From NCBI GenBank assembly GCA_017436345.1, contig JAFSDH010000005.1, positions 1 to 64,000 on the forward strand: a stretch of DNA of 64,000 bases. Reading direction: 5' to 3'. A model generated the notes under the pieces. The model ran no database searches and was not told the origin of the DNA. It worked only from the letters and a program-made list of their open reading frames with translations. This document shows positions 1 through 64,000 of this stretch, piece by piece. The stretch comes from Bacilli bacterium (lineage in GTDB: Bacteria > Bacillota_I > Bacilli_A > RF39 > UBA660). Made by a program: the position numbers and the translations under genes. Numbering within the stretch: the stretch's first letter is position 1; every line of letters starts with the position of its first letter.

Positions 1-22
1 AGAATAAATAAATAAATAAAAT

Positions 23-52
23 AAAAAAGTTTAGTTAGACTAAACTTTTTTT
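23..52. terminator. bidirectional terminator
   Basis: Hairpin with stem GTTTAGT / ACTAAAC around a TAG loop, extended by A-runs on the left and T-runs on the right, so it can terminate in both directions. It closes the minus-strand unit that ends with the small membrane ORF at 60. Confidence 0.8.
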
Positions 53-59
53 ATTTAAA

Positions 60-167
60 CTAATTTTTATATTTATTAACCATCTTATTATAAACATAAT
101 ATTTTCTACCATTATATATAGCAGGAATAATAATTGATGTTAATAAAACTAACCCTATATTCTTCAA
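60..167 (-). CDS. small membrane protein (35 aa, TTG start)
   Basis: Short ORF with a TTG start preceded by AGGAGTGG at good spacing. It encodes a positive N-terminus (MKN), one hydrophobic segment (IGLVLLTSIIIPAIY) and a basic, tyrosine-rich tail (GRKYYVYNKMVNKYKN). It ends just before a terminator and starts 17 bp after the thioredoxin-like gene, so it is probably the last gene of that unit. No family recognised; the RBS, membrane segment and tight fit between neighbours are the only support. Confidence 0.5.
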   Translation of the reverse strand: MKNIGLVLLTSIIIPAIYNGRKYYVYNKMVNKYKN

Positions 168-184
168 CCAAACCACTCCTTAAA

Positions 185-754
185 TTAATCTTCTTTTCTA
201 GCTTTAATAATTACAAAAGTAGTACCAACTACTAATACAATAGAAATACATGTAAGAATAATATTATTTCTTTTTGTTCTTTCTTCAGCTGTTTCATCAT
301 AATTTTCAATTTCATTCAAAAGATTATAACGTAAATATTCTTCTTTTTCATATTCAGCCATTATATAAGTAATAATAGTTTCTTTATCTTTTTCTTCAAA
401 TCCTGTTAAATATTTATCACCAATAATTAAGAATGGCACACCAGTAACATCAGCATTCATTACTTTAGCTGCTTTTTCCATTAATTCAGAATTTTCTTGA
501 CTACTCCAAACTTCAAATTTAACTACATCAAAATAATCTCCATATTCTTCTTCAATAGAATCTAAATATTCATTTAAAGCTGCACAATATCCACAAGTAC
601 TACCATAAAATTCATAAATTTGAATAGGTACTTTTTCTTCTACAGCTTCTCCTTCATCTTCCTTTTCTTCTTCTTTATCTGCAAAAGCATAATTTGGTAC
701 TAATAAAATACTAACAAATAATAGTATAAATAACTTTTCTAAATATTTTTTCAT
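185..754 (-). CDS. membrane-anchored thioredoxin-fold protein (CGYC)
   Basis: Probable extracytoplasmic thiol-disulfide protein of 189 aa. It has a signal peptide (KKYLEKLFILLFVSILLVPNYAFA), an acidic linker, a thioredoxin/glutaredoxin-like fold with the redox motif STCGYC and the cis-proline region TGVPFLIIGDKY, then a C-terminal transmembrane helix (IILTCISIVLVVGTTFVII). I chose the ATG at 754 because GGAGGGTG precedes it; an earlier in-frame ATG has no RBS. Family knowledge: such proteins keep exported cysteines reduced or oxidised. The partner substrate is not evident here. Confidence 0.8.
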   Translation of the reverse strand: MKKYLEKLFILLFVSILLVPNYAFADKEEEKEDEGEAVEEKVPIQIYEFYGSTCGYCAALNEYLDSIEEEYGDYFDVVKFEVWSSQENSELMEKAAKVMNADVTGVPFLIIGDKYLTGFEEKDKETIITYIMAEYEKEEYLRYNLLNEIENYDETAEERTKRNNIILTCISIVLVVGTTFVIIKARKED

Positions 755-816
755 AATACACCCTCCATAAAAATAATAACATATCATACAAAATATATCT
801 ATAAAATCATATCAAA

Positions 817-1599
817 CTATTTTAAAATTATATCTTCGCATTGAATAATAAATTCCCTTAAATCATCATACTCTGTCAAAATATGAACTTCATATCCACC
901 ATCAACTTTATATATTTCATCATAAAGCCAATATGTTTTTTCAACATTCTCATCTAAAACAATATTATAATTCTTAAATATAATACTTTCTATATTAGTA
1001 AAAGCTTCTTCATTATTAATAAGAAAAGTTATATCTCTTTTTTCCTTTTTTATTTCTGTTATATAAGCATCGTGAAATGAATGTTTAAGATATTCTATTT
1101 CATCTTTTTTAAAAGTCTCCTCAAATAATTTATTATATTTATCATATGTATCTTTAAAAAACTTTTCATTTTGGTCACAATAACTTTTTATCAAATTATA
1201 TACATCCTTAGATACATATCCTAAAGCTAAAACTCTAATATCTTTAACTTTATCAAGTATATGCTTTGGAAGTTTTTCTTTTAATTCCTTCTTCTTCAAG
1301 CTTTGACAATAATCAAAATACTCGTCTATTGTCATTCCTTGAAAGGGATCTTCAATAAGTTCAAAATTTTCTCTTATTTTTTCTTCATCAACTTCTAAAC
1401 CAGTTGATTGTATAATACTTTTATATTTATCATAACTCATTACAAAAGAATGAATCTTTATAAAATCTTTCTTTTCTTTCTTGCTTAATTTTTGATAAAA
1501 AACTTCAGAAAACACTTCCGCTCTCTTATCTATCTTTAACCCAAAATATAAAGATGTACATAGCATTTTATTATACCAATCTTTTGTTAAATATTTCAT
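817..1599 (-). CDS. DUF4085-like protein
   Basis: Soluble, charged, mostly helical 260-aa protein. The opening MKYLTKDWYNKM and overall composition resemble the DUF4085 family of Bacillota, whose function is unknown. The C-terminus (YEVHILTEYDDLREFIIQCEDIIL) also fits that family. It has no signal peptide or membrane segment. It lies 10 bp after the transglutaminase-like gene and may be cotranscribed with it. The family assignment is from memory of the N-terminal pattern and is moderate. Confidence 0.6.
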   Translation of the reverse strand: MKYLTKDWYNKMLCTSLYFGLKIDKRAEVFSEVFYQKLSKKEKKDFIKIHSFVMSYDKYKSIIQSTGLEVDEEKIRENFELIEDPFQGMTIDEYFDYCQSLKKKELKEKLPKHILDKVKDIRVLALGYVSKDVYNLIKSYCDQNEKFFKDTYDKYNKLFEETFKKDEIEYLKHSFHDAYITEIKKEKRDITFLINNEEAFTNIESIIFKNYNIVLDENVEKTYWLYDEIYKVDGGYEVHILTEYDDLREFIIQCEDIILK

Positions 1600-1609
1600 A
1601 TAAATTCAC

Positions 1610-2152
1610 CTACTTAACTTTAGTACTATCCAAACTATTTATATATAAATTAAACTCTTTAAAAGATAAACCTTTTTCAACATCATAAAACTGAGTAACT
1701 GGTCTAGCCTTTCCTCCAGCCATATTTATATAATAATCATTAATACTAGCTATCGCATCTTGTTCATTATTAAATTCATATATACCTACTCTTTCCCAGT
1801 TTGGATGCTCTAGTTGATAAACTTTATCATTTCGTTCAAAAAGAACAAAACAATGCATATGTTCATCACTATCTAAATCATTAAAATCTTCCCCTTCATA
1901 AATACGAGTACAAAACATTTTATTAGGAATATTTAATTTATCTAATAAAGTATGCATTAAATATACTTGTTCAATACATGTACCTATATTATGAGATAAA
2001 GTCTCTTCTAAAGAAGAAGTCCTATATAACTTTCTAAAATTCTTCATATTACCAATATGTTCTTCGCTATTTATATCAAGCCATCCATATTTAATATTAG
2101 ATTTCATAAATTCTAATATATCTTCTGGAGTTTTAATATTATCTATATTCAT
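1610..2152 (-). CDS. transglutaminase-like cysteine protein
   Basis: Likely papain/transglutaminase-fold protein of 180 aa. The catalytic-type Cys lies in NIGTCIEQVYLMHTLL and the His in DEHMHCFVLFE, followed by QLEHPNW. This Cys-His order and the helix after the Cys match the transglutaminase-like superfamily (a cysteine protease or acyl-transfer scaffold). No export signal, so cytoplasmic. The start at 2152 is chosen for the AGGTGATG upstream; an upstream ATG has no RBS. Substrate unknown. Confidence 0.65.
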   Translation of the reverse strand: MNIDNIKTPEDILEFMKSNIKYGWLDINSEEHIGNMKNFRKLYRTSSLEETLSHNIGTCIEQVYLMHTLLDKLNIPNKMFCTRIYEGEDFNDLDSDEHMHCFVLFERNDKVYQLEHPNWERVGIYEFNNEQDAIASINDYYINMAGGKARPVTQFYDVEKGLSFKEFNLYINSLDSTKVK

Positions 2153-2160
2153 AACATCAC

Positions 2161-2568
2161 CTACTTCTTTAACCACATATACATACCAGCATCAACTACT
2201 TCTTTCTTTTCTTTAAAACCAAATTTCTTATAAAAATCAACTTTACCAGTCGCTGCAAGTAACTGAATCATCATTTGTTCTCCTTCTTCTAAAGAATTAC
2301 TGGCTTGAGAAATTAGATTACTGATTAATTTCTTTCCTATACCTTTTCCTTGATATTCAGGTTTTACCATAACATCTGCTATTAATCCCATATATCCATA
2401 ATCAGTAATTAACCTAGCCATACCAACCGTTTGACCATTATCAATATATTTAACAGTAAGACTACTTTTTAAACCCTTTTCTAATAATCTTTTAGAAGGA
2501 CATTTCCAACCAATGGTATTAATTATATCTACATATTCATTATATGTTAAAGTATTTTCTTCAATCAT
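2161..2568 (-). CDS. GNAT family N-acetyltransferase
   Basis: Protein of 135 aa with the GNAT acetyl-CoA-binding core: strand TVGMARLITD, strand MGLIADVMVKPEYQ, the pyrophosphate loop QGKGIGKKLISNLI (Q/RxxGxG/A motif A) and the C-terminal FYKKFGFKEK. It transfers an acetyl group from acetyl-CoA to an unknown amine. Start at 2568 follows GGAGG at normal spacing; upstream in-frame ATGs lack an RBS. It is the first gene after the LysM terminator and overlaps no neighbour. Confidence 0.85.
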   Translation of the reverse strand: MIEENTLTYNEYVDIINTIGWKCPSKRLLEKGLKSSLTVKYIDNGQTVGMARLITDYGYMGLIADVMVKPEYQGKGIGKKLISNLISQASNSLEEGEQMMIQLLAATGKVDFYKKFGFKEKKEVVDAGMYMWLKK

Positions 2569-2594
2569 AATAATACCTCCTAAAACCATTATAA

Positions 2595-2617
2595 CAAAAA
2601 ACAACCAAAAGGTTGTT
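2595..2617 (-). terminator. terminator of the LysM gene
   Basis: Hairpin AACAACC-TTTT-GGTTGTT followed by a T-run on the minus strand, touching the stop codon of the amidase-LysM fragment. Confidence 0.8.
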
Positions 2618-3779
2618 ATTTTTGTGGTATTAAAAGTTCTTGACCAATAAATATATTATTACTAGAAAGATTATTTAAATTAATAATATCACTAACACTA
2701 ATTCCAAAACTATTTGCTATACCATATAAAGTGTCTCCTCTTTTAACAGTATAGATAAAATTAGAAGAAGTTGTCTCTTTTAAAGGAATTTGAAGTCTTT
2801 GACCAATTGATAAATTATTACTTGTTAAATTATTTAAAGATTTTATATCATTAACACTAACACCATATCTTAAAGCTATACTATATAAAGTGTCCCCACT
2901 AACTACAGTATATACTTCATAATTAGTTTCTGTAATCGTTTTATCTGTTGGAATTAATAACTCCTGTCCAATAGATAAATTATTACTTGTTAAATTATTT
3001 AAAGATTTAATTTCATCAACACTTACTCCATAACTAAGTCCTATACCATATAAAGTATCTCCTTTTTTAACAATGTATGTAGTATAGCTAGTAGAATTTG
3101 GAATTAATAAAACTTGTCCTGGTACTAAAATAGTACTTGATAGATTATTAAGATTAATAATATCCGCAACATTTACTCCATAATTAGTCGCTATTAAATA
3201 CAAATTATCTCCAGGTTTAACTAAATATGTAGTAGGATTATTAGTGTTAAAATCATTATCTAACTCATCATCAAAATCATTATCAAAATTATTAGGTATA
3301 AATAAAACTTGTCCTATACTTAAATTAGAATTACTAAGATTATTATAATTAATTAAATCATCAACACTAACTCCATATCTTAAAGCTATACTATATAAAG
3401 TATCTCCTCTTTGAACTGTATAAGTATTCATATTATTATCATTGTTATTATCATTATCTACACTTCCTCCTGGTGGTATATAATCAATTCCAATGTAGTT
3501 AGAAACGGCTCTTACAACTGCTTCCACATAATCATCTAAATTATTTTGTAGTTTAGCTAAATCATTAGGATTATCAATAAAACCATATTCAATTAATAAA
3601 GATGTCGTATTAGGTGTTTCACGCATTATATAATAATAATCTTGAGAAGTGTTTTCAGGAAGAACTCTTTGATATACCTTACGCATTATTTGTCCCTCTT
3701 TACCAATTTCTTCTAATATAGCTCGAGGAAGAACATCATTACTACGAAGAGGATAAACTATTTCAGCACCTTCTCCACC
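2616..3779 (-). pseudogene. 3' part of interrupted amidase-LysM gene
   Basis: Downstream 388 codons of an N-acetylmuramoyl-L-alanine amidase (Amidase_3) gene split by the element at 3780-16255. The fragment begins GGEGAEIVYPLRS, holds the C-terminal half of the catalytic domain (catalytic Glu region SLLIEYGFIDN) and then five LysM domains, each like YTVQRGDTLYSIALRYGVS. The matching 5' part is at 16256-16518; joined at the shared GGTGG they give one 473-codon ORF. In its present state the only ATG is at 3686, inside the amidase fold, so any product would be a LysM protein without the zinc-binding half. The intact enzyme would cut the bond between MurNAc and the stem peptide. Confidence 0.85.
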
Positions 3780-3798
3780 TGCCGATGGTCATTGTGTA
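3775..3798. other. attL-type junction of the serine-recombinase element
   Basis: CCACC at 3775-3779 (shared with 16256-16260) followed by TGC and the half-site CGATGGTCATTGTGTA. To the left the amidase reading frame is intact; to the right it stops at once. The half-site is the inverted copy, 15 of 16 bases, of the one at the other end. Confidence 0.85.
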
Positions 3799-3811
3799 GT
3801 TATTTTATTAA

Positions 3812-5014
3812 TTAAAATTTAAATTTTTCTATTTGTTCGCTATTAGTAATTTCTTTTAATTTTTCTAATTTGTTCTTCTTTTCACAATATAATTTAAAAA
3901 CAATATTAAATATTTCGTATAATCTACAATATATTAATTCTTCTTTTTCAATATTATCTCGAACTATATTTTCCTCACTTGAATATAACTTATTTAAATG
4001 TTTTTTATACCATGTTCTATTAATAATTTTATTTACTTTTCTATTAAGCCCCTCAAAATTGCCATGAACAACAAAGCAACGATAATCATATAAATCTTTA
4101 ATTTCATTATTAGATATATTATAACCTACTTCTTTACAACATTTACGTACTTTATGCCTTATTTGATTTTCGATTTTGCTATTATTATCATTTAATTTTT
4201 TTACTAGAAAGAATTCTAAACACGATATAAAATCAACACTATATTTTCTTTCCCTCATATAACTCTTATCATCAAAATTATTAATTAGAAAAAATAAATA
4301 CAATATATCATTATCATTTAAAATAAATCGATCAATATAATATGGATTTCCTAACACATTTCTTAAAATAACATTATACTCATTGTGACTTGTAATAGGG
4401 AAAAATAATGATTCTTCATCTAATAATTCAATACCTTTATAAACTGTTAAATCAAAATTAACAATATTAAACAAATTTAGATATTTGTGAATAAAATATT
4501 GTCTATATTCACAATCTATTACATCATCAACAGCACATCCAGAATATGCAATTATTGCAGAATCTATTTTATCCCATTCTTTTACTTCTAATAAAACAAT
4601 ATTTTCATTAATAAATAAACTCAAATATAAAGAAAAAGATTTTATATCATTATTTTTAATTGCAATATCAATAATTTCACTATTATTTACTTTTAAATAT
4701 TCATCATAAATTTCTTTTATCTGATAAATTTGGAATGAAAAAGCAGTATATGCATCATTAATTGTGAAATCATCACTATATAAAATTTTTTCTAAATTGG
4801 GTAAAAAAGATAATATGGAAAAAATTTTTTCATATGATACATTTCTAAAATATTCAATTTCATATTCATTTGGATTTCTTAAATAAATTGGAAAAACAGC
4901 TGATATTTTAACCTCAGACTCTATTTTATAATTGAGATTTGTATAAAAAATATTATTTTTTATATGTTCTCGAAAAATTCTTATTGCGTTAAGTTCTTTA
5001 TCTATACTACTCAT
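3812..5014 (-). CDS. HEPN-domain protein (ApeA-like), possible RNase toxin
   Basis: 400-aa cytoplasmic protein. The C-terminal part has the HEPN signature Rx4H as RCFVVH (about residues 312-317) inside YDYRCFVVHGNFEG, typical of ApeA-type HEPN domains, where this motif is the RNase active site. The N-terminal ~250 residues are unrecognised. It lies 11 bp downstream of the Fic gene and is probably cotranscribed with it; its stop codon is about 14 bp from the element end. Family knowledge: HEPN proteins are toxin or abortive-infection effectors, often controlled by a nucleotidyl-transferring partner. Toxicity here is inferred. Confidence 0.7.
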   Translation of the reverse strand: MSSIDKELNAIRIFREHIKNNIFYTNLNYKIESEVKISAVFPIYLRNPNEYEIEYFRNVSYEKIFSILSFLPNLEKILYSDDFTINDAYTAFSFQIYQIKEIYDEYLKVNNSEIIDIAIKNNDIKSFSLYLSLFINENIVLLEVKEWDKIDSAIIAYSGCAVDDVIDCEYRQYFIHKYLNLFNIVNFDLTVYKGIELLDEESLFFPITSHNEYNVILRNVLGNPYYIDRFILNDNDILYLFFLINNFDDKSYMRERKYSVDFISCLEFFLVKKLNDNNSKIENQIRHKVRKCCKEVGYNISNNEIKDLYDYRCFVVHGNFEGLNRKVNKIINRTWYKKHLNKLYSSEENIVRDNIEKEELIYCRLYEIFNIVFKLYCEKKNKLEKLKEITNSEQIEKFKF

Positions 5015-5025
5015 ATTTTTTTTAC

Positions 5026-5952
5026 CTATAATAATTCTAAATATTTCTTCAACATTTCCACTTCTAACTTAGTAACTAATTTAATAAAATCAGTGTAATT
5101 ACCAGTAGTATGTGCTTTATCTAATGCTTCATAATATTTTAATCTAGATTCTTTCTTTATAATTACAGGATTATATCCATTATTCATTAAATCCAAATTC
5201 ATAAGTAATCTTGATGTTCTTCCGTTACCATCTACAAATGGATGGATTTTTACTAACTCTCCATGTAATAGAGCAGCTTGAATTATTGGATGATATTTAC
5301 TCCAAGTATTATAAGTTAATATTAACTTTTCCATTAGTTCAGAGATTTTTAAATAATCTGGTGGAATGTGTGTTGCGCCTTTAATAGTTACATTTTCTTT
5401 TCTATACCTTCCAGCATTCTCATTATCAATATCTTTTAAAATTAATTGATGGATATTCTTAATATTCCATTCACTAATTGGTTCATTATCTTTAACTAAG
5501 TCATCTAAAAATAAAATTGCTTTTTCATGGTTAATCGCTTCTAAATGTTCTTTAATAGATTTTCCACCAACAGTTATTCCTTCTAAAACAACTTGTGTTT
5601 CCCTTAACGTTAAAGTATTACCTTCAATTCCGTTACTATTATAAGTCCATTCTAAGTTAATAGATTCTCTTAATGATTTTAAAGTTTCTTTTGGTATTGG
5701 TCTTTTACTATCTAATTCTTTTTTTAAGCTATCTACTTCATCAAAATAATTATCATCTAAATCAATAATAAAATTATTATCATCTGGTTTAATTATTCTT
5801 TTATCAACAGGTTTGTCAGCATCAATTGGAATATTCCAACTATTTCCCACTTTAACAGCGCCTTCAATTCTTCCGTTTTGTAATAATTGTCTTATTCTTC
5901 TCTCACTAATATTCCATTTTTCAACAGCTTCTTTTGTAGTCATAAATTCCAT
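5026..5952 (-). CDS. Fic family AMP-transferase with N-terminal HTH
   Basis: 308-aa protein. Residues 4-42 form a MerR/excisionase-type HTH (TTKEAVEKWNISERRIRQLL ... VKVGNSWNIP). The Fic core follows, with the self-inhibitory motif SNGIEGN (106-112, S/TxxxE G/N) and a complete catalytic motif HPFVDGNGR (237-245). Family knowledge: Fic enzymes transfer AMP from ATP to target hydroxyls; the inhibitory Glu blocks ATP until released. The start at 5952 follows GAGGTGA; an upstream in-frame ATG sits inside the promoter. The HTH with the palindrome in its own promoter suggests autorepression. First gene of a two-gene unit with HEPN. Confidence 0.85.
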   Translation of the reverse strand: MEFMTTKEAVEKWNISERRIRQLLQNGRIEGAVKVGNSWNIPIDADKPVDKRIIKPDDNNFIIDLDDNYFDEVDSLKKELDSKRPIPKETLKSLRESINLEWTYNSNGIEGNTLTLRETQVVLEGITVGGKSIKEHLEAINHEKAILFLDDLVKDNEPISEWNIKNIHQLILKDIDNENAGRYRKENVTIKGATHIPPDYLKISELMEKLILTYNTWSKYHPIIQAALLHGELVKIHPFVDGNGRTSRLLMNLDLMNNGYNPVIIKKESRLKYYEALDKAHTTGNYTDFIKLVTKLEVEMLKKYLELL

Positions 5953-5971
5953 ACTTTTCACCTCAGTTACA

Positions 5972-6000
5972 ATTATACCGAATTCGGTAGGATTTGTCAA
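5972..6000 (-). promoter_or_regulatory. fic promoter with embedded palindromic operator
   Basis: Consensus sigma-A promoter: TTGACA at 5995-6000, 17-bp spacer, TATAAT at 5972-5977. The spacer carries the perfect palindrome TACCGAATTCGGTA (5976-5989), which overlaps the -10, so a bound repressor would block RNA polymerase. The HTH of the Fic protein is the obvious candidate ligand (inference). Confidence 0.85.
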
Positions 6001-6009
6001 TATGTTTAT

Positions 6010-6022
6010 TCCGTTATCGGTA
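6010..6022. promoter_or_regulatory. second operator-like half-palindrome
   Basis: TACCGATAACGGA (minus strand), a near-copy of the TACCGAATTCGGTA operator, centred about 33 bp from it and upstream of the -35. It could allow cooperative binding. Confidence 0.5.
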
Positions 6023-6039
6023 TAGTGTTATACAAATTA

Positions 6040-6088
6040 CCGACAACCTGTCGGGATTTTTAACTTCTCGCCAATTTGGCACGAAGTT
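6040..6088. repeat. two covarying hairpins upstream of the membrane gene
   Basis: CCGACA-ACC-TGTCGG (6040-6054) and a 27-nt unit at 6062-6088 with outer arms AACTTC/GAAGTT and inner stem GCCAA-T-TTGGC. The second has the same length and layout as the units of the array at 7139-7476, so the family lies on both sides of the 6167-7135 gene. Confidence 0.7.
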
Positions 6089-6166
6089 ATTAAAATAAAG
6101 CTCGAACAATTGCCTATATCTTCATAAAGTGTTAAAATATATAACTAAATTATGGAGGAATTTGCT

Positions 6167-7135
6167 ATGTATTTTATTTTAAACAGCAACTTTTTTGATA
6201 CGCTAATTTCAATATTTTTAATTATTAATACAATAACAACAATAATTGTATCTTTTTCTGAATTTAGGAAAGACATTAAAAGCACTAAAAATGATAATAA
6301 ATTGACTAAATTAGAATGGTTTAAATTAATTGTCAATATTATATATATTATTATCTTTGCAGTCATTTTTATTATTGTTGCAAACAGATATAAAATAACA
6401 TCTTATATTACTTTACTATATTATTTGAGTTTTATTTGGATATCGTTAAAACTTGCAAAAAAGAATCTCATAGATTTAACTACTGATAATAAAATGTCAT
6501 ATATTCAAACTACAATTTTATTTACTATTTTCTTTTCAAATAAAACGACCGATATTTATATAAATAGTTTTTCTACGATTCCACATACTGCAAAGGAATA
6601 TTTATTAATACTCTTCCTTATTTTTAAATTAATATTTTTTATATATTGCATAATAATTAATTTTTCTATATTTATTTCTAATTTAAGCATTATATTTAAA
6701 AAACAATTAAAATCTATCAAGAAAATATTAATAGAAATTGAAAATAAATATTTCGAACTAAAATTATATAACTTTTATTTTTCAAGAAACAACAATAACA
6801 AAATCTTTTTTATTATAGATATTATCATTTATATATTATCTTGTCCATTTATAATGATATTATATTTTATATTTGCACTAGTTATCTTATCTATAAAGTT
6901 TTTAATTAGAAAAATACTAGCATTATATACAAAAGCAATTAATTATTTTAATAATAGTTCGAAAGTAATAAGAAAAACAATAAAAATATCTACTATAATT
7001 TCATTAATTATTATTTATATAATTATAACTTACAATAACAACATTTTTTCTACAAACACAAAAGATATATTTACCCTTTTATCAACAGTTATATTAATAC
7101 CTTTAATTTATGATAGTATAAAATCTAATAAATAA
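6167..7135 (+). CDS. polytopic membrane protein, unknown function
   Basis: 322-aa protein, one of three plus-strand genes in the window and extremely rich in Ile, Asn, Lys and Phe. Several hydrophobic segments can be seen (residues ~10-30, 53-74, 80-100, 120-135, 155-180, two or three in 220-255, and 290-305), with a charged lysine-rich stretch between them (KKQLKSIKKILIEIENKYFE). No recognised motif. The start at 6167 follows GGAGGA at 8 bp; the ATG 15 bp earlier overlaps that RBS. Hairpin repeats lie both sides, and its base composition is even more AT-rich than its neighbours. Possible membrane effector or immunity protein of the element, but that is only context. Confidence 0.65.
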   Translation: MYFILNSNFFDTLISIFLIINTITTIIVSFSEFRKDIKSTKNDNKLTKLEWFKLIVNIIYIIIFAVIFIIVANRYKITSYITLLYYLSFIWISLKLAKKNLIDLTTDNKMSYIQTTILFTIFFSNKTTDIYINSFSTIPHTAKEYLLILFLIFKLIFFIYCIIINFSIFISNLSIIFKKQLKSIKKILIEIENKYFELKLYNFYFSRNNNNKIFFIIDIIIYILSCPFIMILYFIFALVILSIKFLIRKILALYTKAINYFNNSSKVIRKTIKISTIISLIIIYIIITYNNNIFSTNTKDIFTLLSTVILIPLIYDSIKSNK

Positions 7136-7138
7136 TTG

Positions 7139-7476
7139 AACTTCTGACCAAGTTGAACAGAAGTTTTAACTTGTACCCAGCTTGAACACAAGTTGCAACT
7201 TGACTTATGGCCATATTGTCCACAAGTTCATCTAACCTTTTCCCAATTTGGGAAAAAGTATATTTTTTTATTTAACCTCGTAGCAATTTGCAACAAGGTT
7301 ATAACTTCCGGACAAGTTGTCCAAAAGTTACAATATTTTATTATTTTTCAACTTCGTCTCAAGTTGGGACAAAGTTATTTAGTTTCCAACTTCCCGACAG
7401 CCTGTCGCGAAGTTATATTTTGTGATATATACGAGTTTTAGTTTATGTACTCTTCTGTGCAATTTGCACAGAAGTT
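7139..7476. repeat. array of nine covarying hairpin units
   Basis: This ~340-bp stretch has no gene. It holds units at 7139-7165, 7168-7194, 7197-7228, 7234-7260, 7274-7300, 7303-7329, 7350-7376, 7388-7414 and 7450-7476. All are 27 nt except the third (32 nt). The common plan is AACTT - variable arm - CAA(G/T)TTG - complementary variable arm - AAGTT. Inner stems differ yet pair, for example GGACAA/TTGTCC, CGACAG/CTGTCG, GTCTCAA/TTGGGAC, TTTTCCCAA/TTGGGAAAA, CTTCTGTGCAA/TTGCACAGAAG. This is base-pair covariation among repeats. Only the last lies where a recombinase terminator would be, and none has a clear U-tail. Confidence 0.85.
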
Positions 7477-9051
7477 TTAAATCATGAATCTATAGAAAAT
7501 CTCAATATTCTTATCTTTATCAATTTCAATTTTATCAATTAATGTTTGTAAAAGTTCTCTAGTAGGTTTCTTTATATCAATTAATTCTCTTATTCGTTTT
7601 TCATATTCTTCTAATTCATTTGTTTTGATACTTTCTTTTTTAGTATTTTTATATTTTTCTAAATCAAATTGAGCTTTATTTAAAAGTCTTTCTGTTTCCT
7701 GTGATAATCTTTTATAAGTAACATCTGAAATATTACCTCTAAATTTATCTTCATATAACATATCAATTTTTGAGATATATTCTTTTATCTTATTTTCTAA
7801 ATATCTTATTTTTTCTTTATTATCTTCCTTCTTACTATTTTTATCTGCTATTTCCTTTGATAATAACTTAGAATCAATTTGCTTAATATAATTTTTACAA
7901 GTTGTTCTAACTACTTCAAGTAAAGCTTCTTCTAATTTATCATAAGGCATAAAATGTGGTTCACACAATCTTCTTCTTGGATCTCTTGCATATTTATTAC
8001 AATTAATAGTCCAATAATTATGATTCTTTCGGTAAGTAATAGTTAATGCATTACCACATTCTTTACAAAATAGTAAATTTTCAAATAATCTTTTTTCTCT
8101 ATTACTAACACTTACATTAGTTCTTTTGACATTACCTTGTATTCTTTCAAAAGTTAATTTATCAACTAATGGTTCGTGTGTTCCAGGAACTATGTCCCAA
8201 TTGCTTTTTGGAAGAGCTTTTTTCTTTTTAGATTTATAATTTACTTTAGTCTGTGTACTTTGAACCATATCACCTGTATACATTATATTTTTTAATATCT
8301 TCTTAACTGATGATATAGTCCATTGTTCATTATATCTCATTTTAGAATTAGGATTTTTTCGTTTTAAACTACTAGGTGTTTTAATTTTATTATCATTTAA
8401 ATATGAAGTTATATCAGATAATCCTACACCATTAGCAGCCATTTCAAATATTTTTTTAACTACTGGCGCATATTCTGGATCAGGTATTAAATGTCCTTTT
8501 TCTTCTGGGTCTTTCATATATCCATAACTTGGATTACTTCCAATAAACTTTCCTTTCTTTCTTTTATCATTTAAAACACTTCTAATTTTAATAGAGTTTT
8601 GTCTACTATAATAATCATTACAAGCAATTATAAATGTTGATGAATCATTACTTGCTTGATTAATTGCACTATCATAGTTTTCTTGTAATGATATAAATCT
8701 TATATTATTTTCTGGAAAAAAGTTTTCAATATAATATCCTGTCATAACATGATCTCTACCTAATCTTGATAAATCTTTTACTATAACTAAATTTACCATT
8801 TTATTTTTAATATCTTCAATCATTTTTGTAAATCCAGGTCTTTCAAAATTAGTACCAGAATATCCATCATCAACATATTCTCCAACAAATATAAATCCTT
8901 TTTCTTTTACAAAGTTCATTAATAGATTTCTTTGATTAGTAATACTTTCACTTTCTGATTCATAAGATTTTCCTTCATCTGCTTCAGATAATCTTATATA
9001 TATGACCGCTCTATAAATATTATTTGGCATTTGTATTAATCCGTTATACAT
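7477..9051 (-). CDS. large serine recombinase (TnpX/integrase type)
   Basis: 524-aa site-specific recombinase. Resolvase-type catalytic domain at residues ~12-160 with the nucleophile Ser22 in YIRLSEAD and the conserved arginines in DLSRLGRDH. Then the recombinase domain (~200-300, GYMKDPEEKG..., NEQWTISSVKKILKN), a zinc ribbon (CKECGN ... NCNKYARD ... LCEPHF) and a coiled coil (~400-490). Strong RBS AAAGGAG ahead of the ATG at 9051. Family knowledge: these enzymes cut at a central dinucleotide and join attP to attB, and excise with a directionality factor. It is the obvious driver of the 3780-16255 insertion. Confidence 0.95.
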   Translation of the reverse strand: MYNGLIQMPNNIYRAVIYIRLSEADEGKSYESESESITNQRNLLMNFVKEKGFIFVGEYVDDGYSGTNFERPGFTKMIEDIKNKMVNLVIVKDLSRLGRDHVMTGYYIENFFPENNIRFISLQENYDSAINQASNDSSTFIIACNDYYSRQNSIKIRSVLNDKRKKGKFIGSNPSYGYMKDPEEKGHLIPDPEYAPVVKKIFEMAANGVGLSDITSYLNDNKIKTPSSLKRKNPNSKMRYNEQWTISSVKKILKNIMYTGDMVQSTQTKVNYKSKKKKALPKSNWDIVPGTHEPLVDKLTFERIQGNVKRTNVSVSNREKRLFENLLFCKECGNALTITYRKNHNYWTINCNKYARDPRRRLCEPHFMPYDKLEEALLEVVRTTCKNYIKQIDSKLLSKEIADKNSKKEDNKEKIRYLENKIKEYISKIDMLYEDKFRGNISDVTYKRLSQETERLLNKAQFDLEKYKNTKKESIKTNELEEYEKRIRELIDIKKPTRELLQTLIDKIEIDKDKNIEIFYRFMI

Positions 9052-9128
9052 TTACTACTCCTTTCTTTTTTGTATAACAATCAAAGCCATTTAAAGTATA
9101 ATACTTTATTTTCATAAGTACCAATGTG

Positions 9129-9227
9129 CTAATTTTTAATTAGTACACTTTTTATATATTTATTTAACAAATCCACCAAATTAAGAGCATTATCATCTTT
9201 TCTAAAAGTTTCCGTAATTTTAAACAT
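9129..9227 (-). CDS. small ORF upstream of recombinase (32 aa)
   Basis: ORF MFKITETFRKDDNALNLVDL... to LIKN, ATG at 9227 preceded by GAGGTGG. It sits between the HTH protein and the recombinase. The size, RBS and position just ahead of an integrase suggest a small element protein, but I recognise no family. Its RBS lies at the edge of the palindrome at 9236-9253. Confidence 0.4.
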   Translation of the reverse strand: MFKITETFRKDDNALNLVDLLNKYIKSVLIKN

Positions 9228-9235
9228 AAGCCACC

Positions 9236-9253
9236 TCATAAAATTTTATGAGT
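9236..9253. promoter_or_regulatory. perfect 18-bp palindrome
   Basis: CTCATAAAATTTTATGAG, overlapping the Shine-Dalgarno of the small ORF at 9129-9227. It has no U-tail, so an operator or an RBS-masking hairpin is more likely than a terminator. Confidence 0.5.
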
Positions 9254-9272
9254 GTCTTTTTCATTTTATTTC

Positions 9273-9854
9273 TTATTCCTCCTCGTATATATCACTTAAT
9301 AATTTTTTTAATTCTTCTTGTTCTTCTAGAGTTGCTTCATTTTTAGGTATTAACTTACCATGCCAGTATTCATTACCATCTTCATCTTTATAATAAATAC
9401 TATCTTCTTTTTTATTTAATTTATTATTATATTGTTTAAAGTTTTGTTTATAGCCTGTATTAAAATTATCTTTAATACTTTTTAATTTTAAATTTAAGAC
9501 CTCCGATAATTTAATTATACGCTTAGAATTATTTGTACTCTTATTATCATATTCAGTCTTAATATAACCAAAGGTGGCTAAATTACTTATACTTTTTGAT
9601 ATAGTTACCTGTGTTACATCATAAATATCACAAAAATATCTATTAGTAGCCCAACAATAACCATTTTTCTTACAAAGACTTATTATATGAGTTAATAATA
9701 ATCTTTCTAAAAAAGTTAATCTATTATCTCTTAATACGGATTTTAAAATAAATATATTTATGAATTCTTCTTTATCCATAATAATAAATATATAAGATAT
9801 ATCTTGAGATAATAAAAGTGCACTTTTAAACTTATTTTCCCTAGGTGTTTTCAT
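9273..9854 (-). CDS. replication-initiator-like winged-helix protein
   Basis: Up to 193 aa. The central part (FINIFILKSVLRDNRLTFLE ... LCKKNGYCWATNRYFCDIYDVTQVTISKSISNLATFGYIK) matches the helix-turn-helix (HTH_36-like) domain of plasmid and phage replication-initiator proteins of Bacillota. The rest is a charged tail ending KLLSDIYEEE. The family-like part begins at the ATG at 9779 (MDKEEF); the longer start at 9854 has no RBS and lies a few bases after a TATAAG, so the shorter form is more likely. Likely acts in element replication or control. Confidence 0.6.
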   Translation of the reverse strand: MKTPRENKFKSALLLSQDISYIFIIMDKEEFINIFILKSVLRDNRLTFLERLLLTHIISLCKKNGYCWATNRYFCDIYDVTQVTISKSISNLATFGYIKTEYDNKSTNNSKRIIKLSEVLNLKLKSIKDNFNTGYKQNFKQYNNKLNKKEDSIYYKDEDGNEYWHGKLIPKNEATLEEQEELKKLLSDIYEEE

Positions 9855-9895
9855 CTTATAACAAATTAAAATAAAAAGAAATTGTACAAAACATA

Positions 9896-9926
9896 CAAAA
9901 GGAGTACATTTCTGTACTCCCGTTTT
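9896..9926. terminator. terminator after the restriction-like operon
   Basis: GGAGTACA-TTTC-TGTACTCC (9901-9920) with A-run on the left, giving a U-tail on the minus strand, and TTTT on the right. It closes the operon that starts near 15302. Confidence 0.8.
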
Positions 9927-9933
9927 ATATCAA

Positions 9934-10218
9934 TCATTCGTATTTAATTTTATTAATTTCTTCATTAATTATTTTTATATATTCTGTAAACACATCTTTA
10001 AAAAGCTCTTTAGTATAATCTTGTGCTACTTCCAATTTGAAAGTCTTTTTATTTCCCTCAACAATTAACTTCAAAACTTCACAAAATACTTTTTTTAAGT
10101 CATCATTAGAGCACGTGTTTAAATTTAATTTTATAGGATTATCAAAATTAAATATCAAAAAATCATTTTCTTCTTCTATTTTTAAATCAACTACTATTTT
10201 ATCTGTTTCCTGCATCAT
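9934..10218 (-). CDS. small acidic protein coupled to the TrlF-like gene
   Basis: 94-aa soluble protein beginning MMQETDKIVVDLKIEEEND, with no recognised family. Its start at 10218 (after GAAAGGAG) lies inside the end of the PHP-AAA gene, overlapping by 20 bp, so it is translationally coupled and very likely part of the same system. A terminator follows. It may be an accessory or immunity subunit; nothing in the sequence decides this. Confidence 0.65.
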   Translation of the reverse strand: MMQETDKIVVDLKIEEENDFLIFNFDNPIKLNLNTCSNDDLKKVFCEVLKLIVEGNKKTFKLEVAQDYTKELFKDVFTEYIKIINEEINKIKYE

Positions 10219-12322
10219 ATATATAACTCCTTTCACCAAATGCTTCTTCTCCACCTTCTAATATATTTAAGCTTTCCTCTTTCCAATCCAATTCTGATTT
10301 ATCAATATTTTCAATTAGTTTATTTGTAAACGGATTACCTAAATAAGTATTATAAATACCATTATTGTGTTTTCTAAAAATTGATAAATATGGCAATGTT
10401 CTAACTGCTATATTTGCATTATGAGTTGCTATAATAATTCTTTTATTAGCGTTTGCTATGTTAATTAAATGTGGAACTATTACATCGCTTATATATTGAT
10501 TTCCTAAACTTAATTCCGGTTCATCTAGTATATAATTATCTGAATCTGAATTAAGTCTCATATTTAACAATAACATTGATTTTTCTCCCTGTGATGGCTT
10601 ATAAACATTACCATTTTCGTCACCAACAAATTTTGAGATACCAATAAATTCTTTACCATCAATCACCTTAAAATCAAATTCTTGAATCTCCTTTATACAT
10701 TCAATTAATTTATCAGTATAAATATTATCCAATGCATTAGTTAATAAATTCTTATAAGTTCTCAAATTTTGTATAGTTCCAGTTTTGTATTCTTCTGCTT
10801 TTGACTTTTCTCCATTGGAATCTAAATATTTAAATCTCGTATACTTATATATATTTCCCTTTTCAGCCAAATTACCAAGATAATCTTTCTTTATAACATC
10901 ATTATTATTTAATACCTTAATAATTTTTTCTAATGATTTCTTTAATTCCATGCGATTGTTAATAAATTTAAATATTCCAGCTTCACTTGGCACTGATTTG
11001 GATTGGGCATATTGCGTGGATATTTTTTTTACTTCATCTATTGTTTTATTTGATAAAATTTTAGATTCTTGTTCTACCCATTCGTTTTCCTTATTTTTCT
11101 TTTCAAACAATTCCATACTAACAATTATTTTTTTAAATTTATCAAATTCTTCTGAGCCTACCAAATCACTATAATCATATAAATCAAAAAATTTGACCAT
11201 TTCTGAAATTTTACTATATCTAAGAGCATATTCCTTATATTTTTTATCTGAATAGGTTTGATCTCCAAATAATTTGCAAATATTAAGAGACTGCTTATTT
11301 TTATTATTATCTTTTGTTTGATACCATTCTATATAATCTTCCAAATTTGTAGGATTAATATCCTTCCAATCACTTATAAAAGTGAAATAAGGTTTTAAAT
11401 TTTCCACATAAATGCCACTATCATCAACACTATAAGTATCTGTTTTTATAATATTATCAAATTCTGAATCCTTTTCGTTTCCGTAATATGTTATAACATT
11501 ATAATTATTGTTTTTCATATATTGCTCTAATGATTTTAACATTTCTGTTTTGCCTGTACCTTTATCTCCAAAAATTACGTTAATATCTTTGTATAATTCT
11601 ATTTCCATAGTAACTGATGAATGAGGTTTTAATGGAAACTTTTCTTTTCCTTTTTTATTCAATATAGTATTAATAATTGTACTTTCTTTTTTCGATAATA
11701 ACAAAAATTGTTCAAAAGAATCAACGGGTAACTTCAATTCAGAAAAATTACACTCTTTGTATTTGTCCCAATCTTGAACATCTGTCCCAATAATTACATT
11801 ATTGCTAAATGTTGCAAATACTCCTAATGTCCTATAATTACTTGGTTCTTTAAAAATTCTATAATCTTCAATTCCACAATTTTTAAAATCTATCAACTCT
11901 TTTTCATTTATTTCTGGTTTCTTTCTATAATAGTGTGCTATATAAATACAATTAATTCCTTTGGTTTTTTCCCATAGTTCTTTTAAAGTAATAGAATAAT
12001 TATCAACATCATCTATTCCTTTGTTAATAATCTCGGCAAATTCTTTATATTGATTAGGATCGCATATAACAATCATATGTCCATTTTTTTCTGGTTGTTG
12101 ATTTATATCTAATTCTATACCCGGCCATACCATTGTGTAATCCTTAACCGATTCTGCAAATTCTTCATATTGTTTTTTATCAAATAAATTATGATTTGTT
12201 ATGGCAACTATTTTAATATCTAAATCTTTCATATATTTTGCAAATGTTGTAACATCAACATTTCTATTTATACCATCCGACTTTTTTGTTTTCTTTGTAT
12301 GACAATGCAAATCTATCTTCAT
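10199..12322 (-). CDS. PHP domain-AAA ATPase fusion (TrlF-like)
   Basis: 707-aa protein. The N-terminal PHP phosphoesterase domain has the metal motifs DLHCH (4-8), TNHN (42-45), PGIELD (67-72) and IAHYY (129-133). An ABC/SMC-like ATPase follows: Walker A GDKGTGKT (252-259), signature SQGEKS, Walker B NYILDEPE (~596-603) and the switch His in IATHNAN. Between them is a long helical insert. This order matches TrlF-type ATPases, a family I associate with nucleic-acid defence. Start at 12322 follows TAGGAGGT. It lies after a DUF262-HNH gene, separated by a hairpin, and overlaps the next small gene. Confidence 0.8.
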   Translation of the reverse strand: MKIDLHCHTKKTKKSDGINRNVDVTTFAKYMKDLDIKIVAITNHNLFDKKQYEEFAESVKDYTMVWPGIELDINQQPEKNGHMIVICDPNQYKEFAEIINKGIDDVDNYSITLKELWEKTKGINCIYIAHYYRKKPEINEKELIDFKNCGIEDYRIFKEPSNYRTLGVFATFSNNVIIGTDVQDWDKYKECNFSELKLPVDSFEQFLLLSKKESTIINTILNKKGKEKFPLKPHSSVTMEIELYKDINVIFGDKGTGKTEMLKSLEQYMKNNNYNVITYYGNEKDSEFDNIIKTDTYSVDDSGIYVENLKPYFTFISDWKDINPTNLEDYIEWYQTKDNNKNKQSLNICKLFGDQTYSDKKYKEYALRYSKISEMVKFFDLYDYSDLVGSEEFDKFKKIIVSMELFEKKNKENEWVEQESKILSNKTIDEVKKISTQYAQSKSVPSEAGIFKFINNRMELKKSLEKIIKVLNNNDVIKKDYLGNLAEKGNIYKYTRFKYLDSNGEKSKAEEYKTGTIQNLRTYKNLLTNALDNIYTDKLIECIKEIQEFDFKVIDGKEFIGISKFVGDENGNVYKPSQGEKSMLLLNMRLNSDSDNYILDEPELSLGNQYISDVIVPHLINIANANKRIIIATHNANIAVRTLPYLSIFRKHNNGIYNTYLGNPFTNKLIENIDKSELDWKEESLNILEGGEEAFGERSYIYDAGNR

Positions 12323-12341
12323 TACAATACCTCCTACTACT

Positions 12342-12395
12342 AAAAAAGCGCAATACAAAACCTAAAAATAATTTAAGCCTGTACTAGCGCCTTTT
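12342..12395 (-). terminator. intra-operon hairpin / leaky terminator
   Basis: Minus-strand stem AAAAGGCGC ... GCGCTTTTTT, lengthened by AGTACA/TGTATT, then a T-run, lying between the DUF262-HNH and TrlF-like genes just before the latter's RBS. It would lower expression of the distal genes relative to the methylase and nuclease. Confidence 0.6.
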
Positions 12396-12396
12396 A

Positions 12397-13560
12397 TTAT
12401 CTGTTTCCTTTTGCTCTATTATGCGTCTGACATAACATTTGACAATTATCTATTTCAGTAGATCCACCTTTACTCCATGCAGTAACATGGTCTGCATCCA
12501 TCTCTTTTAATTCCCATATTCTAACTTTGTTATTATCGTTACCTAATGCACATAATGGGCAATTACTTATTTCTTTTAATTTAGCATCTTGAGTTTGTTT
12601 TTCATAAACTACTCTCTTAGTATTATCATCAAATACTCTAACATTCAATAATTTAGTATTTTGACAACCACCTAATATAAATTCGCATATACCTTTAGTA
12701 TCTTGTACTTGAGGATCTGCATATAATTTACACAAAATTTCTGATACTTTATTAGAATCATACGAATTAGTATGATAAGTTTCATACAATCTTCCCCATT
12801 CAAGACCTCTCATATCTGATTTAACATCTTTAAATACTGAAGATACCCAATCAATTACACTAGTAAAATAACTTTTTAATTCTACAATATTTGTATCAAA
12901 TCTATGTTGACTCATATAACTATCTATATTGGCTTTACTTACCCAATTTAATGCAGTAGCAAGATACTCTTGTCTATTTACATCACCTTTTATATAAGCA
13001 CTCCATTTTTGAATATTGGCATTTTGTGAATTGGAAAATTCTTCACGTGCCTTAGTTACAAAAGGGCCAGAATAAATTGCATTTAATAATTCTTGACTAT
13101 TTAATGGTACACCTACAATATTAATTGTTTTAAACCATTCTTTTATTTCTGATTCTTCTCCCTCACAAATATATATAGTTAATTGAGAATTATATATTTT
13201 ATCTTGTAAATCTTTAGCTAACCCATCAAAATACTGTTCCATACCATTCTTATCTTTTATAGCAAATTTATTAGTAATAAATCTTCCAAAACTTGTTACT
13301 CTTTGTTGGCCATCAAGAATTTCATACTTATCTTCTCCTACTTTAACAAAATATAATAATCCTAATGGATAACCTTTTAATAGAGAATCAATAACTGCAA
13401 CATCTCTTTTTCCATCTGCATATATATAATTTCTTTGGTATTCAGGTTGAATAGTTAATTTACCATTCCATCCAAATAATCCCTTACCTTCATATTCATT
13501 ATATACAAATCCTTCACTTATATCTTTTACAGTTAAGTCAGTTTTAAGAATCGTTCTCAT
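12397..13560 (-). CDS. DUF262 / HNH endonuclease
   Basis: 387-aa protein. The N-terminal DUF262 (ParB/GmrS-like NTPase) domain has [10 protein letters not shown] and DGQQR (83-87), followed by a helical middle. The C-terminal HNH nuclease (~334-387) has [17 protein letters not shown] and [15 protein letters not shown]. Family knowledge: DUF262 with DUF1524/HNH occurs in the GmrSD type IV restriction enzyme, where nucleotide binding controls cutting of modified phage DNA. The ATG at 13560 follows GAGGTGA; a GTG 12 bp upstream is less likely. It overlaps the methylase end by 17 bp, so the two are coupled. Confidence 0.85.
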
Positions 13561-14641
13561 TTTTTCTTTCACCTCTTTTAAATCTAATTAAAATTCTAGC
13601 GTATATTTTTTTACCATCGATATAAGGATATCCAAAATTATATTCAGTCACTTTCGTAGTACACATAATTCCTATAATTTCAAACTGTTCAGGATTAAAT
13701 TTATCTAAGAAAGTAATTGGAACTCCCATTATACCATCATAATCTGAAGGAATAGCATCAGTAAAAGGAATATCTATAGCATCATAATTATCATATTTTT
13801 TATAACCTTTTTCCTTTATATCTTTGTGTTTGCTATATTTCAAATTATCATTCATTGTCATTAACTGTAATGGTTGATGCCTTCTACCATGTTCTAAATT
13901 TGTTAACCACAAACAACTATTAGTAGCAACAATTCTATTTCCTTCTGTATCTATTCTTGCTTCTGTTCCATATAGTTCATAACCTTTAGGAACTATAAAC
14001 CCTGATATCCATCTACCCATTCCATTTCCAAGCCAAACATTATTATTTTTAATATTCAAAAATATTTCTTGATAAGATATACAATTTATATTGCCAATAA
14101 TTAAAAATTGTTTTTGACCCTCTATTAACCAAGAAAAAAATTCTCTAAATAAACTAAATGGAGGATTAGTAATAACAATATCAGCTTCATCTCTCAACTT
14201 TATTACTTCTTCAGATCTGAAATCGCCATCACCATCTAAATATTTCCATTTTAAATCGTTAATATCAATCCTACCAGATTTATTTTCATCTCTATCCAAA
14301 ATAAATATTTTTCCATGTGACTTTGTTTTACTTTTATCAAATTGAGGAGCTTCAGATTCAAACAAAGTTAATTGATAAGGTTCATTTATTTTTTTACTTT
14401 CGTGCGCATAACTCGTACTTATTAGTTTCTTCAATCCAAATCTTTCAAAATTTTGAGCAAAAAATTTTGTAAAGTTAGACCACTCTGGATCATCACAAGG
14501 TAGCAAAATTGTTTTCCCTTTAAAAACATCTGGATTATATTCTAAATATGCATTTACTTCTTTTTGAATATCTGAATACAATGTATAAAATTCATCATTT
14601 TTAGCTTTTTTTGCTTTTGTCAAATCTTCCCTTTTAGGCAT
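13544..14641 (-). CDS. EcoRI-family adenine-specific DNA methyltransferase
   Basis: 365-aa protein of the M.EcoRI (EcoRI_methylase) family: N-terminal [26 protein letters not shown] near the SAM site, and the catalytic motif IV NPPF (159-162) in [16 protein letters not shown]. It transfers a methyl group from SAM to N6 of adenine in a specific DNA sequence. No cognate EcoRI-type nuclease gene is present; instead a GIY-YIG gene lies 4 bp upstream and a DUF262-HNH gene overlaps downstream. It may protect the host from these nucleases or mark DNA for them. The recognised site cannot be told from the sequence. Confidence 0.88.
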
Positions 14642-14645
14642 AACA

Positions 14646-15302
14646 TCACTTCCTACTAACTAAAATTTTCTCTAATTTATGTTCTAATTGATATAAAGTA
14701 TTTGAACCTGACAAATCGCCACCTAAATCTTCAAGAGCCGAATATAATATTTGACGTTTAGACGGATTTGAATTATTTGGAACTTCTACATCATTTTCTT
14801 TTTCGTAAATACCTAATGTTCCATCTTCTTTTGTTTTTGAATAATAATCTTTGCCAGTTAAACTAGAATGAAATTGAATATTTTTGAAATGATGTCTATT
14901 TTTAGACAATGATAACGCCTCTTTTTCTTCTTCAATTTCCTCTTTTGTTTCTTTCCATAAATGTAATCGATCACTTGTACCAGTAACTTCTGCCATACTT
15001 TCAAATGCTGAATATATTTCCTCTGGTTTAATATGATAAAATTCTCTTACTCTTATCTTGTCTCCAATTTTTTCTTTACTTCTTAGTTCTGGATTTAAAG
15101 TATCAATAAAGTTGTGCAACTTTTTATCAGTTAGTCTTTCTGTTACATCAAATGTTGCATATATATGAAAAGAAAAAGGTACTGCTTCAGAATTATTTAA
15201 TTGTTTAACTCTTGCCTCAGCATCATCTGCATATCCTATTTTTACATATTCCGGAAAAGACGGATTTGTTAATATATAAATTTCACCACATTTTTGCTTC
15301 AT
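14646..15302 (-). CDS. GIY-YIG (T5orf172-type) nuclease-like protein
   Basis: 218-aa protein. N-terminal T5orf172/GIY-YIG domain: GEIYILTNPSFPEYVKIG, then ARVKQLNNS and conserved charged positions to about residue 90 (VREFYHIKPEEIY). The C-terminal region contains a further block (NIQFHSSLTGKDYYSKTKEDGT), perhaps DNA-binding. First gene of the methylase operon; ATG at 15302 follows AGGAGTGTG. The GIY strand is modified to IYILTN, as usual in this subfamily, so nuclease activity is likely but unproven. Confidence 0.8.
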   Translation of the reverse strand: MKQKCGEIYILTNPSFPEYVKIGYADDAEARVKQLNNSEAVPFSFHIYATFDVTERLTDKKLHNFIDTLNPELRSKEKIGDKIRVREFYHIKPEEIYSAFESMAEVTGTSDRLHLWKETKEEIEEEKEALSLSKNRHHFKNIQFHSSLTGKDYYSKTKEDGTLGIYEKENDVEVPNNSNPSKRQILYSALEDLGGDLSGSNTLYQLEHKLEKILVSRK

Positions 15303-15336
15303 ATTTTCACACTCCTAAAGACATATATACAAATAT

Positions 15337-15345
15337 ATTATACCA
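15337..15345 (-). promoter_or_regulatory. extended -10 of the restriction-like operon
   Basis: TGGTATAAT on the minus strand, 35 bp upstream of the GIY-YIG start. Extended -10 boxes can work without a good -35, and no clear -35 is seen. A TTGTCA lies only 10 bp upstream. Confidence 0.45.
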
Positions 15346-15431
15346 TATAATTTGACAATTTTTGGATTTTGTCACCAAATTACATACCATTTTTTAACTT
15401 TTGCAAATACAACTATTTGAAATTTAGGGTT

Positions 15432-15463
15432 TGGGACATTTCCCACATACGAATTTCGTACGG
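15432..15463. promoter_or_regulatory. paired palindromes upstream of the operon
   Basis: GGGACATTTCCC (15433-15444) followed by TACGAA-T-TTCGTA (15448-15460), flanked by TCCC and GGGA so the second can extend. The dyad with a T centre resembles the hairpin units near 7139-7476. They lie ~100 bp upstream of the extended -10 and could be operators or upstream regulatory hairpins. Confidence 0.4.
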
Positions 15464-15510
15464 GAGTACAAATTCAGTGCTGGCTAGACAATAAATATAC
15501 TCCTACAAAC

Positions 15511-15539
15511 AAAAAACACTACCATTTCTGATAGTGTTA
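15511..15539 (-). terminator. terminator after the TnpV-associated gene
   Basis: Minus strand ACACTATC-AGAAAT-GGTAGTGT followed by TTTTT, immediately after the stop at 15546. Confidence 0.8.
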
Positions 15540-15545
15540 ATTTCT

Positions 15546-15845
15546 TTAATAATATCTTTTTAATCTTAATGGATTACTATTTTTTACTACTAAATTATAT
15601 TTAATTTTTAATATTTCTTTTACCCTAGGTATAAGTTTATTCATATCACAGCTACAATTAAATACATCTATTGCAGAGTTAATATGATTCCTTAAAGGAC
15701 AATCTGATAAACAATGTCTACTATATCCATTTGCTAAATAGAATGCTACTAGTTCTGGAATAACATAATTATTTAAATATTCATTAATATTGTTATAGAA
15801 AGGTAAATATATTTTTTCAAATTCTTTACCAGTTATATCACACAT
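15546..15845 (-). CDS. small cysteine-containing element protein
   Basis: 99-aa protein with cysteines at HCLSDCPLRNH and FNCSCDMNKL, possibly a metal-binding pattern. No family recognised. It overlaps the end of the TnpV-like gene by 8 bp and has a strong RBS (AAAGGAG), so the two are cotranscribed and coupled. Confidence 0.55.
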   Translation of the reverse strand: MCDITGKEFEKIYLPFYNNINEYLNNYVIPELVAFYLANGYSRHCLSDCPLRNHINSAIDVFNCSCDMNKLIPRVKEILKIKYNLVVKNSNPLRLKRYY

Positions 15846-16188
15846 AGATATACTCCTTTAAAATAATTTCTTCTATTCTATTTTTTATATTATTCATTTT
15901 ACCTATCCACAACATTTGATTATTATTTTTTAATTCTTCAGTAATATTTTCTTTTTCAGCCAGTTCTTTAATTAAACTTTGCTCTTTCTCCATAAGAGTA
16001 ATATCAATATCATGTAAATATTCACTCAACTTATCTTTCATAAGTAATTCAATATATACCCCTCTTTTATTCTTCTTTAAATATTCTAGTTTAAGTAATC
16101 CATACTTTCCTATATTAAATCTTTCTTTATCTTCTAATCTTAAATCTGGTAATAAATAATCACCAACTTTTGTGTAACTAATGCTCAT
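15838..16188 (-). CDS. tnpV: TnpV-like transposon protein
   Basis: 116-aa protein matching the TnpV family of Tn4451-type elements: opening MSISYTKVGDYLLPDLRL, then GKYGLLKLEYLKKNKRGVYIELLMKDKLSEYLHDID, and the end ITEELKNNNQMLWIGKMNNIKNRIEEIIL. Exact role in transposition is unknown. The ATG at 16188 follows GAGGA at 5 bp; an ATG 12 bp upstream has a poorer RBS. It lies 50 bp inside the right end of the element, as expected for an end-linked TnpV. Confidence 0.85.
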   Translation of the reverse strand: MSISYTKVGDYLLPDLRLEDKERFNIGKYGLLKLEYLKKNKRGVYIELLMKDKLSEYLHDIDITLMEKEQSLIKELAEKENITEELKNNNQMLWIGKMNNIKNRIEEIILKEYIYV

Positions 16189-16239
16189 AATTTTCCTCAT
16201 TTCTTTCTATTTATTTAGCTTTAATTGTTATACATTTGT

Positions 16240-16260
16240 TACACAATGACTATCGCCACC
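16240..16260. other. attR-type junction of the serine-recombinase element
   Basis: Half-site TACACAATGACTATCG (16240-16255) followed by the shared CCACC (16256-16260), after which the amidase frame resumes. Joining both element ends gives an attP with the two half-sites around the 8-bp spacer CCACCTGC, whose central dinucleotide is CC. Confidence 0.85.
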
Positions 16261-16518
16261 TCCAGCATTTATATGATTAGATAAAATAATAACATTAGGA
16301 TCATTCCCAAAAGAATTATTCATTGTATTAAGTCTTTCACTACGAGTTAAAGTTCTATCAGTATCACGGGTAATAACTACAGGTACTCCTAACTCATTAA
16401 AACGATTATACATATATAAAGCCGCTTGTAAATTTAAATCAGATTCTTTTATATTCCCATTTACAGCACCAGGATCACTCCCACCATGACCCGCATCAAC
16501 AACAATTCTATAATCCAT
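16256..16518 (-). pseudogene. 5' part of interrupted amidase gene
   Basis: First 86 codons of an Amidase_3 enzyme: MDYRIVVDAGHGGSDPGA (zinc ligand His in DAGHGG), KESDLNLQAALYMYNRF (Glu ligand) and VIILSNHINAGG (His ligand), with RBS AGGAGG. It then reads into the element, giving GDSHCVTNV and a stop at 16228. The rest of the enzyme and its LysM domains are at 2616-3779. Removal of the element restores NHINAG-GGEGAE in frame. As it stands, it would make a 96-aa non-functional fragment. Confidence 0.9.
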
Positions 16519-16533
16519 AAAATAACCTCCTGA
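16479..16533. repeat. direct repeat, copy A (amidase start)
   Basis: 55 bp from the amidase RBS through codon 13. Repeated at 23504-23557 with about four differences (one single-base gap). Both copies flank the 16.5-23.5 kb island. Confidence 0.85.
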
Positions 16534-16623
16534 GATATCATATGAGTGTCTAGAGATATTGTGCCAAAAAGTATAACTTAACAATCTCACATGCATTATT
16601 AAAATCTTCTATCAAATCTAATA

Positions 16624-16809
16624 TTATTTTTTTATATCTAAATGGAAAGCAATCGCAAATCTAATAATACTGCTATTTTTTATATCATTAAATCCACATC
16701 TAGTTAAATTAAATTTTTCTTTGAGATAAGCATCAGACTTATTACATATTAAACAATCATTTATATAAGCAATTTCTTCTTTTGATATAGTTTCATATAA
16801 CTTTTTCAA
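16624..16809 (-). CDS. small protein, TTG start, overlapping upstream ORF
   Basis: 61-aa protein (LKKLYETISKEEIAYINDCL ... FHLDIKK), start TTG at 16809. It overlaps the 16793-16903 ORF in another frame. The two may be a coupled pair, or one gene broken by a frameshift (the first ends ...EETFEKVI where the second begins KKLYETI). No family recognised; helical with two cysteines. Confidence 0.45.
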   Translation of the reverse strand: MKKLYETISKEEIAYINDCLICNKSDAYLKEKFNLTRCGFNDIKNSSIIRFAIAFHLDIKK

Positions 16810-16903
16810 AGGTTTCTTCTATATTATAATCTTTCACTTCATCTCTACTTAAAATAAAAGAATCTACATAAATTAATTGTTCATTTACTTCACTTAAGTT
16901 CAT
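16793..16903 (-). CDS. small ORF (36 aa) in the island leader
   Basis: ATG at 16903 preceded by GGAGGGATAGCT, giving MNLSEVNEQLIYVDSFILSR... and a TGA stop. Excellent RBS, downstream of the promoter at 17124-17151. It overlaps the TTG-start ORF by 17 bp. Function unknown. Confidence 0.45.
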   Translation of the reverse strand: MNLSEVNEQLIYVDSFILSRDEVKDYNIEETFEKVI

Positions 16904-16916
16904 AGCTATCCCTCCA

Positions 16917-16966
16917 TAAAAATAAAAAGAGAAAAATTAAAGATAATTAAATTCTCTCTTCATATG
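16917..16966 (-). promoter_or_regulatory. leader hairpin with U-tail
   Basis: Minus-strand AGAGAATT...AATTTTTCTCT (about 16929-16962) followed by TTTTTATTTTT, just upstream of the RBS at 16908. It looks like an attenuator in the 5' leader of the two small ORFs. Confidence 0.45.
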
Positions 16967-17123
16967 TTTAAATTATTAAATTTTTTATATTTATTTATCT
17001 CATATTATCACCTCAAAAAAAGTAAAATATAAATTAATTCATAATAATAGAATCAACTGATATCTTACTTTTTAAATTAGGTTATAATATTTAATAAAAA
17101 ATACAACTCTCGCATTTTACTTA

Positions 17124-17151
17124 ATTATACCACTTGACAAATCATTATCAA
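17124..17151 (-). promoter_or_regulatory. promoter of the small-ORF unit
   Basis: TTGATA (17146-17151), 16-bp spacer, TATAAT (17124-17129) with an extended -10 (TGGTATAAT). It reads toward 16903. The interval 16904-17213 has no gene; it holds this promoter, the phased repeats and the leader hairpin. Confidence 0.65.
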
Positions 17152-17155
17152 GAAA

Positions 17156-17198
17156 GATTCATGACAAGTTCATGTTAGTTTATGTCATTTTCATGTCA
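17156..17198. promoter_or_regulatory. four helically phased repeats upstream of -35
   Basis: Minus-strand units TGACATGAAAA, TGACATAAAC, TAACATGAACT, TGTCATGAATC, each 10-11 nt long and so on the same DNA face, immediately upstream of the -35. A typical layout for an activator that contacts RNA polymerase. Confidence 0.6.
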
Positions 17199-17213
17199 TT
17201 GAATGTAATTAGC

Positions 17214-17714
17214 CTAATTTAACATATTTTCAATATCGTTTATCTTATTATCAATATATAATTCAATCTCAGACAATATCATATCTATATCTTTAGATTC
17301 GACTAGTTTTTTTAAATATGCATATCTTTCATTAACAACATTTATGCCTTTATCACATAATTCAAATATGCCACTTATTTCAAAAAATTCCCCTTCTTCA
17401 TCAATATATGACATACTTAATCCACATTCATATAAAAATATTTCTTTTTGTGGAAGTACATTATAGTTTTCTTCTAATTCAATGGGTGTTAAATGTTTTA
17501 TTTGAAACTTATATATTTTGAAACTATAATTTTCAACATTCACAATTTCTGATGAAAGAATAGAATAATTTATCTCTTTAATACTAACTTTATTATCTTT
17601 TTTATTTATATACCAATTCATTATATAATTTTCATCTTTAAAATCATGTTTAAAAAATAAACCATATAATTTAATAGATTTTTTATAAATTTTTTCAAAT
17701 CGCTCATTTTTCAT
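17214..17714 (-). CDS. orphan cytoplasmic protein
   Basis: 166-aa soluble protein starting MKNERFEKIYKKSIKLYG; the ATG at 17714 follows TGGAG at 6 bp, and an upstream ATG has no RBS. It has aromatic-rich beta-like segments (YSFKIYKFQIKHLTPIEL; EIFLYECGLSMSYIDEEGEF) and a helical tail. No family recognised. The size and beta-rich make-up, and its position next to an exporter and secreted proteins, would suit an immunity protein, but that is speculation. Confidence 0.6.
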   Translation of the reverse strand: MKNERFEKIYKKSIKLYGLFFKHDFKDENYIMNWYINKKDNKVSIKEINYSILSSEIVNVENYSFKIYKFQIKHLTPIELEENYNVLPQKEIFLYECGLSMSYIDEEGEFFEISGIFELCDKGINVVNERYAYLKKLVESKDIDMILSEIELYIDNKINDIENMLN

Positions 17715-17841
17715 AACCAACTCCACATTTTCATTAAAATTGCATAACCACATCCCCAATCGACACCACCATTATAAATACTTATAATAACTAACTAAAA
17801 CCACTAAATTAGCGATTTTTGTAACTAATTTGGCTACAAAC

Positions 17842-17865
17842 AAAAAAGAGTATTTAATACTCTTA
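17842..17865 (-). terminator. terminator of the ABC exporter operon
   Basis: AAGAGTATT-A-AATACTCTT followed by TTTT on the minus strand, overlapping the stop of the second permease. Confidence 0.8.
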
Positions 17866-18903
17866 ATTTTTTATTAATTTAACTATATTAATTTTATAAA
17901 TAATGAAAAAAAGTATAAACGCCACAAATAATAAAAGCATAATAAAATAAAGTAAACATCTAAAAATTATACTAATTGTTATAATTAATTCACTAAAAAC
18001 AATATATATAATAAATAAAATGAGAATAGTTGGTAATAATGATAATAATAATAATAACAATGAATAAAAAGTCATTAATAACGAAATTCTAATATTTGAA
18101 TAACCAACACTTTTCATAATCGCAATATCATATTTATTATCATAAATTATAATACAACCTGTAATAACAATAACTAAAAAACAAAATATAGTTAATAAAT
18201 TAGATAAATTTTGAAAAATACTACAAAAATTATAATACCTTTCAATTAATTGACTATTACTATCGTAAACTATTATATCGTAATTTTCCAATAAATTAAC
18301 ACTAGTTAAAAACTCGTCTATATTTTCATAATCATTTATTTTAACCACTACTTCATTAACATCTTCCAAATTACTAATCTCATTCATTAAATCATATGAC
18401 ATAAAAATAGGATAATCAATACTATGATATGAACTAAATCTACGCTCATTTGAATCATAGAATCCAACTATTTTCAATTCATAAGTAACATCTTTTATAT
18501 TTAATTTAATAACATCATTAAGCTTATATTTATTATTTTTTTGAACAATAATTTCATTTCTTGAATTAATATGCTTCCCATCAGTAAGAGGAATTAAACT
18601 ATTATCTTCATATATATAATCATATATATCATCACTTACATATAGTAAAGGATAAAAATCTTCAATATTTTTTAAAACTTCAATATCTTTTTTTATAGCA
18701 GCATATCCGTTTGCACTTCCAATAACTATATAGTTATGATCAATATTATCCAACTTAATTTTATTATATTTATTTTTAAATTCATTATTCAATCCTGAAA
18801 CAACAATATAAAATATAGTCATTATACAAAAAATTATAATGGAAAATCTACACAACTTTTTTTTATTTAAAATATTTAAAAATAAAAAACTATATTTCTT
18901 CAT
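17863..18903 (-). CDS. FtsX-like ABC permease (second subunit)
   Basis: 346-aa permease. N-terminal TM helix (CRFSIIIFCIMTIFYIVVSGL), a ~190-residue MacB-like extracytoplasmic domain (residues 50-225), then three TM helices in FtsX order near residues 230-255, 275-305 and 310-340, with the conserved KSVGYSNIRISLL cytoplasmic loop. It starts inside the end of the previous permease gene (14-bp overlap), so the two are made together, probably as a heterodimer with the ATPase at 20079. Confidence 0.85.
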   Translation of the reverse strand: MKKYSFLFLNILNKKKLCRFSIIIFCIMTIFYIVVSGLNNEFKNKYNKIKLDNIDHNYIVIGSANGYAAIKKDIEVLKNIEDFYPLLYVSDDIYDYIYEDNSLIPLTDGKHINSRNEIIVQKNNKYKLNDVIKLNIKDVTYELKIVGFYDSNERRFSSYHSIDYPIFMSYDLMNEISNLEDVNEVVVKINDYENIDEFLTSVNLLENYDIIVYDSNSQLIERYYNFCSIFQNLSNLLTIFCFLVIVITGCIIIYDNKYDIAIMKSVGYSNIRISLLMTFYSLLLLLLSLLPTILILFIIYIVFSELIITISIIFRCLLYFIMLLLFVAFILFFIIYKINIVKLIKN

Positions 18904-20089
18904 CTACAAATCCACCGATTATAGAATTATCATTATTTTTTAAAGATATATATATAGATAATAAAGAAACAAATAGCACAAATATAAAACTCATTAAAAT
19001 TGAAAAATAAGAAATACATATAGGGCAACCAGTTTTTATATCTGCAATAAAAATATTATTTAAAACAATATAAATGATAAAACAAATAAGAAGTGTTATT
19101 AAAAAGCTAATTATAGACAATATACAAGATTCTAAATAGTTAACTTTAATTAATTTTTTATCATCATAACCTAATGCCATATATATCAAATTATTCTTTT
19201 TATTATATTGAATAAATTTATTGTTATATACTAATAGAATAATGAAAGTAATAACCATAACAATTAAAGCAATAACAATTAATACATTCACAATAAAGTC
19301 TACACCTGTTGTATCGATTTTTCCCAAGCTAACAACCAAATATCCCATATCAGAAATAATCTTTTGAGTATTGTCCAGTTCATTTGTATTACTAACAACT
19401 ACTATCGCAGAGTTAGAAAGGCCTATAGTACTACAATCCTCTTTTTCTGAGTCACATTCTTTTTTATATTGCTCAATCTCTTTTTTATATATTTCTAAAA
19501 TATTATTTTGCGTAGTAAAACAAACATTATAATCACCATAAGTATATGAATTAACATCAAAAATTCCAATTATTTTATATTTTTCTTCATAATTTAATGA
19601 TTTCAAAATAAAAGATTTATTCAAAAATTCATTTCCATCATGTAAATTATTTAAAAAAGATTTATCATAACTTTCAGAATCAGCACCCAAATAAAATTGT
19701 GATGGACATATCATTGTATATCTCTCTTCCTCATCAGAAAGATTATTCCCCTTTAATATTTTCAAATAATTATCAGGAACACCAATTAAATTCAATGATT
19801 CACCTTTTTCAGTAGTAACATAATGACTATAAGAATTATAATCAGCAACATAATCAATATTTTCGATATCATTTAGTTCATCAATATTAGTTATATTATG
19901 CACTAATAAAATGCGATAATTAATATTACCATTAACTTGATTATCAATCAAATTTGTAAAAGTTTTAGAAAAACTTGAAACAACTATAATTGTAGTCATC
20001 GAAATAACTAAAAGGAATATATTTAATATATTTATTTTTTTTTGCAAAAAACTTTTTTTAGCTAAAAATAAATAATATTTAAATTTCAT
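18890..20089 (-). CDS. FtsX-like ABC permease (first subunit)
   Basis: 399-aa permease of the MacB/LolCE type: TM helix 1 (KINILNIFLLVISMTTIIVVS), a large extracytoplasmic domain (~residues 40-255) and three C-terminal TM helices, with the loop YMALGYDDKKLIKVN before TM3. It overlaps the ATPase stop by 11 bp. The extracytoplasmic domain contains CDSEKEDC and a C-terminal GCPIC, possibly disulfide-forming, unlike the partner permease. Confidence 0.85.
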   Translation of the reverse strand: MKFKYYLFLAKKSFLQKKINILNIFLLVISMTTIIVVSSFSKTFTNLIDNQVNGNINYRILLVHNITNIDELNDIENIDYVADYNSYSHYVTTEKGESLNLIGVPDNYLKILKGNNLSDEEERYTMICPSQFYLGADSESYDKSFLNNLHDGNEFLNKSFILKSLNYEEKYKIIGIFDVNSYTYGDYNVCFTTQNNILEIYKKEIEQYKKECDSEKEDCSTIGLSNSAIVVVSNTNELDNTQKIISDMGYLVVSLGKIDTTGVDFIVNVLIVIALIVMVITFIILLVYNNKFIQYNKKNNLIYMALGYDDKKLIKVNYLESCILSIISFLITLLICFIIYIVLNNIFIADIKTGCPICISYFSILMSFIFVLFVSLLSIYISLKNNDNSIIGGFVDEEI

Positions 20090-20765
20090 TTTTACTTTCC
20101 AAAAATTTACCTTTTCTCATATTAATAACAACATCAGCATATTCCTTAACAATATTATTATGACTAACAATAATAACACATTTGCCTTCTTCAGACATCT
20201 TTTTAAGTTTTTCTAAAATATATTTTTCATTTTCTTCATCCAAATTACCCGTTGGTTCATCAGCTAATATAATAGATGGATTATTTGCAATTGCTCTAGC
20301 AATTGCAACTCTTTGCTGTTCACCACCACTTAATTCTTTAGGGTAATGATTTATACGTTCTCCTAAACTGACCTCACACAAAAGATCTTTTGATTTCTTT
20401 CTTAAATCAAGACTATTATAATCACCATTAATTAACATAGGTAACATGACATTTTCATAAGCTTTCATTGTGTTATTCAAATAATAACTTTGAAAAATAA
20501 AACCTATTTTCCTATTTCGAAGTGCATTTTGTTCTTTCATAGTTATTTTACTAATATCTTTTCCATCAATATAAATCTTCCCAGAATCAATTTTATCTAA
20601 AAGACCTAAACATTGAACTAATGTACTTTTTCCACTACCGGAATGACCCATAATAGCATACATTTTTCCATATTCAAAATTATATGATAAATTATTAATT
20701 GCCAAAATTAATTCTTCTTTTAAATGATACTTTTTAATAATATTATCAATACTAATCGCAATCAT
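20079..20765 (-). CDS. ABC transporter ATP-binding protein (LolD/MacB type)
   Basis: 228-aa ATPase with Walker A GHSGSGKST, Q-loop FIFQSYYLN, signature LSGGEQQRVAIARA, Walker B IILADEPTGNLD and switch His in IIVSHNN. It energises the two FtsX permeases that follow. Such tripartite sets export peptides or give peptide resistance or sensing in Bacillota. The first gene of the exporter trio; a stable hairpin separates it from the secreted-protein gene upstream. Confidence 0.95.
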   Translation of the reverse strand: MIAISIDNIIKKYHLKEELILAINNLSYNFEYGKMYAIMGHSGSGKSTLVQCLGLLDKIDSGKIYIDGKDISKITMKEQNALRNRKIGFIFQSYYLNNTMKAYENVMLPMLINGDYNSLDLRKKSKDLLCEVSLGERINHYPKELSGGEQQRVAIARAIANNPSIILADEPTGNLDEENEKYILEKLKKMSEEGKCVIIVSHNNIVKEYADVVINMRKGKFLESKNEI

Positions 20766-20782
20766 AAAATCATCTCCCTATA

Positions 20783-20818
20783 TTATAATATAAGGAAGAA
20801 ACCTTCCTTATATTATAT
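20783..20818 (-). promoter_or_regulatory. long hairpin between secreted protein and exporter
   Basis: AATATAAGGAAG-gttt-CTTCCTTATATT on the minus strand, with no U-tail. Likely protects the upstream mRNA end or damps read-through, so that the secreted protein is made in excess of the exporter. Confidence 0.55.
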
Positions 20819-20826
20819 ACTGTATC

Positions 20827-21285
20827 CTATGTATAATTATAAATATCTGCTTCACCACTTAAAGAACCATATCCAGCACCATCGTGTCCATATGTACTAA
20901 AACCAAAATATCTCTTTCCATCTCCACAGTTACCTGCATATATTTTCTTTAAAGTTCCAACTGAACTAACGTTAAAAGTAGTTGTTCCACTATACTTTGT
21001 TTGAGTCCCATATTTAATCCCCAATCTATATAATGGCCTAATTAATTCGACATATAATCGCACTTGACCAGGACTTAAATCCCCTTCTAAAAGCGTGCTT
21101 GGTGTAATATCAAGCCTATAATAATCATAATCATAAGTACGTTCTTTACCAATCAAAGTCGAGTTATGAGAAATATATATAGTACTATCATACCATCGAC
21201 CATCTGCCTTAACTACAACTCCAGCAGTTAACATTAATATAAACGCAACAGCAAAAGTAATACTTCTTTTTAAAAGTTTATTCAT
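20827..21285 (-). CDS. secreted protein, bacteriocin-like context
   Basis: 152 aa with a Sec signal peptide (KRSITFAVAFILMLTAGVVVKA) probably cut before DGRWYDS. The mature ~125 residues are beta-rich and Gly/Tyr-rich (YFGFSTYGHDGAGYGSLSGE). The ATG at 21285 follows AAAGGAGG. No family recognised. It lies between another secreted protein and an ABC exporter, under a membrane XRE regulator, a layout common for bacteriocins or exported toxins; this is inference from context only. Confidence 0.6.
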   Translation of the reverse strand: MNKLLKRSITFAVAFILMLTAGVVVKADGRWYDSTIYISHNSTLIGKERTYDYDYYRLDITPSTLLEGDLSPGQVRLYVELIRPLYRLGIKYGTQTKYSGTTTFNVSSVGTLKKIYAGNCGDGKRYFGFSTYGHDGAGYGSLSGEADIYNYT

Positions 21286-21351
21286 AAATTCACCTCCTTT
21301 CACCTATAACTCTAAAATAAAATTTAAAAAATTTACACCTATAAACCAGTT

Positions 21352-21402
21352 ATTTTAGTAACCAATTTAGTTACAAAATAAAAAAGGATTAAAAAATCCT
21401 TT
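21352..21402 (-). terminator. terminator and GTAAC-dyad after secreted gene
   Basis: AAAGGATT...AATCCTTT followed by TTTTATTTT at 21378-21402, then a second dyad GTAACcAATTTaGTTAC at 21355-21374. Similar ~40-bp blocks (GTAACYAATTTRGYTAC plus A-run) recur at 17818-17850 and 22205-22232, all downstream of island genes. Confidence 0.7.
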
Positions 21403-22119
21403 CTACCAGTTTCCTGACCAACTAACAGACGCAGTACTTATACTATCATAATAATTATAAACTGATGAATTTAAAACAATTCCAGAGGTATCAACAGAAT
21501 ACTGTTTAGCTTGATTAGCAGTTACACTACTTGTTGCGTGTGAATAATCACCATATGCTGTTTGCGAGTATAAAGTAGAATTACTATTTTTCTCTACATT
21601 ATAATAAAATGTAACTTGTAAAGTAACGAAATCACCTGTTGGTAGTTTGAATGACGCTCCTGCTCCATTTGAAAAAGATTGTTTTGTCGCTGTAGTTGTT
21701 GTTGTACAAGTTGATATCTCTGTACAATATTTTAAATTAAATGTAGGAGATCCAGCCATTTTTACACTACTATTATGACCAATGCCTATAATATCATAAC
21801 TTCTTACTTTAGGCATTTTTTTCCAATCTAAAACTACTTTATATCGATAATATGAGCCGTTACTCAAAATTGATGTAGTCATTTTCTTATACTCAGTAGA
21901 TATATAGCTAGAAATGCGAGGAGAAATTCCCTCATTAATATTAGAAAATTCATATTCTTCTTTTGAAATTTCTTCTGTATAAGAAGTAGAAAAATTAATT
22001 GTTGTGGTTTTAAAGTATTTTTCGTTAGATGACACAATTTCAAAATCTCCTTCGTCCGCAAAAGCTAAGGTAGGAATAGTAGCAAACATAGCTATCAATA
22101 CAATTATTATTTTTTTCAT
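21403..22119 (-). CDS. secreted protein, second
   Basis: 238 aa. Signal peptide MKKIIIVLIAMFATIPTLAFA, then a Ser/Thr/Tyr-rich mature domain with two cysteines (KYCTEISTCTTT) and C-terminal SISTASVSWSGNW. RBS AAAGGAG. No known family recognised. It is the first gene after the membrane XRE regulator and is followed by a terminator, so it is its own unit. Confidence 0.6.
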   Translation of the reverse strand: MKKIIIVLIAMFATIPTLAFADEGDFEIVSSNEKYFKTTTINFSTSYTEEISKEEYEFSNINEGISPRISSYISTEYKKMTTSILSNGSYYRYKVVLDWKKMPKVRSYDIIGIGHNSSVKMAGSPTFNLKYCTEISTCTTTTTATKQSFSNGAGASFKLPTGDFVTLQVTFYYNVEKNSNSTLYSQTAYGDYSHATSSVTANQAKQYSVDTSGIVLNSSVYNYYDSISTASVSWSGNW

Positions 22120-22204
22120 TTTTTTCTCCTTTCAATTAGAAGTATTTACACCTTCTTACAAATTATATATTATATAAACAATATTTTTTATACCAACAAA
22201 ATAG

Positions 22205-22232
22205 AGAAAAAAGTAACCAAATTGGTTACTTT
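22205..22232 (-). terminator. terminator of the membrane XRE gene
   Basis: AAGTAACCAA-T-TTGGTTACTT followed by TTTTTT on the minus strand; the arms overlap the stop codon region. Confidence 0.75.
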
Positions 22233-22975
22233 CTCTCTACTAAATTAAAATCAATTGAATGAGATTCAACAACATCATCTTCTGTAGTGAAACTAATATA
22301 AGCATACAAATCATCTAAACTATTAATATCCAGTTTTGCATCTTCAATACTAATTAATATATTGTCTAGAATATTACTTAAAAGTTGTGGTTCTTCACCT
22401 TCGTCAAGCACTACTCCGTTTGTAATTAATGTCACATTACCATAATTAAGTTCAAACATAAATTCTTTTACTTTTATTTCTAAATTGGTTCCCTCATAAT
22501 TATCGTTAAAAGATAGCCTGTTAATAAAAAGCATAGATTTTTCATGATTAAGACCTACATAACCATTTATTGTATATCCCTTATTATTTGAGTGAATTTC
22601 ATACAAATGAAATTCATTATACTTGATAACTCCAATTATTAATAGAAATAAAAAAACTACCAAAAATAAAATTAACAAAAAAATTTTTACATATTTAATT
22701 TTAGATTTTTTCGTATAATATTTGATTGCTTCTACAGCTCCATCATCAATATTAGAATCTGTTTCTTTAGACTTGCAATTTAATAACTCGCTTACCGAAA
22801 TACCTAATACTTCACTCAATAGCGATAATAAACCTATATCAGGTGCAGAAATACCTCTTTCCCATTTAGAAATAGTTTTGGGATGAACATTCAATTTATC
22901 TGCTAATTTCTCTTGAGTCAATCTTTTTTCTTTTCTCATTTGAGCAATATACTTACCTAATTCATTTAAATCCAT
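22226..22975 (-). CDS. membrane-anchored XRE family regulator
   Basis: 249 aa: an N-terminal HTH (residues 3-62, LGKYIAQMRKEKRLTQEKLADKLNVHPKTISKWERG), a linker, one TM helix (VKIFLLILFLVVFLFLLIIGVI, ~95-120) and an extracytoplasmic beta-rich domain. This one-component layout lets it sense an outside signal and act on DNA. Neighbours suggest it controls the secreted proteins and exporter (inference). Confidence 0.8.
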   Translation of the reverse strand: MDLNELGKYIAQMRKEKRLTQEKLADKLNVHPKTISKWERGISAPDIGLLSLLSEVLGISVSELLNCKSKETDSNIDDGAVEAIKYYTKKSKIKYVKIFLLILFLVVFLFLLIIGVIKYNEFHLYEIHSNNKGYTINGYVGLNHEKSMLFINRLSFNDNYEGTNLEIKVKEFMFELNYGNVTLITNGVVLDEGEEPQLLSNILDNILISIEDAKLDINSLDDLYAYISFTTEDDVVESHSIDFNLVERK

Positions 22976-23051
22976 AATAACCTCACACTACTTGAAAGTT
23001 TTCTCCTTAATTATATCAAATCTTATTAATAATTTATAATAAAATCAAAAA

Positions 23052-23321
23052 TTAAAAATTTCTATCTATAAAAAATTCTTTTATATCAACTTCTAAAACT
23101 CTTGATATTCTATATAATACTGCAATACTAAAAGATTGTTGAACTTTAGCAGATTCAATATTACTAATCAAACTATGGCTTAAACCACATAATTCTGCTA
23201 ATTTTTCTTGAGTCATCCTTCCATAACTACTATATTTACTATTATTATGCATCCTATAATATTTAATATTTTTACTAATAACATCATAAATATATCTATC
23301 ATCATTCGGATCAAATTTCAT
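23052..23321 (-). CDS. small XRE family transcriptional regulator
   Basis: 89 aa. HTH_3 domain: YGRMTQEKLAELCGLSHSLISNIESAKVQQSFSIAVLYRI, with the second helix at SHSLISNIESA. The start at 23321 follows AGGTGG; upstream in-frame ATGs have none. Probably a repressor for the island. Confidence 0.75.
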   Translation of the reverse strand: MKFDPNDDRYIYDVISKNIKYYRMHNNSKYSSYGRMTQEKLAELCGLSHSLISNIESAKVQQSFSIAVLYRISRVLEVDIKEFFIDRNF

Positions 23322-23477
23322 ACTACTACCACCTATATATATTTTCTCATTTATGGTAGATAAAACCTCTATAATAAGTGTCATTACTGACAATTCAATA
23401 TAAATTTATTATTGAAACTTCATAATAAAAAGAAGATACTTTATTAAAGCATCTTTCATTTCATAGATTATCATTCG

Positions 23478-23543
23478 TTACACCTTTAATTTGGGGAACT
23501 CTATCCCACCATGTCCTGCATCAACAACAATTCTATAATCCAT
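23478..23543 (-). pseudogene. amidase 5' remnant (21 codons)
   Basis: RBS AGGAGG and MDYRIVVDAGHGG, then an unrelated IEFPKLKV and a stop. The first 13 codons are nearly identical to the start at 16518. It is the upstream edge of the second island's direct repeat. Too short to function. Confidence 0.8.
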
Positions 23544-23557
23544 ATATAACCTCCTGA
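23504..23557. repeat. direct repeat, copy B (amidase start)
   Basis: 54 bp matching 16479-16533; the same orientation. Beyond the repeat, sequence identity ends abruptly on both sides. Confidence 0.85.
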
Positions 23558-23590
23558 AATATAATATAAATATAAAAATATATTGTGAAA

Positions 23591-23622
23591 ATAAAGAAGA
23601 TATAATAACTATATCTTTTTCA
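23591..23622 (-). terminator. terminator of the uraA-upp operon
   Basis: AAGATATA-gtta-TTATATCTT followed by CTTTATTTT on the minus strand, just after upp. Confidence 0.7.
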
Positions 23623-23635
23623 TTATATAAACTAA

Positions 23636-24262
23636 TTACTTAGTTCCAAAAATCCTATCCCCGGCATCACCAAGACCTGGAACTATATAACCAATTTCAT
23701 TTAATTTTTCATCAATAGCTGCACAATAAATTGTAACATCAGGATGAACTTCATTAATCTTTTCTATTCCTTCAGGAGCTGCAATAATACATAAAAATTT
23801 TATCTTTTTAGCTCCACTTTCTTTAAGTCTAGTAATAGCATCTACTCCGGATCCACCAGTAGCTAGCATTGGATCAAGAACTATTACTTCTCTTTTATCT
23901 ATATCTTTTGGCATCTTATAATAATACTCTACAGGCTTTAAAGTTTCTTCATTTCGATAAAGTCCAATATGACCTATTTTAGCATTAGGCATAACTTTAA
24001 TTAAACCATCAAGCATACCTGTTCCTGCTCTTAAAATAGGTACAAAAGCATAATTATCATCATTTAACTTTTTACCTTTAGTTTTACACATAGGAGTTTC
24101 TATTTCTATATCTTCTAAAGAGGCATCTTTTAAGGCTTCATAACATAAGATTGTTGAAAGTTCACTAATTAATTCTCTAAACTCTTTAGTACCTGTATTT
24201 TTATCTCTTAAAATACTTAATTTATGAAGTACTAAGGGATGATCTAACTTAATAGCATTCAT
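23636..24262 (-). CDS. upp: uracil phosphoribosyltransferase
   Basis: 208-aa enzyme that makes UMP from uracil and PRPP for pyrimidine salvage. Full family length, with the PRPP-binding motif [13 protein letters not shown], the uracil pocket ending [15 protein letters not shown] and conserved [10 protein letters not shown]. It is 8 bp downstream of the uracil permease gene, so uptake and phosphoribosylation are produced together. Confidence 0.97.
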
Positions 24263-24270
24263 TCTATCAC

Positions 24271-25605
24271 CTATCTTCTTTTATTATTTTTCTTTTTACT
24301 AACCACTTTTTCGTCTACAACAACTTCTTTAGTTTTAGGAAGTAATAGATTTAATAAAATACCTACTATAGCAGCTAAACTCATACCAGTTATTGATACT
24401 GATATATCCCCTGTTTCAAGTGTAAGAATAGCTCCTCCTAAACCAAGTACTAACATTGTTGACGCAACAATTACATTTCTTATATCTTCAAAATTAATTT
24501 GATTTTTTACTAAAACTTTCAACCCATTAACAGCTATAAATCCATATAAAAGAAGTGATACACCGCCTAATACTGGATTTGGTATAGTTGAAAATATTGC
24601 TGATAATTTTCCTAAGAAACCAATACAAATAGCAATTACAGCAGCAAGTGCAATTACCCAAACAGAAGCAACTTTTGTCATACCAACAACACTAGTATTT
24701 TCTCCATATGTTGTATTAGCAGGTCCTCCAAATAAACCAGATACACTTGTTGCAATACCATCTCCTAATAAAGTTCTTTCAAGACCTGGGTCTTTAACTA
24801 AATCTTTATTAATAATTGTACCAAGAGCCATATGATCACCTATGTGTTCAGCAATTGTAACAAGAGCAATTGGTGCTATTGTAAGAAGACCAACTAAACT
24901 AAATGAATAATCCTTAAATGGTAATAAAAACTCTGGCATTGCAAAGAATGATGCATCACTAACAGCTGTAAAATCAACCATTCCTAAACAAATCGCAACA
25001 ACATAACCAGATGCAATTCCAATTAAGAAAGGAATTACTTTTAAAAACCCTTTAGCACCTACTGCAGTTATCGCTGTTACTAAAAAGGCAACTAAAGCAA
25101 CCACAATACTTTTCCATTCAATAACACCACTAGATAATCCCATTTGACTAACCGCACTTGGGGCAAGTGATAACCCTATAATCATAATCATTGGACCTAT
25201 TACTATAGGTGGTAATAATTTATCAATCCAATTCTTTCCAAAAATTTTAATTAACAATGCAAATAATACATAAATTAAACCTGCTGCAATAATACCAGTT
25301 GCAAAACCTGAAACCCCATCTTTCGCAAATGCTACAATTATCGGTGTAATATATGCAAAAGAACTACCTAAATAAACTGGAGATTTTCCTTTAGTACATA
25401 AAATATAAATTAATGTACCAATCCCACTCATAACTAAAGCAACTGGTATAGTAAGAACAGTTGTACCTGCTGCTTCATTAACTAATAATGGAACCAATAT
25501 TGTTGCTCCAAACATTGCAAAAACATGTTGAATAGCTAATATGAACCACTTACCTGTACTAGGTCTTTCATAAGTGTCATAAATTAAATCTGTTTTTTCT
25601 TTCAT
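24271..25605 (-). CDS. uraA: uracil permease (NCS2 family)
   Basis: 444 aa, a nucleobase:cation symporter with about 12-14 TM segments. Signature segments: [14 protein letters not shown], the conserved [14 protein letters not shown] (the functional Glu/His region of UraA) and [18 protein letters not shown] at 25605 follows AAGGAGGAG; the upstream in-frame ATG has no RBS. Basic C-terminus KKKNNKRR. Cotranscribed with upp behind a leader attenuator. Confidence 0.95.
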
Positions 25606-25642
25606 TCTACTCCTCCTTCTAAAAACAGTTGGCATTAATTAT

Positions 25643-25674
25643 AAAAAAAAACATCAATACCAAAGTATCAATGT
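25643..25674 (-). terminator. attenuator terminator upstream of uraA
   Basis: ACATTGATAC-TTTG-GTATTGATGT (ten pairs, two wobbles) followed by nine T on the minus strand. It starts right after the leader-peptide stop and lies 38 bp before the permease start, so it must be bypassed for expression. Confidence 0.8.
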
Positions 25675-25758
25675 TTATTTAATAATTAATAAAGATGACA
25701 AAGAAACAAAAGAAATTCTTTTTCTTAAACCAATAACTTCTCTTCTTGTCTTCATCAT
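25675..25758 (-). CDS. 27-aa leader peptide of the uracil operon
   Basis: MMKTRREVIGLRKRISFVSL... ending LLIIK, with GGTGATAG ahead of its ATG at 25758. Codons from Ile15 to Leu24 are very U-rich (TTTCTTTTGTTTCTTTGTCATCTTT is read in this stretch), and the stop is next to the attenuator hairpin. This is the pyrBI-type arrangement, where low UTP slows polymerase on the U-tract so a following ribosome prevents hairpin formation. No PyrR-binding loop was seen. Confidence 0.55.
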   Translation of the reverse strand: MMKTRREVIGLRKRISFVSLSSLLIIK

Positions 25759-25899
25759 ACTATCACCATAATAATATTAGCACACTTAAGAAATAGTTTC
25801 AATATTATTCTTCCATATTACTAATAAAAGATATTTAAACTGTTTCTAATTAAATCTAAGAAAAAATAACTTTGTACATTTATTTTATTACATTTATAT

Positions 25900-26417
25900 A
25901 TCTATAAATATGTTGATGTATTAGTAGAAACACTAGGAATAACAATACAAGTTTAAATTTACCTTTATTATCGTTTCCAGAATTAATTAAAACCACTTGA
26001 TTATTATTATTTGAAGTTAATTTATAATCACTAACATAAAAATTAAAATAATAAAATGTTATGCATCAATTTGACCATTAAAAATTTCCTACGGCTCATA
26101 ATTCCACACTCTATTTTCCACCAGTTTCCTCGAAAATTCATTGTCAACTACTAAAGAAGAACTAAGCACAGAAATAATTTGTAATTTATGACTAACTAAA
26201 ACACTATTACCATTAGCATATTTTACATAAGAATCTGAAAAATATTTAAATTATTTTTAACAAAATCAAAAGCAATAATTATTGAATTAATAGATGCATA
26301 TCCTATACTCATTAATATCATTATCATAAAAATAGTAATTGGAAATATCATTTTAACTTTTGCTGATAAATTAAATATTTTTATACAAAAAAGACAACAT
26401 ATATATGTTGTCTGCAC
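25900..26417 (-). pseudogene. decayed SipW-type secreted protein gene
   Basis: The stretch 25759-26425 has no intact gene. At 26223-26417 the ORF contains FPITIFMIMILMSIGYASINSIIIAFD, the same signal segment as in the proteins at 59359 and 61456 (MGIGYAAVNSITLFID). Beyond it, fragments in changing frames with stops (for example VSHKLQIISVLSSSLVVDNE, SDYKLTSNNNNQVVLINSGN) look like a ruined secreted protein. The GT2 gene's terminator now lies over its start. Confidence 0.55.
26387..26413 (-). terminator. terminator of the glycosyltransferase pair
   Basis: AGACAACAT-ATAT-ATGTTGTCT then TTTTT on the minus strand, after the GT2 gene. Confidence 0.8.
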
Positions 26418-26425
26418 TATCTATT

Positions 26426-27238
26426 TTAATTATTAAGTAATTCGTAAAATTTACTTACCTCAATTTTATCAATATTATTATCAAGTAAATAATTAATAAT
26501 ATCAATTCTCTTACTTATTTTATCATTTTTTATTCGTCTTAATAGACTATCTTTATATTTAGGATATTTTACACATAATTTATATAGTTTCATTATTTCA
26601 CTTATTAACGCAAGCATTGTATCTACATCTAAGTCAGCTGAAGAATTACTATTTTCTACTTTTCTATAAGTAAAAAATGAATTCTTATAATGTGAATAAC
26701 TATTAGCTTTACACATACATTCTAAAGTAAAAACAATATCTTCAAATCTTTGTTTTTCTGGAAACTTAATTCCATCTAGTAAACTTCTTTTAAAACATTT
26801 AGTAGGTGCTCCTAAAAAAGATGTTTTCTCAATCCTTTCTGCCATATCACAATCAAGATCTTCTTTTTTTATACATTCACCATTTCTATTTAAAAGATAA
26901 TCTAAAAATATAATATCTTCATCTTTAATAAGATTATTTAATTCTAATAAAACATTATTATTATTAAAATAATCATCACTATCTAAGAATACTATATAAT
27001 CTCCTATTGCATTTTCTAATCCTAAATTTCTAGCACCACCAGCATGTAATCCATTGCTATGATAAAGCTTAACATTGAAATCTTTTATAATGTCTAAACT
27101 ATTATCAGTACTTCCATCATCAACTACAATAACTTCATAATTATTGTAAGTTTGATTAAAAACACTTTCTAAACATTCTCTAATATATTTATCTTCATTA
27201 TAATTAGGAATAATAATTGAAAACATAACATCTTTCAT
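26426..27238 (-). CDS. glycosyltransferase family 2
   Basis: 270-aa GT-A fold enzyme. SIIIPNYNEDKYIRECLESV nucleotide-binding strand, VVDDGSTDNS, and the metal-binding DXD as FLDSDDYF; GGARNLGL between. It transfers a sugar from an NDP-sugar, most likely to a cell-surface glycan. The ATG at 27238 follows AAGGAG. Adjacent to a GT4 gene, so the two probably act in one short glycan pathway. Confidence 0.88.
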   Translation of the reverse strand: MKDVMFSIIIPNYNEDKYIRECLESVFNQTYNNYEVIVVDDGSTDNSLDIIKDFNVKLYHSNGLHAGGARNLGLENAIGDYIVFLDSDDYFNNNNVLLELNNLIKDEDIIFLDYLLNRNGECIKKEDLDCDMAERIEKTSFLGAPTKCFKRSLLDGIKFPEKQRFEDIVFTLECMCKANSYSHYKNSFFTYRKVENSNSSADLDVDTMLALISEIMKLYKLCVKYPKYKDSLLRRIKNDKISKRIDIINYLLDNNIDKIEVSKFYELLNN

Positions 27239-27255
27239 AAACAATCTCCTTATAA

Positions 27256-28272
27256 CTATACTAATACCATCTCATCTAATAATTTATTCCAAGAATTTAA
27301 AATAGATTCATTATCATAATTAAACTCACCAATTGATGCTTTATACTTAGCTTTATTATCAACTATATCACTAATTCGATCTTTATATGAATCTAAATTA
27401 TCTCTACTTAGTATTATACCATTACTTTTATCTTTTATTTGTTCAAAAGCTACTTCAAAATCAGTCGAAATACAAGGTACTCCTAAACACATAGCTTCCG
27501 TTAACACAAGTCCCCAAGTTTCATTACTACTAAGCAGTACACTATAATCACACTGTTTAACTATATTATGTGGATTATTTAAAAAACCTAACCAAATAAA
27601 ATTATCTTTAAATTCAGAAAAACTTTCTTTTATCGTATCAGCTTCAATCTTATTAAAATTATCACCAATAACATACCATTTAAAATCAATACCAGCTTCT
27701 TTAAGATCTTTAGCTAAAACTAACATCCTACCAAAGCCTTTATCATTACATACTCTAGCTACAGTTACTAAGTTTAATTGTTTAGAAAGTTCCAATTTAC
27801 AATGCTTTTTTGCTTTTTTTACAACTGCATCTTTATCTATTACATTATAAATTGTTTTTACTTTCGATTTTAAATCTTCAAAAGTATTCTCAAGCTGTTC
27901 ACTAATAGTTTTACTAACAGTAACTACACAATCAACCATACTTCTACAAGCAGATGACAAAATACTATCTGTTAAATTAACTACTTGATGAACCCATAAA
28001 ATCGTTTTCTTTCTTTTTATTTTCTTAACTATATCATAAAGATGAAACCTCATTGAACATGAGACTAAATAATCGACTTCAACGTTATCTTCTTTTTCCA
28101 AATTAACTACTTTAGAGTACTTAGATAATTCTTTCAACATATGTTTATCAGAACTATCATTAGCATAACCTACATAAACGTCATAACCTTTTAATTTCTT
28201 AATTAAATTTAAAAGCGCTGTTTCAGTTCCTCCAATATAAATTAATGGGAAAAAAAACATAATTTTTTTCAT
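27256..28272 (-). CDS. glycosyltransferase family 4
   Basis: 338-aa GT-B enzyme. N-terminal domain with FFFPLIYIGGTETALLNLIK (glycine-rich acceptor loop), C-terminal domain beginning NLVTVARVCNDKGFGRML and the GT4 donor motif ETWGLVLTEAMCLGVPCISTD (EX7E). Cytoplasmic, with no membrane segment. 17 bp upstream of the GT2 gene. Confidence 0.88.
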   Translation of the reverse strand: MKKIMFFFPLIYIGGTETALLNLIKKLKGYDVYVGYANDSSDKHMLKELSKYSKVVNLEKEDNVEVDYLVSCSMRFHLYDIVKKIKRKKTILWVHQVVNLTDSILSSACRSMVDCVVTVSKTISEQLENTFEDLKSKVKTIYNVIDKDAVVKKAKKHCKLELSKQLNLVTVARVCNDKGFGRMLVLAKDLKEAGIDFKWYVIGDNFNKIEADTIKESFSEFKDNFIWLGFLNNPHNIVKQCDYSVLLSSNETWGLVLTEAMCLGVPCISTDFEVAFEQIKDKSNGIILSRDNLDSYKDRISDIVDNKAKYKASIGEFNYDNESILNSWNKLLDEMVLV

Positions 28273-28401
28273 AAATCACTCCTTAATTTGCAGTGCTTTT
28301 TGATAATAGCATAATCAAAATTACAAAGTCAATCTATCATATATGTCTAATTTCCTTTAATGATTTATATTTACACTAAAATGAACTAAATACACTAAAA
28401 T

Positions 28402-28418
28402 ATGGCCTTTCAGGCCAT
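28402..28418. promoter_or_regulatory. GC-rich hairpin upstream of glycosyltransferases
   Basis: ATGGCCT-TTC-AGGCCAT, the most GC-rich stem in the 200-bp gap 28273-28472. Preceded on the plus strand by two direct copies of ACACTAAAAT. Possibly a backup terminator of the NrtR-like gene; no gene is visible in this gap. Confidence 0.4.
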
Positions 28419-28443
28419 TATATTAAAATAAATGTATTTATAA

Positions 28444-28472
28444 AACAAAAAAACATAGATAAAACTATGCTT
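28444..28472 (-). terminator. terminator of the NrtR-like gene
   Basis: CATAG...CTATG followed by TTTTTTT on the minus strand, just after the stop at 28473. Confidence 0.75.
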
Positions 28473-29201
28473 TTATAACCATATATCGCCTTTTAATGAT
28501 TTAAACGTATATAACTGTGTTGGTCTATGTCCTCTACCATCAACTTTATCTCCAACTTTTTCTACATATTTAATAATTCTTTTTCTAAAGTTAGATTTAT
28601 CTACTACTACGTCTTTAACCAGTTCATAAACCATTCTAACTTCTTCTAAAGTAAACTCTTTAGCCATAAACTTAAATATAATATCCGATTGATCTATCAT
28701 CGTTCTTAGTCTTTTATAAGAAACTAATATTTCTAAAAGAGTTTTCTCTAACATCACATCTTTAACACAAATATTATATATATAATCTATATTATTATTA
28801 CTAATTAATTCTTCTGTCTTATACTTATATATTTCTTTATCATATAAAATATTGGAATTATTGGTAATACTAAAATCAATTAACTTATAGTTAGAATCTA
28901 AATTATTAATATTTTCTATATTAGTCGCACATAAATATATAATATCAATTGTATTACCATCAAAATACTTACTATCACCTAAAGTAAAAACTTGCTCTAA
29001 ATGAAATAACTCTGAATTAATAATACTAGATACGTATCCTCGAATAAATCTTTTTAATCCATCACCTTGTTCAAAACTAATACTTGGTAATGTATTATCC
29101 TGCTTAACTAAAAGTCTTAATTTTTTTTCATCATTTTTTCTAATATCTAAACTTTCTTCCTTATCTAGAACAAATAAACAAGGAATTAAATTAATCTTCA
29201 T
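28473..29201 (-). CDS. NrtR-like regulator (degenerate Nudix plus winged helix)
   Basis: 242 aa. The N-terminal ~150 residues resemble the beta-strand order of a Nudix domain, but the catalytic Nudix box GX5EX7REUXEEXGU is not seen. The C-terminal part (FTLEEVRMVYELV ... FRKRIIKYVE ... GRGHRPTQLYTF) matches the winged-helix DNA-binding domain of NrtR-type NAD regulators. So a ligand-sensing regulator is likely, not a hydrolase. Target genes are not apparent here. Confidence 0.7.
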   Translation of the reverse strand: MKINLIPCLFVLDKEESLDIRKNDEKKLRLLVKQDNTLPSISFEQGDGLKRFIRGYVSSIINSELFHLEQVFTLGDSKYFDGNTIDIIYLCATNIENINNLDSNYKLIDFSITNNSNILYDKEIYKYKTEELISNNNIDYIYNICVKDVMLEKTLLEILVSYKRLRTMIDQSDIIFKFMAKEFTLEEVRMVYELVKDVVVDKSNFRKRIIKYVEKVGDKVDGRGHRPTQLYTFKSLKGDIWL

Positions 29202-29270
29202 ATTATCACCTCAAATAATAATAAAATAAACTAAATATAAAATAAATATATCTAGTTTATTATATTAACA

Positions 29271-29792
29271 TTAATCTTGAACAAAGTTAAGAATAAAGCT
29301 AAGATCTAAAGCTTGTTCTTGTAAAGGAACATTAGTTAAAACATTTTCATCATAAGAAACAACAATTGTTAAAGTCTTAGATTCTCCCGCTCTTAAAACT
29401 TGACCATTAGAAATACCATGAACTTCATAATTAACATATAAATCTTGTTCTTCAGTAATGCCACTCATTACATAAGATTTTAACTCAGCATCAATTCCCC
29501 CAGCATTTTTAACATCTATTTCAAACGAATAACTATCTCCAGGCTTTAAATTAACCATATAATTAACAGTAGTAGATGCACCCTTAATAATAGGATTTTG
29601 AACAACCACTGGATTACCTTCATATCTTACATTATCAATATTTCTAAAATGTACATTCCAATTATTAGTTATCATTTTCTTAATACTATTTGTATACATA
29701 CCTGAAGACTTAGATGCAAAACTTATCGCCATAACACAAACCGCAATACTTAAAAATCCTAATAATACATTTCTTTTACTAAAATTTTTCAT
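29271..29792 (-). CDS. SipW-type secreted protein (TasA/camelysin-like)
   Basis: 173 aa with a signal segment (KRNVLLGFLSIAVCVMAISFA) and a beta-sandwich-like domain with LKPGDSYSFEIDVKNAGGIDAEL and LRAGESKTLTIVVSYDE, as in camelysin/TasA fibre proteins and SipW-dependent substrates. ATG at 29792 follows GGAGG. Monocistronic. Likely exported and assembled at the cell surface. Confidence 0.65.
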   Translation of the reverse strand: MKNFSKRNVLLGFLSIAVCVMAISFASKSSGMYTNSIKKMITNNWNVHFRNIDNVRYEGNPVVVQNPIIKGASTTVNYMVNLKPGDSYSFEIDVKNAGGIDAELKSYVMSGITEEQDLYVNYEVHGISNGQVLRAGESKTLTIVVSYDENVLTNVPLQEQALDLSFILNFVQD

Positions 29793-29849
29793 AAATACCT
29801 CCACTAATATCTTAACTAAATTATAACATAAAATATAAATAATATAACT

Positions 29850-30959
29850 TTAATTTCTTAAATCTTTAAACTTAATAAAAATACTAATAAAAATTAATAT
29901 AGTCGAAAAATATATCATTACTTTTAAATCATTTATAAATAAGAAAGATATTAATAAAATAAATGATCTAAATACACCTAAAACTATTTCATAAACTAAA
30001 TTATAATTAGAATAATCAAACTTCTTACTTAATAAATAAAATTCTTTCGACATTGATAATTCATACATTTTAGTTGCAATACCTTCTAAAAATGCTACTA
30101 ATATTAAAAGATAAGATGTAATATTAGCTTTAAATATATATACTAAAACAATAAATATAATACTTAAATTAATATAATTCTTTTTATCATTAATCTTCTT
30201 TCCATAAAAATATACAAAAGCAATCGTCGCAATATTAGTAAGTAAATTCATAATACCAACAGTTTGATAATTATCTTTAACATAAATAAACAAATATAAA
30301 GAAAAGAAAAACTTAATAACAGTAATTGACTCATAAGCTCCAAATAAATATAAATTAGATAAAGGAATCTTTTTTATCGTACCAATAAAATCTAATTTTT
30401 TAGAAGAATCTTCATACTTAAACTTTAATGTATATAATGGATATAAACTAATTAAAAATAAAACAATAGAAATACCAGTTAATAACTCAATACTCATAAA
30501 ATCTAAAAGAATTGATCCGATATAAGATGCAACAATTAACGCTACTTGATTAACAATACTAATCCAAGAATAACTCATAGATACATTATCTTTAGGCATA
30601 ACTTTTAAAGTATAAAATCTTCTTGCTAACCAATATCCTATTCGATATAAAGAATAAAAAAAAGATAAAGATAAAAGATAAAAAATACTATACTTAATAT
30701 CTGTTAGTAAAAACTGAACTACAACAAACGAAAAAATACCTATTATTGATAAAGATCTATTACTATACTTCTTCGAAAAAATAATACCTGGATAAGTTAA
30801 AATAATTAAAAATAAATTAACAAATAAATAATAAAACAAAACTTCTTTTAATGAATAACCAAATTTATATAAAATAATAGGAATAAATACTTCAATTAAA
30901 TTTCTTGAAAAAGTTGATAAAAACACATATAAATTAAATTTCTTTTGATTGGTATCCAT
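29850..30959 (-). CDS. MFS-type transporter
   Basis: 369 aa with about 11-12 hydrophobic segments, starting FNLYVFLSTFSRNLIEVFIPIIL. Arg/Lys-rich loops (FSKKYSNRSLSI, LARRFYTLKVMPKDN) between TM2-3 and TM4-5 are as in the major facilitator family. Substrate unknown. The ATG at 30959 follows AGGTGATAAT. Downstream of the MBL hydrolase, separated by a hairpin. Confidence 0.8.
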   Translation of the reverse strand: MDTNQKKFNLYVFLSTFSRNLIEVFIPIILYKFGYSLKEVLFYYLFVNLFLIILTYPGIIFSKKYSNRSLSIIGIFSFVVVQFLLTDIKYSIFYLLSLSFFYSLYRIGYWLARRFYTLKVMPKDNVSMSYSWISIVNQVALIVASYIGSILLDFMSIELLTGISIVLFLISLYPLYTLKFKYEDSSKKLDFIGTIKKIPLSNLYLFGAYESITVIKFFFSLYLFIYVKDNYQTVGIMNLLTNIATIAFVYFYGKKINDKKNYINLSIIFIVLVYIFKANITSYLLILVAFLEGIATKMYELSMSKEFYLLSKKFDYSNYNLVYEIVLGVFRSFILLISFLFINDLKVMIYFSTILIFISIFIKFKDLRN

Positions 30960-30984
30960 ATTATCACCTATTAAATTATAACAT

Positions 30985-31012
30985 AAAATAATCCACAAAT
31001 ATTGTGGATTAT
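30985..31012 (-). terminator. terminator of the MBL hydrolase gene
   Basis: ATAATCCACAA-tat-TTGTGGATTAT then TTTATG on the minus strand. Confidence 0.65.
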
Positions 31013-31674
31013 TTATTATAATCAATTGAATTTAATAATTTACTATAAGATATCTCTTTATCATGACCTACAAAAATAATATCTGGTTTTAAATCAATAA
31101 TCTTATAAAAAGATTCTTTTGCCATATCATTATCCTGATTTTGAAAAGCAACTTCTACAAAACGTAGTTTTCTATTAACCAAAGCATCTCCCACAAATAA
31201 ATAATCTTTATATTTAATACCAATAGATCCATCTGTATGACCTTCTAAATTAAATATTTCAAGATTAATGCCATATTTCTTAAATACTTGTTTATCTTCT
31301 AAAAAATAATCTATATCAAAAACTTCAGGAACAAATTTCTTCATTCCAAAATTCATTAATTTCGCCCATAAATTATAAATTTTTTTCTTACCCTTAGTAT
31401 TAATAATAGAATTATCTAAATTAATATAATCATTCTTACCAATAGCTACTTCACAATTATATAAATCTTTTAAATAAGAAACATTCCAAATATGATCTAC
31501 ATGAGCATGAGTAAGAATTATTAATTTAATATTAAAATTATCTAACCATTTTTTTAAAGATTTCCTCATTCCAATAAAACCAGTATCTATTAAAATATCT
31601 CCATCTTTACCCTTAATGACGAAGATATTAAAATATAAAAATCTTTTTACATAAACATTATCAAACTTCTTCAT
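31009..31674 (-). CDS. metallo-beta-lactamase fold hydrolase
   Basis: 221-aa cytoplasmic protein with the metal motif HAHVDH (THAHVDHIW), the later ligands EGHTDGS, GDAL and GHD. Broad family of hydrolases acting on thioesters, lactones or phosphoesters. No further clue to substrate. Confidence 0.88.
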   Translation of the reverse strand: MKKFDNVYVKRFLYFNIFVIKGKDGDILIDTGFIGMRKSLKKWLDNFNIKLIILTHAHVDHIWNVSYLKDLYNCEVAIGKNDYINLDNSIINTKGKKKIYNLWAKLMNFGMKKFVPEVFDIDYFLEDKQVFKKYGINLEIFNLEGHTDGSIGIKYKDYLFVGDALVNRKLRFVEVAFQNQDNDMAKESFYKIIDLKPDIIFVGHDKEISYSKLLNSIDYNK

Positions 31675-31704
31675 ATATACCTCAAATACATACTGATAAT
31701 TCTA

Positions 31705-32331
31705 TCATTCCTTCCATTTTTTGACAATATCATAAATAATGAAATAAAGGGGCAAAGCACCTAAAGCAAGTCCATATACCTTCATCTCTCCCTTTGAAAC
31801 AACAAATGAAAAAACACAAGCTGCAAAAAAGATATAAAAAATAGGAAGAACTAAACCATCTTCCAATAATCCTAATGGACTATACCAAGTAAACCAAAAA
31901 TTCTTTTTAGCAGGTTTTAATTTAAAACTCTTATTTGATTCTTTCAAAACTTCTTTTACTGAAAAACAATAACGTAATACCTCATAATACTTATTATCAT
32001 AAACAATATTATCTTTATTAATATATTTATATATTTTTCCTTTTTTATCAATAAAAACTAAACGCTCATCAATTCTACTTCCTTTTGTTTTTTCTAAGAA
32101 TAAGACTTCTTTTTTAGCAGGAATAACAATATCGATAATAATTCTAAATAAATATATACTCCCAACTATCCCTAAATAACAAATAATCATAATTCCAACC
32201 CCTTTATCAACAAAGAAATCATAAAAAGATGAATAACCACCTGAAGTATACATAACATATAAAACAATAATACTTAAAAGAATTAAAAGTAAACTCATTA
32301 AAGCTTCTTCAAGCCTAGACACATATCGCAT
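31705..32331 (-). CDS. membrane protein, unknown
   Basis: 208 aa with two N-terminal TM helices (LEEALMSLLLILLSIIVLYVMY; VGIMIICYLGIVGSIYLFRIII), a ~75-residue soluble part (RIDERLVFIDKKGKIYKYI) and two C-terminal TM helices. No family recognised. Confidence 0.7.
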   Translation of the reverse strand: MRYVSRLEEALMSLLLILLSIIVLYVMYTSGGYSSFYDFFVDKGVGIMIICYLGIVGSIYLFRIIIDIVIPAKKEVLFLEKTKGSRIDERLVFIDKKGKIYKYINKDNIVYDNKYYEVLRYCFSVKEVLKESNKSFKLKPAKKNFWFTWYSPLGLLEDGLVLPIFYIFFAACVFSFVVSKGEMKVYGLALGALPLYFIIYDIVKKWKE

Positions 32332-32372
32332 ATAATCAACTCCTCTATCATAAATAATTATATCTTAACAAT

Positions 32373-32398
32373 AAAAAAATCCACAACTTTTGTGGATA
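32373..32398 (-). terminator. terminator of the phosphoesterase gene
   Basis: ATCCACAA-aag-TTGTGGAT followed by TTTTTTT on the minus strand. Confidence 0.8.
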
Positions 32399-32400
32399 TT

Positions 32401-33486
32401 TTATTTATGTTTTACATCAATAATTACATATTCAGAATGTCTAGATGTCCTAATTGGATATCCCCATCCTACTAAACCAGAAGATACTATCGCATCCATT
32501 CCTTCTACATTCTTATAACCATACGATAAATCGGCTGTTTTAAATAACTTTATAAATAATTCTGTTGGAAATATTTGACCTCCATGCGTATGACCTGACA
32601 TTATTAAATCAATACTATTTTTTACATTTTCATCATATTTTACTGGTTGATGATCAACCATAATTAAATATTTATTAGACATATCTTTATCTAAAATATC
32701 ATCAATACTTTTTCTTTTAAAACTATAGTCTTCTCTACCAATTAAAATAATTTCCCCATTAATATTAACATAACTATCTTTTAAGACTTTAATATCATTT
32801 CCTAAAAGAGTCTTTTCAATATCTTCTTCTGTATAATCTTGATTTACAGTATAAACTTGTCTATCGTGATTTCCATAAACAAAATATGTGCCATACCTAC
32901 TCTTTATACTGCCAAATACACTAAATACATATTCCATCTCTTCTTTAGATGTATCCTCATCAACAATATCCCCACCTAAAATAACTAAATCAGGACTTAC
33001 TGCATCTAAACGCTTCTTTAAAGCACTTAAACCATCCTTACCAAGTACTTCATTATAATGTGAATCACTAATAAATAATATTCTTAAATCTTCACTTACC
33101 TCATCAGAATAAACTTGATACTTGACTTCAATTATGTTTCTAATATTTAAATATCCATATCCCATTATTAAAATTGATATTAATAACGGTACAATCGATA
33201 ATTTATAAATATTAATCATTATCTTATTATTTATAAATTTCTTTAATAATAAATATATCAAATCTATAAATAAAGATGTAAATACAAAATGTATTAAAAA
33301 TAATCCAACTATACTAAATAAATTTAAACTTAATAAAGCAAATATAATTCCTAATAATATAAACTTTTTATTTATATCTTTATTAAAAATAGAACCAAAT
33401 CTTTTTATTAATTTATAATAGTAAAAAGAAATACCGATTACTAATAATATAAATAATAAAACAACTAATATAATTAAAAAAGTCAT
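32401..33486 (-). CDS. membrane metallophosphoesterase (YaeI-like)
   Basis: 361 aa. Four TM segments in the first ~110 residues, then a calcineurin-like domain: ILFISDSHY, LVILGGDIVD, VYGNHD, MVDHQP and MSGHTHGGQ. These are the conserved metal ligands. Family members are membrane phosphoesterases, some acting on lipid A precursors or unknown lipids. RBS TAGGAGG. Confidence 0.88.
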   Translation of the reverse strand: MTFLIILVVLLFILLVIGISFYYYKLIKRFGSIFNKDINKKFILLGIIFALLSLNLFSIVGLFLIHFVFTSLFIDLIYLLLKKFINNKIMINIYKLSIVPLLISILIMGYGYLNIRNIIEVKYQVYSDEVSEDLRILFISDSHYNEVLGKDGLSALKKRLDAVSPDLVILGGDIVDEDTSKEEMEYVFSVFGSIKSRYGTYFVYGNHDRQVYTVNQDYTEEDIEKTLLGNDIKVLKDSYVNINGEIILIGREDYSFKRKSIDDILDKDMSNKYLIMVDHQPVKYDENVKNSIDLIMSGHTHGGQIFPTELFIKLFKTADLSYGYKNVEGMDAIVSSGLVGWGYPIRTSRHSEYVIIDVKHK

Positions 33487-33504
33487 ATTATTCCTCCTAG
33501 ATGC

Positions 33505-34137
33505 CTATAAGCTATTTTCATTTTTCTTTTTTAAATGTGATAAAGTAAATACAAATATAACAACTAATACTATACAAATTATTAACCTTATATATAAAGA
33601 AGTAGCATTTTCACTTACTTTACTTTCTCCAATACTAGTTGCAAGTTCTGTTTTACTAACATGAATTTCTATACCTTTTTCTACACTATCCCACTTATAT
33701 GTATTTTCAGAAATACTAGTAGCATTATTATAAACAACTTTCTTATCTGTTTTAAAAATTACTTCAAAATCATAACCTTTACAATAATATTCACCAGATG
33801 TTGAAATATTAATAAAATTATCTTTATCAACAACATTTACATTTTCAAAACAAGTATTAATTAAAGGCGATATAACAAACTTATTCCCCATATCAAATTT
33901 ATATCTTTTATTTTCTCCATCTAAAGCATATAAATAAGAATTATTATCATCTATCTTTAAATATTCACTACCATTATCATATTTAATTAAATCTCTTTCA
34001 TCTTCTTCACTTAACTCCGATAAAACAATTTCTTCTGTAAACCTATCATTTTCATAAGTAAGAGTATACTTTCCTTTACATCCACAACAAGCAAATAAGA
34101 CAAGAACAAATAAAAATATTAACTTTTTCTTTTTCAT
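33505..34137 (-). CDS. putative lipoprotein with C-terminal TM
   Basis: 210 aa: signal peptide with a possible lipobox LFAC (KLIFLFVLVLFACCGC), a 130-residue extracytoplasmic domain and a C-terminal TM helix (LYIRLIICIVLVVIFVFTLSH). Function unknown. The ATG at 34137 follows AGGTGATAAT. Overlaps no neighbour in frame, but begins 14 bp upstream of the end of the next gene (shared 34151 edge). Confidence 0.6.
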   Translation of the reverse strand: MKKKKLIFLFVLVLFACCGCKGKYTLTYENDRFTEEIVLSELSEEDERDLIKYDNGSEYLKIDDNNSYLYALDGENKRYKFDMGNKFVISPLINTCFENVNVVDKDNFINISTSGEYYCKGYDFEVIFKTDKKVVYNNATSISENTYKWDSVEKGIEIHVSKTELATSIGESKVSENATSLYIRLIICIVLVVIFVFTLSHLKKKNENSL

Positions 34138-34150
34138 ATTATCACCTATC

Positions 34151-35182
34151 TTAATAATAACCAATTATGTAACCAAATGGATCTGCACGTTCAGAAGGAA
34201 ACATATAAAACTTATATATAGATCCATATACATTATAAATAACTGTATCATCTTTTATATAATTACTTCTATTCTTAATATCAGCAGCTGAAGTTAATGT
34301 TTTACCACCAACTATTATTTTACAAATATCACCTTTATTACCATTACTACAATATTTTCCATTATTACAAAACCAACAATCATGTTCAACAACATTACTA
34401 GGCATAACTCTGTTACCATTTACTAAAACATCTTTAACAGCCGCTAAAATTTCTGGAGTATAACTACCATTATCCATATGATCAGCAGCATGAGCAAACC
34501 ATCTACCAGTTCTTACATAATTATATAAACCATCTCCACCAGTACCATAATTTTTCCCTTTACTCTCAAATAAATTAGCCATTAAAGTAGCTTCGGCAGC
34601 TGCTCCTGCTACACTACCTTGTTCAGCTTTACATACACGAGCAAGATGAATTAATTGTGTTTCAGTTAAATCATATTTAGTTGATGGAAAAACCTCACCT
34701 GATGGTGAACTACTACTAGAAGAACTATTATTCTTTTCAGCTTCTTCTGCTTCTTTTTCATTTTCTTTACGCGCTTGTTCACGAAGTTCTTCAACAGCTT
34801 TTCTCTCATCATCCGCTTTTTTCTTTTCTTGAGCCTTTTTCTCTTCATCAATCAAACGTCTAGCTTCCTCTAATTCTTTTACTTCAGCAATTGTTTCATT
34901 ATTAGCATTTATCCAACAAAAAGATGTTTGATAACCATCACTTCCTAATAAAGATAACAATAAATTAACAAAGGTTGGAACAAAAAATACTAATACCGCC
35001 GCAATAGCTTTCTTTATTGTCCCCTTAATTTTTTGATTATATACATTAGTATCTCCACCTACCATTTTAAATACATCAACACTAACCATTAAAATTAAAA
35101 TAATAGGTACAATTATACTAATAAAATTAATAACATCTTTTAATAATAAAACAACACTTAATACCCCAGAATTTTCACACAT
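34151..35182 (-). CDS. two-TM/coiled-coil/SleB-like wall hydrolase fusion
   Basis: 343 aa in three parts. Residues 1-90: two TM helices like a TrbC/VirB2-type pilin (ISIIVPIILILMVSVDVF; KAIAAVLVFFVPTFVNLLL). Residues ~95-160: charged coiled coil (EEARRLIDEEKKAQEKKKADDE) and a Ser linker. Residues ~165-343: a domain like SleB/CwlJ hydrolases (LTETQLIHLARVCKAEQGSV, catalytic-type Glu in KAEQG; then ANLFES). The C-terminal part has four cysteines (CWFCNNGKYC ... DIC). Likely membrane-held wall enzyme. Confidence 0.65.
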   Translation of the reverse strand: MCENSGVLSVVLLLKDVINFISIIVPIILILMVSVDVFKMVGGDTNVYNQKIKGTIKKAIAAVLVFFVPTFVNLLLSLLGSDGYQTSFCWINANNETIAEVKELEEARRLIDEEKKAQEKKKADDERKAVEELREQARKENEKEAEEAEKNNSSSSSSSPSGEVFPSTKYDLTETQLIHLARVCKAEQGSVAGAAAEATLMANLFESKGKNYGTGGDGLYNYVRTGRWFAHAADHMDNGSYTPEILAAVKDVLVNGNRVMPSNVVEHDCWFCNNGKYCSNGNKGDICKIIVGGKTLTSAADIKNRSNYIKDDTVIYNVYGSIYKFYMFPSERADPFGYIIGYY

Positions 35183-35219
35183 ACTATCACCTACTATACT
35201 ACTAAAAACATTATAACAT

Positions 35220-35247
35220 AAAAAAGAAATAGATATCTATTTCTTTA
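35220..35247 (-). terminator. terminator of the CobW gene
   Basis: AAAGAAATAGATATCTATTTCTTT palindrome then TTT on the minus strand, overlapping the gene's end. Confidence 0.7.
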
Positions 35248-36502
35248 GACATAAATCTAACTCTGAAATAATTTTATCATTATCCATGTTTTTTCCAATA
35301 AATACAAGCTTAATCATTCTATCCCCAACCTCATCATTCCAATCTTTATCAAGTTTGGGTTCTATTTCTCTTAGTTTATCTTGTTCTTCTTTAGGAAGCA
35401 TAACAAACCATTCTCCAGCTTCCATTAACATCTTTTGACTACCAGCTTGTTCAAACATATAACACATATTATCTTCATCAGCAAAATATAAAACACCTTT
35501 ACAACGGATAATAGATTTATCAAAATTATTAACAAAATTCATAAACTTTTCACGATCAAAACCACATCTTACATAATAAACAAAAGTACTTATACCATAT
35601 TCATCTGTATGATTATGTTCCCCATGACAACAATGACCATGTCCATGACCCTCATCATGGCAATGACATTCATGACCTTCATCATGGCAATGACATTCAT
35701 GACCTTCATCATGGCAATGACATTCATGATCATGATGATGACAATGATGTTCATGATCATGTTCTTCTAAATCACTTTCAATACCAACAGCCCATCCTGC
35801 AGAAGATAGTGCTTTTTCAAAATCAAACATTTTAACATCTAAAATATCATCTAAATTAACTTTAGCATAATTTGTCTCAATTATCTTAGCACGTGGTTGT
35901 AATTGCTTAATTACTGCTTTAATTTCTTCTAATTGTTCTTTTTTTATTTCATCTACTTTATTAAGTACTACTACATCACAAAATTCTAATTGTTGAATAA
36001 TAAGATTTTCAATATCATCACTAGCAACATCTTTATTAGTCAAACTTTCTCCACAACCAAATTCATCTACTAATCTTAAACTATCAGTAACGGTAATAAC
36101 ACCATCTAATCTAACAACATCAGGAAGACCTTGTTCTGCCATCATATCATTCATAGCCATAATAGATTGGGCAATAGGAATAGGTTCACAAATACCACTA
36201 GCTTCAATAAGTAAATAATCAAATTTATCCATATCATATATTTCTGCTATTTGTTCAATTAAATCAGTCTTTAAATTACAGCAAATACATCCATTTGATA
36301 AAGCAACTAAATTATTATCTTTTTCAGTAACTACTCCACCCTTTTGAATTAATTCCGCATCTATATTTACTTCACCAATATCATTAACAATAACTGCTAT
36401 TTTTTTTCCTTCTTGATTATTTAAAATATGATTAATTAAAGTAGTCTTTCCACTACCTAAATAACCTGTTAACAAAGTAATTGGTAAAACTTTTAAATTC
36501 AT
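35237..36502 (-). CDS. CobW-type metallochaperone GTPase with His-rich insert
   Basis: 421 aa. G-domain: Walker A GYLGSGKTTL, the metal-binding NGCICCNLKTDL (CxCC), switch/Walker B YLLIEASGI and NKVDE. It hands zinc, cobalt or similar metal to target proteins by GTP hydrolysis. Between G-domain and the C-terminal CobW domain (FVYYVRCGFDREKF) is a His/Cys-rich loop with the unit ECHCHDEGH repeated three times, a likely metal reservoir. ATG at 36502 follows GAGGTGA. Divergent from metK. Confidence 0.88.
   Translation of the reverse strand: MNLKVLPITLLTGYLGSGKTTLINHILNNQEGKKIAVIVNDIGEVNIDAELIQKGGVVTEKDNNLVALSNGCICCNLKTDLIEQIAEIYDMDKFDYLLIEASGICEPIPIAQSIMAMNDMMAEQGLPDVVRLDGVITVTDSLRLVDEFGCGESLTNKDVASDDIENLIIQQLEFCDVVVLNKVDEIKKEQLEEIKAVIKQLQPRAKIIETNYAKVNLDDILDVKMFDFEKALSSAGWAVGIESDLEEHDHEHHCHHHDHECHCHDEGHECHCHDEGHECHCHDEGHGHGHCCHGEHNHTDEYGISTFVYYVRCGFDREKFMNFVNNFDKSIIRCKGVLYFADEDNMCYMFEQAGSQKMLMEAGEWFVMLPKEEQDKLREIEPKLDKDWNDEVGDRMIKLVFIGKNMDNDKIISELDLCLKK
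35644..35724. repeat. three 27-bp tandem repeats in the CobW gene
   Basis: CATGACC(C/T)TCATCATGGCAATGACATT in three copies (35644-35670, 35671-35697, 35698-35724), encoding ECHCHDEGH. Nearly identical, so recent expansion and length variation between strains are likely. Confidence 0.9.
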
Positions 36503-36567
36503 AATATTCACCTCAAAATAAATTATATCATATCTATTTACAAAATATAAATTTAATGATTAAATAA

Positions 36568-36676
36568 AATTATCTTTTATTAAGAACGAGGGAGAGACTA
36601 AGCTCAATGAACTCGTACCAACCTGCAGAAGTAAGGTGGTAAAGCTAGACCAATGAAGGAAAGAACTAGATAACTT
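36568..36676 (+). ncRNA. SAM-I (S-box) riboswitch
   Basis: Upstream of metK. P1 pairs TTATCT (36570-36575) with AGATAA (36668-36673). The core contains AAGAACGAGGGAGAGACTAAGCTC, AATGAACTCG, ACCAACC and TAAGGTGGTAAAGCTAGACCAATGAAGGAAAG, which closely follow the S-box consensus. SAM binding favours the terminator at 36679-36705, so metK is off when SAM is plentiful. Confidence 0.85.
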
Positions 36677-36678
36677 TC

Positions 36679-36705
36679 AAAGCTCTTTTCTAAAGAGCTT
36701 TTTTT
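36679..36705 (+). terminator. S-box-controlled terminator
   Basis: AAGCTCTTTTCTAAAGAGCTT hairpin followed by TTTTTT, directly after the riboswitch and before the metK RBS (AAAGGAGGATAT). Confidence 0.9.
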
Positions 36706-36727
36706 AATAAAAGAAAAAGGAGGATAT

Positions 36728-37822
36728 ATGAAATATTTTTTTACCAGTGAATCAGTAACTGAAGGTCACCCAGATAAAATGTGTGATAAAATAGCTGATA
36801 AAATTTTAGATAGTGCTTTAGCACAAGATAAAAATTCAAAGATGGCAGTTGAGGCCACTATTAAAGAAGATTTAATTCTAATATATGGAGAAGCTAAAAC
36901 AAATGCTAACTTAGACTATGAAAAAATCGCAAAAGATGTTGTAAAAGAAATTGGGTATACAGAAGATTTCCAAGTTTTAGTAAAAGTCAGTGAACAATCA
37001 ATAGAAATTAATCAAGCAGTTCAAAAAGATAAAACTTGTGCAGGAGACCAAGGAATTATGTTTGGTTATGCAACCAATGAAACCGATACATTTATGCCTA
37101 TGCCTATTTACTATGCACATTTACTAGCAAAACAACTAACAAAAGTTAGAAAAGAAGATATAAATAGTCCCCTAAAACCAGACGGAAAAACTCAAGTAAC
37201 AATTGAATACATAAATGATAAACCAAAACGCATTGATACTATAATCGTATCCAGTCAACATATCAATGATATTACTCAAGAAGAATTACATGATTATATA
37301 AAAGAAAAAGTATTAGAACCAATTATCCCAAAAGAATTAATTGACAAAAACACTAAAGTCTATATAAATACAAGTGGATCATTTACAATTGGTGGTCCAT
37401 TTGGAGATAGTGGTACAACTGGAAGAAAAATAGTTGTTGACACATATGGTGGTTTTTCTAAAGTAGGTGGAGGATGTTTTTCTAGTAAAGATCCATCTAA
37501 AGTTGATAGAAGTGCCGCATATTACGCTAGATACGTTGCAAAAAATGTTGTTTCACATAACTTTTGTGACAAATGTGAAATTCAACTATCATATGCTATT
37601 GGAAAAGAATATCCAATCTCTATTTATATAGATACTTTTAATACTGAAAAAATAGACAAAGAAAAAATCTACAAATATATTGAAGATAATTTTAATTTCT
37701 CAGTAGATAACATTATCAAAGAATTAGATTTAAAAAGACCTATATATTATGACTTAGCTGCATATGGTCATTTTGGAAGAAAAGACCTAAATTTAACCTG
37801 GGAACAAATAAAAGAGGATTAA
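36728..37822 (+). CDS. metK: S-adenosylmethionine synthetase
   Basis: 364 aa, slightly short for the family (380-400). Motifs: SESVTEGHPDKMCDKIAD, the ATP-binding GDQGIMFGYATNET, and GGGCFSSKDPSKVDRSAAYYARYVAKN (usual GGGAFSGKDPTKVDRSAAY, two substitutions). Makes SAM from Met and ATP. Its SAM is also the methyl donor for the EcoRI-family methylase earlier in the window. RBS AAAGGAGG. Confidence 0.97.
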   Translation: MKYFFTSESVTEGHPDKMCDKIADKILDSALAQDKNSKMAVEATIKEDLILIYGEAKTNANLDYEKIAKDVVKEIGYTEDFQVLVKVSEQSIEINQAVQKDKTCAGDQGIMFGYATNETDTFMPMPIYYAHLLAKQLTKVRKEDINSPLKPDGKTQVTIEYINDKPKRIDTIIVSSQHINDITQEELHDYIKEKVLEPIIPKELIDKNTKVYINTSGSFTIGGPFGDSGTTGRKIVVDTYGGFSKVGGGCFSSKDPSKVDRSAAYYARYVAKNVVSHNFCDKCEIQLSYAIGKEYPISIYIDTFNTEKIDKEKIYKYIEDNFNFSVDNIIKELDLKRPIYYDLAAYGHFGRKDLNLTWEQIKED

Positions 37823-37836
37823 TCCTCTTTTTAATT
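37808..37836. terminator. bidirectional terminator metK / LysM gene
   Basis: AAAGAGGATT-AATCCTCTTT with T-runs on both strands, overlapping the stops of the two convergent genes. Confidence 0.8.
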
Positions 37837-38850
37837 TGGTATTTTTAAAACTTGACCTATACTTAAATTATTACCAGTTAAATTATTAAGCCTTTTTATT
37901 TCATCCACAGTTGTATTATATTTTCTTGCTATCGCGTATAAACTATCTCCACTTATTACAGTATAAGTAATACTATTAATATTGTTATTGTTACTACTAG
38001 GTATCTTTAAAACTTGACCTATACTTAAATTATTACTAGTTAAATTATTAAGTCTTTTTATTTCATCCACAGTTGTATTATATTTTCTTGCTATCGCATA
38101 TAAACTATCTCCACTTATTACAGTATAAGTAATATTGTTACTATTAACACTACTAGGTATCTTTAAAACTTGACCTATACTTAAATTATTACTAGTTAAA
38201 TTATTAAGTCTTTTTATTTCATCCACTGTTGTATTATATTTTCTTGCTATCGCGTATAAACTATCTCCAACTACTACTGTATAATAACCACCCTCATCAA
38301 CTATACCACCAGTATAAGAAATAATTCCTTTTACAACAGCTTCTGCCATCTGTCTCCATCTATTTTTTATTTCAATACTATCATTATAATTATTTACATT
38401 TCCATATTTAATAATAATTGTTTCATTATTAGCAGTATCTCTAATTATTTCTTCACTATCCAAAACAGGATTATCTTCATCTCTTAATTGATAAAAATCA
38501 TTTATATTAAAATTACCATCACTTAAATACTTTACTATTTCTTCTGCTAAATAATCTTCATCTCTTAAAGCATATATAATATCTATTCCATTACCAATAT
38601 TACTAAGTTCATTAGAAATAACTAAAACATCACTACTCGTCCCAAACTGATCCTTAATTAAATTAACTCTCTCACTAACACTTAAATTATAATCCCCATC
38701 TCTTGTTAAATATGCTTTAATACCTTCTCCATTTAACCTATCATAAATATATTTAGATATTAAATAAGTATATTCTTTCTCAATAATATTATTTCCAACA
38801 ACACCATTATCACTACCACCTCTACTCGCATCTATAACTATATATTTCAT
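37831..38850 (-). CDS. LysM protein with degenerate amidase domain
   Basis: 339 aa. Residues 1-190 resemble Amidase_3 but the zinc ligands are lost: DAGHGG has become DASRGG, SNHIN has become SNELSN, and the catalytic IEYGF has become IKYGN. So probably no longer a hydrolase. Three LysM domains follow (YTVISGDSLYAIARKYNTT ... GQVLKIP), nearly identical to one another. No signal peptide is visible. It may bind the wall without cutting, or regulate a functional amidase. Confidence 0.8.
   Translation of the reverse strand: MKYIVIDASRGGSDNGVVGNNIIEKEYTYLISKYIYDRLNGEGIKAYLTRDGDYNLSVSERVNLIKDQFGTSSDVLVISNELSNIGNGIDIIYALRDEDYLAEEIVKYLSDGNFNINDFYQLRDEDNPVLDSEEIIRDTANNETIIIKYGNVNNYNDSIEIKNRWRQMAEAVVKGIISYTGGIVDEGGYYTVVVGDSLYAIARKYNTTVDEIKRLNNLTSNNLSIGQVLKIPSSVNSNNITYTVISGDSLYAIARKYNTTVDEIKRLNNLTSNNLSIGQVLKIPSSNNNNINSITYTVISGDSLYAIARKYNTTVDEIKRLNNLTGNNLSIGQVLKIPN
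37845..38285. repeat. three near-identical LysM DNA repeats
   Basis: ~150-bp units coding the three LysM domains, starting near 37845, 37996 and 38147. They differ by very few bases (for example GCGTATAAA/GCATATAAA), which indicates recent tandem duplication or gene conversion. Confidence 0.8.
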
Positions 38851-38888
38851 ATCTTCACCAATATATAATATGAATTTAATTAAAAAAA

Positions 38889-38897
38889 TGCTATAAT
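38889..38897 (+). promoter_or_regulatory. extended -10 of the Bax-inhibitor gene
   Basis: TGCTATAAT about 10 bp upstream of the AGGAGG RBS, so the transcript has a very short leader. Confidence 0.5.
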
Positions 38898-38915
38898 ATA
38901 AATATAGGAGGAATT

Positions 38916-39551
38916 ATGAAAAACAAATTTATATCAAAAGTATTTGCTTGGCTATGCATTGGTCTATTAATAACATTTGGCATAGGTTATGCAGTAACAT
39001 TAAATGAAGAATTAACATACTTATTATTAAGTAATTGGGGAATCATTTCTATTATTGAAGTAATTTCCTGTATTGTATTAACTATTTTTATAAACAAAAT
39101 GTCTAATACAACAGCAAAACTATTATATTTATTACACTGTGCATTAACTGGGGTAACATTCACAGCTGTATTCTTAGCTTTTGAATTAACATCAATCCTT
39201 TGGGTTATACTCGCAACAGCTATTATATTTGGTGTATTTGCTGCAATTGGATCAAAATTAAAAATTGATTTATCAGGATTTGGAACATTCTTATTAATAG
39301 CATTATTAGGACTATTAGTCTTAACACTTTTAAATATTTTCTTACTAGATAGTGCTCTTAATATGACAATAAGTTTTGTATCAATTTTTATTTTCTCAGG
39401 ATATATCGCCTACGATATGAATAGAATAATTAAACTAAGTCGTTTCGAATTAGATGATAAATATGCTGTTTTTTGGGCCTTTCAATTGTATTTAGATATT
39501 ATTAATATAATCTTAGATTTACTAAATTTAACAGGAAATAGTAGAGATTAA
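38916..39551 (+). CDS. Bax inhibitor-1 / YccA family membrane protein
   Basis: 211 aa with seven TM helices. Family features: VFAWLCIGLLITFGIGYAV, LTGVTFTAVFL, and the conserved SGYIAYDMNRI in TM6-7 with Asp that senses pH in the homologue BsYetJ (calcium leak channel). RBS AGGAGGAAT. The only gene of its unit. Confidence 0.9.
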   Translation: MKNKFISKVFAWLCIGLLITFGIGYAVTLNEELTYLLLSNWGIISIIEVISCIVLTIFINKMSNTTAKLLYLLHCALTGVTFTAVFLAFELTSILWVILATAIIFGVFAAIGSKLKIDLSGFGTFLLIALLGLLVLTLLNIFLLDSALNMTISFVSIFIFSGYIAYDMNRIIKLSRFELDDKYAVFWAFQLYLDIINIILDLLNLTGNSRD

Positions 39552-39581
39552 AAAAAGAAGAATTTAATTCTTCTTTTTTTT
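39550..39581. terminator. bidirectional terminator
   Basis: AAAGAAGAATT-TAATTCTTCTTT with T-runs both ways, between the Bax-inhibitor gene and yidD. Confidence 0.85.
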
Positions 39582-39794
39582 ATTATTAACAGGAACTGGA
39601 TCATATCCTGAAGTTCCCCAAGGATTGCATCTACATATTCTTTTTATACCTAAATATGTTCCTTTTAACGAACCGTGTTTATCAATAGCTTCAATCATAT
39701 AATTAGAACAAGTCGGAATATGACGACAACTATCGTGCCATGGTCCAGGAATCTTTTGATAAACTTTAACCACACCAATTAATACTTTTTTCAT
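39564..39794 (-). CDS. yidD: membrane protein insertion efficiency factor
   Basis: 76 aa. Conserved YQKIPGPWHDSCRHIPTCSNYMIEAI and RICRCNPWGTSGYDPVP. Aids membrane protein insertion with YidC. Start overlaps the YitT stop (TAATG), indicating coupling. Normally near rpmH/rnpA/yidC; here it is not. Confidence 0.95.
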   Translation of the reverse strand: MKKVLIGVVKVYQKIPGPWHDSCRHIPTCSNYMIEAIDKHGSLKGTYLGIKRICRCNPWGTSGYDPVPVNNKKKKN

Positions 39795-40690
39795 TATAAA
39801 TACTTTTCAAAATTTCCATCAACACCAACACCATTAGTTTTAACCATAAATGCATTTGGATCTAAAACATTTAGGTGTCGTTCTAAACGTTGTAATTCAT
39901 ACTTAGATAAAACAATATAAGTAATATATGTAGTTGAATTATCATATCCACCCTTAGCTTCCCAAGTAGTAGAACCTCTTTCAATTTCATTACCTGCAAA
40001 ATCAATAATCTTTTTAGGATGTTTCTTAGTAAAGACAATTGCTGTTGAACATACATTTTGTTCATGTCTATTATCAAGTACCATAGAATAAAATGCCGAA
40101 TATATAATTGAATAAATCATTGTTGTAACACCATACAATAAACCACAAATACCATATATAACAACATTAACACTTAAATCTAACTTACCAACAGAGAAAT
40201 TTCTATTCTTTTTAGTAATCGCAATACCAATAATATCAGTACCACCACCACTAGCACCAGCAGAAAGTGTCATTCCACCACCAATACCAGCAATTATCCC
40301 ACCTATTAATACTGAAGTTAATATCTCAGGAACGATAGGAGTTTCTAAAACCGGAATAACTGTTAAAAATACAGTTTGAATTGAAACACAAAATAAAGTT
40401 CTTGCAAAAAAAGTTTTACTAACAGTTTTATAAGCTAATATAAATAAAGGAATATTTAAAGCATAGTTCAAAATACCTGCTATATCAAAATCAAAACTTA
40501 AATCAAAAGTATCTACTAAAAAAGTTCTAACTAATTGTGAAAAACCAATAACACCACCATTATATAAACCCATTGGTACGATAAATATATTTAGAGCTAC
40601 ACAAAATAATAAAATACCTAAAACAGCTTTAAAAAACTCTTCAAACTTCCATTTAAATATATTACTAACATTATTCTTAATTTTTTTCAT
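39794..40690 (-). CDS. YitT family membrane protein
   Basis: 298 aa with five TM helices in the first ~210 residues (DUF161, IAGIGGGMTLSAGASGGGTDIIGI) and a C-terminal DUF2179 (TAIVFTKKHPKKIIDF... TYITYIVLSKYELQRLERHL). Function unknown; the C-terminal domain resembles nucleotide-binding ones. Overlaps yidD. Confidence 0.92.
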   Translation of the reverse strand: MKKIKNNVSNIFKWKFEEFFKAVLGILLFCVALNIFIVPMGLYNGGVIGFSQLVRTFLVDTFDLSFDFDIAGILNYALNIPLFILAYKTVSKTFFARTLFCVSIQTVFLTVIPVLETPIVPEILTSVLIGGIIAGIGGGMTLSAGASGGGTDIIGIAITKKNRNFSVGKLDLSVNVVIYGICGLLYGVTTMIYSIIYSAFYSMVLDNRHEQNVCSTAIVFTKKHPKKIIDFAGNEIERGSTTWEAKGGYDNSTTYITYIVLSKYELQRLERHLNVLDPNAFMVKTNGVGVDGNFEKYL

Positions 40691-40736
40691 AATACCACCT
40701 CAAAAAATAACATAGATATTTTAACATATTTTTCAA

Positions 40737-40763
40737 AAAAGAAAACACTTTTTTTAAGTGTTT
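40737..40763 (-). terminator. terminator
   Basis: AACACTTAAAAAAAGTGTT hairpin and TTCTTTTTT on the minus strand, after the 40767 gene. Confidence 0.75.
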
Positions 40764-40766
40764 AAT

Positions 40767-40982
40767 TTATTTATCTGAAGATGGTTCTAAATAAACAGCA
40801 TTTTCTTCTTTTTCATTAACCATATTCATAACTTTTTGTAATTCTTCATAAATAATTTCTAGATGACCAACTAAAGTAACAGGAATATAAGCATCACCAA
40901 AATTCTTAAAATAATTAATATTATTTTCTGTCTTTTTCATAAGATCTTCTAATTCTTTTTTATATTTAACAATACTATTCAT
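40767..40982 (-). CDS. small helical protein, coupled
   Basis: 71 aa (MNSIVKYKKELEDLMKKTEN...), helical, no family recognised. Start at 40982 after GGTGATGAAG, inside the end of the previous gene by 8 bp. Several nearby ATGs make the exact start uncertain. Confidence 0.55.
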   Translation of the reverse strand: MNSIVKYKKELEDLMKKTENNINYFKNFGDAYIPVTLVGHLEIIYEELQKVMNMVNEKEENAVYLEPSSDK

Positions 40983-41334
40983 CTTCATCACCATTTTCCA
41001 CCAAATCAGTTTCTAAAACAGTTACTTTATCCTTTTGATATTCATTCCAGTCATTAAAAATTCTTTCAAAAAGTTCTTCTATCATCTTACATTCCTCATC
41101 TATTATTTTAGATGAATCATTTACTTGATCAACAAACTTTTCAGACCATTCTTTATCTTCACTTTTTTTGTTAACATAGTCTAATACATTTTTATATTTC
41201 CCTAAATCTTTAACAGCTTCTTTTGAAATATCTTTAATATTACCTATAAGTTTAACAAAATCATCATGTGATATACCCTTAACTAAAATAGAATTAGGAA
41301 TATTTGTATTATTAATCTTACTAATTTTTTCCAT
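40975..41334 (-). CDS. helical cytoplasmic protein, unknown
   Basis: 119 aa, acidic and helical, starting MEKISKINNTNIPN and ending ENGDEDE. Strong RBS (GGGGTGGAG). Overlaps the next gene, so the two probably form a pair. No family recognised. Confidence 0.55.
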   Translation of the reverse strand: MEKISKINNTNIPNSILVKGISHDDFVKLIGNIKDISKEAVKDLGKYKNVLDYVNKKSEDKEWSEKFVDQVNDSSKIIDEECKMIEELFERIFNDWNEYQKDKVTVLETDLVENGDEDE

Positions 41335-41433
41335 AACTCCACCCCTTTTCTTTATTCTAATATCTCATAATAAATATAACACTTTATTAAAAAAACAGCA
41401 ATAAATAAGCACAAATATATCTTATCCTTACAC

Positions 41434-42984
41434 TTAATTGTCTTTTTCTAAAATCTTTAACGCACATTTTATTCCATCAACAGCAGCACTCATAATTCCA
41501 CCTGCATATCCTGGTCCTTCTCCACAGGGATAAAGACCAGAAATATTACAAACAAAATCATCATCCCTAACAATTCTAAGTGGAGAACTACTACGGGTTT
41601 CTACACCCGTTAAAAGAGCATCACTACTCGCAAAACCTTTTATTTTCTTATCAAAATATATAATTCCTTCTTTTAAAGTAGAACTGACAAATTCAGGTAA
41701 AATATCATTTAAATTACAAAGAGTAACTCCTGGTAAATAAGTTGGTTTAACTTCTCCTATAAAAGTACTCTTCCTATTATTTAAAAAATCTTCTACTCTT
41801 TGAATAGGAGCATTATAATTAGATCCTCCTAATACAAAAGCATCTTTTTCTAACTTTTCTTGAAAATCAATTCCTGATAAAGGACTATCTCCTAAATCAC
41901 TAGTTAAAACATTAACTAAAAGAGCACTATTAGCATTTTCTCCATCCCTTTTATATTCACTCATCCCATTAGTTACAATACTATTTTCTTCTGAAGATGA
42001 TGCCATTACATATCCACCAGGACACATACAAAAACTATAACAACTTCTATTATTACCATGATATACAAGTTTATACTCTGCAGGAGGTAAATTTAACTTA
42101 GTAACTGTACCATATTGACTCTCATTAATCATTTGTTGTTTATGCTCAATTCTAACACCAACTGAAAAATTCTTTTTTTCCATCAAAACACCATGTTCAT
42201 ATAATTTATAAAAAGTATCTCTTGCACTATGACCAATAGCTAATATAACAGTATCAGTGTAATATTCTTTCTTACCAATAACACCAACTACCGAACCATT
42301 TTCAATAATAAAATCATTAATCTTTTCATTAAAATGAAACTCTCCACCAAGACTAATAATATATTCACGCATATTCTTAATTACATTAATTAAATTATCA
42401 GTACCTATATGTGGTTTATTTAAATATAAAATTTCTTTAGGAGCACCAAATTTATGAAATACTTCTAATACTCTATTACATAAACTACTATTAATACCAG
42501 TAGTTAATTTTCCATCAGAGAAAGTACCTGCACCCCCTTCACCAAACTGAATATTACTAAGAGTATTTAACTTCCTATTACTTCTAAACTCTTCTACTTC
42601 TTTTCTTCTTTCATCAATCATTGATCCTTGTTCAAAAATAATCGGTTTAATACCATTTTCTACTAAAGTTAAAGCACAAAATAAACCTGCCGGACCACAT
42701 CCAATAACAATTGGACGAACATCACTATTTCTCTTAACAACAATTTCATCGAGCCTCTCTTTTTCAATATGAATAACACCTTTCAAATCATATTCACCAT
42801 CATATTCCATATCAATTGTATAATTATAAAAAATATCATTCTTATTACGAGCATCAATTGATTTCTTTACAATATGCCACTCTTTAATATTTTCTAAAAA
42901 CAACTTTTCTTTTTTACATAAATAAGAAATAAGTTCATCATCACTTAAATCTTTTCTTATCTTTATATTATTAAATCTAATCAT
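41434..42984 (-). CDS. FAD-dependent dehydrogenase (COG2509 type)
   Basis: 516 aa. An N-terminal ~85-residue domain precedes an FAD-binding Rossmann motif VIGCGPAGLFCALTL. Then FGEGGAGTFSDGKLTTGI, typical of this family of uncharacterised dehydrogenases, and the FAD-closing motif SGLYPCGEGPGYAGGIMSAAVDG. Cytoplasmic; reaction unknown. Confidence 0.93.
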   Translation of the reverse strand: MIRFNNIKIRKDLSDDELISYLCKKEKLFLENIKEWHIVKKSIDARNKNDIFYNYTIDMEYDGEYDLKGVIHIEKERLDEIVVKRNSDVRPIVIGCGPAGLFCALTLVENGIKPIIFEQGSMIDERRKEVEEFRSNRKLNTLSNIQFGEGGAGTFSDGKLTTGINSSLCNRVLEVFHKFGAPKEILYLNKPHIGTDNLINVIKNMREYIISLGGEFHFNEKINDFIIENGSVVGVIGKKEYYTDTVILAIGHSARDTFYKLYEHGVLMEKKNFSVGVRIEHKQQMINESQYGTVTKLNLPPAEYKLVYHGNNRSCYSFCMCPGGYVMASSSEENSIVTNGMSEYKRDGENANSALLVNVLTSDLGDSPLSGIDFQEKLEKDAFVLGGSNYNAPIQRVEDFLNNRKSTFIGEVKPTYLPGVTLCNLNDILPEFVSSTLKEGIIYFDKKIKGFASSDALLTGVETRSSSPLRIVRDDDFVCNISGLYPCGEGPGYAGGIMSAAVDGIKCALKILEKDN

Positions 42985-43028
42985 AATATCACCACAAATC
43001 TAAATATATTATACAATAATCAAATAAA

Positions 43029-43057
43029 CAAAAAAAGAATAGATAAACTATTCTTTT
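43029..43057 (-). terminator. terminator of the C11 peptidase gene
   Basis: AAAGAATAG...CTATTCTTT followed by TTTTG on the minus strand. Confidence 0.8.
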
Positions 43058-45224
43058 ATTTAACTTGTACTAAATCAGAATATACATATAAATTATCTAC
43101 ATCATATATTTTAAACATAACATAACAATTACTATCTACTGCAACCTTTTCAAATGTATAATCTGATACTTGGAAATTATCCTCTTCAAAAGAAGTTTCC
43201 CAATTATCAACAACAGAATTATTCACTAAAACATTATGATTCTTTCTCATAAAATTAATACTTTCATATTCATTAATATCTAAGAACATTCCCTTAGATT
43301 CTTCTTTACTTGTCATAAGAACTTTTGAAATAGCAACATCTTTATCAGTATTAAAATAAATATTAGCATTATGATTAGCAGTTGTACCTATTACTTCAGC
43401 ACTACTATATGCCTTACCATAAGCATTTCCATATAAAGTTAACATAACAGAACTATTATCTTCTTTATCAGTTACTTTAATTAAATCAGTATTTAAATCA
43501 ACTGTATAAGTATTCTTAGCAAGTTCAAATGTATCAGATACATAAACAGGTAAATAAGTACCATTACTATTCTTAGTAAAAATAGTATAAGATGCTTTAG
43601 CAAATTCATCGATATCAGTATTACTAATTTCTAATGTTGCTTGTTTATTAGTAACAGCTAATTTAATTTCATCTTTTCCAACAACTGAGAATCCTCCACC
43701 ATAAGCATCAGCTTGGTAATCATCAAACTCTTTAATAAAATTATAATAATCTGATAACCCATCTAAGTTCTTATATCCATTATAATGAATTTGTCTAACA
43801 TTAGAAGAACTATTATAAGGGAAATAAATAGCTAAACCATTAGAATGGGTATTATTACTCCAATTATATACAATAACATTATCTAACGCTGTTAAAACAG
43901 AATCAGCTTTATTAGATGAAATAGTTTTTAATTTACTAACTAAAGCATATAAATCAACAGTATCATAATCACTAGTACCAGATGCTGAACCATATTGATA
44001 TAAATTACTCCTAATCTTAGCTATAGAATAATAATTTAAATCAAGATTTAAATCATTAAATAATAAATTTAATTTATTTTCAAGTTCATCTACTTTTGTT
44101 AAATCAAGAATAGAATAAGTAGATATAGGGAAAACTTCATCTAAAGTTGAATTATACATCTTAGCTAATCTATTTAAATTATCTTCATATGAAGTAATAA
44201 ACTTTTTCCCAAAATCAACACCACTATCTTCAAGTGTTACATCATTTAAAAATCCAAGCAAATCACTACCAACTCCACCCCAAGTAACTTCTTCACTTGC
44301 TACAAAATAATTAGCATATGGAACAAATACAGTAGCCATTTCTAAAGTACTATTTAAACAGCTTCTAAAAACAACAGTTTCAAACTTATTATCTCCATTA
44401 AAATTACTCTTCTTTAAAGCATCACTAACTTCATTTAAATTTAAATAATCATTAAAATGAAGTTCATCAGAACTAATACCTAAAGCCCCTAATCCATGAT
44501 TCCACATAATTAAATCATATTTGTCAGCTTTATAATTTTCATATCCATAATCAAGCAAAGTTTGTAATGAAGAGGAATTACCCATACTAGCTTTCTTATA
44601 AGACTCTTTCTTAACAAATCCATCTTCTTCTAAAACATATATTGCATTTTCATCATTTTCTATATAATTATGCCAAGTCTTAGCTCCACCTGTATAAACA
44701 ACAATATTCATTTTATCTAAATCCACTTTTTTAGGATCAATGGCAGATAAATCATATGTCGCAAGTCCCATCTGACTTTCCAAATCAGACCCACACAAAT
44801 AAATCAAAACAGTTCTTGCATCAGCAACAATATTATCCTTATCCTCTTTACCTAAAAGTAAAACTGCAATAATAACAAGAATCAAAGCAATAACTACAAC
44901 TAAACAAATAATTAAAGTTTTATTATTTTTAGATTTATTATTCCCATTACCAGTATTAACTCCATTATTAAGATTAGGAACATTATTATAATTATTCATA
45001 TTATTAACAGGAACTTGATTAGAATAATTCATATTATTCATGTTACTTATATTATTCATAGTATTAATATTATTATTAACATTAGTACCCATACTAGAAT
45101 TAGTATTACTAAGATTAGAATTAATATTAGTACCTTTATTCATATTATTATTTACACTTGTACCACAATTAGGACAAAAAGTTGCATTTGTACTTATTTC
45201 TTTACCACAATTATTACAATACAT
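43056..45224 (-). CDS. zinc-ribbon membrane protein with clostripain (C11) domain
   Basis: 722 aa. Residues 1-25: a zinc ribbon (YCNNCGK ... FCPNCGT). Then an Asn/Met-rich linker to ~105, one TM helix (KTLIICLVVVIALILVIIAVLLL) and an extracytoplasmic C11 cysteine peptidase: DARTVLIYLCGSDLES, catalytic His in IMWNHGLG and Cys in FRSCLN. A beta domain ends the protein. Clostripain-type enzymes cut after Arg. The ATG at 45224 follows AGAGGTGTAA. The zinc ribbon in the cytoplasm with a protease outside is unusual. Confidence 0.85.
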   Translation of the reverse strand: MYCNNCGKEISTNATFCPNCGTSVNNNMNKGTNINSNLSNTNSSMGTNVNNNINTMNNISNMNNMNYSNQVPVNNMNNYNNVPNLNNGVNTGNGNNKSKNNKTLIICLVVVIALILVIIAVLLLGKEDKDNIVADARTVLIYLCGSDLESQMGLATYDLSAIDPKKVDLDKMNIVVYTGGAKTWHNYIENDENAIYVLEEDGFVKKESYKKASMGNSSSLQTLLDYGYENYKADKYDLIMWNHGLGALGISSDELHFNDYLNLNEVSDALKKSNFNGDNKFETVVFRSCLNSTLEMATVFVPYANYFVASEEVTWGGVGSDLLGFLNDVTLEDSGVDFGKKFITSYEDNLNRLAKMYNSTLDEVFPISTYSILDLTKVDELENKLNLLFNDLNLDLNYYSIAKIRSNLYQYGSASGTSDYDTVDLYALVSKLKTISSNKADSVLTALDNVIVYNWSNNTHSNGLAIYFPYNSSSNVRQIHYNGYKNLDGLSDYYNFIKEFDDYQADAYGGGFSVVGKDEIKLAVTNKQATLEISNTDIDEFAKASYTIFTKNSNGTYLPVYVSDTFELAKNTYTVDLNTDLIKVTDKEDNSSVMLTLYGNAYGKAYSSAEVIGTTANHNANIYFNTDKDVAISKVLMTSKEESKGMFLDINEYESINFMRKNHNVLVNNSVVDNWETSFEEDNFQVSDYTFEKVAVDSNCYVMFKIYDVDNLYVYSDLVQVK

Positions 45225-45262
45225 ATTTACACCTCTATATTCTAAACAAATTATATCATAAA

Positions 45263-45293
45263 ATAAAAAAAGAAAGTATACAAACTTTCTATC
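45263..45293 (-). terminator. terminator
   Basis: AGAAAGTTTGTATACTTTCT then TTTTTT on the minus strand, after the 45289 gene. Confidence 0.75.
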
Positions 45294-45516
45294 TTGCCAT
45301 AGCAGGCATGCCTGGTTCTCCAAAATTATCAGCACTATAACAACTTGCAGCAAAAGTACATAATATACTACCTAAACCGGCTGCAATAGCAACACCCTTT
45401 GTAACTGGATTTTTAACTAAATTACAAACACCAGCAATTGCTGTAAAAGTTGCTGATGCTATTTTTAAATTTCTTATTTTCTTTTCTTCTGTTGTTAATT
45501 CTACCTTATCTTCCAT
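45289..45516 (-). CDS. small membrane protein, paralogue 1
   Basis: 75 aa starting MEDKVELTTEEKKIRNLKI, with two weakly hydrophobic helices (SATFTAIAGVCNLVKNP; GVAIAAGLGSILCTFAASC). It is a paralogue of the 45585 gene (shared ...NPVxxGVxxAAxLGxIL). ATG at 45516 follows AGGAGTG. Confidence 0.6.
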   Translation of the reverse strand: MEDKVELTTEEKKIRNLKIASATFTAIAGVCNLVKNPVTKGVAIAAGLGSILCTFAASCYSADNFGEPGMPAMAR

Positions 45517-45546
45517 ACAATCACTCCTATTATAAGTATACATATA

Positions 45547-45574
45547 AAAAAAGACTGTTACCAGTCTTTTAATT
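45547..45574 (-). terminator. terminator
   Basis: AAAGACTG-GTAA-CAGTCTTT and TTTT on the minus strand, after the 45585 gene. Confidence 0.75.
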
Positions 45575-45584
45575 TAATTTTACA

Positions 45585-45821
45585 TTATCTTACAGCTACG
45601 GCTTTAGAACTATTAGGAGTACTTAAAGTATCTTCAGCATTATCAATTACAGATTCCGCTAAAATAGTTCCCAAATTAGCAGCTACAGAAACTCCTAACA
45701 TAACAGGATTTTGTACAAGAGCTGTTACACAAGCTAATATCCCTAAACCTGCTTTAAAAACTCTTAAATTTTTTAACTTTTGTTTCTTTTCTTGTAAATT
45801 ATCTGCTTTTACTTCTTTCAT
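45585..45821 (-). CDS. small membrane protein, paralogue 2
   Basis: 78 aa (MKEVKADNLQEKKQKLKNLR...), the same charged N-terminus and two-helix plan as its neighbour, with VQNPVMLGVSVAANLGTIL. ATG at 45821 follows GGGAGTGAG. Tandem duplication is the simplest explanation. Function unknown. Confidence 0.6.
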   Translation of the reverse strand: MKEVKADNLQEKKQKLKNLRVFKAGLGILACVTALVQNPVMLGVSVAANLGTILAESVIDNAEDTLSTPNSSKAVAVR

Positions 45822-45851
45822 ACTACTCACTCCCTATAATTCTAAAAACAT

Positions 45852-45875
45852 AAAAGGGCCATTACTAGCCCTTAT
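45852..45875 (-). terminator. terminator of the Ord-like gene
   Basis: AAGGGCTAGTAATGGCCCTT with TTATG on the minus strand, after the dehydrogenase. Confidence 0.65.
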
Positions 45876-45876
45876 A

Positions 45877-46953
45877 TTATTTTACATAAGTATTTAATGC
45901 ATTTACTCTATAAGCTAGATCTCCCATATTAGCAGTAGGAACAAATCCTGGTTCTGCATTTATTAAATCAGGTAAACGGTTAACAACACTAGCACAAGTA
46001 AGTTCAACAGTAGCTGGACGTTGTACAGTAACAGTAGTTTCTGGTTCACCAACAATTGTCCATTCATTTACATCGAATTCATCTGGTGCATATACTTTAC
46101 CTACACACTTAGTTTCAAGTGTAATTCCTTCTTCAGTTTCAGTAGTAACTACAGCACTCATACCTGTAGCATCTCCTGCTTTAACATCCATTCCTAAAGT
46201 AGTAGAATGAATATCTTCATGATATGTTTCAGGTACACATTTTTGTGATTGACTTACTACATGTAAACCTAATTTTTCACATAGCCATCCATTTACATTC
46301 CACATGTAACTTGGAGCATATGTACCACCGTCAATTAAAGCTTGTCTTTCTTCTGCGCTCATTCTATCTACACTAGCAATTTTTTCATCAAATTCTGCTA
46401 AAGTTAAACCAGCACCATGAGCTTCAGCTAAGGCAATACCATAGTCTTCTACATTATACCAAGATTCACCAATAATTTTAGTAATCTTATGAGTAGAAGC
46501 TGCAATAGCAGTAACTAATTGTCCCCAATATATATCTTGGTATCCACTACCAGTAATAGTACAATTATTTTCTTTAGCTAACTTATCAATTTTAGCCGTT
46601 AAGTTTGGATTAGAATTCCAAGAATCAAATGCTTCTTCACAAGTAGTAATAGCATTAATTCCAAGTTCTGCACAAAGCATTAAAGGTACTTCTAAGTCAC
46701 TTAATAAACTCATAGTAGTAACAATACATGCATCTGGTTTTAATTCAGCTAATAATTCTCTAGCATTATCCGCATGAGTTACTACAACACCTTTATTTTC
46801 GCATTCCATGATTTCACCAATATCTTTTCCAATTACAGCTGGATTAATATCGATAGCACCAACGATTTCTGCTCCTTTCTCGTAAACATATCTCATTGTA
46901 TATTTACTCATTTTACCACATCCGTATTGAACAATACGCATTTTTCTTTCCAT
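45877..46953 (-). CDS. 2,4-diaminopentanoate dehydrogenase-like (Ord)
   Basis: 358 aa. Rossmann motif VQYGCGKMSKYTMRYV and a dihydrodipicolinate-reductase-like fold, with the catalytic region GSGYQDIYWGQL and HGAGLTLAEFDEKIAS as in Ord of ornithine fermentation. Family knowledge: Ord deaminates 2,4-diaminopentanoate with NAD(P). Other steps (OrtAB, OraSE) are not in the window, so the role is uncertain. Its base composition looks less AT-rich than its neighbours, perhaps acquired. Confidence 0.75.
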   Translation of the reverse strand: MERKMRIVQYGCGKMSKYTMRYVYEKGAEIVGAIDINPAVIGKDIGEIMECENKGVVVTHADNARELLAELKPDACIVTTMSLLSDLEVPLMLCAELGINAITTCEEAFDSWNSNPNLTAKIDKLAKENNCTITGSGYQDIYWGQLVTAIAASTHKITKIIGESWYNVEDYGIALAEAHGAGLTLAEFDEKIASVDRMSAEERQALIDGGTYAPSYMWNVNGWLCEKLGLHVVSQSQKCVPETYHEDIHSTTLGMDVKAGDATGMSAVVTTETEEGITLETKCVGKVYAPDEFDVNEWTIVGEPETTVTVQRPATVELTCASVVNRLPDLINAEPGFVPTANMGDLAYRVNALNTYVK

Positions 46954-47053
46954 TTAATCATCTCCTATGATTACATTATTACAAATCTTTTTTTCAAAAA
47001 CAATACCTGTAGAAAAAAATTAACATACACTTTACAACAATTTTTTCCACAAC

Positions 47054-47731
47054 CTATTTTATCTTTAAACTTCGCAAATAACTTTTATAAACAGGATTAA
47101 TCTGATAAGATTCAATTGCTTTTTGAATTGATTTATTATGTATCCATTTATCTAATTTCTTATCTATAAATATTTCTATAGTAGAATCATATTGTTTCAT
47201 TAAAGCAAAAGAAAAATACCAAGCTTGAGCCATTTTCACATAATAATCATCATTCTCTATATTTAAAACAATTTCATTTATCTCTTTATCAAATTTTACA
47301 TCTAAATAAAAACTTAATAAAGTAACAATTGCAAATCTAATAGAATAAACTTCCTTAGTATTTATCCAGTCTTTTACTTTATCTAATATACGATTAAGAT
47401 CTTTATTAAAGGCTTTAGGCTTAAGTAAATCACAAGTAGCCCAATTATCTATATATGGTAAAAAAACATCTAATTCATTTAATAATTCATCAAGTTCCTT
47501 ATACTCAGATAATATACATGAGTGGAGAGTATTTTCTTCATAATAATAATGCGGTAAATCTTTTATAAATTCTTTATAACTACCATCATTAATCATTTCT
47601 TTAGCAATTTTTCTAAGAATAGGAGTTCTTACTCCAATAAATCTTTCTTTGTCTATATTAGGTATCAAACTGCTATGAAAATCCCTATATTTTAAATCTT
47701 GATATTTATAAAGTTCATTAATCAAATCCAT
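47054..47731 (-). CDS. alkD: DNA alkylation repair protein (AlkD)
   Basis: 225-aa HEAT-repeat protein. Conserved IGVRTPILRKIAKEM, NWATCDLL (catalytic-type Asp and Trp region), VKMAQAWYFSFAL and the helix end NPVYKSYLRSLK. Removes 3- and 7-alkyl purines from DNA. Monocistronic; no AdaA/AlkA neighbour. Confidence 0.9.
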   Translation of the reverse strand: MDLINELYKYQDLKYRDFHSSLIPNIDKERFIGVRTPILRKIAKEMINDGSYKEFIKDLPHYYYEENTLHSCILSEYKELDELLNELDVFLPYIDNWATCDLLKPKAFNKDLNRILDKVKDWINTKEVYSIRFAIVTLLSFYLDVKFDKEINEIVLNIENDDYYVKMAQAWYFSFALMKQYDSTIEIFIDKKLDKWIHNKSIQKAIESYQINPVYKSYLRSLKIK

Positions 47732-47756
47732 ATAATCACCAATTTAATTATACATA

Positions 47757-47786
47757 AAAAAAGAGAAAAATAATATTTTCTCTTTC
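47757..47786 (-). terminator. terminator of the beta-helix protein gene
   Basis: AAAGAGAAAATATTATTTTTCTCTTT followed by TTTT on the minus strand. Confidence 0.75.
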
Positions 47787-47796
47787 AGTTATAAAG

Positions 47797-50340
47797 TCAT
47801 AAATATTTTTTCTTATTAAATCCATACAAACATATTATCGATACAAAACTTATAATAACCATTACAAAATAAATACCAATATCGGATGTATTTGTATTCG
47901 GATTTACAGGAAGAATATCATATATTTGCTCTATTGAATCATTATTGATTGTTAATACAGCTTTATATTTTCCTTCATTTATAGGAGCTCCATCTATTTT
48001 TTCCCACTTTCCATTTTTTTCCACATAATAAGATAAACTATACTTATCATTCTCTATATTAAGTTCATTTTCAATTACTACTTCAATTTTTTTACCATGA
48101 TAAGTAATATTATTTGGAGCACTTAAACTTATCTTTTTACCTAAATGGCCACATTCACATTGTTCATATATAGCATTTTCATATTTTACTAAACTTCCAT
48201 CATATACATGCTTATGTTCTTCCCATCTACCATAAACATTAACGCTACCAATTGAATCAACTTTTTCTTTCGAAACAACATAATCCCATTCAGTAGTATA
48301 AGCACTATCAGAATATAATTTTAATTCATAACCATCTTCAGTTATTAAATGTTTTAAAAAGAATTCTTTTTTTGTAAAAGTTTTTTCATCTACATAAACA
48401 TATTTTCTTGACTCCCAATTATAACCTTCTACCTCTTCTATATCTTTATATATTATACTTACAAGTATTTTATCATTATTAATTTTTATATCTTTAACAT
48501 CTGAATTTTTAGTAATATTTACATTTTCATCTAATATAGTCGAATCAGTATTAATATGACCATTAAGCACACCATCAATTTTAATATCATTTTTATGCCA
48601 TAAATCAATATTTGCAGTATTTTCTCCTTTAAAAATAACTGTCCATGGAAGATTTATATCATCCGCATCTTTCTTACGTATTAATATATCTGTTGAAGAA
48701 TTCTTTGTTCCTTTAAACTCAACATTTTCAAAAGTAACAGCTGCTGGTCTTCCTTCAAATGCAACCTCTTGATTATAAGATTGAACATCAACAACTCCTC
48801 GTGATACATACTCATCAACAAAAGTGCAATTCTTAAAGTGCGTATCAGCAGAATAAAGCAAAATAGAATTATAAGTTGCTTTATTTTCTATAAATTTAGT
48901 ATTAAAAATTTCCTGCACAATAGATGAACCATGATCAGCTAAAGTACTAGCTGCACCAATATTTTTTTCAAATACACAATTATCAAACTTAATAAGTATT
49001 GAATGTGAAATTTCATAAGGATAATCCATATATGAAGAAACTGTACCACAGGAAGAACTATAATGAATACCAACATTTTTTCTAAAAGTAGTATTAGTTA
49101 TAGTAAGTTCAGCCTCATGATTTTCAATTGAAGATCCATCATTTCCAACCCAATTTCCTTCAAACAAGCAATTATCTGCAGTAAAATCTGTAAACTCAAG
49201 ATTTAATTTCTCTAGCATAGAATAATATTCACCAGAAGATTGATTGTTAATTAAAATTGCTCCACCTTTTCCACCAGTAACAGTGTTATTAATAAAATTC
49301 GTTTTAGTTAAAGCAACTTTTTTTACATTATATAAAAACATTGCACCACCATTACTAGAATAATTAGAACTAATAGTAGAATTATCAATAACAATATTGT
49401 TTACAGAATATCCAGTTTGACCAACTTTAATATTACTACCAATATATAAGGCACCACCCTTACTAGACCTATTATGATTTAAAGTAGCACCATTTAATGT
49501 TAAATTACCATTAACAACATTTATAGCTCCACCATTTCCATTAACATAACTATTATTTATATTAGAATGATTAAGATATAAATTCCCCTTTGTAATAATT
49601 GGAGAAAGATTTAATTTAATATCAGTAGAATCAGAACCAGAAACTAACGGAATAGATGTACTTTTATTAAAAACATTAATCGCGTCATAATTAACTTTAA
49701 ATCCAGTTGAACCACCATCTATCGTTAAATCAACAATTGTTAAAGAAGCATCAGCTTCTACTACAAAAATAGAATTTAACCATGAAGAACCACTTTTCAA
49801 AGTATTCTTCATTCCATTTATTATAATATCCTTTCCAGTAATATAAGCTCCACCATCAATACTCATATCTTCTGTTATTTTAATCGTATCGCCAGTAACT
49901 GCTGCATCTACTGCATGTTGTAATTTACTATAATTATTTACTTTTGAATTATTTCTCCATAATTCTATCTTACCACTAGCATCTGCTATTGGCGTATTCT
50001 CAGCACTAAAAACTGTATAATCATATAAATAAACAGTTGCTCCGTCATGTTTGTATGTCATTACAGCACCACTTACTATCTTTGTCTCATTAACTTGATA
50101 AAAAGTCACACTTTTTTTATCAGTACCTAATTTACCAGTCAATGTAGAACCCTTTTCCGATGTATTTAACGTTAATGCATAAACATCATCATACATAATT
50201 GTATTATCTTCATTTACTACTATTTTATGCCCATCTTTCGATGTATAAGTTCCAGTATTTAAACTTAAAGCATCTACTTTTGCATTAAAAAAGAAACAAG
50301 ATAAAATACATAATAAACTCAAACAAAATTTCTTTTTCAT
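47797..50340 (-). CDS. large beta-helix surface protein with sorting-like C-terminus
   Basis: 847 aa. Signal peptide (KFCLSLLCILSCFFFNAKVDA), ~100-residue N-terminal domain, then a right-handed parallel beta-helix (residues ~130-600) with pectate-lyase-like repeats such as GGAINVVNGNLTLNGATLNHN, SSKGGALYI, SSNGGAMFL and GGKGGAILI. Then domains with EHKHVYD and CECGHLG, and a C-terminus NPNTNTSD, TM helix, basic KKKYL that looks like an N/LPxT-type sortase signal. Likely wall-linked polysaccharide-binding or degrading protein. Confidence 0.75.
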   Translation of the reverse strand: MKKKFCLSLLCILSCFFFNAKVDALSLNTGTYTSKDGHKIVVNEDNTIMYDDVYALTLNTSEKGSTLTGKLGTDKKSVTFYQVNETKIVSGAVMTYKHDGATVYLYDYTVFSAENTPIADASGKIELWRNNSKVNNYSKLQHAVDAAVTGDTIKITEDMSIDGGAYITGKDIIINGMKNTLKSGSSWLNSIFVVEADASLTIVDLTIDGGSTGFKVNYDAINVFNKSTSIPLVSGSDSTDIKLNLSPIITKGNLYLNHSNINNSYVNGNGGAINVVNGNLTLNGATLNHNRSSKGGALYIGSNIKVGQTGYSVNNIVIDNSTISSNYSSNGGAMFLYNVKKVALTKTNFINNTVTGGKGGAILINNQSSGEYYSMLEKLNLEFTDFTADNCLFEGNWVGNDGSSIENHEAELTITNTTFRKNVGIHYSSSCGTVSSYMDYPYEISHSILIKFDNCVFEKNIGAASTLADHGSSIVQEIFNTKFIENKATYNSILLYSADTHFKNCTFVDEYVSRGVVDVQSYNQEVAFEGRPAAVTFENVEFKGTKNSSTDILIRKKDADDINLPWTVIFKGENTANIDLWHKNDIKIDGVLNGHINTDSTILDENVNITKNSDVKDIKINNDKILVSIIYKDIEEVEGYNWESRKYVYVDEKTFTKKEFFLKHLITEDGYELKLYSDSAYTTEWDYVVSKEKVDSIGSVNVYGRWEEHKHVYDGSLVKYENAIYEQCECGHLGKKISLSAPNNITYHGKKIEVVIENELNIENDKYSLSYYVEKNGKWEKIDGAPINEGKYKAVLTINNDSIEQIYDILPVNPNTNTSDIGIYFVMVIISFVSIICLYGFNKKKYL

Positions 50341-50383
50341 ATTATACTCTCCTATTCTAATTAAATTATACCAAAAAAATTTA

Positions 50384-50410
50384 AAAAAAAAGAGTATTAC
50401 TACTCTTTTT
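50384..50410 (-). terminator. terminator of the HAD gene
   Basis: AAAAGAGTAGTAATACTCTTTT then TTTTT on the minus strand. Confidence 0.8.
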
Positions 50411-50954
50411 TCTTTTTCTCTAATACTTTTTTTAGTACTCCAACTAAATTATTAACAGATTTTTCATAATCTCCAAGTTCTCTATATCTATAAGTAACTC
50501 TATTCAAAGTATTTAGATTAACACCTTTAAAAAATAATTTATCTTTATCTTTTTCTCTTAATCCAACCCACATATTAGGTCTAAAATAATTTAAACACAT
50601 CATCTTATAATCATTATGATATTCATCATCTAAAATAACATAATTACATGAACTATTTCTTCTTAAATAATCAATGATACCTATAGCACGCGAAGACAAA
50701 GAAACATCTCCAAGTTCTCCATTAAAATTAGGATTAATATAGTCATATACATCTATTCCAACTGAAGATAATTTTTTTGTTGTTTTATCTCTTCTAGCTT
50801 TAGTTCCGGTTCCTTGCCAAGAACTTATCACAACGACCTTAGCATCATTTTCTTTAACTAACTCTTTTAAAACATTAACACTTTCTAAAACAAAGTCATC
50901 ACTACTATTATCATTTAAAACACCATCTATATCTAAAAATATGATATTTTTCAT
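50400..50954 (-). CDS. HAD-like protein (Swiss-Army-Knife RNA repair HAD)
   Basis: 184 aa. HAD motif I FLDIDGVLND, motif II VVISSWQG, motif III/IV YVILDDEYHN; this variant matches the HAD domain of SAK RNA-repair-type proteins (pfam18143-like), here as a single-domain phosphatase. ATG at 50954 follows GAGGG. Substrate unknown. Confidence 0.8.
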   Translation of the reverse strand: MKNIIFLDIDGVLNDNSSDDFVLESVNVLKELVKENDAKVVVISSWQGTGTKARRDKTTKKLSSVGIDVYDYINPNFNGELGDVSLSSRAIGIIDYLRRNSSCNYVILDDEYHNDYKMMCLNYFRPNMWVGLREKDKDKLFFKGVNLNTLNRVTYRYRELGDYEKSVNNLVGVLKKVLEKKKKE

Positions 50955-50989
50955 AGACATCCCTCAAATCAGGCATATTATAACATAAA

Positions 50990-51021
50990 AAGAAAAAAAG
51001 TTAAACTAGTTAACTTTTTCA
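50990..51021 (-). terminator. terminator of the flavin reductase-rubredoxin gene
   Basis: AAAAAGTTAACTAGTTTAACTTTTT then CTTTTT on the minus strand. Confidence 0.75.
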
Positions 51022-51638
51022 AAAGCTTCAACTCCTTGACCACAAATTGGACATTTAAAATCAAGAGGTAATTCTTCTCCTTCATAAATATATCCACATA
51101 TCATACATTTCCATCTATTACCTTTAATTTCTTCTACAATATCTTCAATATAAGTAGGAGCTTTCTTAGGACTACTTCCCTTTAATACTTCATGATAAAA
51201 TTTATAAGTCATTACCATCTTATCATCATATTTATCCATATTAAGAACTTGTCCAATAAAAATAGTATGTGTTTCAGTTTCAAGTTCACTAATAACTTGA
51301 CATGTAATATATCCATTAGAATCTTTTATTACTGGAAGATTATCAACAACACTATAAGAAATATCTTTATACTTATCAATATCCTTACTACTAGAAAAAC
51401 CAAAAGTACCTATAATATTAGGATTACTTTCTTCATTTAAAATAGATACTGAAAACTTATTACTTTCCTTAATACACTTATTTGTATAGTTATCATGATT
51501 AATACTTATAGCAATAGTTGCTGGATTCGATGTTATTTGCATAACACTATTAGCAATACATCCAACAAATCTATCTTTATCTAAACTACCAACAACATAT
51601 ACACCATAAGTTAAATCTCTAAGAATCTTATTATTCAT
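51006..51638 (-). CDS. flavin reductase-rubredoxin fusion (Hrb type)
   Basis: 210 aa. N-terminal flavin reductase domain (LRDLTYGVYVVGS ... GCIANSVMQITSNP) and C-terminal rubredoxin with WKCMICGYIYEGEE and FKCPICGQG (two CxxC for iron). This high-molecular-weight rubredoxin passes electrons to flavodiiron proteins in oxygen or NO detoxification. Implies an anaerobe. Confidence 0.93.
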   Translation of the reverse strand: MNNKILRDLTYGVYVVGSLDKDRFVGCIANSVMQITSNPATIAISINHDNYTNKCIKESNKFSVSILNEESNPNIIGTFGFSSSKDIDKYKDISYSVVDNLPVIKDSNGYITCQVISELETETHTIFIGQVLNMDKYDDKMVMTYKFYHEVLKGSSPKKAPTYIEDIVEEIKGNRWKCMICGYIYEGEELPLDFKCPICGQGVEAFEKVN

Positions 51639-51646
51639 ATAACCTC

Positions 51647-52381
51647 CTAGTTCATAGCTGCCCCATCAACAGATAAAATTTCCCCAGTTACATAACTAGC
51701 CATATCGCTTGCTAAAAACAAGAAGGCATTCGCAATATCTTCTGGTTTACCAACTCTTCCAAGAGGAATAGTTTTAATAAGTGGTTCAATTATTTCCTTA
51801 GGTAAATTCTTAACCATATCAGTTTCTGTAATACCTGGCGCAACAGCGTTAACTCTAATGTTATATTTACCAAGTTCACGCGCTAAAGACTTAGTCATAC
51901 CATTAACCGCATATTTACTAGCTGGATACATAACTCCACTAGGTTGCCCATAAATACTTACCATTGAACTTGTATTTAAAATAGCTCCACCATTTTCTTT
52001 CATATACTCAACTGCTACTTTTGAACAATTATATACAGCCTTAATATTTAAATCTACTAATTTATTATATTCATCTTCCGTATATTTATCAAAAGGCATA
52101 GAAGAACTTACACCAGCATTATTTATTAACACATCTAACTTTCCATATTTTTCGACTACTTTTTCAAAAGCTACTTTTACTTCTTCTAAACTAGATAAAT
52201 TAGGATATAATCCCATTACTTCATATCCCTCTTCTTTTAATGAAGCTACTGCTTTATTAACACTTTCTTCACGTGATCCAAATAATATAACTTCTGCTTT
52301 ATTTTCTAAAAACTTTTTTACGATACTGTAACCTATACCTCTAGTACCACCTGTTACAATAACAACTTTTTTATCTAACAT
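51647..52381 (-). CDS. short-chain dehydrogenase/reductase (FabG-like)
   Basis: 244 aa. TGGTRGIGYSI (NAD(P) motif), NNAG, catalytic Ser in NTSSMVS and YxxxK as YPASKYAVN. C-terminal SDMASYVTGEILSVDGA is typical of FabG. The ATG at 52381 follows GGAGG. Substrate not certain, though 3-oxoacyl-ACP reductase is likely. Confidence 0.9.
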   Translation of the reverse strand: MLDKKVVIVTGGTRGIGYSIVKKFLENKAEVILFGSREESVNKAVASLKEEGYEVMGLYPNLSSLEEVKVAFEKVVEKYGKLDVLINNAGVSSSMPFDKYTEDEYNKLVDLNIKAVYNCSKVAVEYMKENGGAILNTSSMVSIYGQPSGVMYPASKYAVNGMTKSLARELGKYNIRVNAVAPGITETDMVKNLPKEIIEPLIKTIPLGRVGKPEDIANAFLFLASDMASYVTGEILSVDGAAMN

Positions 52382-52407
52382 AATCATACCTCCATATTTA
52401 TAATAAC

Positions 52408-52438
52408 AAAAAAAACAGTTATACAAAACTGTTTTTAA
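52408..52438 (-). terminator. terminator of the Bat-like operon
   Basis: AAACAGTTTTGTATAACTGTTT and TTTTT on the minus strand, after 52450. Confidence 0.75.
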
Positions 52439-52449
52439 ATTAATTTTTA

Positions 52450-53823
52450 TTAATCTTCATATACATATTTTTTTGATGTATAAGTTTTATCTTTTAAATT
52501 AATCACATATTCATATGATTCATCTTTACTATTCATATAAGTATTAACAATAAGTTCCATTGTATTACCCGTTATTTTATATTCATATGCCATTCTAGCA
52601 GCACAACATCTAATATGATAAGCCCCTGTAATCTTTTCAACTGGCTTTTCAAAAATTGCTTTTCCATCAGAATCATATACATTTAAAGATTCATTCTTAT
52701 CAACAACTATTACTAAATCACCAACAGCTTCCATATATTTATATCCAGCATCTGTTAAAATCTTTTTACCATCAATTGAATATAATCGATAATTATTTTC
52801 TGTACTATCTAAATAGCTACCTTCATTTGTAATTATGTATTTTTCAGAATAACTAGCTATTTGATTATTATAAGGACCATATGTCTTATTAGTAGATGGA
52901 TTATGTACATAATATTGATTATCTTTTACTAACATAAATTGTGAACTTTCATATAAATGACCAATATAATCATAATTACTTTCAACGACAACATCTAATT
53001 TACCATTTTCTAATTTTATTACTGAATACTTATTATCAAAATCTACAACCACAAAATAATTTCTTTTAGCATTATAAGTAGTATTATAAACAGCACTATA
53101 ACGTCCTAATTCTTTCTTTTCAATTGTATCATATATAATTAAAGGACTTTCTTCTCCTAAATAAGATGGTGTTTCTGTTTCATAATAAATATTTCCATCA
53201 TAAACAAAAACATATCTATTATCAGCATAAATATATCCTTCTTGAGCTATTTTTAGACCTTCTTCAAGAGTATAACTTCCATCAACACCCATTGGTTCTA
53301 TAAAACCACACTTACCATATTCTTTATTCTTACACTCATATAACTGTATAAAATCTCCCATTTCACGATCTGGATAAACATTATCACCAAGATTACCATA
53401 ATAAGATTCTGTATAATATCCTAAATATCCATCTTTATAATAATCTTCTTCACCATAATATTCTGGTTTAGCAGTTGTTGTTCTAACTTTAAATTCTTCT
53501 CTTGGTTTTACAACAGTTGGATTAGGTGCAACATCAATATCAAGGGCAACGCCTTCTTCCTTTTCAGGAACAGATTGATCATCTTCCTTAGTCTCATTAT
53601 TATTAACTTTTTCTTCATCATTAGAAGATTTCCCTAAAAACCACCCAATAAGAAGCGCAACAACAACTAAAATAATTATAATTAATACAATTAATAGTTT
53701 CTTACCACTTTTATTTTTAGTTTCTTTTATTTCTTCTTTTTTCTCTTCTACTTTATCTTCTTCTTTTTCAACTATTTCAACTACTGCTTGCTCATTTTTT
53801 TCTTCAATATTTTTTTCTTCCAT
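52450..53823 (-). CDS. membrane-anchored extracytoplasmic protein
   Basis: 457 aa. An acidic/Lys-rich coiled N-terminus (to ~42), one TM helix (KLLIVLIIIILVVVALLIGWFLG), an acidic linker and a ~350-residue beta-rich domain with Tyr-rich, WD/WG-like repeats (GGKLDV..., YNNQIASYSEKYIITNEGSY). Last gene of the MoxR operon. Function unknown, maybe a surface sensor. Confidence 0.65.
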   Translation of the reverse strand: MEEKNIEEKNEQAVVEIVEKEEDKVEEKKEEIKETKNKSGKKLLIVLIIIILVVVALLIGWFLGKSSNDEEKVNNNETKEDDQSVPEKEEGVALDIDVAPNPTVVKPREEFKVRTTTAKPEYYGEEDYYKDGYLGYYTESYYGNLGDNVYPDREMGDFIQLYECKNKEYGKCGFIEPMGVDGSYTLEEGLKIAQEGYIYADNRYVFVYDGNIYYETETPSYLGEESPLIIYDTIEKKELGRYSAVYNTTYNAKRNYFVVVDFDNKYSVIKLENGKLDVVVESNYDYIGHLYESSQFMLVKDNQYYVHNPSTNKTYGPYNNQIASYSEKYIITNEGSYLDSTENNYRLYSIDGKKILTDAGYKYMEAVGDLVIVVDKNESLNVYDSDGKAIFEKPVEKITGAYHIRCCAARMAYEYKITGNTMELIVNTYMNSKDESYEYVINLKDKTYTSKKYVYED

Positions 53824-53835
53824 AAACTTACCTCA

Positions 53836-54546
53836 CTACCATTTTTTTCCATCATAATAGTCATACCCATATCCATAACCATCATAATCTTCATATTTAT
53901 CTAATTCTTCCTGTCTACTTCCTTGAGCATCTTTATTTCTTTCATCTAGTTCATCAGCTTTTTTTTCATCTTCAGATTTTTCTTCTTCTTCTCCTTCACC
54001 ACCTTCAGAGTCATCTTCCTCTTCGCCATCATCTCCATCATCTTCTTGTTGTTCAGATTCACACGTAGCTTTTTCTTCAGTGTATAAAGTTTGAATTTCT
54101 TCCTCTAATTTATCAGCTATTTCACTAGAACCATTATCATTACCTTCAAAAGCACAACCATCTTCATATAACACTTCTAAAGAATTTTCATATACTTTAT
54201 ACTTATCTTCACATTCCATCTCATCATTAATAGTATTAATCATCGCTAAAGCTAAATTAATTCTAATAGAACAAACTCTATCTTCCTTAGGTTTATTATC
54301 AAGAGCTTTATTATATTCTTTAATCGCATCTTCATAATAACCTATCTTATATAAAATATTTCCATAATTATAATGAGCTATATATTTTTCATTAAAATTT
54401 AAAACAAATAAACTCTTAGCAAAATTCCTATCATAATTTCCTTTTTCATATCTATAAATAATAACTTCATTTATTGAAAAAGTAACTATTAACTTTAAAA
54501 ATACTAATATAACTAATATATATATAAATATTAAAATCTTCTTCAT
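53836..54546 (-). CDS. TPR protein, BatC-like
   Basis: 236 aa. TM helix at the start, TPR repeats (residues ~55-100: NYGNILYKIGYYEDAIKEYNKALD) and a long acidic tail (DDGDDGEEEDDSEGGEG) ending in Tyr/Gly. Follows two VWA genes, as BatC does. Probably assembles with them at the membrane. Confidence 0.75.
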   Translation of the reverse strand: MKKILIFIYILVILVFLKLIVTFSINEVIIYRYEKGNYDRNFAKSLFVLNFNEKYIAHYNYGNILYKIGYYEDAIKEYNKALDNKPKEDRVCSIRINLALAMINTINDEMECEDKYKVYENSLEVLYEDGCAFEGNDNGSSEIADKLEEEIQTLYTEEKATCESEQQEDDGDDGEEEDDSEGGEGEEEEKSEDEKKADELDERNKDAQGSRQEELDKYEDYDGYGYGYDYYDGKKW

Positions 54547-55494
54547 CTAAACACCCCTTTTAAAATTAATAAATTCATATACTAATAACCCTAAAAGAGG
54601 AATAACAAATATATAATAAGTATCTTCATAAGAATTAATATCGATTTTAGTTGATTGATACTCAACGCCAGAAAGAATATTATCTATTTTTTTATCAATA
54701 TTAGATTGATTATTCATATTAATATAATCAAGACCTAGACTATCACCAATTGTTCTTAAATTATCCTCATCAATTCTTGATATGGCTGTTTTATATGGAT
54801 AAGATGAAGTATCTTCTAAATATTCATATTCATCATTATATAAATTCTTAACATACATCTTTCCACCACTATTAGTACCATATCCTAAAATAGCTCCATC
54901 AGAAATATAATCTTTCAACATAGAGTAACCTTTTGTATTAATATAAGTATCATTATTAGTAATTTCCCCATCACTTATGAAAAAAACAATACGCGCACGA
55001 TTACTCTTTTCACTAGAAGAAACTAATTGACTAAGCATGTTATCAATTGGTTTATTCAAAGAAGTCCCTTTCGCAAATTGATAATTAGATACATTTATAA
55101 TATCTAATGTTTCCATAATAATATCTTGATCATAAGTAAATGGTATCAATATCTTAGAACTATCATCAAATGTAATTATTGAAAACTTTGATCCTGGTAA
55201 CTTATCCATAATATAACTACAGTCTTCTTTTACTGCATCTAATCTAGGATTATTACCATTATAATCTTCAGCTACCATACTAATAGTTGTATCTATTACA
55301 AATAAAACATCTAATTCATTAGTCATAACTTCTGCTCCTGATTTAGGATACATAATTCGTAAATTAATTAAAAAGAGTAATACGACAACAATACATTGTC
55401 TAATAAACTTCTTTTTGTCATTACTACGACAAACCCAAAAAAGGCATATGACTCCAACCATAAAATATATTGGCATTATTGGATTAATTATCAT
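54547..55494 (-). CDS. VWA-domain membrane protein (BatB-like)
   Basis: 315 aa. Two N-terminal TM helices, a von Willebrand A domain with MIDAS DTTIS (DVLFVIDTTISM), and FFISDGEITNN; C-terminal TM helix (YIFVIPLLGLLVYEFI). Overlaps the previous gene by 11 bp. Confidence 0.85.
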   Translation of the reverse strand: MIINPIMPIYFMVGVICLFWVCRSNDKKKFIRQCIVVVLLFLINLRIMYPKSGAEVMTNELDVLFVIDTTISMVAEDYNGNNPRLDAVKEDCSYIMDKLPGSKFSIITFDDSSKILIPFTYDQDIIMETLDIINVSNYQFAKGTSLNKPIDNMLSQLVSSSEKSNRARIVFFISDGEITNNDTYINTKGYSMLKDYISDGAILGYGTNSGGKMYVKNLYNDEYEYLEDTSSYPYKTAISRIDEDNLRTIGDSLGLDYINMNNQSNIDKKIDNILSGVEYQSTKIDINSYEDTYYIFVIPLLGLLVYEFINFKRGV

Positions 55495-56500
55495 AATATG
55501 CCACCCTCTTTATAACAACAAATAAAGCTAGTACTACAAAAGTTAAAATAACAAACGGAACTTGTGGAATGTCCATTTTAACAACTTTCTTTTCTCCAAC
55601 CGTTATATTTTTACTTGATGCCTCAATTTGTTTAACAATACTATTAACAGTATCTCCAGATGCTTCTTCATATAAAGTACCACCTGTTGTTTCAACAGCT
55701 GATTTAAATTCTAACTTATTGTAATAATCAATCGTTTTTGTTGCTATTCCATAAACAACAACATTATGTTTTTTACTATATTCCCCAGCTTCTTCTAAAG
55801 TAAACAAAGGATATCCAGCTAAAATATTATCTGTTGAAAAAATAACAATTCTCGTTCTATCTTGATCTTCTTCTAAATCAGAAAAACTATTAACACAACT
55901 AACTAATCCATCTCCTATTAAAGAACTACCATAATATTCATTACCTTCAATCGTACCAGAAACAATATATTCATACGTATAAAAAGACGAAGTATCATAC
56001 TCTGTAACAGCTTCTAAAGAAGCCGAAATATCGTCTAAAACTTTTAAAACATAATCATAATCATCAGTTAAAGGAACAAGTACAACTGACGTTGTATTAA
56101 AAATCGAAATACCAAATCTTTCTCCCTTTAAATTATTAACAGTTTCTTTCAATGACTCTACTATTTGTAAATTTAACTTATCAACAGAATAAGAAACATC
56201 CATACATAAAAATATATCTCTATTTGCATATTCTTCTTGAATAACATCTGTATATGAAGGTCTAGATAATAATAATAAACATCCTAAAATTGATACTATA
56301 AATAACCCTTCAATAATATATATTAGAACTTTATACCTTTTTAATATTTCTTGATAAAAAGGAAGTTTTTTTACATACTTAGTATTTGCAACCTTCTTAC
56401 CAGATTTATATATATGTTTTTTCTTTTTTTGTTTAAATAAAACTAATATAACTAATAAAATGATCCCTATAAATAAAACAAACGAATATCTTAATTCCAT
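55484..56500 (-). CDS. VWA-domain membrane protein (BatA-like)
   Basis: 338 aa. TM helices at ~5-25 and ~60-82, a VWA domain with MIDAS DVSYS (DIFLCMDVSYS) and FSTDNILAG, and a C-terminal TM helix. Protein-interaction or metal-dependent adhesion domain. Overlaps neighbours on both sides. Confidence 0.85.
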   Translation of the reverse strand: MELRYSFVLFIGIILLVILVLFKQKKKKHIYKSGKKVANTKYVKKLPFYQEILKRYKVLIYIIEGLFIVSILGCLLLLSRPSYTDVIQEEYANRDIFLCMDVSYSVDKLNLQIVESLKETVNNLKGERFGISIFNTTSVVLVPLTDDYDYVLKVLDDISASLEAVTEYDTSSFYTYEYIVSGTIEGNEYYGSSLIGDGLVSCVNSFSDLEEDQDRTRIVIFSTDNILAGYPLFTLEEAGEYSKKHNVVVYGIATKTIDYYNKLEFKSAVETTGGTLYEEASGDTVNSIVKQIEASSKNITVGEKKVVKMDIPQVPFVILTFVVLALFVVIKRVAYYDN

Positions 56501-56961
56501 TTACCAATTACCTCTTTTGTCTTATTAATCGAAGATGTTATATTACCTTTCGATATCTTAGAAAATTCAGGATCATAATATTCTTTAATTAATTCAAATA
56601 AAACAGGAATGTTTAATTTCTTTATCTCTTTCAAAGTACAAGTTTGTACCTCAAGTCCAGTAAGTTCAAATACAAAATCTCTAATTAAACTACTTAACTC
56701 TTGATATGCCTTACGACTAGTAATTGTCTTATTACTAAGATTTTGTTCAAGTATATTTAACTTATTTAAATAATTGTATTTAATAGATGCAATATCTTTT
56801 CTAGAATAAAAATTATAATTAAATGTATTACTATTAGTCTTAGGCTTAATATATTTCTTTAAAAAATACCAAATAAAAGGAGAAAATAATAATATTAAAA
56901 CTATTATTATTGGAATAATAGAATAAGAAAATGGTGCTTGTAATTCAGTGTCTATTTGCAT
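56491..56961 (-). CDS. membrane protein of the Bat operon (DUF4381-like)
   Basis: 156 aa. One TM helix (SYSIIPIIIVLILLFSPFIWYFL) and a cytoplasmic helical part with YQELSSLIRDFVFELTGLE. Same size and position as the small protein between DUF58 and VWA genes in Bat operons. Confidence 0.7.
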   Translation of the reverse strand: MQIDTELQAPFSYSIIPIIIVLILLFSPFIWYFLKKYIKPKTNSNTFNYNFYSRKDIASIKYNYLNKLNILEQNLSNKTITSRKAYQELSSLIRDFVFELTGLEVQTCTLKEIKKLNIPVLFELIKEYYDPEFSKISKGNITSSINKTKEVIGKWN

Positions 56962-57820
56962 ATTTATAATCCTCCAATAACTTAATAACTTTAATAGGTA
57001 TTTCCTCTATATTATCTATTGTAACTATAGATACACGATATTTACTAATTTTATTTAAACAAGAAATATATAAATTATCTTTATATTCATTCTCTAATTG
57101 AAACAATTGTTGATTCTTTGAAAAAATATTAGGAATATAAGTATCAGTATCTAAATCATATACATCTTTACCAAAAAGATATCCATCACTAATATTTATA
57201 AGCATAATATCATGACGCATTGATAATTCCCTAAAATAAACTTCATCAATACTTTCAAGACCAGCTAAGTCTGTAATAATAAAAATAATCATACTTCTAT
57301 TAATATTATTCCTAATATAATTAAGAGTTTTGTTAATATCAGAATTATTTTCATTATTCATATCACGATCATATTTAGCAAGTAATTTCTCGATACTATA
57401 AGTATCACTTTTTAAAGGAAAAAACTCCATAACATTATCACGATTATATATAGAACCAATCGCATCTCCTGTCTTACTACATAAATACGCAATTGTTCCA
57501 GCCGTCATTAAAGCAATATCTTTTTTTGCATCATTATCCTTAGAATCAGCAAGCATCTTTCTATCAGTATCTAAAATAAGCATAATATTATGCCTTCTTT
57601 CAGCTACATACTGTTTTACTAAAAGCTTTCTACTTCTGGATGAAGCCTTCCAATCAATATCCCTAACATTATCCCCAACTACATATTCACGCAAATCATC
57701 AAAATTAAGACTCTTTCCCTTAAAAATAGATCGATAAGAACCATCTAATAAACTAGAAGAATTCTTTCTTGCATAAATAGATATATTAGCTTTTATCTTA
57801 TTTAAATAACTCTTTCTCAT
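56945..57820 (-). CDS. DUF58 domain protein
   Basis: 291 aa. Conserved DNVRDIDWKASSRSRKLLVKQY of DUF58, then a VWA-like part (RHNIMLILDTDR). Overlaps the MoxR stop (ATGA). Partner of the MoxR ATPase in this conserved operon. Confidence 0.88.
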   Translation of the reverse strand: MRKSYLNKIKANISIYARKNSSSLLDGSYRSIFKGKSLNFDDLREYVVGDNVRDIDWKASSRSRKLLVKQYVAERRHNIMLILDTDRKMLADSKDNDAKKDIALMTAGTIAYLCSKTGDAIGSIYNRDNVMEFFPLKSDTYSIEKLLAKYDRDMNNENNSDINKTLNYIRNNINRSMIIFIITDLAGLESIDEVYFRELSMRHDIMLINISDGYLFGKDVYDLDTDTYIPNIFSKNQQLFQLENEYKDNLYISCLNKISKYRVSIVTIDNIEEIPIKVIKLLEDYKYANRH

Positions 57821-58830
57821 GGTGTTCTAATAGCCCCAAAAATAGCATCTATAATTGTTTCAACTTGAACATCATCTGCCATTGCTGAAAAATTAAGAGC
57901 AATTCTATGTCTTAAAACACTATAAGCTAAAGACTTAATGTCATCAGGTACAACATAAGTTCTTCCACTAAGAAGAGCTATTGCTTTACCACATTCCATA
58001 AACGCTATTGCACCACGAGTACTAGAACCAACACTAATATATTCTGCTAAATTATCAGCAATAATTCCCTTAGGATGTCTAGTAGTATATATAATATCAG
58101 CAATATATTTTTTAATACATTCATCTATATAAACCTTTTTACGCATCTTTTGTAAAAAAGCAATATCATTTAAACTTAAAATTGGATCAGTAACAGTAAA
58201 TACATCATTTTCAATACGATTTAAAATTTCCATCTCTTCAGAAATAGTTGGATAAGTTAATTTTTCTTTTAATAAAAATCTATCTAACTGTGCTTCACTA
58301 AGTAAATAAGTCCCTTCTTGTTCAATCGGATTTTGTGTTGCAATAACAATAAAAATCTCAGGCAACTTATATATAGTACCACCAATAGTAACTTGTCTTT
58401 CTTGCATAGCTTCAAGCATCGCACTTTGAGTTTTAGAACTAGATCTATTAATTTCATCTAGTAATACAAAATTAGCATAAACAGGACCTATTTTTGTTTC
58501 AAATTCATTTGTTGAATAATTAAAAGTTTGACTACCTATAATATCACTAGGAAGTAAATCAGGCGTACATTGAATTCTAGAAAAATCTCCATCTAATGCT
58601 TCTGTCATAACCTTAGCTGCAGTTGTTTTTGCAAGACCAGGAACTGATTCTAAAAGAACATGTCCATTTGCCATTAAAGCTGTAAGAAGCGCAATTCTAA
58701 GATTTGTTTGTCCAACAATCTTCTTTCCATAATACTCTTCAATTTGCGACAAAATTTCACTACATCTAGTCATTTCTTCTTCTGTAATATTAGGAGTAAC
58801 TTCTTCTACATTTTTTACTTCTTCTTCCAT
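57817..58830 (-). CDS. MoxR family AAA+ ATPase
   Basis: 337 aa. Walker A ESVPGLAKTT, Walker B FVLLDEINR, sensor 1 IVIATQNPIEQEGTYLLSEAQLDRF and the MoxR C-terminal lid. Chaperone-like ATPase that works with DUF58 and VWA proteins on envelope complexes. First gene of the operon; RBS AGAGGTGTTGATATG. Confidence 0.93.
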   Translation of the reverse strand: MEEEVKNVEEVTPNITEEEMTRCSEILSQIEEYYGKKIVGQTNLRIALLTALMANGHVLLESVPGLAKTTAAKVMTEALDGDFSRIQCTPDLLPSDIIGSQTFNYSTNEFETKIGPVYANFVLLDEINRSSSKTQSAMLEAMQERQVTIGGTIYKLPEIFIVIATQNPIEQEGTYLLSEAQLDRFLLKEKLTYPTISEEMEILNRIENDVFTVTDPILSLNDIAFLQKMRKKVYIDECIKKYIADIIYTTRHPKGIIADNLAEYISVGSSTRGAIAFMECGKAIALLSGRTYVVPDDIKSLAYSVLRHRIALNFSAMADDVQVETIIDAIFGAIRTP

Positions 58831-58902
58831 ATCAACACCTCTTACTATTCTTCTTATCTTACCATAACATAAATTATACTATAAAAATATAAAAATATAA
58901 AT

Positions 58903-58932
58903 AAAAAGAACTAATTACTAGTTCTCTTTTTA
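58903..58932 (-). terminator. terminator
   Basis: AAAGAGAACTAGTAATTAGTTCTTTT on the minus strand with TTATTT, after 58930. Confidence 0.75.
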
Positions 58933-59328
58933 AGAATTTAATCCAACTATTATAAATGCAACTATAAATATAATAAGATATGTAACAGCACTAACTTTAT
59001 ATAATCTATTTAAGAAGAATCTAGTTTTATTATATTTATCTTTCATAAGTCTAAATCTAGCTTCATCAACAAAATCTTTATTTTTAATCATCTTAACTAA
59101 CTTATCATTAGTTTTCCCTTCTAAAAAATCAATAAAACCTGTAACAAAAACCGCAACACCACATAAAACAAATGGTAACACTAATAAAGTCATAATTAAA
59201 TTACTAAGCACCCCAATAAACATAGAAAAAGCAAAAAAAGTAAAAACTCCCCCACCAAACATCCATGTAAAACCATGAGCAATGCACATAGCTGATTCTT
59301 CTTTTAATTTTTTAACATCAAAATCCAT
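58930..59328 (-). CDS. small polytopic membrane protein
   Basis: 132 aa with three TM helices (FTWMFGGGVFTFFAFSMFIGVL; MTLLVLPFVLCGVAVFVTG; AVTYLIIFIVAFIIVGLN). ATG at 59328 follows AGGTGAATAAT. No family recognised. Confidence 0.6.
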   Translation of the reverse strand: MDFDVKKLKEESAMCIAHGFTWMFGGGVFTFFAFSMFIGVLSNLIMTLLVLPFVLCGVAVFVTGFIDFLEGKTNDKLVKMIKNKDFVDEARFRLMKDKYNKTRFFLNRLYKVSAVTYLIIFIVAFIIVGLNS

Positions 59329-59358
59329 ATTATTCACCTACAATATATAAAAATCTAA

Positions 59359-61419
59359 TTATTTTAAAGTAAAATATCCAGGTGAATTACTTGAATCCAC
59401 TTTAGCATAAGAAACTAAAACATTACTTTCACTAAACAACGTACCATTTCCACCAACTAAATTAACATTATTAGCAAAAGCAGCATCTGTAGCAAGAGCA
59501 TTTGCATTTGTCCACAAACTAGATACATATATAGTTTTAAGAGCTGGAACAGCAGTCTTAAAACTATCATGTGTCTCAGTACTACTAATACTTAGAACAA
59601 AAGCATTTTTCATATTTGTTACATTTTTAGTATTAAATGACGATAAATCTAAAACTTCTATACTATACATTCTCGCAAACATTCCTTCTATAGAAGTAAC
59701 ATTCGATGTATTAAATCCGGATAAATCTAATGCTTTTATTGATTGAACATCACAAAACATATCTCTCATATTAACCACTTTACTAGTATTAAGAAATGAT
59801 AAATTATTAATCTTTTCTAACATAATAAACTTATCAAACAACCAAGACGAATCCTCATTAGCAACAAAATTTCCATTATTATTTAATATATAGATATCAT
59901 AATAACTTCCATTAGGAACGCGATATACCTTAATAACTCCACTACCATCACTATCTACAGCTACACCAGTATATGAAGATGCAATATTATAATAATTCTT
60001 TGTTTGACCAAATGTAATAGTTTTAATACTAGTGTCAGCATATCTTGTATCTATTACCCAAGCATCAATTTCAGCTGATGACTTATTCTTCATAACATGA
60101 TTTACTTGAAGACCAGTATCTAATTTATAACCATTTGTTAAATAACCAGGATTAGCACCATCAATAGTAGCCATTTCAAAACTAATTTTAGTTGAATCAT
60201 AAACAGTACCATTTCCTCCAACTAACTTAGTACAACTGGTAAAAAGATTAATCCCGTCTTCCGCAAGAACTTTTTTACTTACATCCCATTTATCAGAAAC
60301 ATATATTTTCTTTAATGATGTATCAGTTGTAAACATTTGACCTATCTCAGTAACATTAGAAGTATCAAAAGTAGATAAGTCTAAATATTCAATTACTGTC
60401 ATTCTGGCAAACATACCAATCATATTAGTTACCTTTGATGTATCAAAATTAGATAAATCTACACTTTTAAGCTTTGCACAATCACAAAACATATCTCTCA
60501 TATTAGTAACATTTGAGGTATCTAATAAATGCAAATTAACTATTTCTTCTAAAATATATAATTTATCAAACATCCAAGCTGAATTTTCATTTAATTTAAA
60601 CTTACCAGAATCAGATAATATATATATTTTATAAGTACCGTCACTTAACACTTTTCTATATAAACTAATTGACCCTGTACGATATAAATCTATCGGCTCT
60701 TTAACTAAACCAGAAACTTCACTTGTATATTCAGACGATTTACCAAAAACAATTATTTTAACCGACTCATCCCTAAGTCTGTTTCCGTCAACACTATAAT
60801 AATCATAAACATCACCCTCAGGAGCATATACACCATTCTTTATCAAATAATTAAACTCTATACCTGATAAAGTTTCTTTTATTTCTAGAGGTTCAAATCT
60901 ATATTCAATAAATGAATCTAGTTTATTAATATTACTATTAGGAGTAACCCCACTCTTATATTTAAATGTAACTTCAAAAGTTAAATATTGACCTGGAGAT
61001 ATAATATCTTCTAACTTTAATTTAGATATTTCAAAAGTAATATTTCCATTATTATAAAAATCATCTTCAAAAAAAGATCCAACAAACATATAATCTTTAT
61101 CATAATTATTATAAATAGTAATTTCATAAGTAATGGAAGAATTAACGTCGGTATCAGATAAAACAATACTACTATTTATAGAAGATTTATATGTATTAAT
61201 AATCTTAGACTCTTCTAAGTTAGCATTAACATTACTTTTATAATTAATATCTGTTATAAAAATACCATCTTGAAATAATGCTGTTGTATTACCATCAATA
61301 AATAAAGTAATAGAGTTGACAGCAGCATATCCAATTCCCATGAACAAAGTCGCTAATATTAAAATAACAGGAAAAAATTTATTATAATTATATACATTTT
61401 TCTTAACATTCTTTTTCAT
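59359..61419 (-). CDS. SipW-dependent surface protein with BspA/DUF285 repeats
   Basis: 686 aa. Signal segment FFPVILILATLFMGIGYAAVNSITLFIDG; an N-terminal beta domain (20-180); then two copies of a BspA-like DUF285 leucine-rich module (about 280-395 and 510-640), with repeats such as FDTSKVTNMIGMF and FNTSNVTSIEGMF. Each module is followed by VGGNGTxxxxxx. BspA repeats bind host surfaces or other bacteria. RBS AGGAGG. Likely partly cleaved by the SipW peptidase at 63862. Confidence 0.85.
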   Translation of the reverse strand: MKKNVKKNVYNYNKFFPVILILATLFMGIGYAAVNSITLFIDGNTTALFQDGIFITDINYKSNVNANLEESKIINTYKSSINSSIVLSDTDVNSSITYEITIYNNYDKDYMFVGSFFEDDFYNNGNITFEISKLKLEDIISPGQYLTFEVTFKYKSGVTPNSNINKLDSFIEYRFEPLEIKETLSGIEFNYLIKNGVYAPEGDVYDYYSVDGNRLRDESVKIIVFGKSSEYTSEVSGLVKEPIDLYRTGSISLYRKVLSDGTYKIYILSDSGKFKLNENSAWMFDKLYILEEIVNLHLLDTSNVTNMRDMFCDCAKLKSVDLSNFDTSKVTNMIGMFARMTVIEYLDLSTFDTSNVTEIGQMFTTDTSLKKIYVSDKWDVSKKVLAEDGINLFTSCTKLVGGNGTVYDSTKISFEMATIDGANPGYLTNGYKLDTGLQVNHVMKNKSSAEIDAWVIDTRYADTSIKTITFGQTKNYYNIASSYTGVAVDSDGSGVIKVYRVPNGSYYDIYILNNNGNFVANEDSSWLFDKFIMLEKINNLSFLNTSKVVNMRDMFCDVQSIKALDLSGFNTSNVTSIEGMFARMYSIEVLDLSSFNTKNVTNMKNAFVLSISSTETHDSFKTAVPALKTIYVSSLWTNANALATDAAFANNVNLVGGNGTLFSESNVLVSYAKVDSSNSPGYFTLK

Positions 61420-61455
61420 AAAATTCCTCCTATTACATATTTTTTAATTAATATT

Positions 61456-62688
61456 TTATTTATAAACAATCGTTGAATTATCAAAATAATTTATGTTAGC
61501 ATTGCACCACTCTAAACTAGGTTCATTACCACTTCCAAAAGCAGCAGTTAAATCAACCAAACCAACACCATCAACATTAACCGCATCAGTAGTACCACCC
61601 CAGTTAATACTAATATTATTAGTTCCAGTAAAATTTGCTTTATATATACTACTACCTCTAGTCCAAGAAGAACCATTTGTCATTACTGAAAAACTTCCAC
61701 CTTTACTTGTAATATCACATACAAAAGCTTGAGGAGTAGATGAAATAGCAAAAGCATAAAAATAATAAGTATGACCAGAAATAAATGACATATTTTGCAT
61801 AATAAAATTATATTGAGATTTATTAGGATAACGATACGCACAATAAGTTCCATGATAAGGGATTTTAACAGTACCCCATTCACTACTATATCCGCTAAAA
61901 CTCCATCCATTTAAACCATCTTCAAAAGACCCATTCGTAACCATATTATAAATAGTATATTTAGAAAGCTTTCTAACATGAATATTTCCATTAACATTTT
62001 TAATAGTTAAAACATAGTTACTATAAGTATAATTACTAGAACTAAGTATTGTATTAGACTTTTTGACTTCAATTGGCGCATCTAAAGTACCAAAAGAAAT
62101 AATTAACGTATCTCCATCCAATACATAAGTAGGATAATTACTAGTCGAAGAAAAATTCTCATATGTAACTGTATAACCCTTTTTAAAATTAAAACTTATA
62201 TATGAATCTAAACTATTTTTATTTGGAACAGTTGAAGTATTATATTTAAAAGTAACAGTAAAACTTAAAGAACTTTTACTACTAATTAATGATCCAACAC
62301 TTATACCTGATACTGTAAAACTAACATTAGTATTAGAATAAAAAGAATTATCATATGAATACCCAGTATAATAATAATTTGATGATGTACTATTATATAT
62401 AGTAACTTTATAAGTTACATAAGAATCTATAGTTGCATTAGATAAACTCAAATTAGTATGTAATAAAGTTTGATCTGCAGACATTTGATTAGATGAAGAA
62501 TTCTTCTTATCAGAAACTGTTATATCTGAAATAAATACTCCACTTGGAACTTTAGCAACTGCTTTACCATTTATATCTAGCGAAACAGAATATACTGCAG
62601 CATATCCAATTCCCATAAAAATAACAGCTATTATTAATAATATTGGAAGATACTTTTTATAATTAAATAGATAATTATTTAATTTCAT
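61456..62688 (-). CDS. SipW-dependent surface protein with CBM-like domain
   Basis: 410 aa. Signal segment YLPILLIIAVIFMGIGYAAVYSVSLDING, an N-terminal beta domain like its neighbour's (NPxxKNSLDSYISFNFKKG), and from ~250 a CBM_4_9-like carbohydrate-binding domain (NMVTNGSFEDGLNGWSFSG... SGHTYYFYAF). ATG at 62688 follows AAGGAGG. Tandem paralogue of the 59359 gene in the N-terminal 180 residues. Confidence 0.8.
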   Translation of the reverse strand: MKLNNYLFNYKKYLPILLIIAVIFMGIGYAAVYSVSLDINGKAVAKVPSGVFISDITVSDKKNSSSNQMSADQTLLHTNLSLSNATIDSYVTYKVTIYNSTSSNYYYTGYSYDNSFYSNTNVSFTVSGISVGSLISSKSSLSFTVTFKYNTSTVPNKNSLDSYISFNFKKGYTVTYENFSSTSNYPTYVLDGDTLIISFGTLDAPIEVKKSNTILSSSNYTYSNYVLTIKNVNGNIHVRKLSKYTIYNMVTNGSFEDGLNGWSFSGYSSEWGTVKIPYHGTYCAYRYPNKSQYNFIMQNMSFISGHTYYFYAFAISSTPQAFVCDITSKGGSFSVMTNGSSWTRGSSIYKANFTGTNNISINWGGTTDAVNVDGVGLVDLTAAFGSGNEPSLEWCNANINYFDNSTIVYK

Positions 62689-62707
62689 CCAAAAACCTCC
62701 TTCCATA

Positions 62708-62736
62708 AACAAAAAAGGAAATTAAATAATTTCCTT
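62708..62736 (-). terminator. terminator of the SipW-DUF5305 unit
   Basis: AAAGGAAATTATTTAATTTCCTTT followed by TTG on the minus strand. Confidence 0.75.
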
Positions 62737-63843
62737 TTCTACTTTATTTTCAGAATTTTTTAATATTTCTTTTTCAATATCACTTACTTTTAAAGCATAA
62801 ATATATAAAATTTTTGTAGTACTTGGAATAACAAAATATACATTATTCTTATTTTTATTTTCAAACATCAATATTGGTTGTTGAAGAGTATCTCTTATTT
62901 CCAACATATCAGTAAATGTATCAACCTTTAATGGACGATAATTGCTTAAATCAAGAGTATTATTTACTTTTTGAATATAAGAACGATAATTATTTAAAAT
63001 CTTCTTTAACTCTCTTTCATAAATATTTTCTGCTGTTCTTGTCTTAATATCATATCGTATTGTTAAAACTATTAATACAATATCAACAATAACAAAAATA
63101 ATACCTAATACCATAAAGATAAAATTATTGCTATTTATAGGTTCACATTGCATTACATTATTTTCTGTATCAATTAAATTATTACTAATATCAATAGCTA
63201 CAGTATTTGTAGTAAGAGGAATAATTAATGACATAACAGATTGTTTTTCACTATTACCTAACTCTTCACATGAACCAACAACATTAACATACATATTAAG
63301 TGTTAATGTACTTTCTACATCTTCTAAACTATATACTTTTATAAACTTTTTGATTAAATCATTATAAGAATTATAATCTATAGTAATTTTTTCATTTATT
63401 GTAACTAACTTTTCATTCGTACTATATTCTTTTTTATCTATAACGTTTTCTGTTTTATTATAGATAACATTATCAGTACCAACATTCTTTACAATTACAT
63501 CCGCATCTATTTGATAAGAATATTTATAATCAACATTTTCTTCATTTAAAGATAAACTATATTCAAAATTAGCTGTTATTGTATTTATCAAACTTGCAAT
63601 ATACTCATTACTATTTGCTAAATAATTATCTTTAAAAAAATCATTTTGATTCAACAAAACATCATACCTTATATTGCTCTTTTCATCATATGTAACATAA
63701 TGCTCCTTATTTCGTTCTACATATACTAGAAAAAAAGATAAAGATAAAATAGAAATGAGAATAATCGCACATATATAAGTAACGATTGTATTACGTTTCT
63801 TTGTTTGATTAGATAAAATTTCATTAACTTTATTTCTCTTCAT
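62722..63843 (-). CDS. DUF5305 domain membrane protein
   Basis: 373 aa. TM helix (IVTYICAIILISILSLSFFLVYV), a ~190-residue extracytoplasmic domain (YKYSYQIDADVIVKN; KEYSTNEKLVTINEKITIDYN), a second TM helix (FIFMVLGIIFVIVDIVLIVLTI) and a ~110-residue cytoplasmic part. It follows the signal peptidase with strong RBS GGAGGAG. DUF5305 is common beside SipW-type genes in Clostridia. Confidence 0.8.
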   Translation of the reverse strand: MKRNKVNEILSNQTKKRNTIVTYICAIILISILSLSFFLVYVERNKEHYVTYDEKSNIRYDVLLNQNDFFKDNYLANSNEYIASLINTITANFEYSLSLNEENVDYKYSYQIDADVIVKNVGTDNVIYNKTENVIDKKEYSTNEKLVTINEKITIDYNSYNDLIKKFIKVYSLEDVESTLTLNMYVNVVGSCEELGNSEKQSVMSLIIPLTTNTVAIDISNNLIDTENNVMQCEPINSNNFIFMVLGIIFVIVDIVLIVLTIRYDIKTRTAENIYERELKKILNNYRSYIQKVNNTLDLSNYRPLKVDTFTDMLEIRDTLQQPILMFENKNKNNVYFVIPSTTKILYIYALKVSDIEKEILKNSENKVEKEII

Positions 63844-63861
63844 AACAATTCTCCTCCATTA

Positions 63862-64000
63862 TTATAAAAATAAATTTCTTATCCAAATAGTTGGATACCC
63901 AACATACATAACTCTTAATTCAACCAAACCAATAATATTACTATCAGTAATGTAACCAGCATCTCTTTCTTCGTTATTATCACCTTTAGTATAATATCTA
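63862..64000 (-). CDS. sipW: SipW-type signal peptidase I (C-terminal part, cut by window)
   Basis: Last 45 residues, open at the right edge of the window. YYTKGDNNEERDAGYI matches the C-terminal S26 signature of SipW/ER-type signal peptidase I (KGDNN...D), then VMYVGYPTIWIRNLFL. Type and position point to the enzyme that matures the SipW-dependent proteins downstream. The catalytic Ser is beyond the window. Confidence 0.85.
   Translation of the reverse strand, partial: RYYTKGDNNEERDAGYITDSNIIGLVELRVMYVGYPTIWIRNLFL

Follow-up and report, generated by a model that had tools for sequence, protein, structure and literature searches.

A translated leader ending at an intrinsic terminator ahead of uraA-upp in uncultured Bacilli: a probable UTP-sensing attenuator of uracil uptake

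Control of pyrimidine genes in Bacillota is usually exerted by PyrR and its RNA element, and PyrR attenuation sits ahead of pyrimidine genes including that for uracil permease. The locus described here, in which a short reading frame runs up to a terminator just before a uracil permease gene, raises the question of which signal decides whether the permease is transcribed. It was found in an uncultured gut bacterium (Bacilli bacterium, GCA_017436345.1, contig JAFSDH010000005.1); the window, meaning the whole stretch of DNA that was analyzed, covers positions 1-64,000 of this contig. An earlier note on the window had proposed a leader peptide and attenuator like those of pyrBI. We favor, with a probability of about 0.72, a transcription attenuator of the pyrBI/pyrE kind that is coupled to translation, senses UTP and governs uracil uptake and salvage.

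The minus strand carries, in this order, a promoter, a Shine-Dalgarno sequence (SD), a 27-codon ORF, an intrinsic terminator, uraA and upp (Table 1). Re-reading of the sequence confirmed the coordinates given in the earlier note for a 27-amino-acid leader with its stop at the terminator before uraA. The leader starts with the ATG at 25758, and its TAA (25677-25675) abuts the 5' arm of the terminator stem. That stem, ACATTGATAC/GTATTGATGT, contains two G-U pairs, and the run of nine T extends from 25651 to 25643, its first T belonging to the stem. The stem length, the T run and the spacing to uraA had likewise been described correctly, the uraA ATG at 25605 lying 37 nt past the T run; this frame is also open from an ATG at 25635, and the SD fits 25605. 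With two G-C pairs in its stem, the leader terminator was missed by a generic terminator scanner, which requires three. The T content of the leader ORF was 21% in the first half and 60% in the second, in agreement with the U-richness noted earlier. The uraA product matched the NCS2 family above cut-off (TIGR00801), and among the equivalog models uracil permease scored best, at 406 bits with a cut-off of 477. The upp gene is presumably on the same transcript.

Table 1. Features of the leader-uraA-upp locus in the window
Feature	Position	Strand	Basis
Predicted sigma-A promoter of leader-uraA-upp	25774..25802	-	Promoter scan: TTGAAA, N17, TG-extended TAATAT
Leader SD, GGTGAT	25762..25767	-	Sequence; SD-preceded leaders also in relatives
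Leader ORF, 27 codons, MMKTRREVIGLRKRISFVSLSSLLIIK and stop	25675..25758	-	ORF list; position kept in relatives, peptide not
Predicted hairpin within leader	25697..25756	-	Folding; purine-rich 5' half of ORF with U-rich 3' half
U-rich tract, proposed UTP-dependent RNA polymerase pause site	25678..25715	-	Base composition
Intrinsic terminator (attenuator)	25643..25674	-	Ten-pair stem, TTTG loop, nine U
uraA SD, AAGGAGGA	25611..25618	-	Sequence
uraA, NCS2 family uracil permease	24271..25605	-	ORF list; TIGR00801 above cut-off
upp, uracil phosphoribosyltransferase	23636..24262	-	TIGR01091 above cut-off; 8 nt downstream of uraA

Another terminator (AGACAACATATATATGTTGTCT-TTTTT, 26413-26392, minus strand), located just 3' of a glycosyltransferase-like gene (27244-26426), precedes the leader, which therefore needs a promoter of its own. 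The predicted transcription start region, TATTATGGTGATAG, holds no homopolymer run of the kind on which reiterative initiation control (codBA, pyrG) depends, the start itself being only predicted. Promoter, SD and start recur in nearly identical form (TGTGCTATAAT...GGTGATAGTATG) ahead of another gene at G000:C1:78723-78754, with the same TG-extended -10 and GGTGATAGTATG layout as at the leader promoter, which suggests a common short-UTR promoter design in this genome.

The earlier note had proposed that homologues be searched for the leader ORF. For this comparison uraA loci were drawn from the same family and order, together with named genome contigs (records of uncultured Bacilli, Clostridia and Erysipelotrichales), and a leader was required to have 20-60 codons, an SD and a stop codon within -8 to +12 nt of the stem. 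Such an ORF, starting with ATG or GTG and ending at the terminator, was present at 60 of the 83 uraA loci with a strong upstream terminator, compared with 1.4 of 83 expected by chance from dinucleotide shuffles of the 5' part. The arrangement is not due to chance. Many of the remaining loci had the same ORF with a weaker SD or with the stop slightly deeper in the stem. Among 19 further loci of the family, 16 leaders were recovered automatically and the other three (L114, L124 and L129) were visible by eye. Predicted -10 elements in the relatives usually end 16-20 nt upstream of the leader ATG, an assignment that is uncertain in some loci. All p-values in this study are optimistic because the loci share descent.

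Proximity of stop codon and terminator as the sole proof of a leader was weakened by control gene ends. In more than half of 82 such ends the stop lay over 10 nt upstream of the terminator, but in 37% it fell within -8 to +12 of the stem, so that proximity alone proves nothing. With the permitted range widened to -80 to +45 of the stem, a leader was detected at 86 loci, and all of the stops were still found between -8 and +29. Outside uraA, 918 kb of sequence, with the two strands of every locus counted, held three cases of the same arrangement, and a scan of the window found the order SD, ORF, terminator and gene only before uraA. A DNA similarity search with the leader alone returned no homologous leader in the genus, as leaders diverge too fast.

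No leader was found at three uraA copies (L008, L009 and L020). One genome, G016, has two uraA copies that are 68-70% identical to the query, L021 with a leader and L008 without. At L017, some 200 nt upstream of position 1501, the leader peptide is replaced by a gene resembling that for ribosomal protein S18, whose end lies directly at the terminator preceding uraA; this may be a coincidence. The pyrB gene of G024 (L103) had no such leader upstream.

At 75% nucleotide identity the 60 leaders formed 41 clusters, and no peptide was common to the clusters. What is kept across leaders is the SD, the predicted promoter spacing, an A-rich first half, a U-rich second half and a stop at the terminator. 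U made up 47-62% of the last 50 nt upstream of the stem in leaders, compared with 24-34% at 83 gene-end terminators from these loci (p 3e-15). Whether a hydrophobic peptide explains this U was tested with uraA, likewise encoding a membrane transporter, as the codon-usage control. In the second half of the leaders 399 codons ended in U, compared with 345.6 expected for the same amino acids, whereas the first half gave no excess (185 and 203.5, respectively); the excess of U per codon was significant when calculated per locus (p 2.7e-6). For valine, GTT was used in 46 of 63 leader codons and in 41% of those in uraA, and the third-position excess extended to Val, Ala, Ser and Thr. The leaders thus hold more U than their amino acids call for, and selection seems to act on U itself. 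Of 40 leaders, 34 contained TTNTTT, the pause motif of NusG, as did 21% of controls; selection of this motif beyond T content was not supported, with 77 occurrences compared with 102 in shuffles. Thus the pyrBI-like interpretation gained support from the comparison, as homologues keep the leader ORF and its U-richness but not the peptide.

Folding of 40 leaders was more stable than that of shuffles keeping local composition (mean z -1.31, p 2.7e-9), and the leader of the window gave z -2.0. Plain dinucleotide shuffles gave no folding signal (mean z 0.0) because they destroy the A-to-U asymmetry that block shuffles retain. A short perfect hairpin exceeded the threshold in 24 of the 40 leaders, mostly with a U tract directly after it (combined p 3e-8); the window's own leader was below this threshold and has a longer imperfect hairpin. 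Covariation in clade A1 was weak, with just three pairs showing compensatory change. Between the leader and the terminator's 5' arm no pairing beyond chance was seen (combined p 0.96), indicating that there is no classical antiterminator.

No PyrR protein scored above the family cut-off in this genome and 12 uraA-bearing relatives, all of one family; where there was any match, the best scores were 19-34 bits compared with a cut-off of 138. A covariance search of the window's leader was also negative for the PyrR RNA element, in agreement with the earlier note, which had seen no PyrR loop, and neither this leader nor 12 other loci contained a riboswitch or T-box aptamer or a relevant Rfam family. 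The locus resembles PyrR attenuation in having an attenuator before pyrimidine genes but differs from it in that neither the protein, above cut-off, nor the RNA element was found. Elsewhere in the window, at 36574-36659 (plus strand), a SAM (S box) riboswitch scored over the gathering threshold and was accompanied by a terminator-like hairpin, and 3' of the riboswitch an ORF from about 36729 has an N-terminus resembling S-adenosylmethionine synthetase. Aspartate carbamoyltransferase (pyrB) was not found in this genome and was above cut-off in one of 13 family genomes, so that these cells probably live on imported uracil and salvage is probably essential to them.

The features of the pyrBI/pyrE type, namely a terminator before a pyrimidine gene, an SD-preceded frame reaching the terminator, a U tract and no need for an antiterminator, are present together in the sequence. 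In the mechanism that we propose, the closeness of promoter and leader SD would let a ribosome load almost at once, and RNA polymerase would next traverse the U-rich part of the leader, its second half. At low UTP the polymerase would pause in the U tract, and the hairpin upstream and a B. subtilis-type NusG may assist this pause; the ribosome would then catch up to the stop codon at or on the 5' arm and block the terminator hairpin, and uraA-upp would be transcribed. When UTP is plentiful, the polymerase would clear the tract before the ribosome arrives, the terminator would fold and transcription would end. Whether the ribosome keeps pace would depend on polymerase speed in the U tract, and therefore on UTP. 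From the layout of the parts we infer the UTP-dependent pausing, the dependence of the switch on UTP and the blockade of the terminator by the ribosome.

The position of the stop codon is known to matter in E. coli, where moving it from 28 to 5 bp before a terminator lowered termination from about 90% to less than 10%, an effect that was lost once translation was uncoupled (PMC4824070). RNA polymerase runs ahead of the ribosome in B. subtilis, where terminators are placed only a few nucleotides beyond stop codons (review, PMC7858274); control of the pyrBI type should therefore be difficult there. Either transcription and translation are coupled in the present lineages, or the ribosome would need a polymerase pause in order to draw level; in B. 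subtilis tlrB such a pause depends on NusG and synchronizes polymerase and ribosome (PMC6851288). The NusG encoded in the genome of this bacterium has R80-N81-T82, like the B. subtilis-type chain in the PDB match, and residues N81 and T82 have been reported to read T-rich pause motifs (PMC12288461).

The same anatomy, and the same NusG residues, would suit a translation-dependent attenuator that reads ribosome supply or the general rate of translation and not UTP, comparable to tlrB of B. subtilis (PMC6851288). Such a general sensor should precede unrelated genes too, whereas uraA and one upp are almost the only genes with this arrangement, and the U excess beyond amino-acid need does not fit it either; we regard this reading as unlikely. 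The stability of the leaders, and pairing of the SD with the U-rich strand in L010, L029, L049 and L063, could instead point to a leader that also hides its own SD, so that a fast polymerase would complete a fold-back hairpin, no ribosome would load and the terminator would form. Accessibility of the SD in 40 leaders was, however, 0.39 in the full leader and 0.41 with the downstream part shuffled (p 0.60). Fold-back hiding of the SD is thus not supported as a general feature, and as an account of the switch it is very improbable.

Sensing of an amino acid is also hard to reconcile with these data. Every representative leader has at least one Phe codon in its second half (mean 3.2), as Phe-dependent attenuation would need, yet stalling of a ribosome upstream would not keep the terminator from forming, no antiterminator was found, Phe has no connection with uracil import and the U excess also involves Val, Ala, Ser and Thr; there is hardly any likelihood left for it. 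Action of PyrR, a riboswitch or another RNA-binding regulator on the leader would be in keeping with the folding of the leaders and with the usual role of PyrR in Bacillota. Against it stand the lack of PyrR above cut-off in 13 genomes and of a relevant Rfam match in 13 loci, the clusters without common sequence and the missing antiterminator, and the chance that such a regulator operates here is slight. Finally, promoter, SD, short ORF and terminator together have the normal look of a small protein gene with its own terminator, unconnected to uraA. The peptide is not conserved, however, its place before uraA is fixed, its U bias exceeds amino-acid need, and the promoter scan of the window lists no promoter-like site from the terminator to the uraA ATG, all of which makes an ordinary small gene a most improbable explanation.

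As a UTP-sensing coupled attenuator, the locus can be compared with known systems. E. coli pyrBI with its leader pyrL has the same parts in the same order, with a translated leader, an internal hairpin (GCGTC..GACGC in pyrL), a U run (GTTTTTCTT), an intrinsic terminator and a pyrimidine gene. The pyrL frame is longer, however, with 44 codons, and continues for 47 nt after the stem begins, whereas the uraA leader stops at the 5' arm. The pyrBI gene encodes aspartate carbamoyltransferase, while the gene here encodes a uracil permease in a host from Bacillota; no sequence similarity was seen and no resemblance between the leader peptides was visible, and convergence appears likely. In E. coli rph-pyrE (Bonekamp et al. 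1984), the upstream frame reportedly ends just before the terminator and attenuation is said to be modulated by UTP. The likeness to pyrBI claimed in the earlier note thus stands for the overall type, but with its stop at the base of the terminator the leader is closer to rph-pyrE, as so described, than to pyrL. The upstream frame of pyrE is the full rph gene, while here it is a dedicated leader of 20-50 codons. B. subtilis tlrB (yxjB) is alike in having a Gram-positive leader peptide and a ribosome that, synchronized by a pause, blocks the terminator, but it responds to tylosin through a stalling peptide motif (PMC6851288), whereas the uraA leader peptide is not conserved and its target is pyrimidine salvage.

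A clear leader was also found at one of 11 stand-alone upp loci (L133 of G064, a family genome without uraA), L170 being a poorer candidate. The L133 leader (1307-1495) is a U-rich ORF of 62 codons starting with GTG that runs through the terminator and overlaps the upp start; crossing the terminator and ending at the start codon of the gene is the arrangement of E. coli pyrL. At L165 and L173, the stand-alone upp (at 1489) begins 15-22 nt past a terminator, and right before this terminator a longer gene ends whose last part is rich in U; here a normal gene may serve as the leader, in the manner of pyrE.

In open-licence papers we found no description of a leader of this type before a uracil permease, which is weak evidence of novelty, and no report of a pyrBI-type UTP gauge in Gram-positive bacteria. 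The suggestion in the earlier note that such a leader is unusual in Firmicutes agrees with this, but it is not an oddity of one genome, being widespread in uncultured Bacilli and Clostridia. Judged from these genomes, a UTP-sensing coupled leader for uracil uptake is probably both widespread and convergent in Bacillota without detectable PyrR. The chances are about even that a ribosome-coupled UTP attenuator, independent in origin of the proteobacterial ones, has become the standard means by which uncultured Bacilli and Clostridia regulate uracil uptake, taking the place of PyrR in those that lack it. Descriptions of pyrimidine control in Gram-positive bacteria usually center on PyrR, and these leaders would add a coupled alternative. 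If the proposed mechanism is true, the dozens of leaders with the same layout would mean that factor-free coupled sensing of UTP works in Bacillota, and they would serve as ready-made reporters for where coupling of transcription and translation holds.
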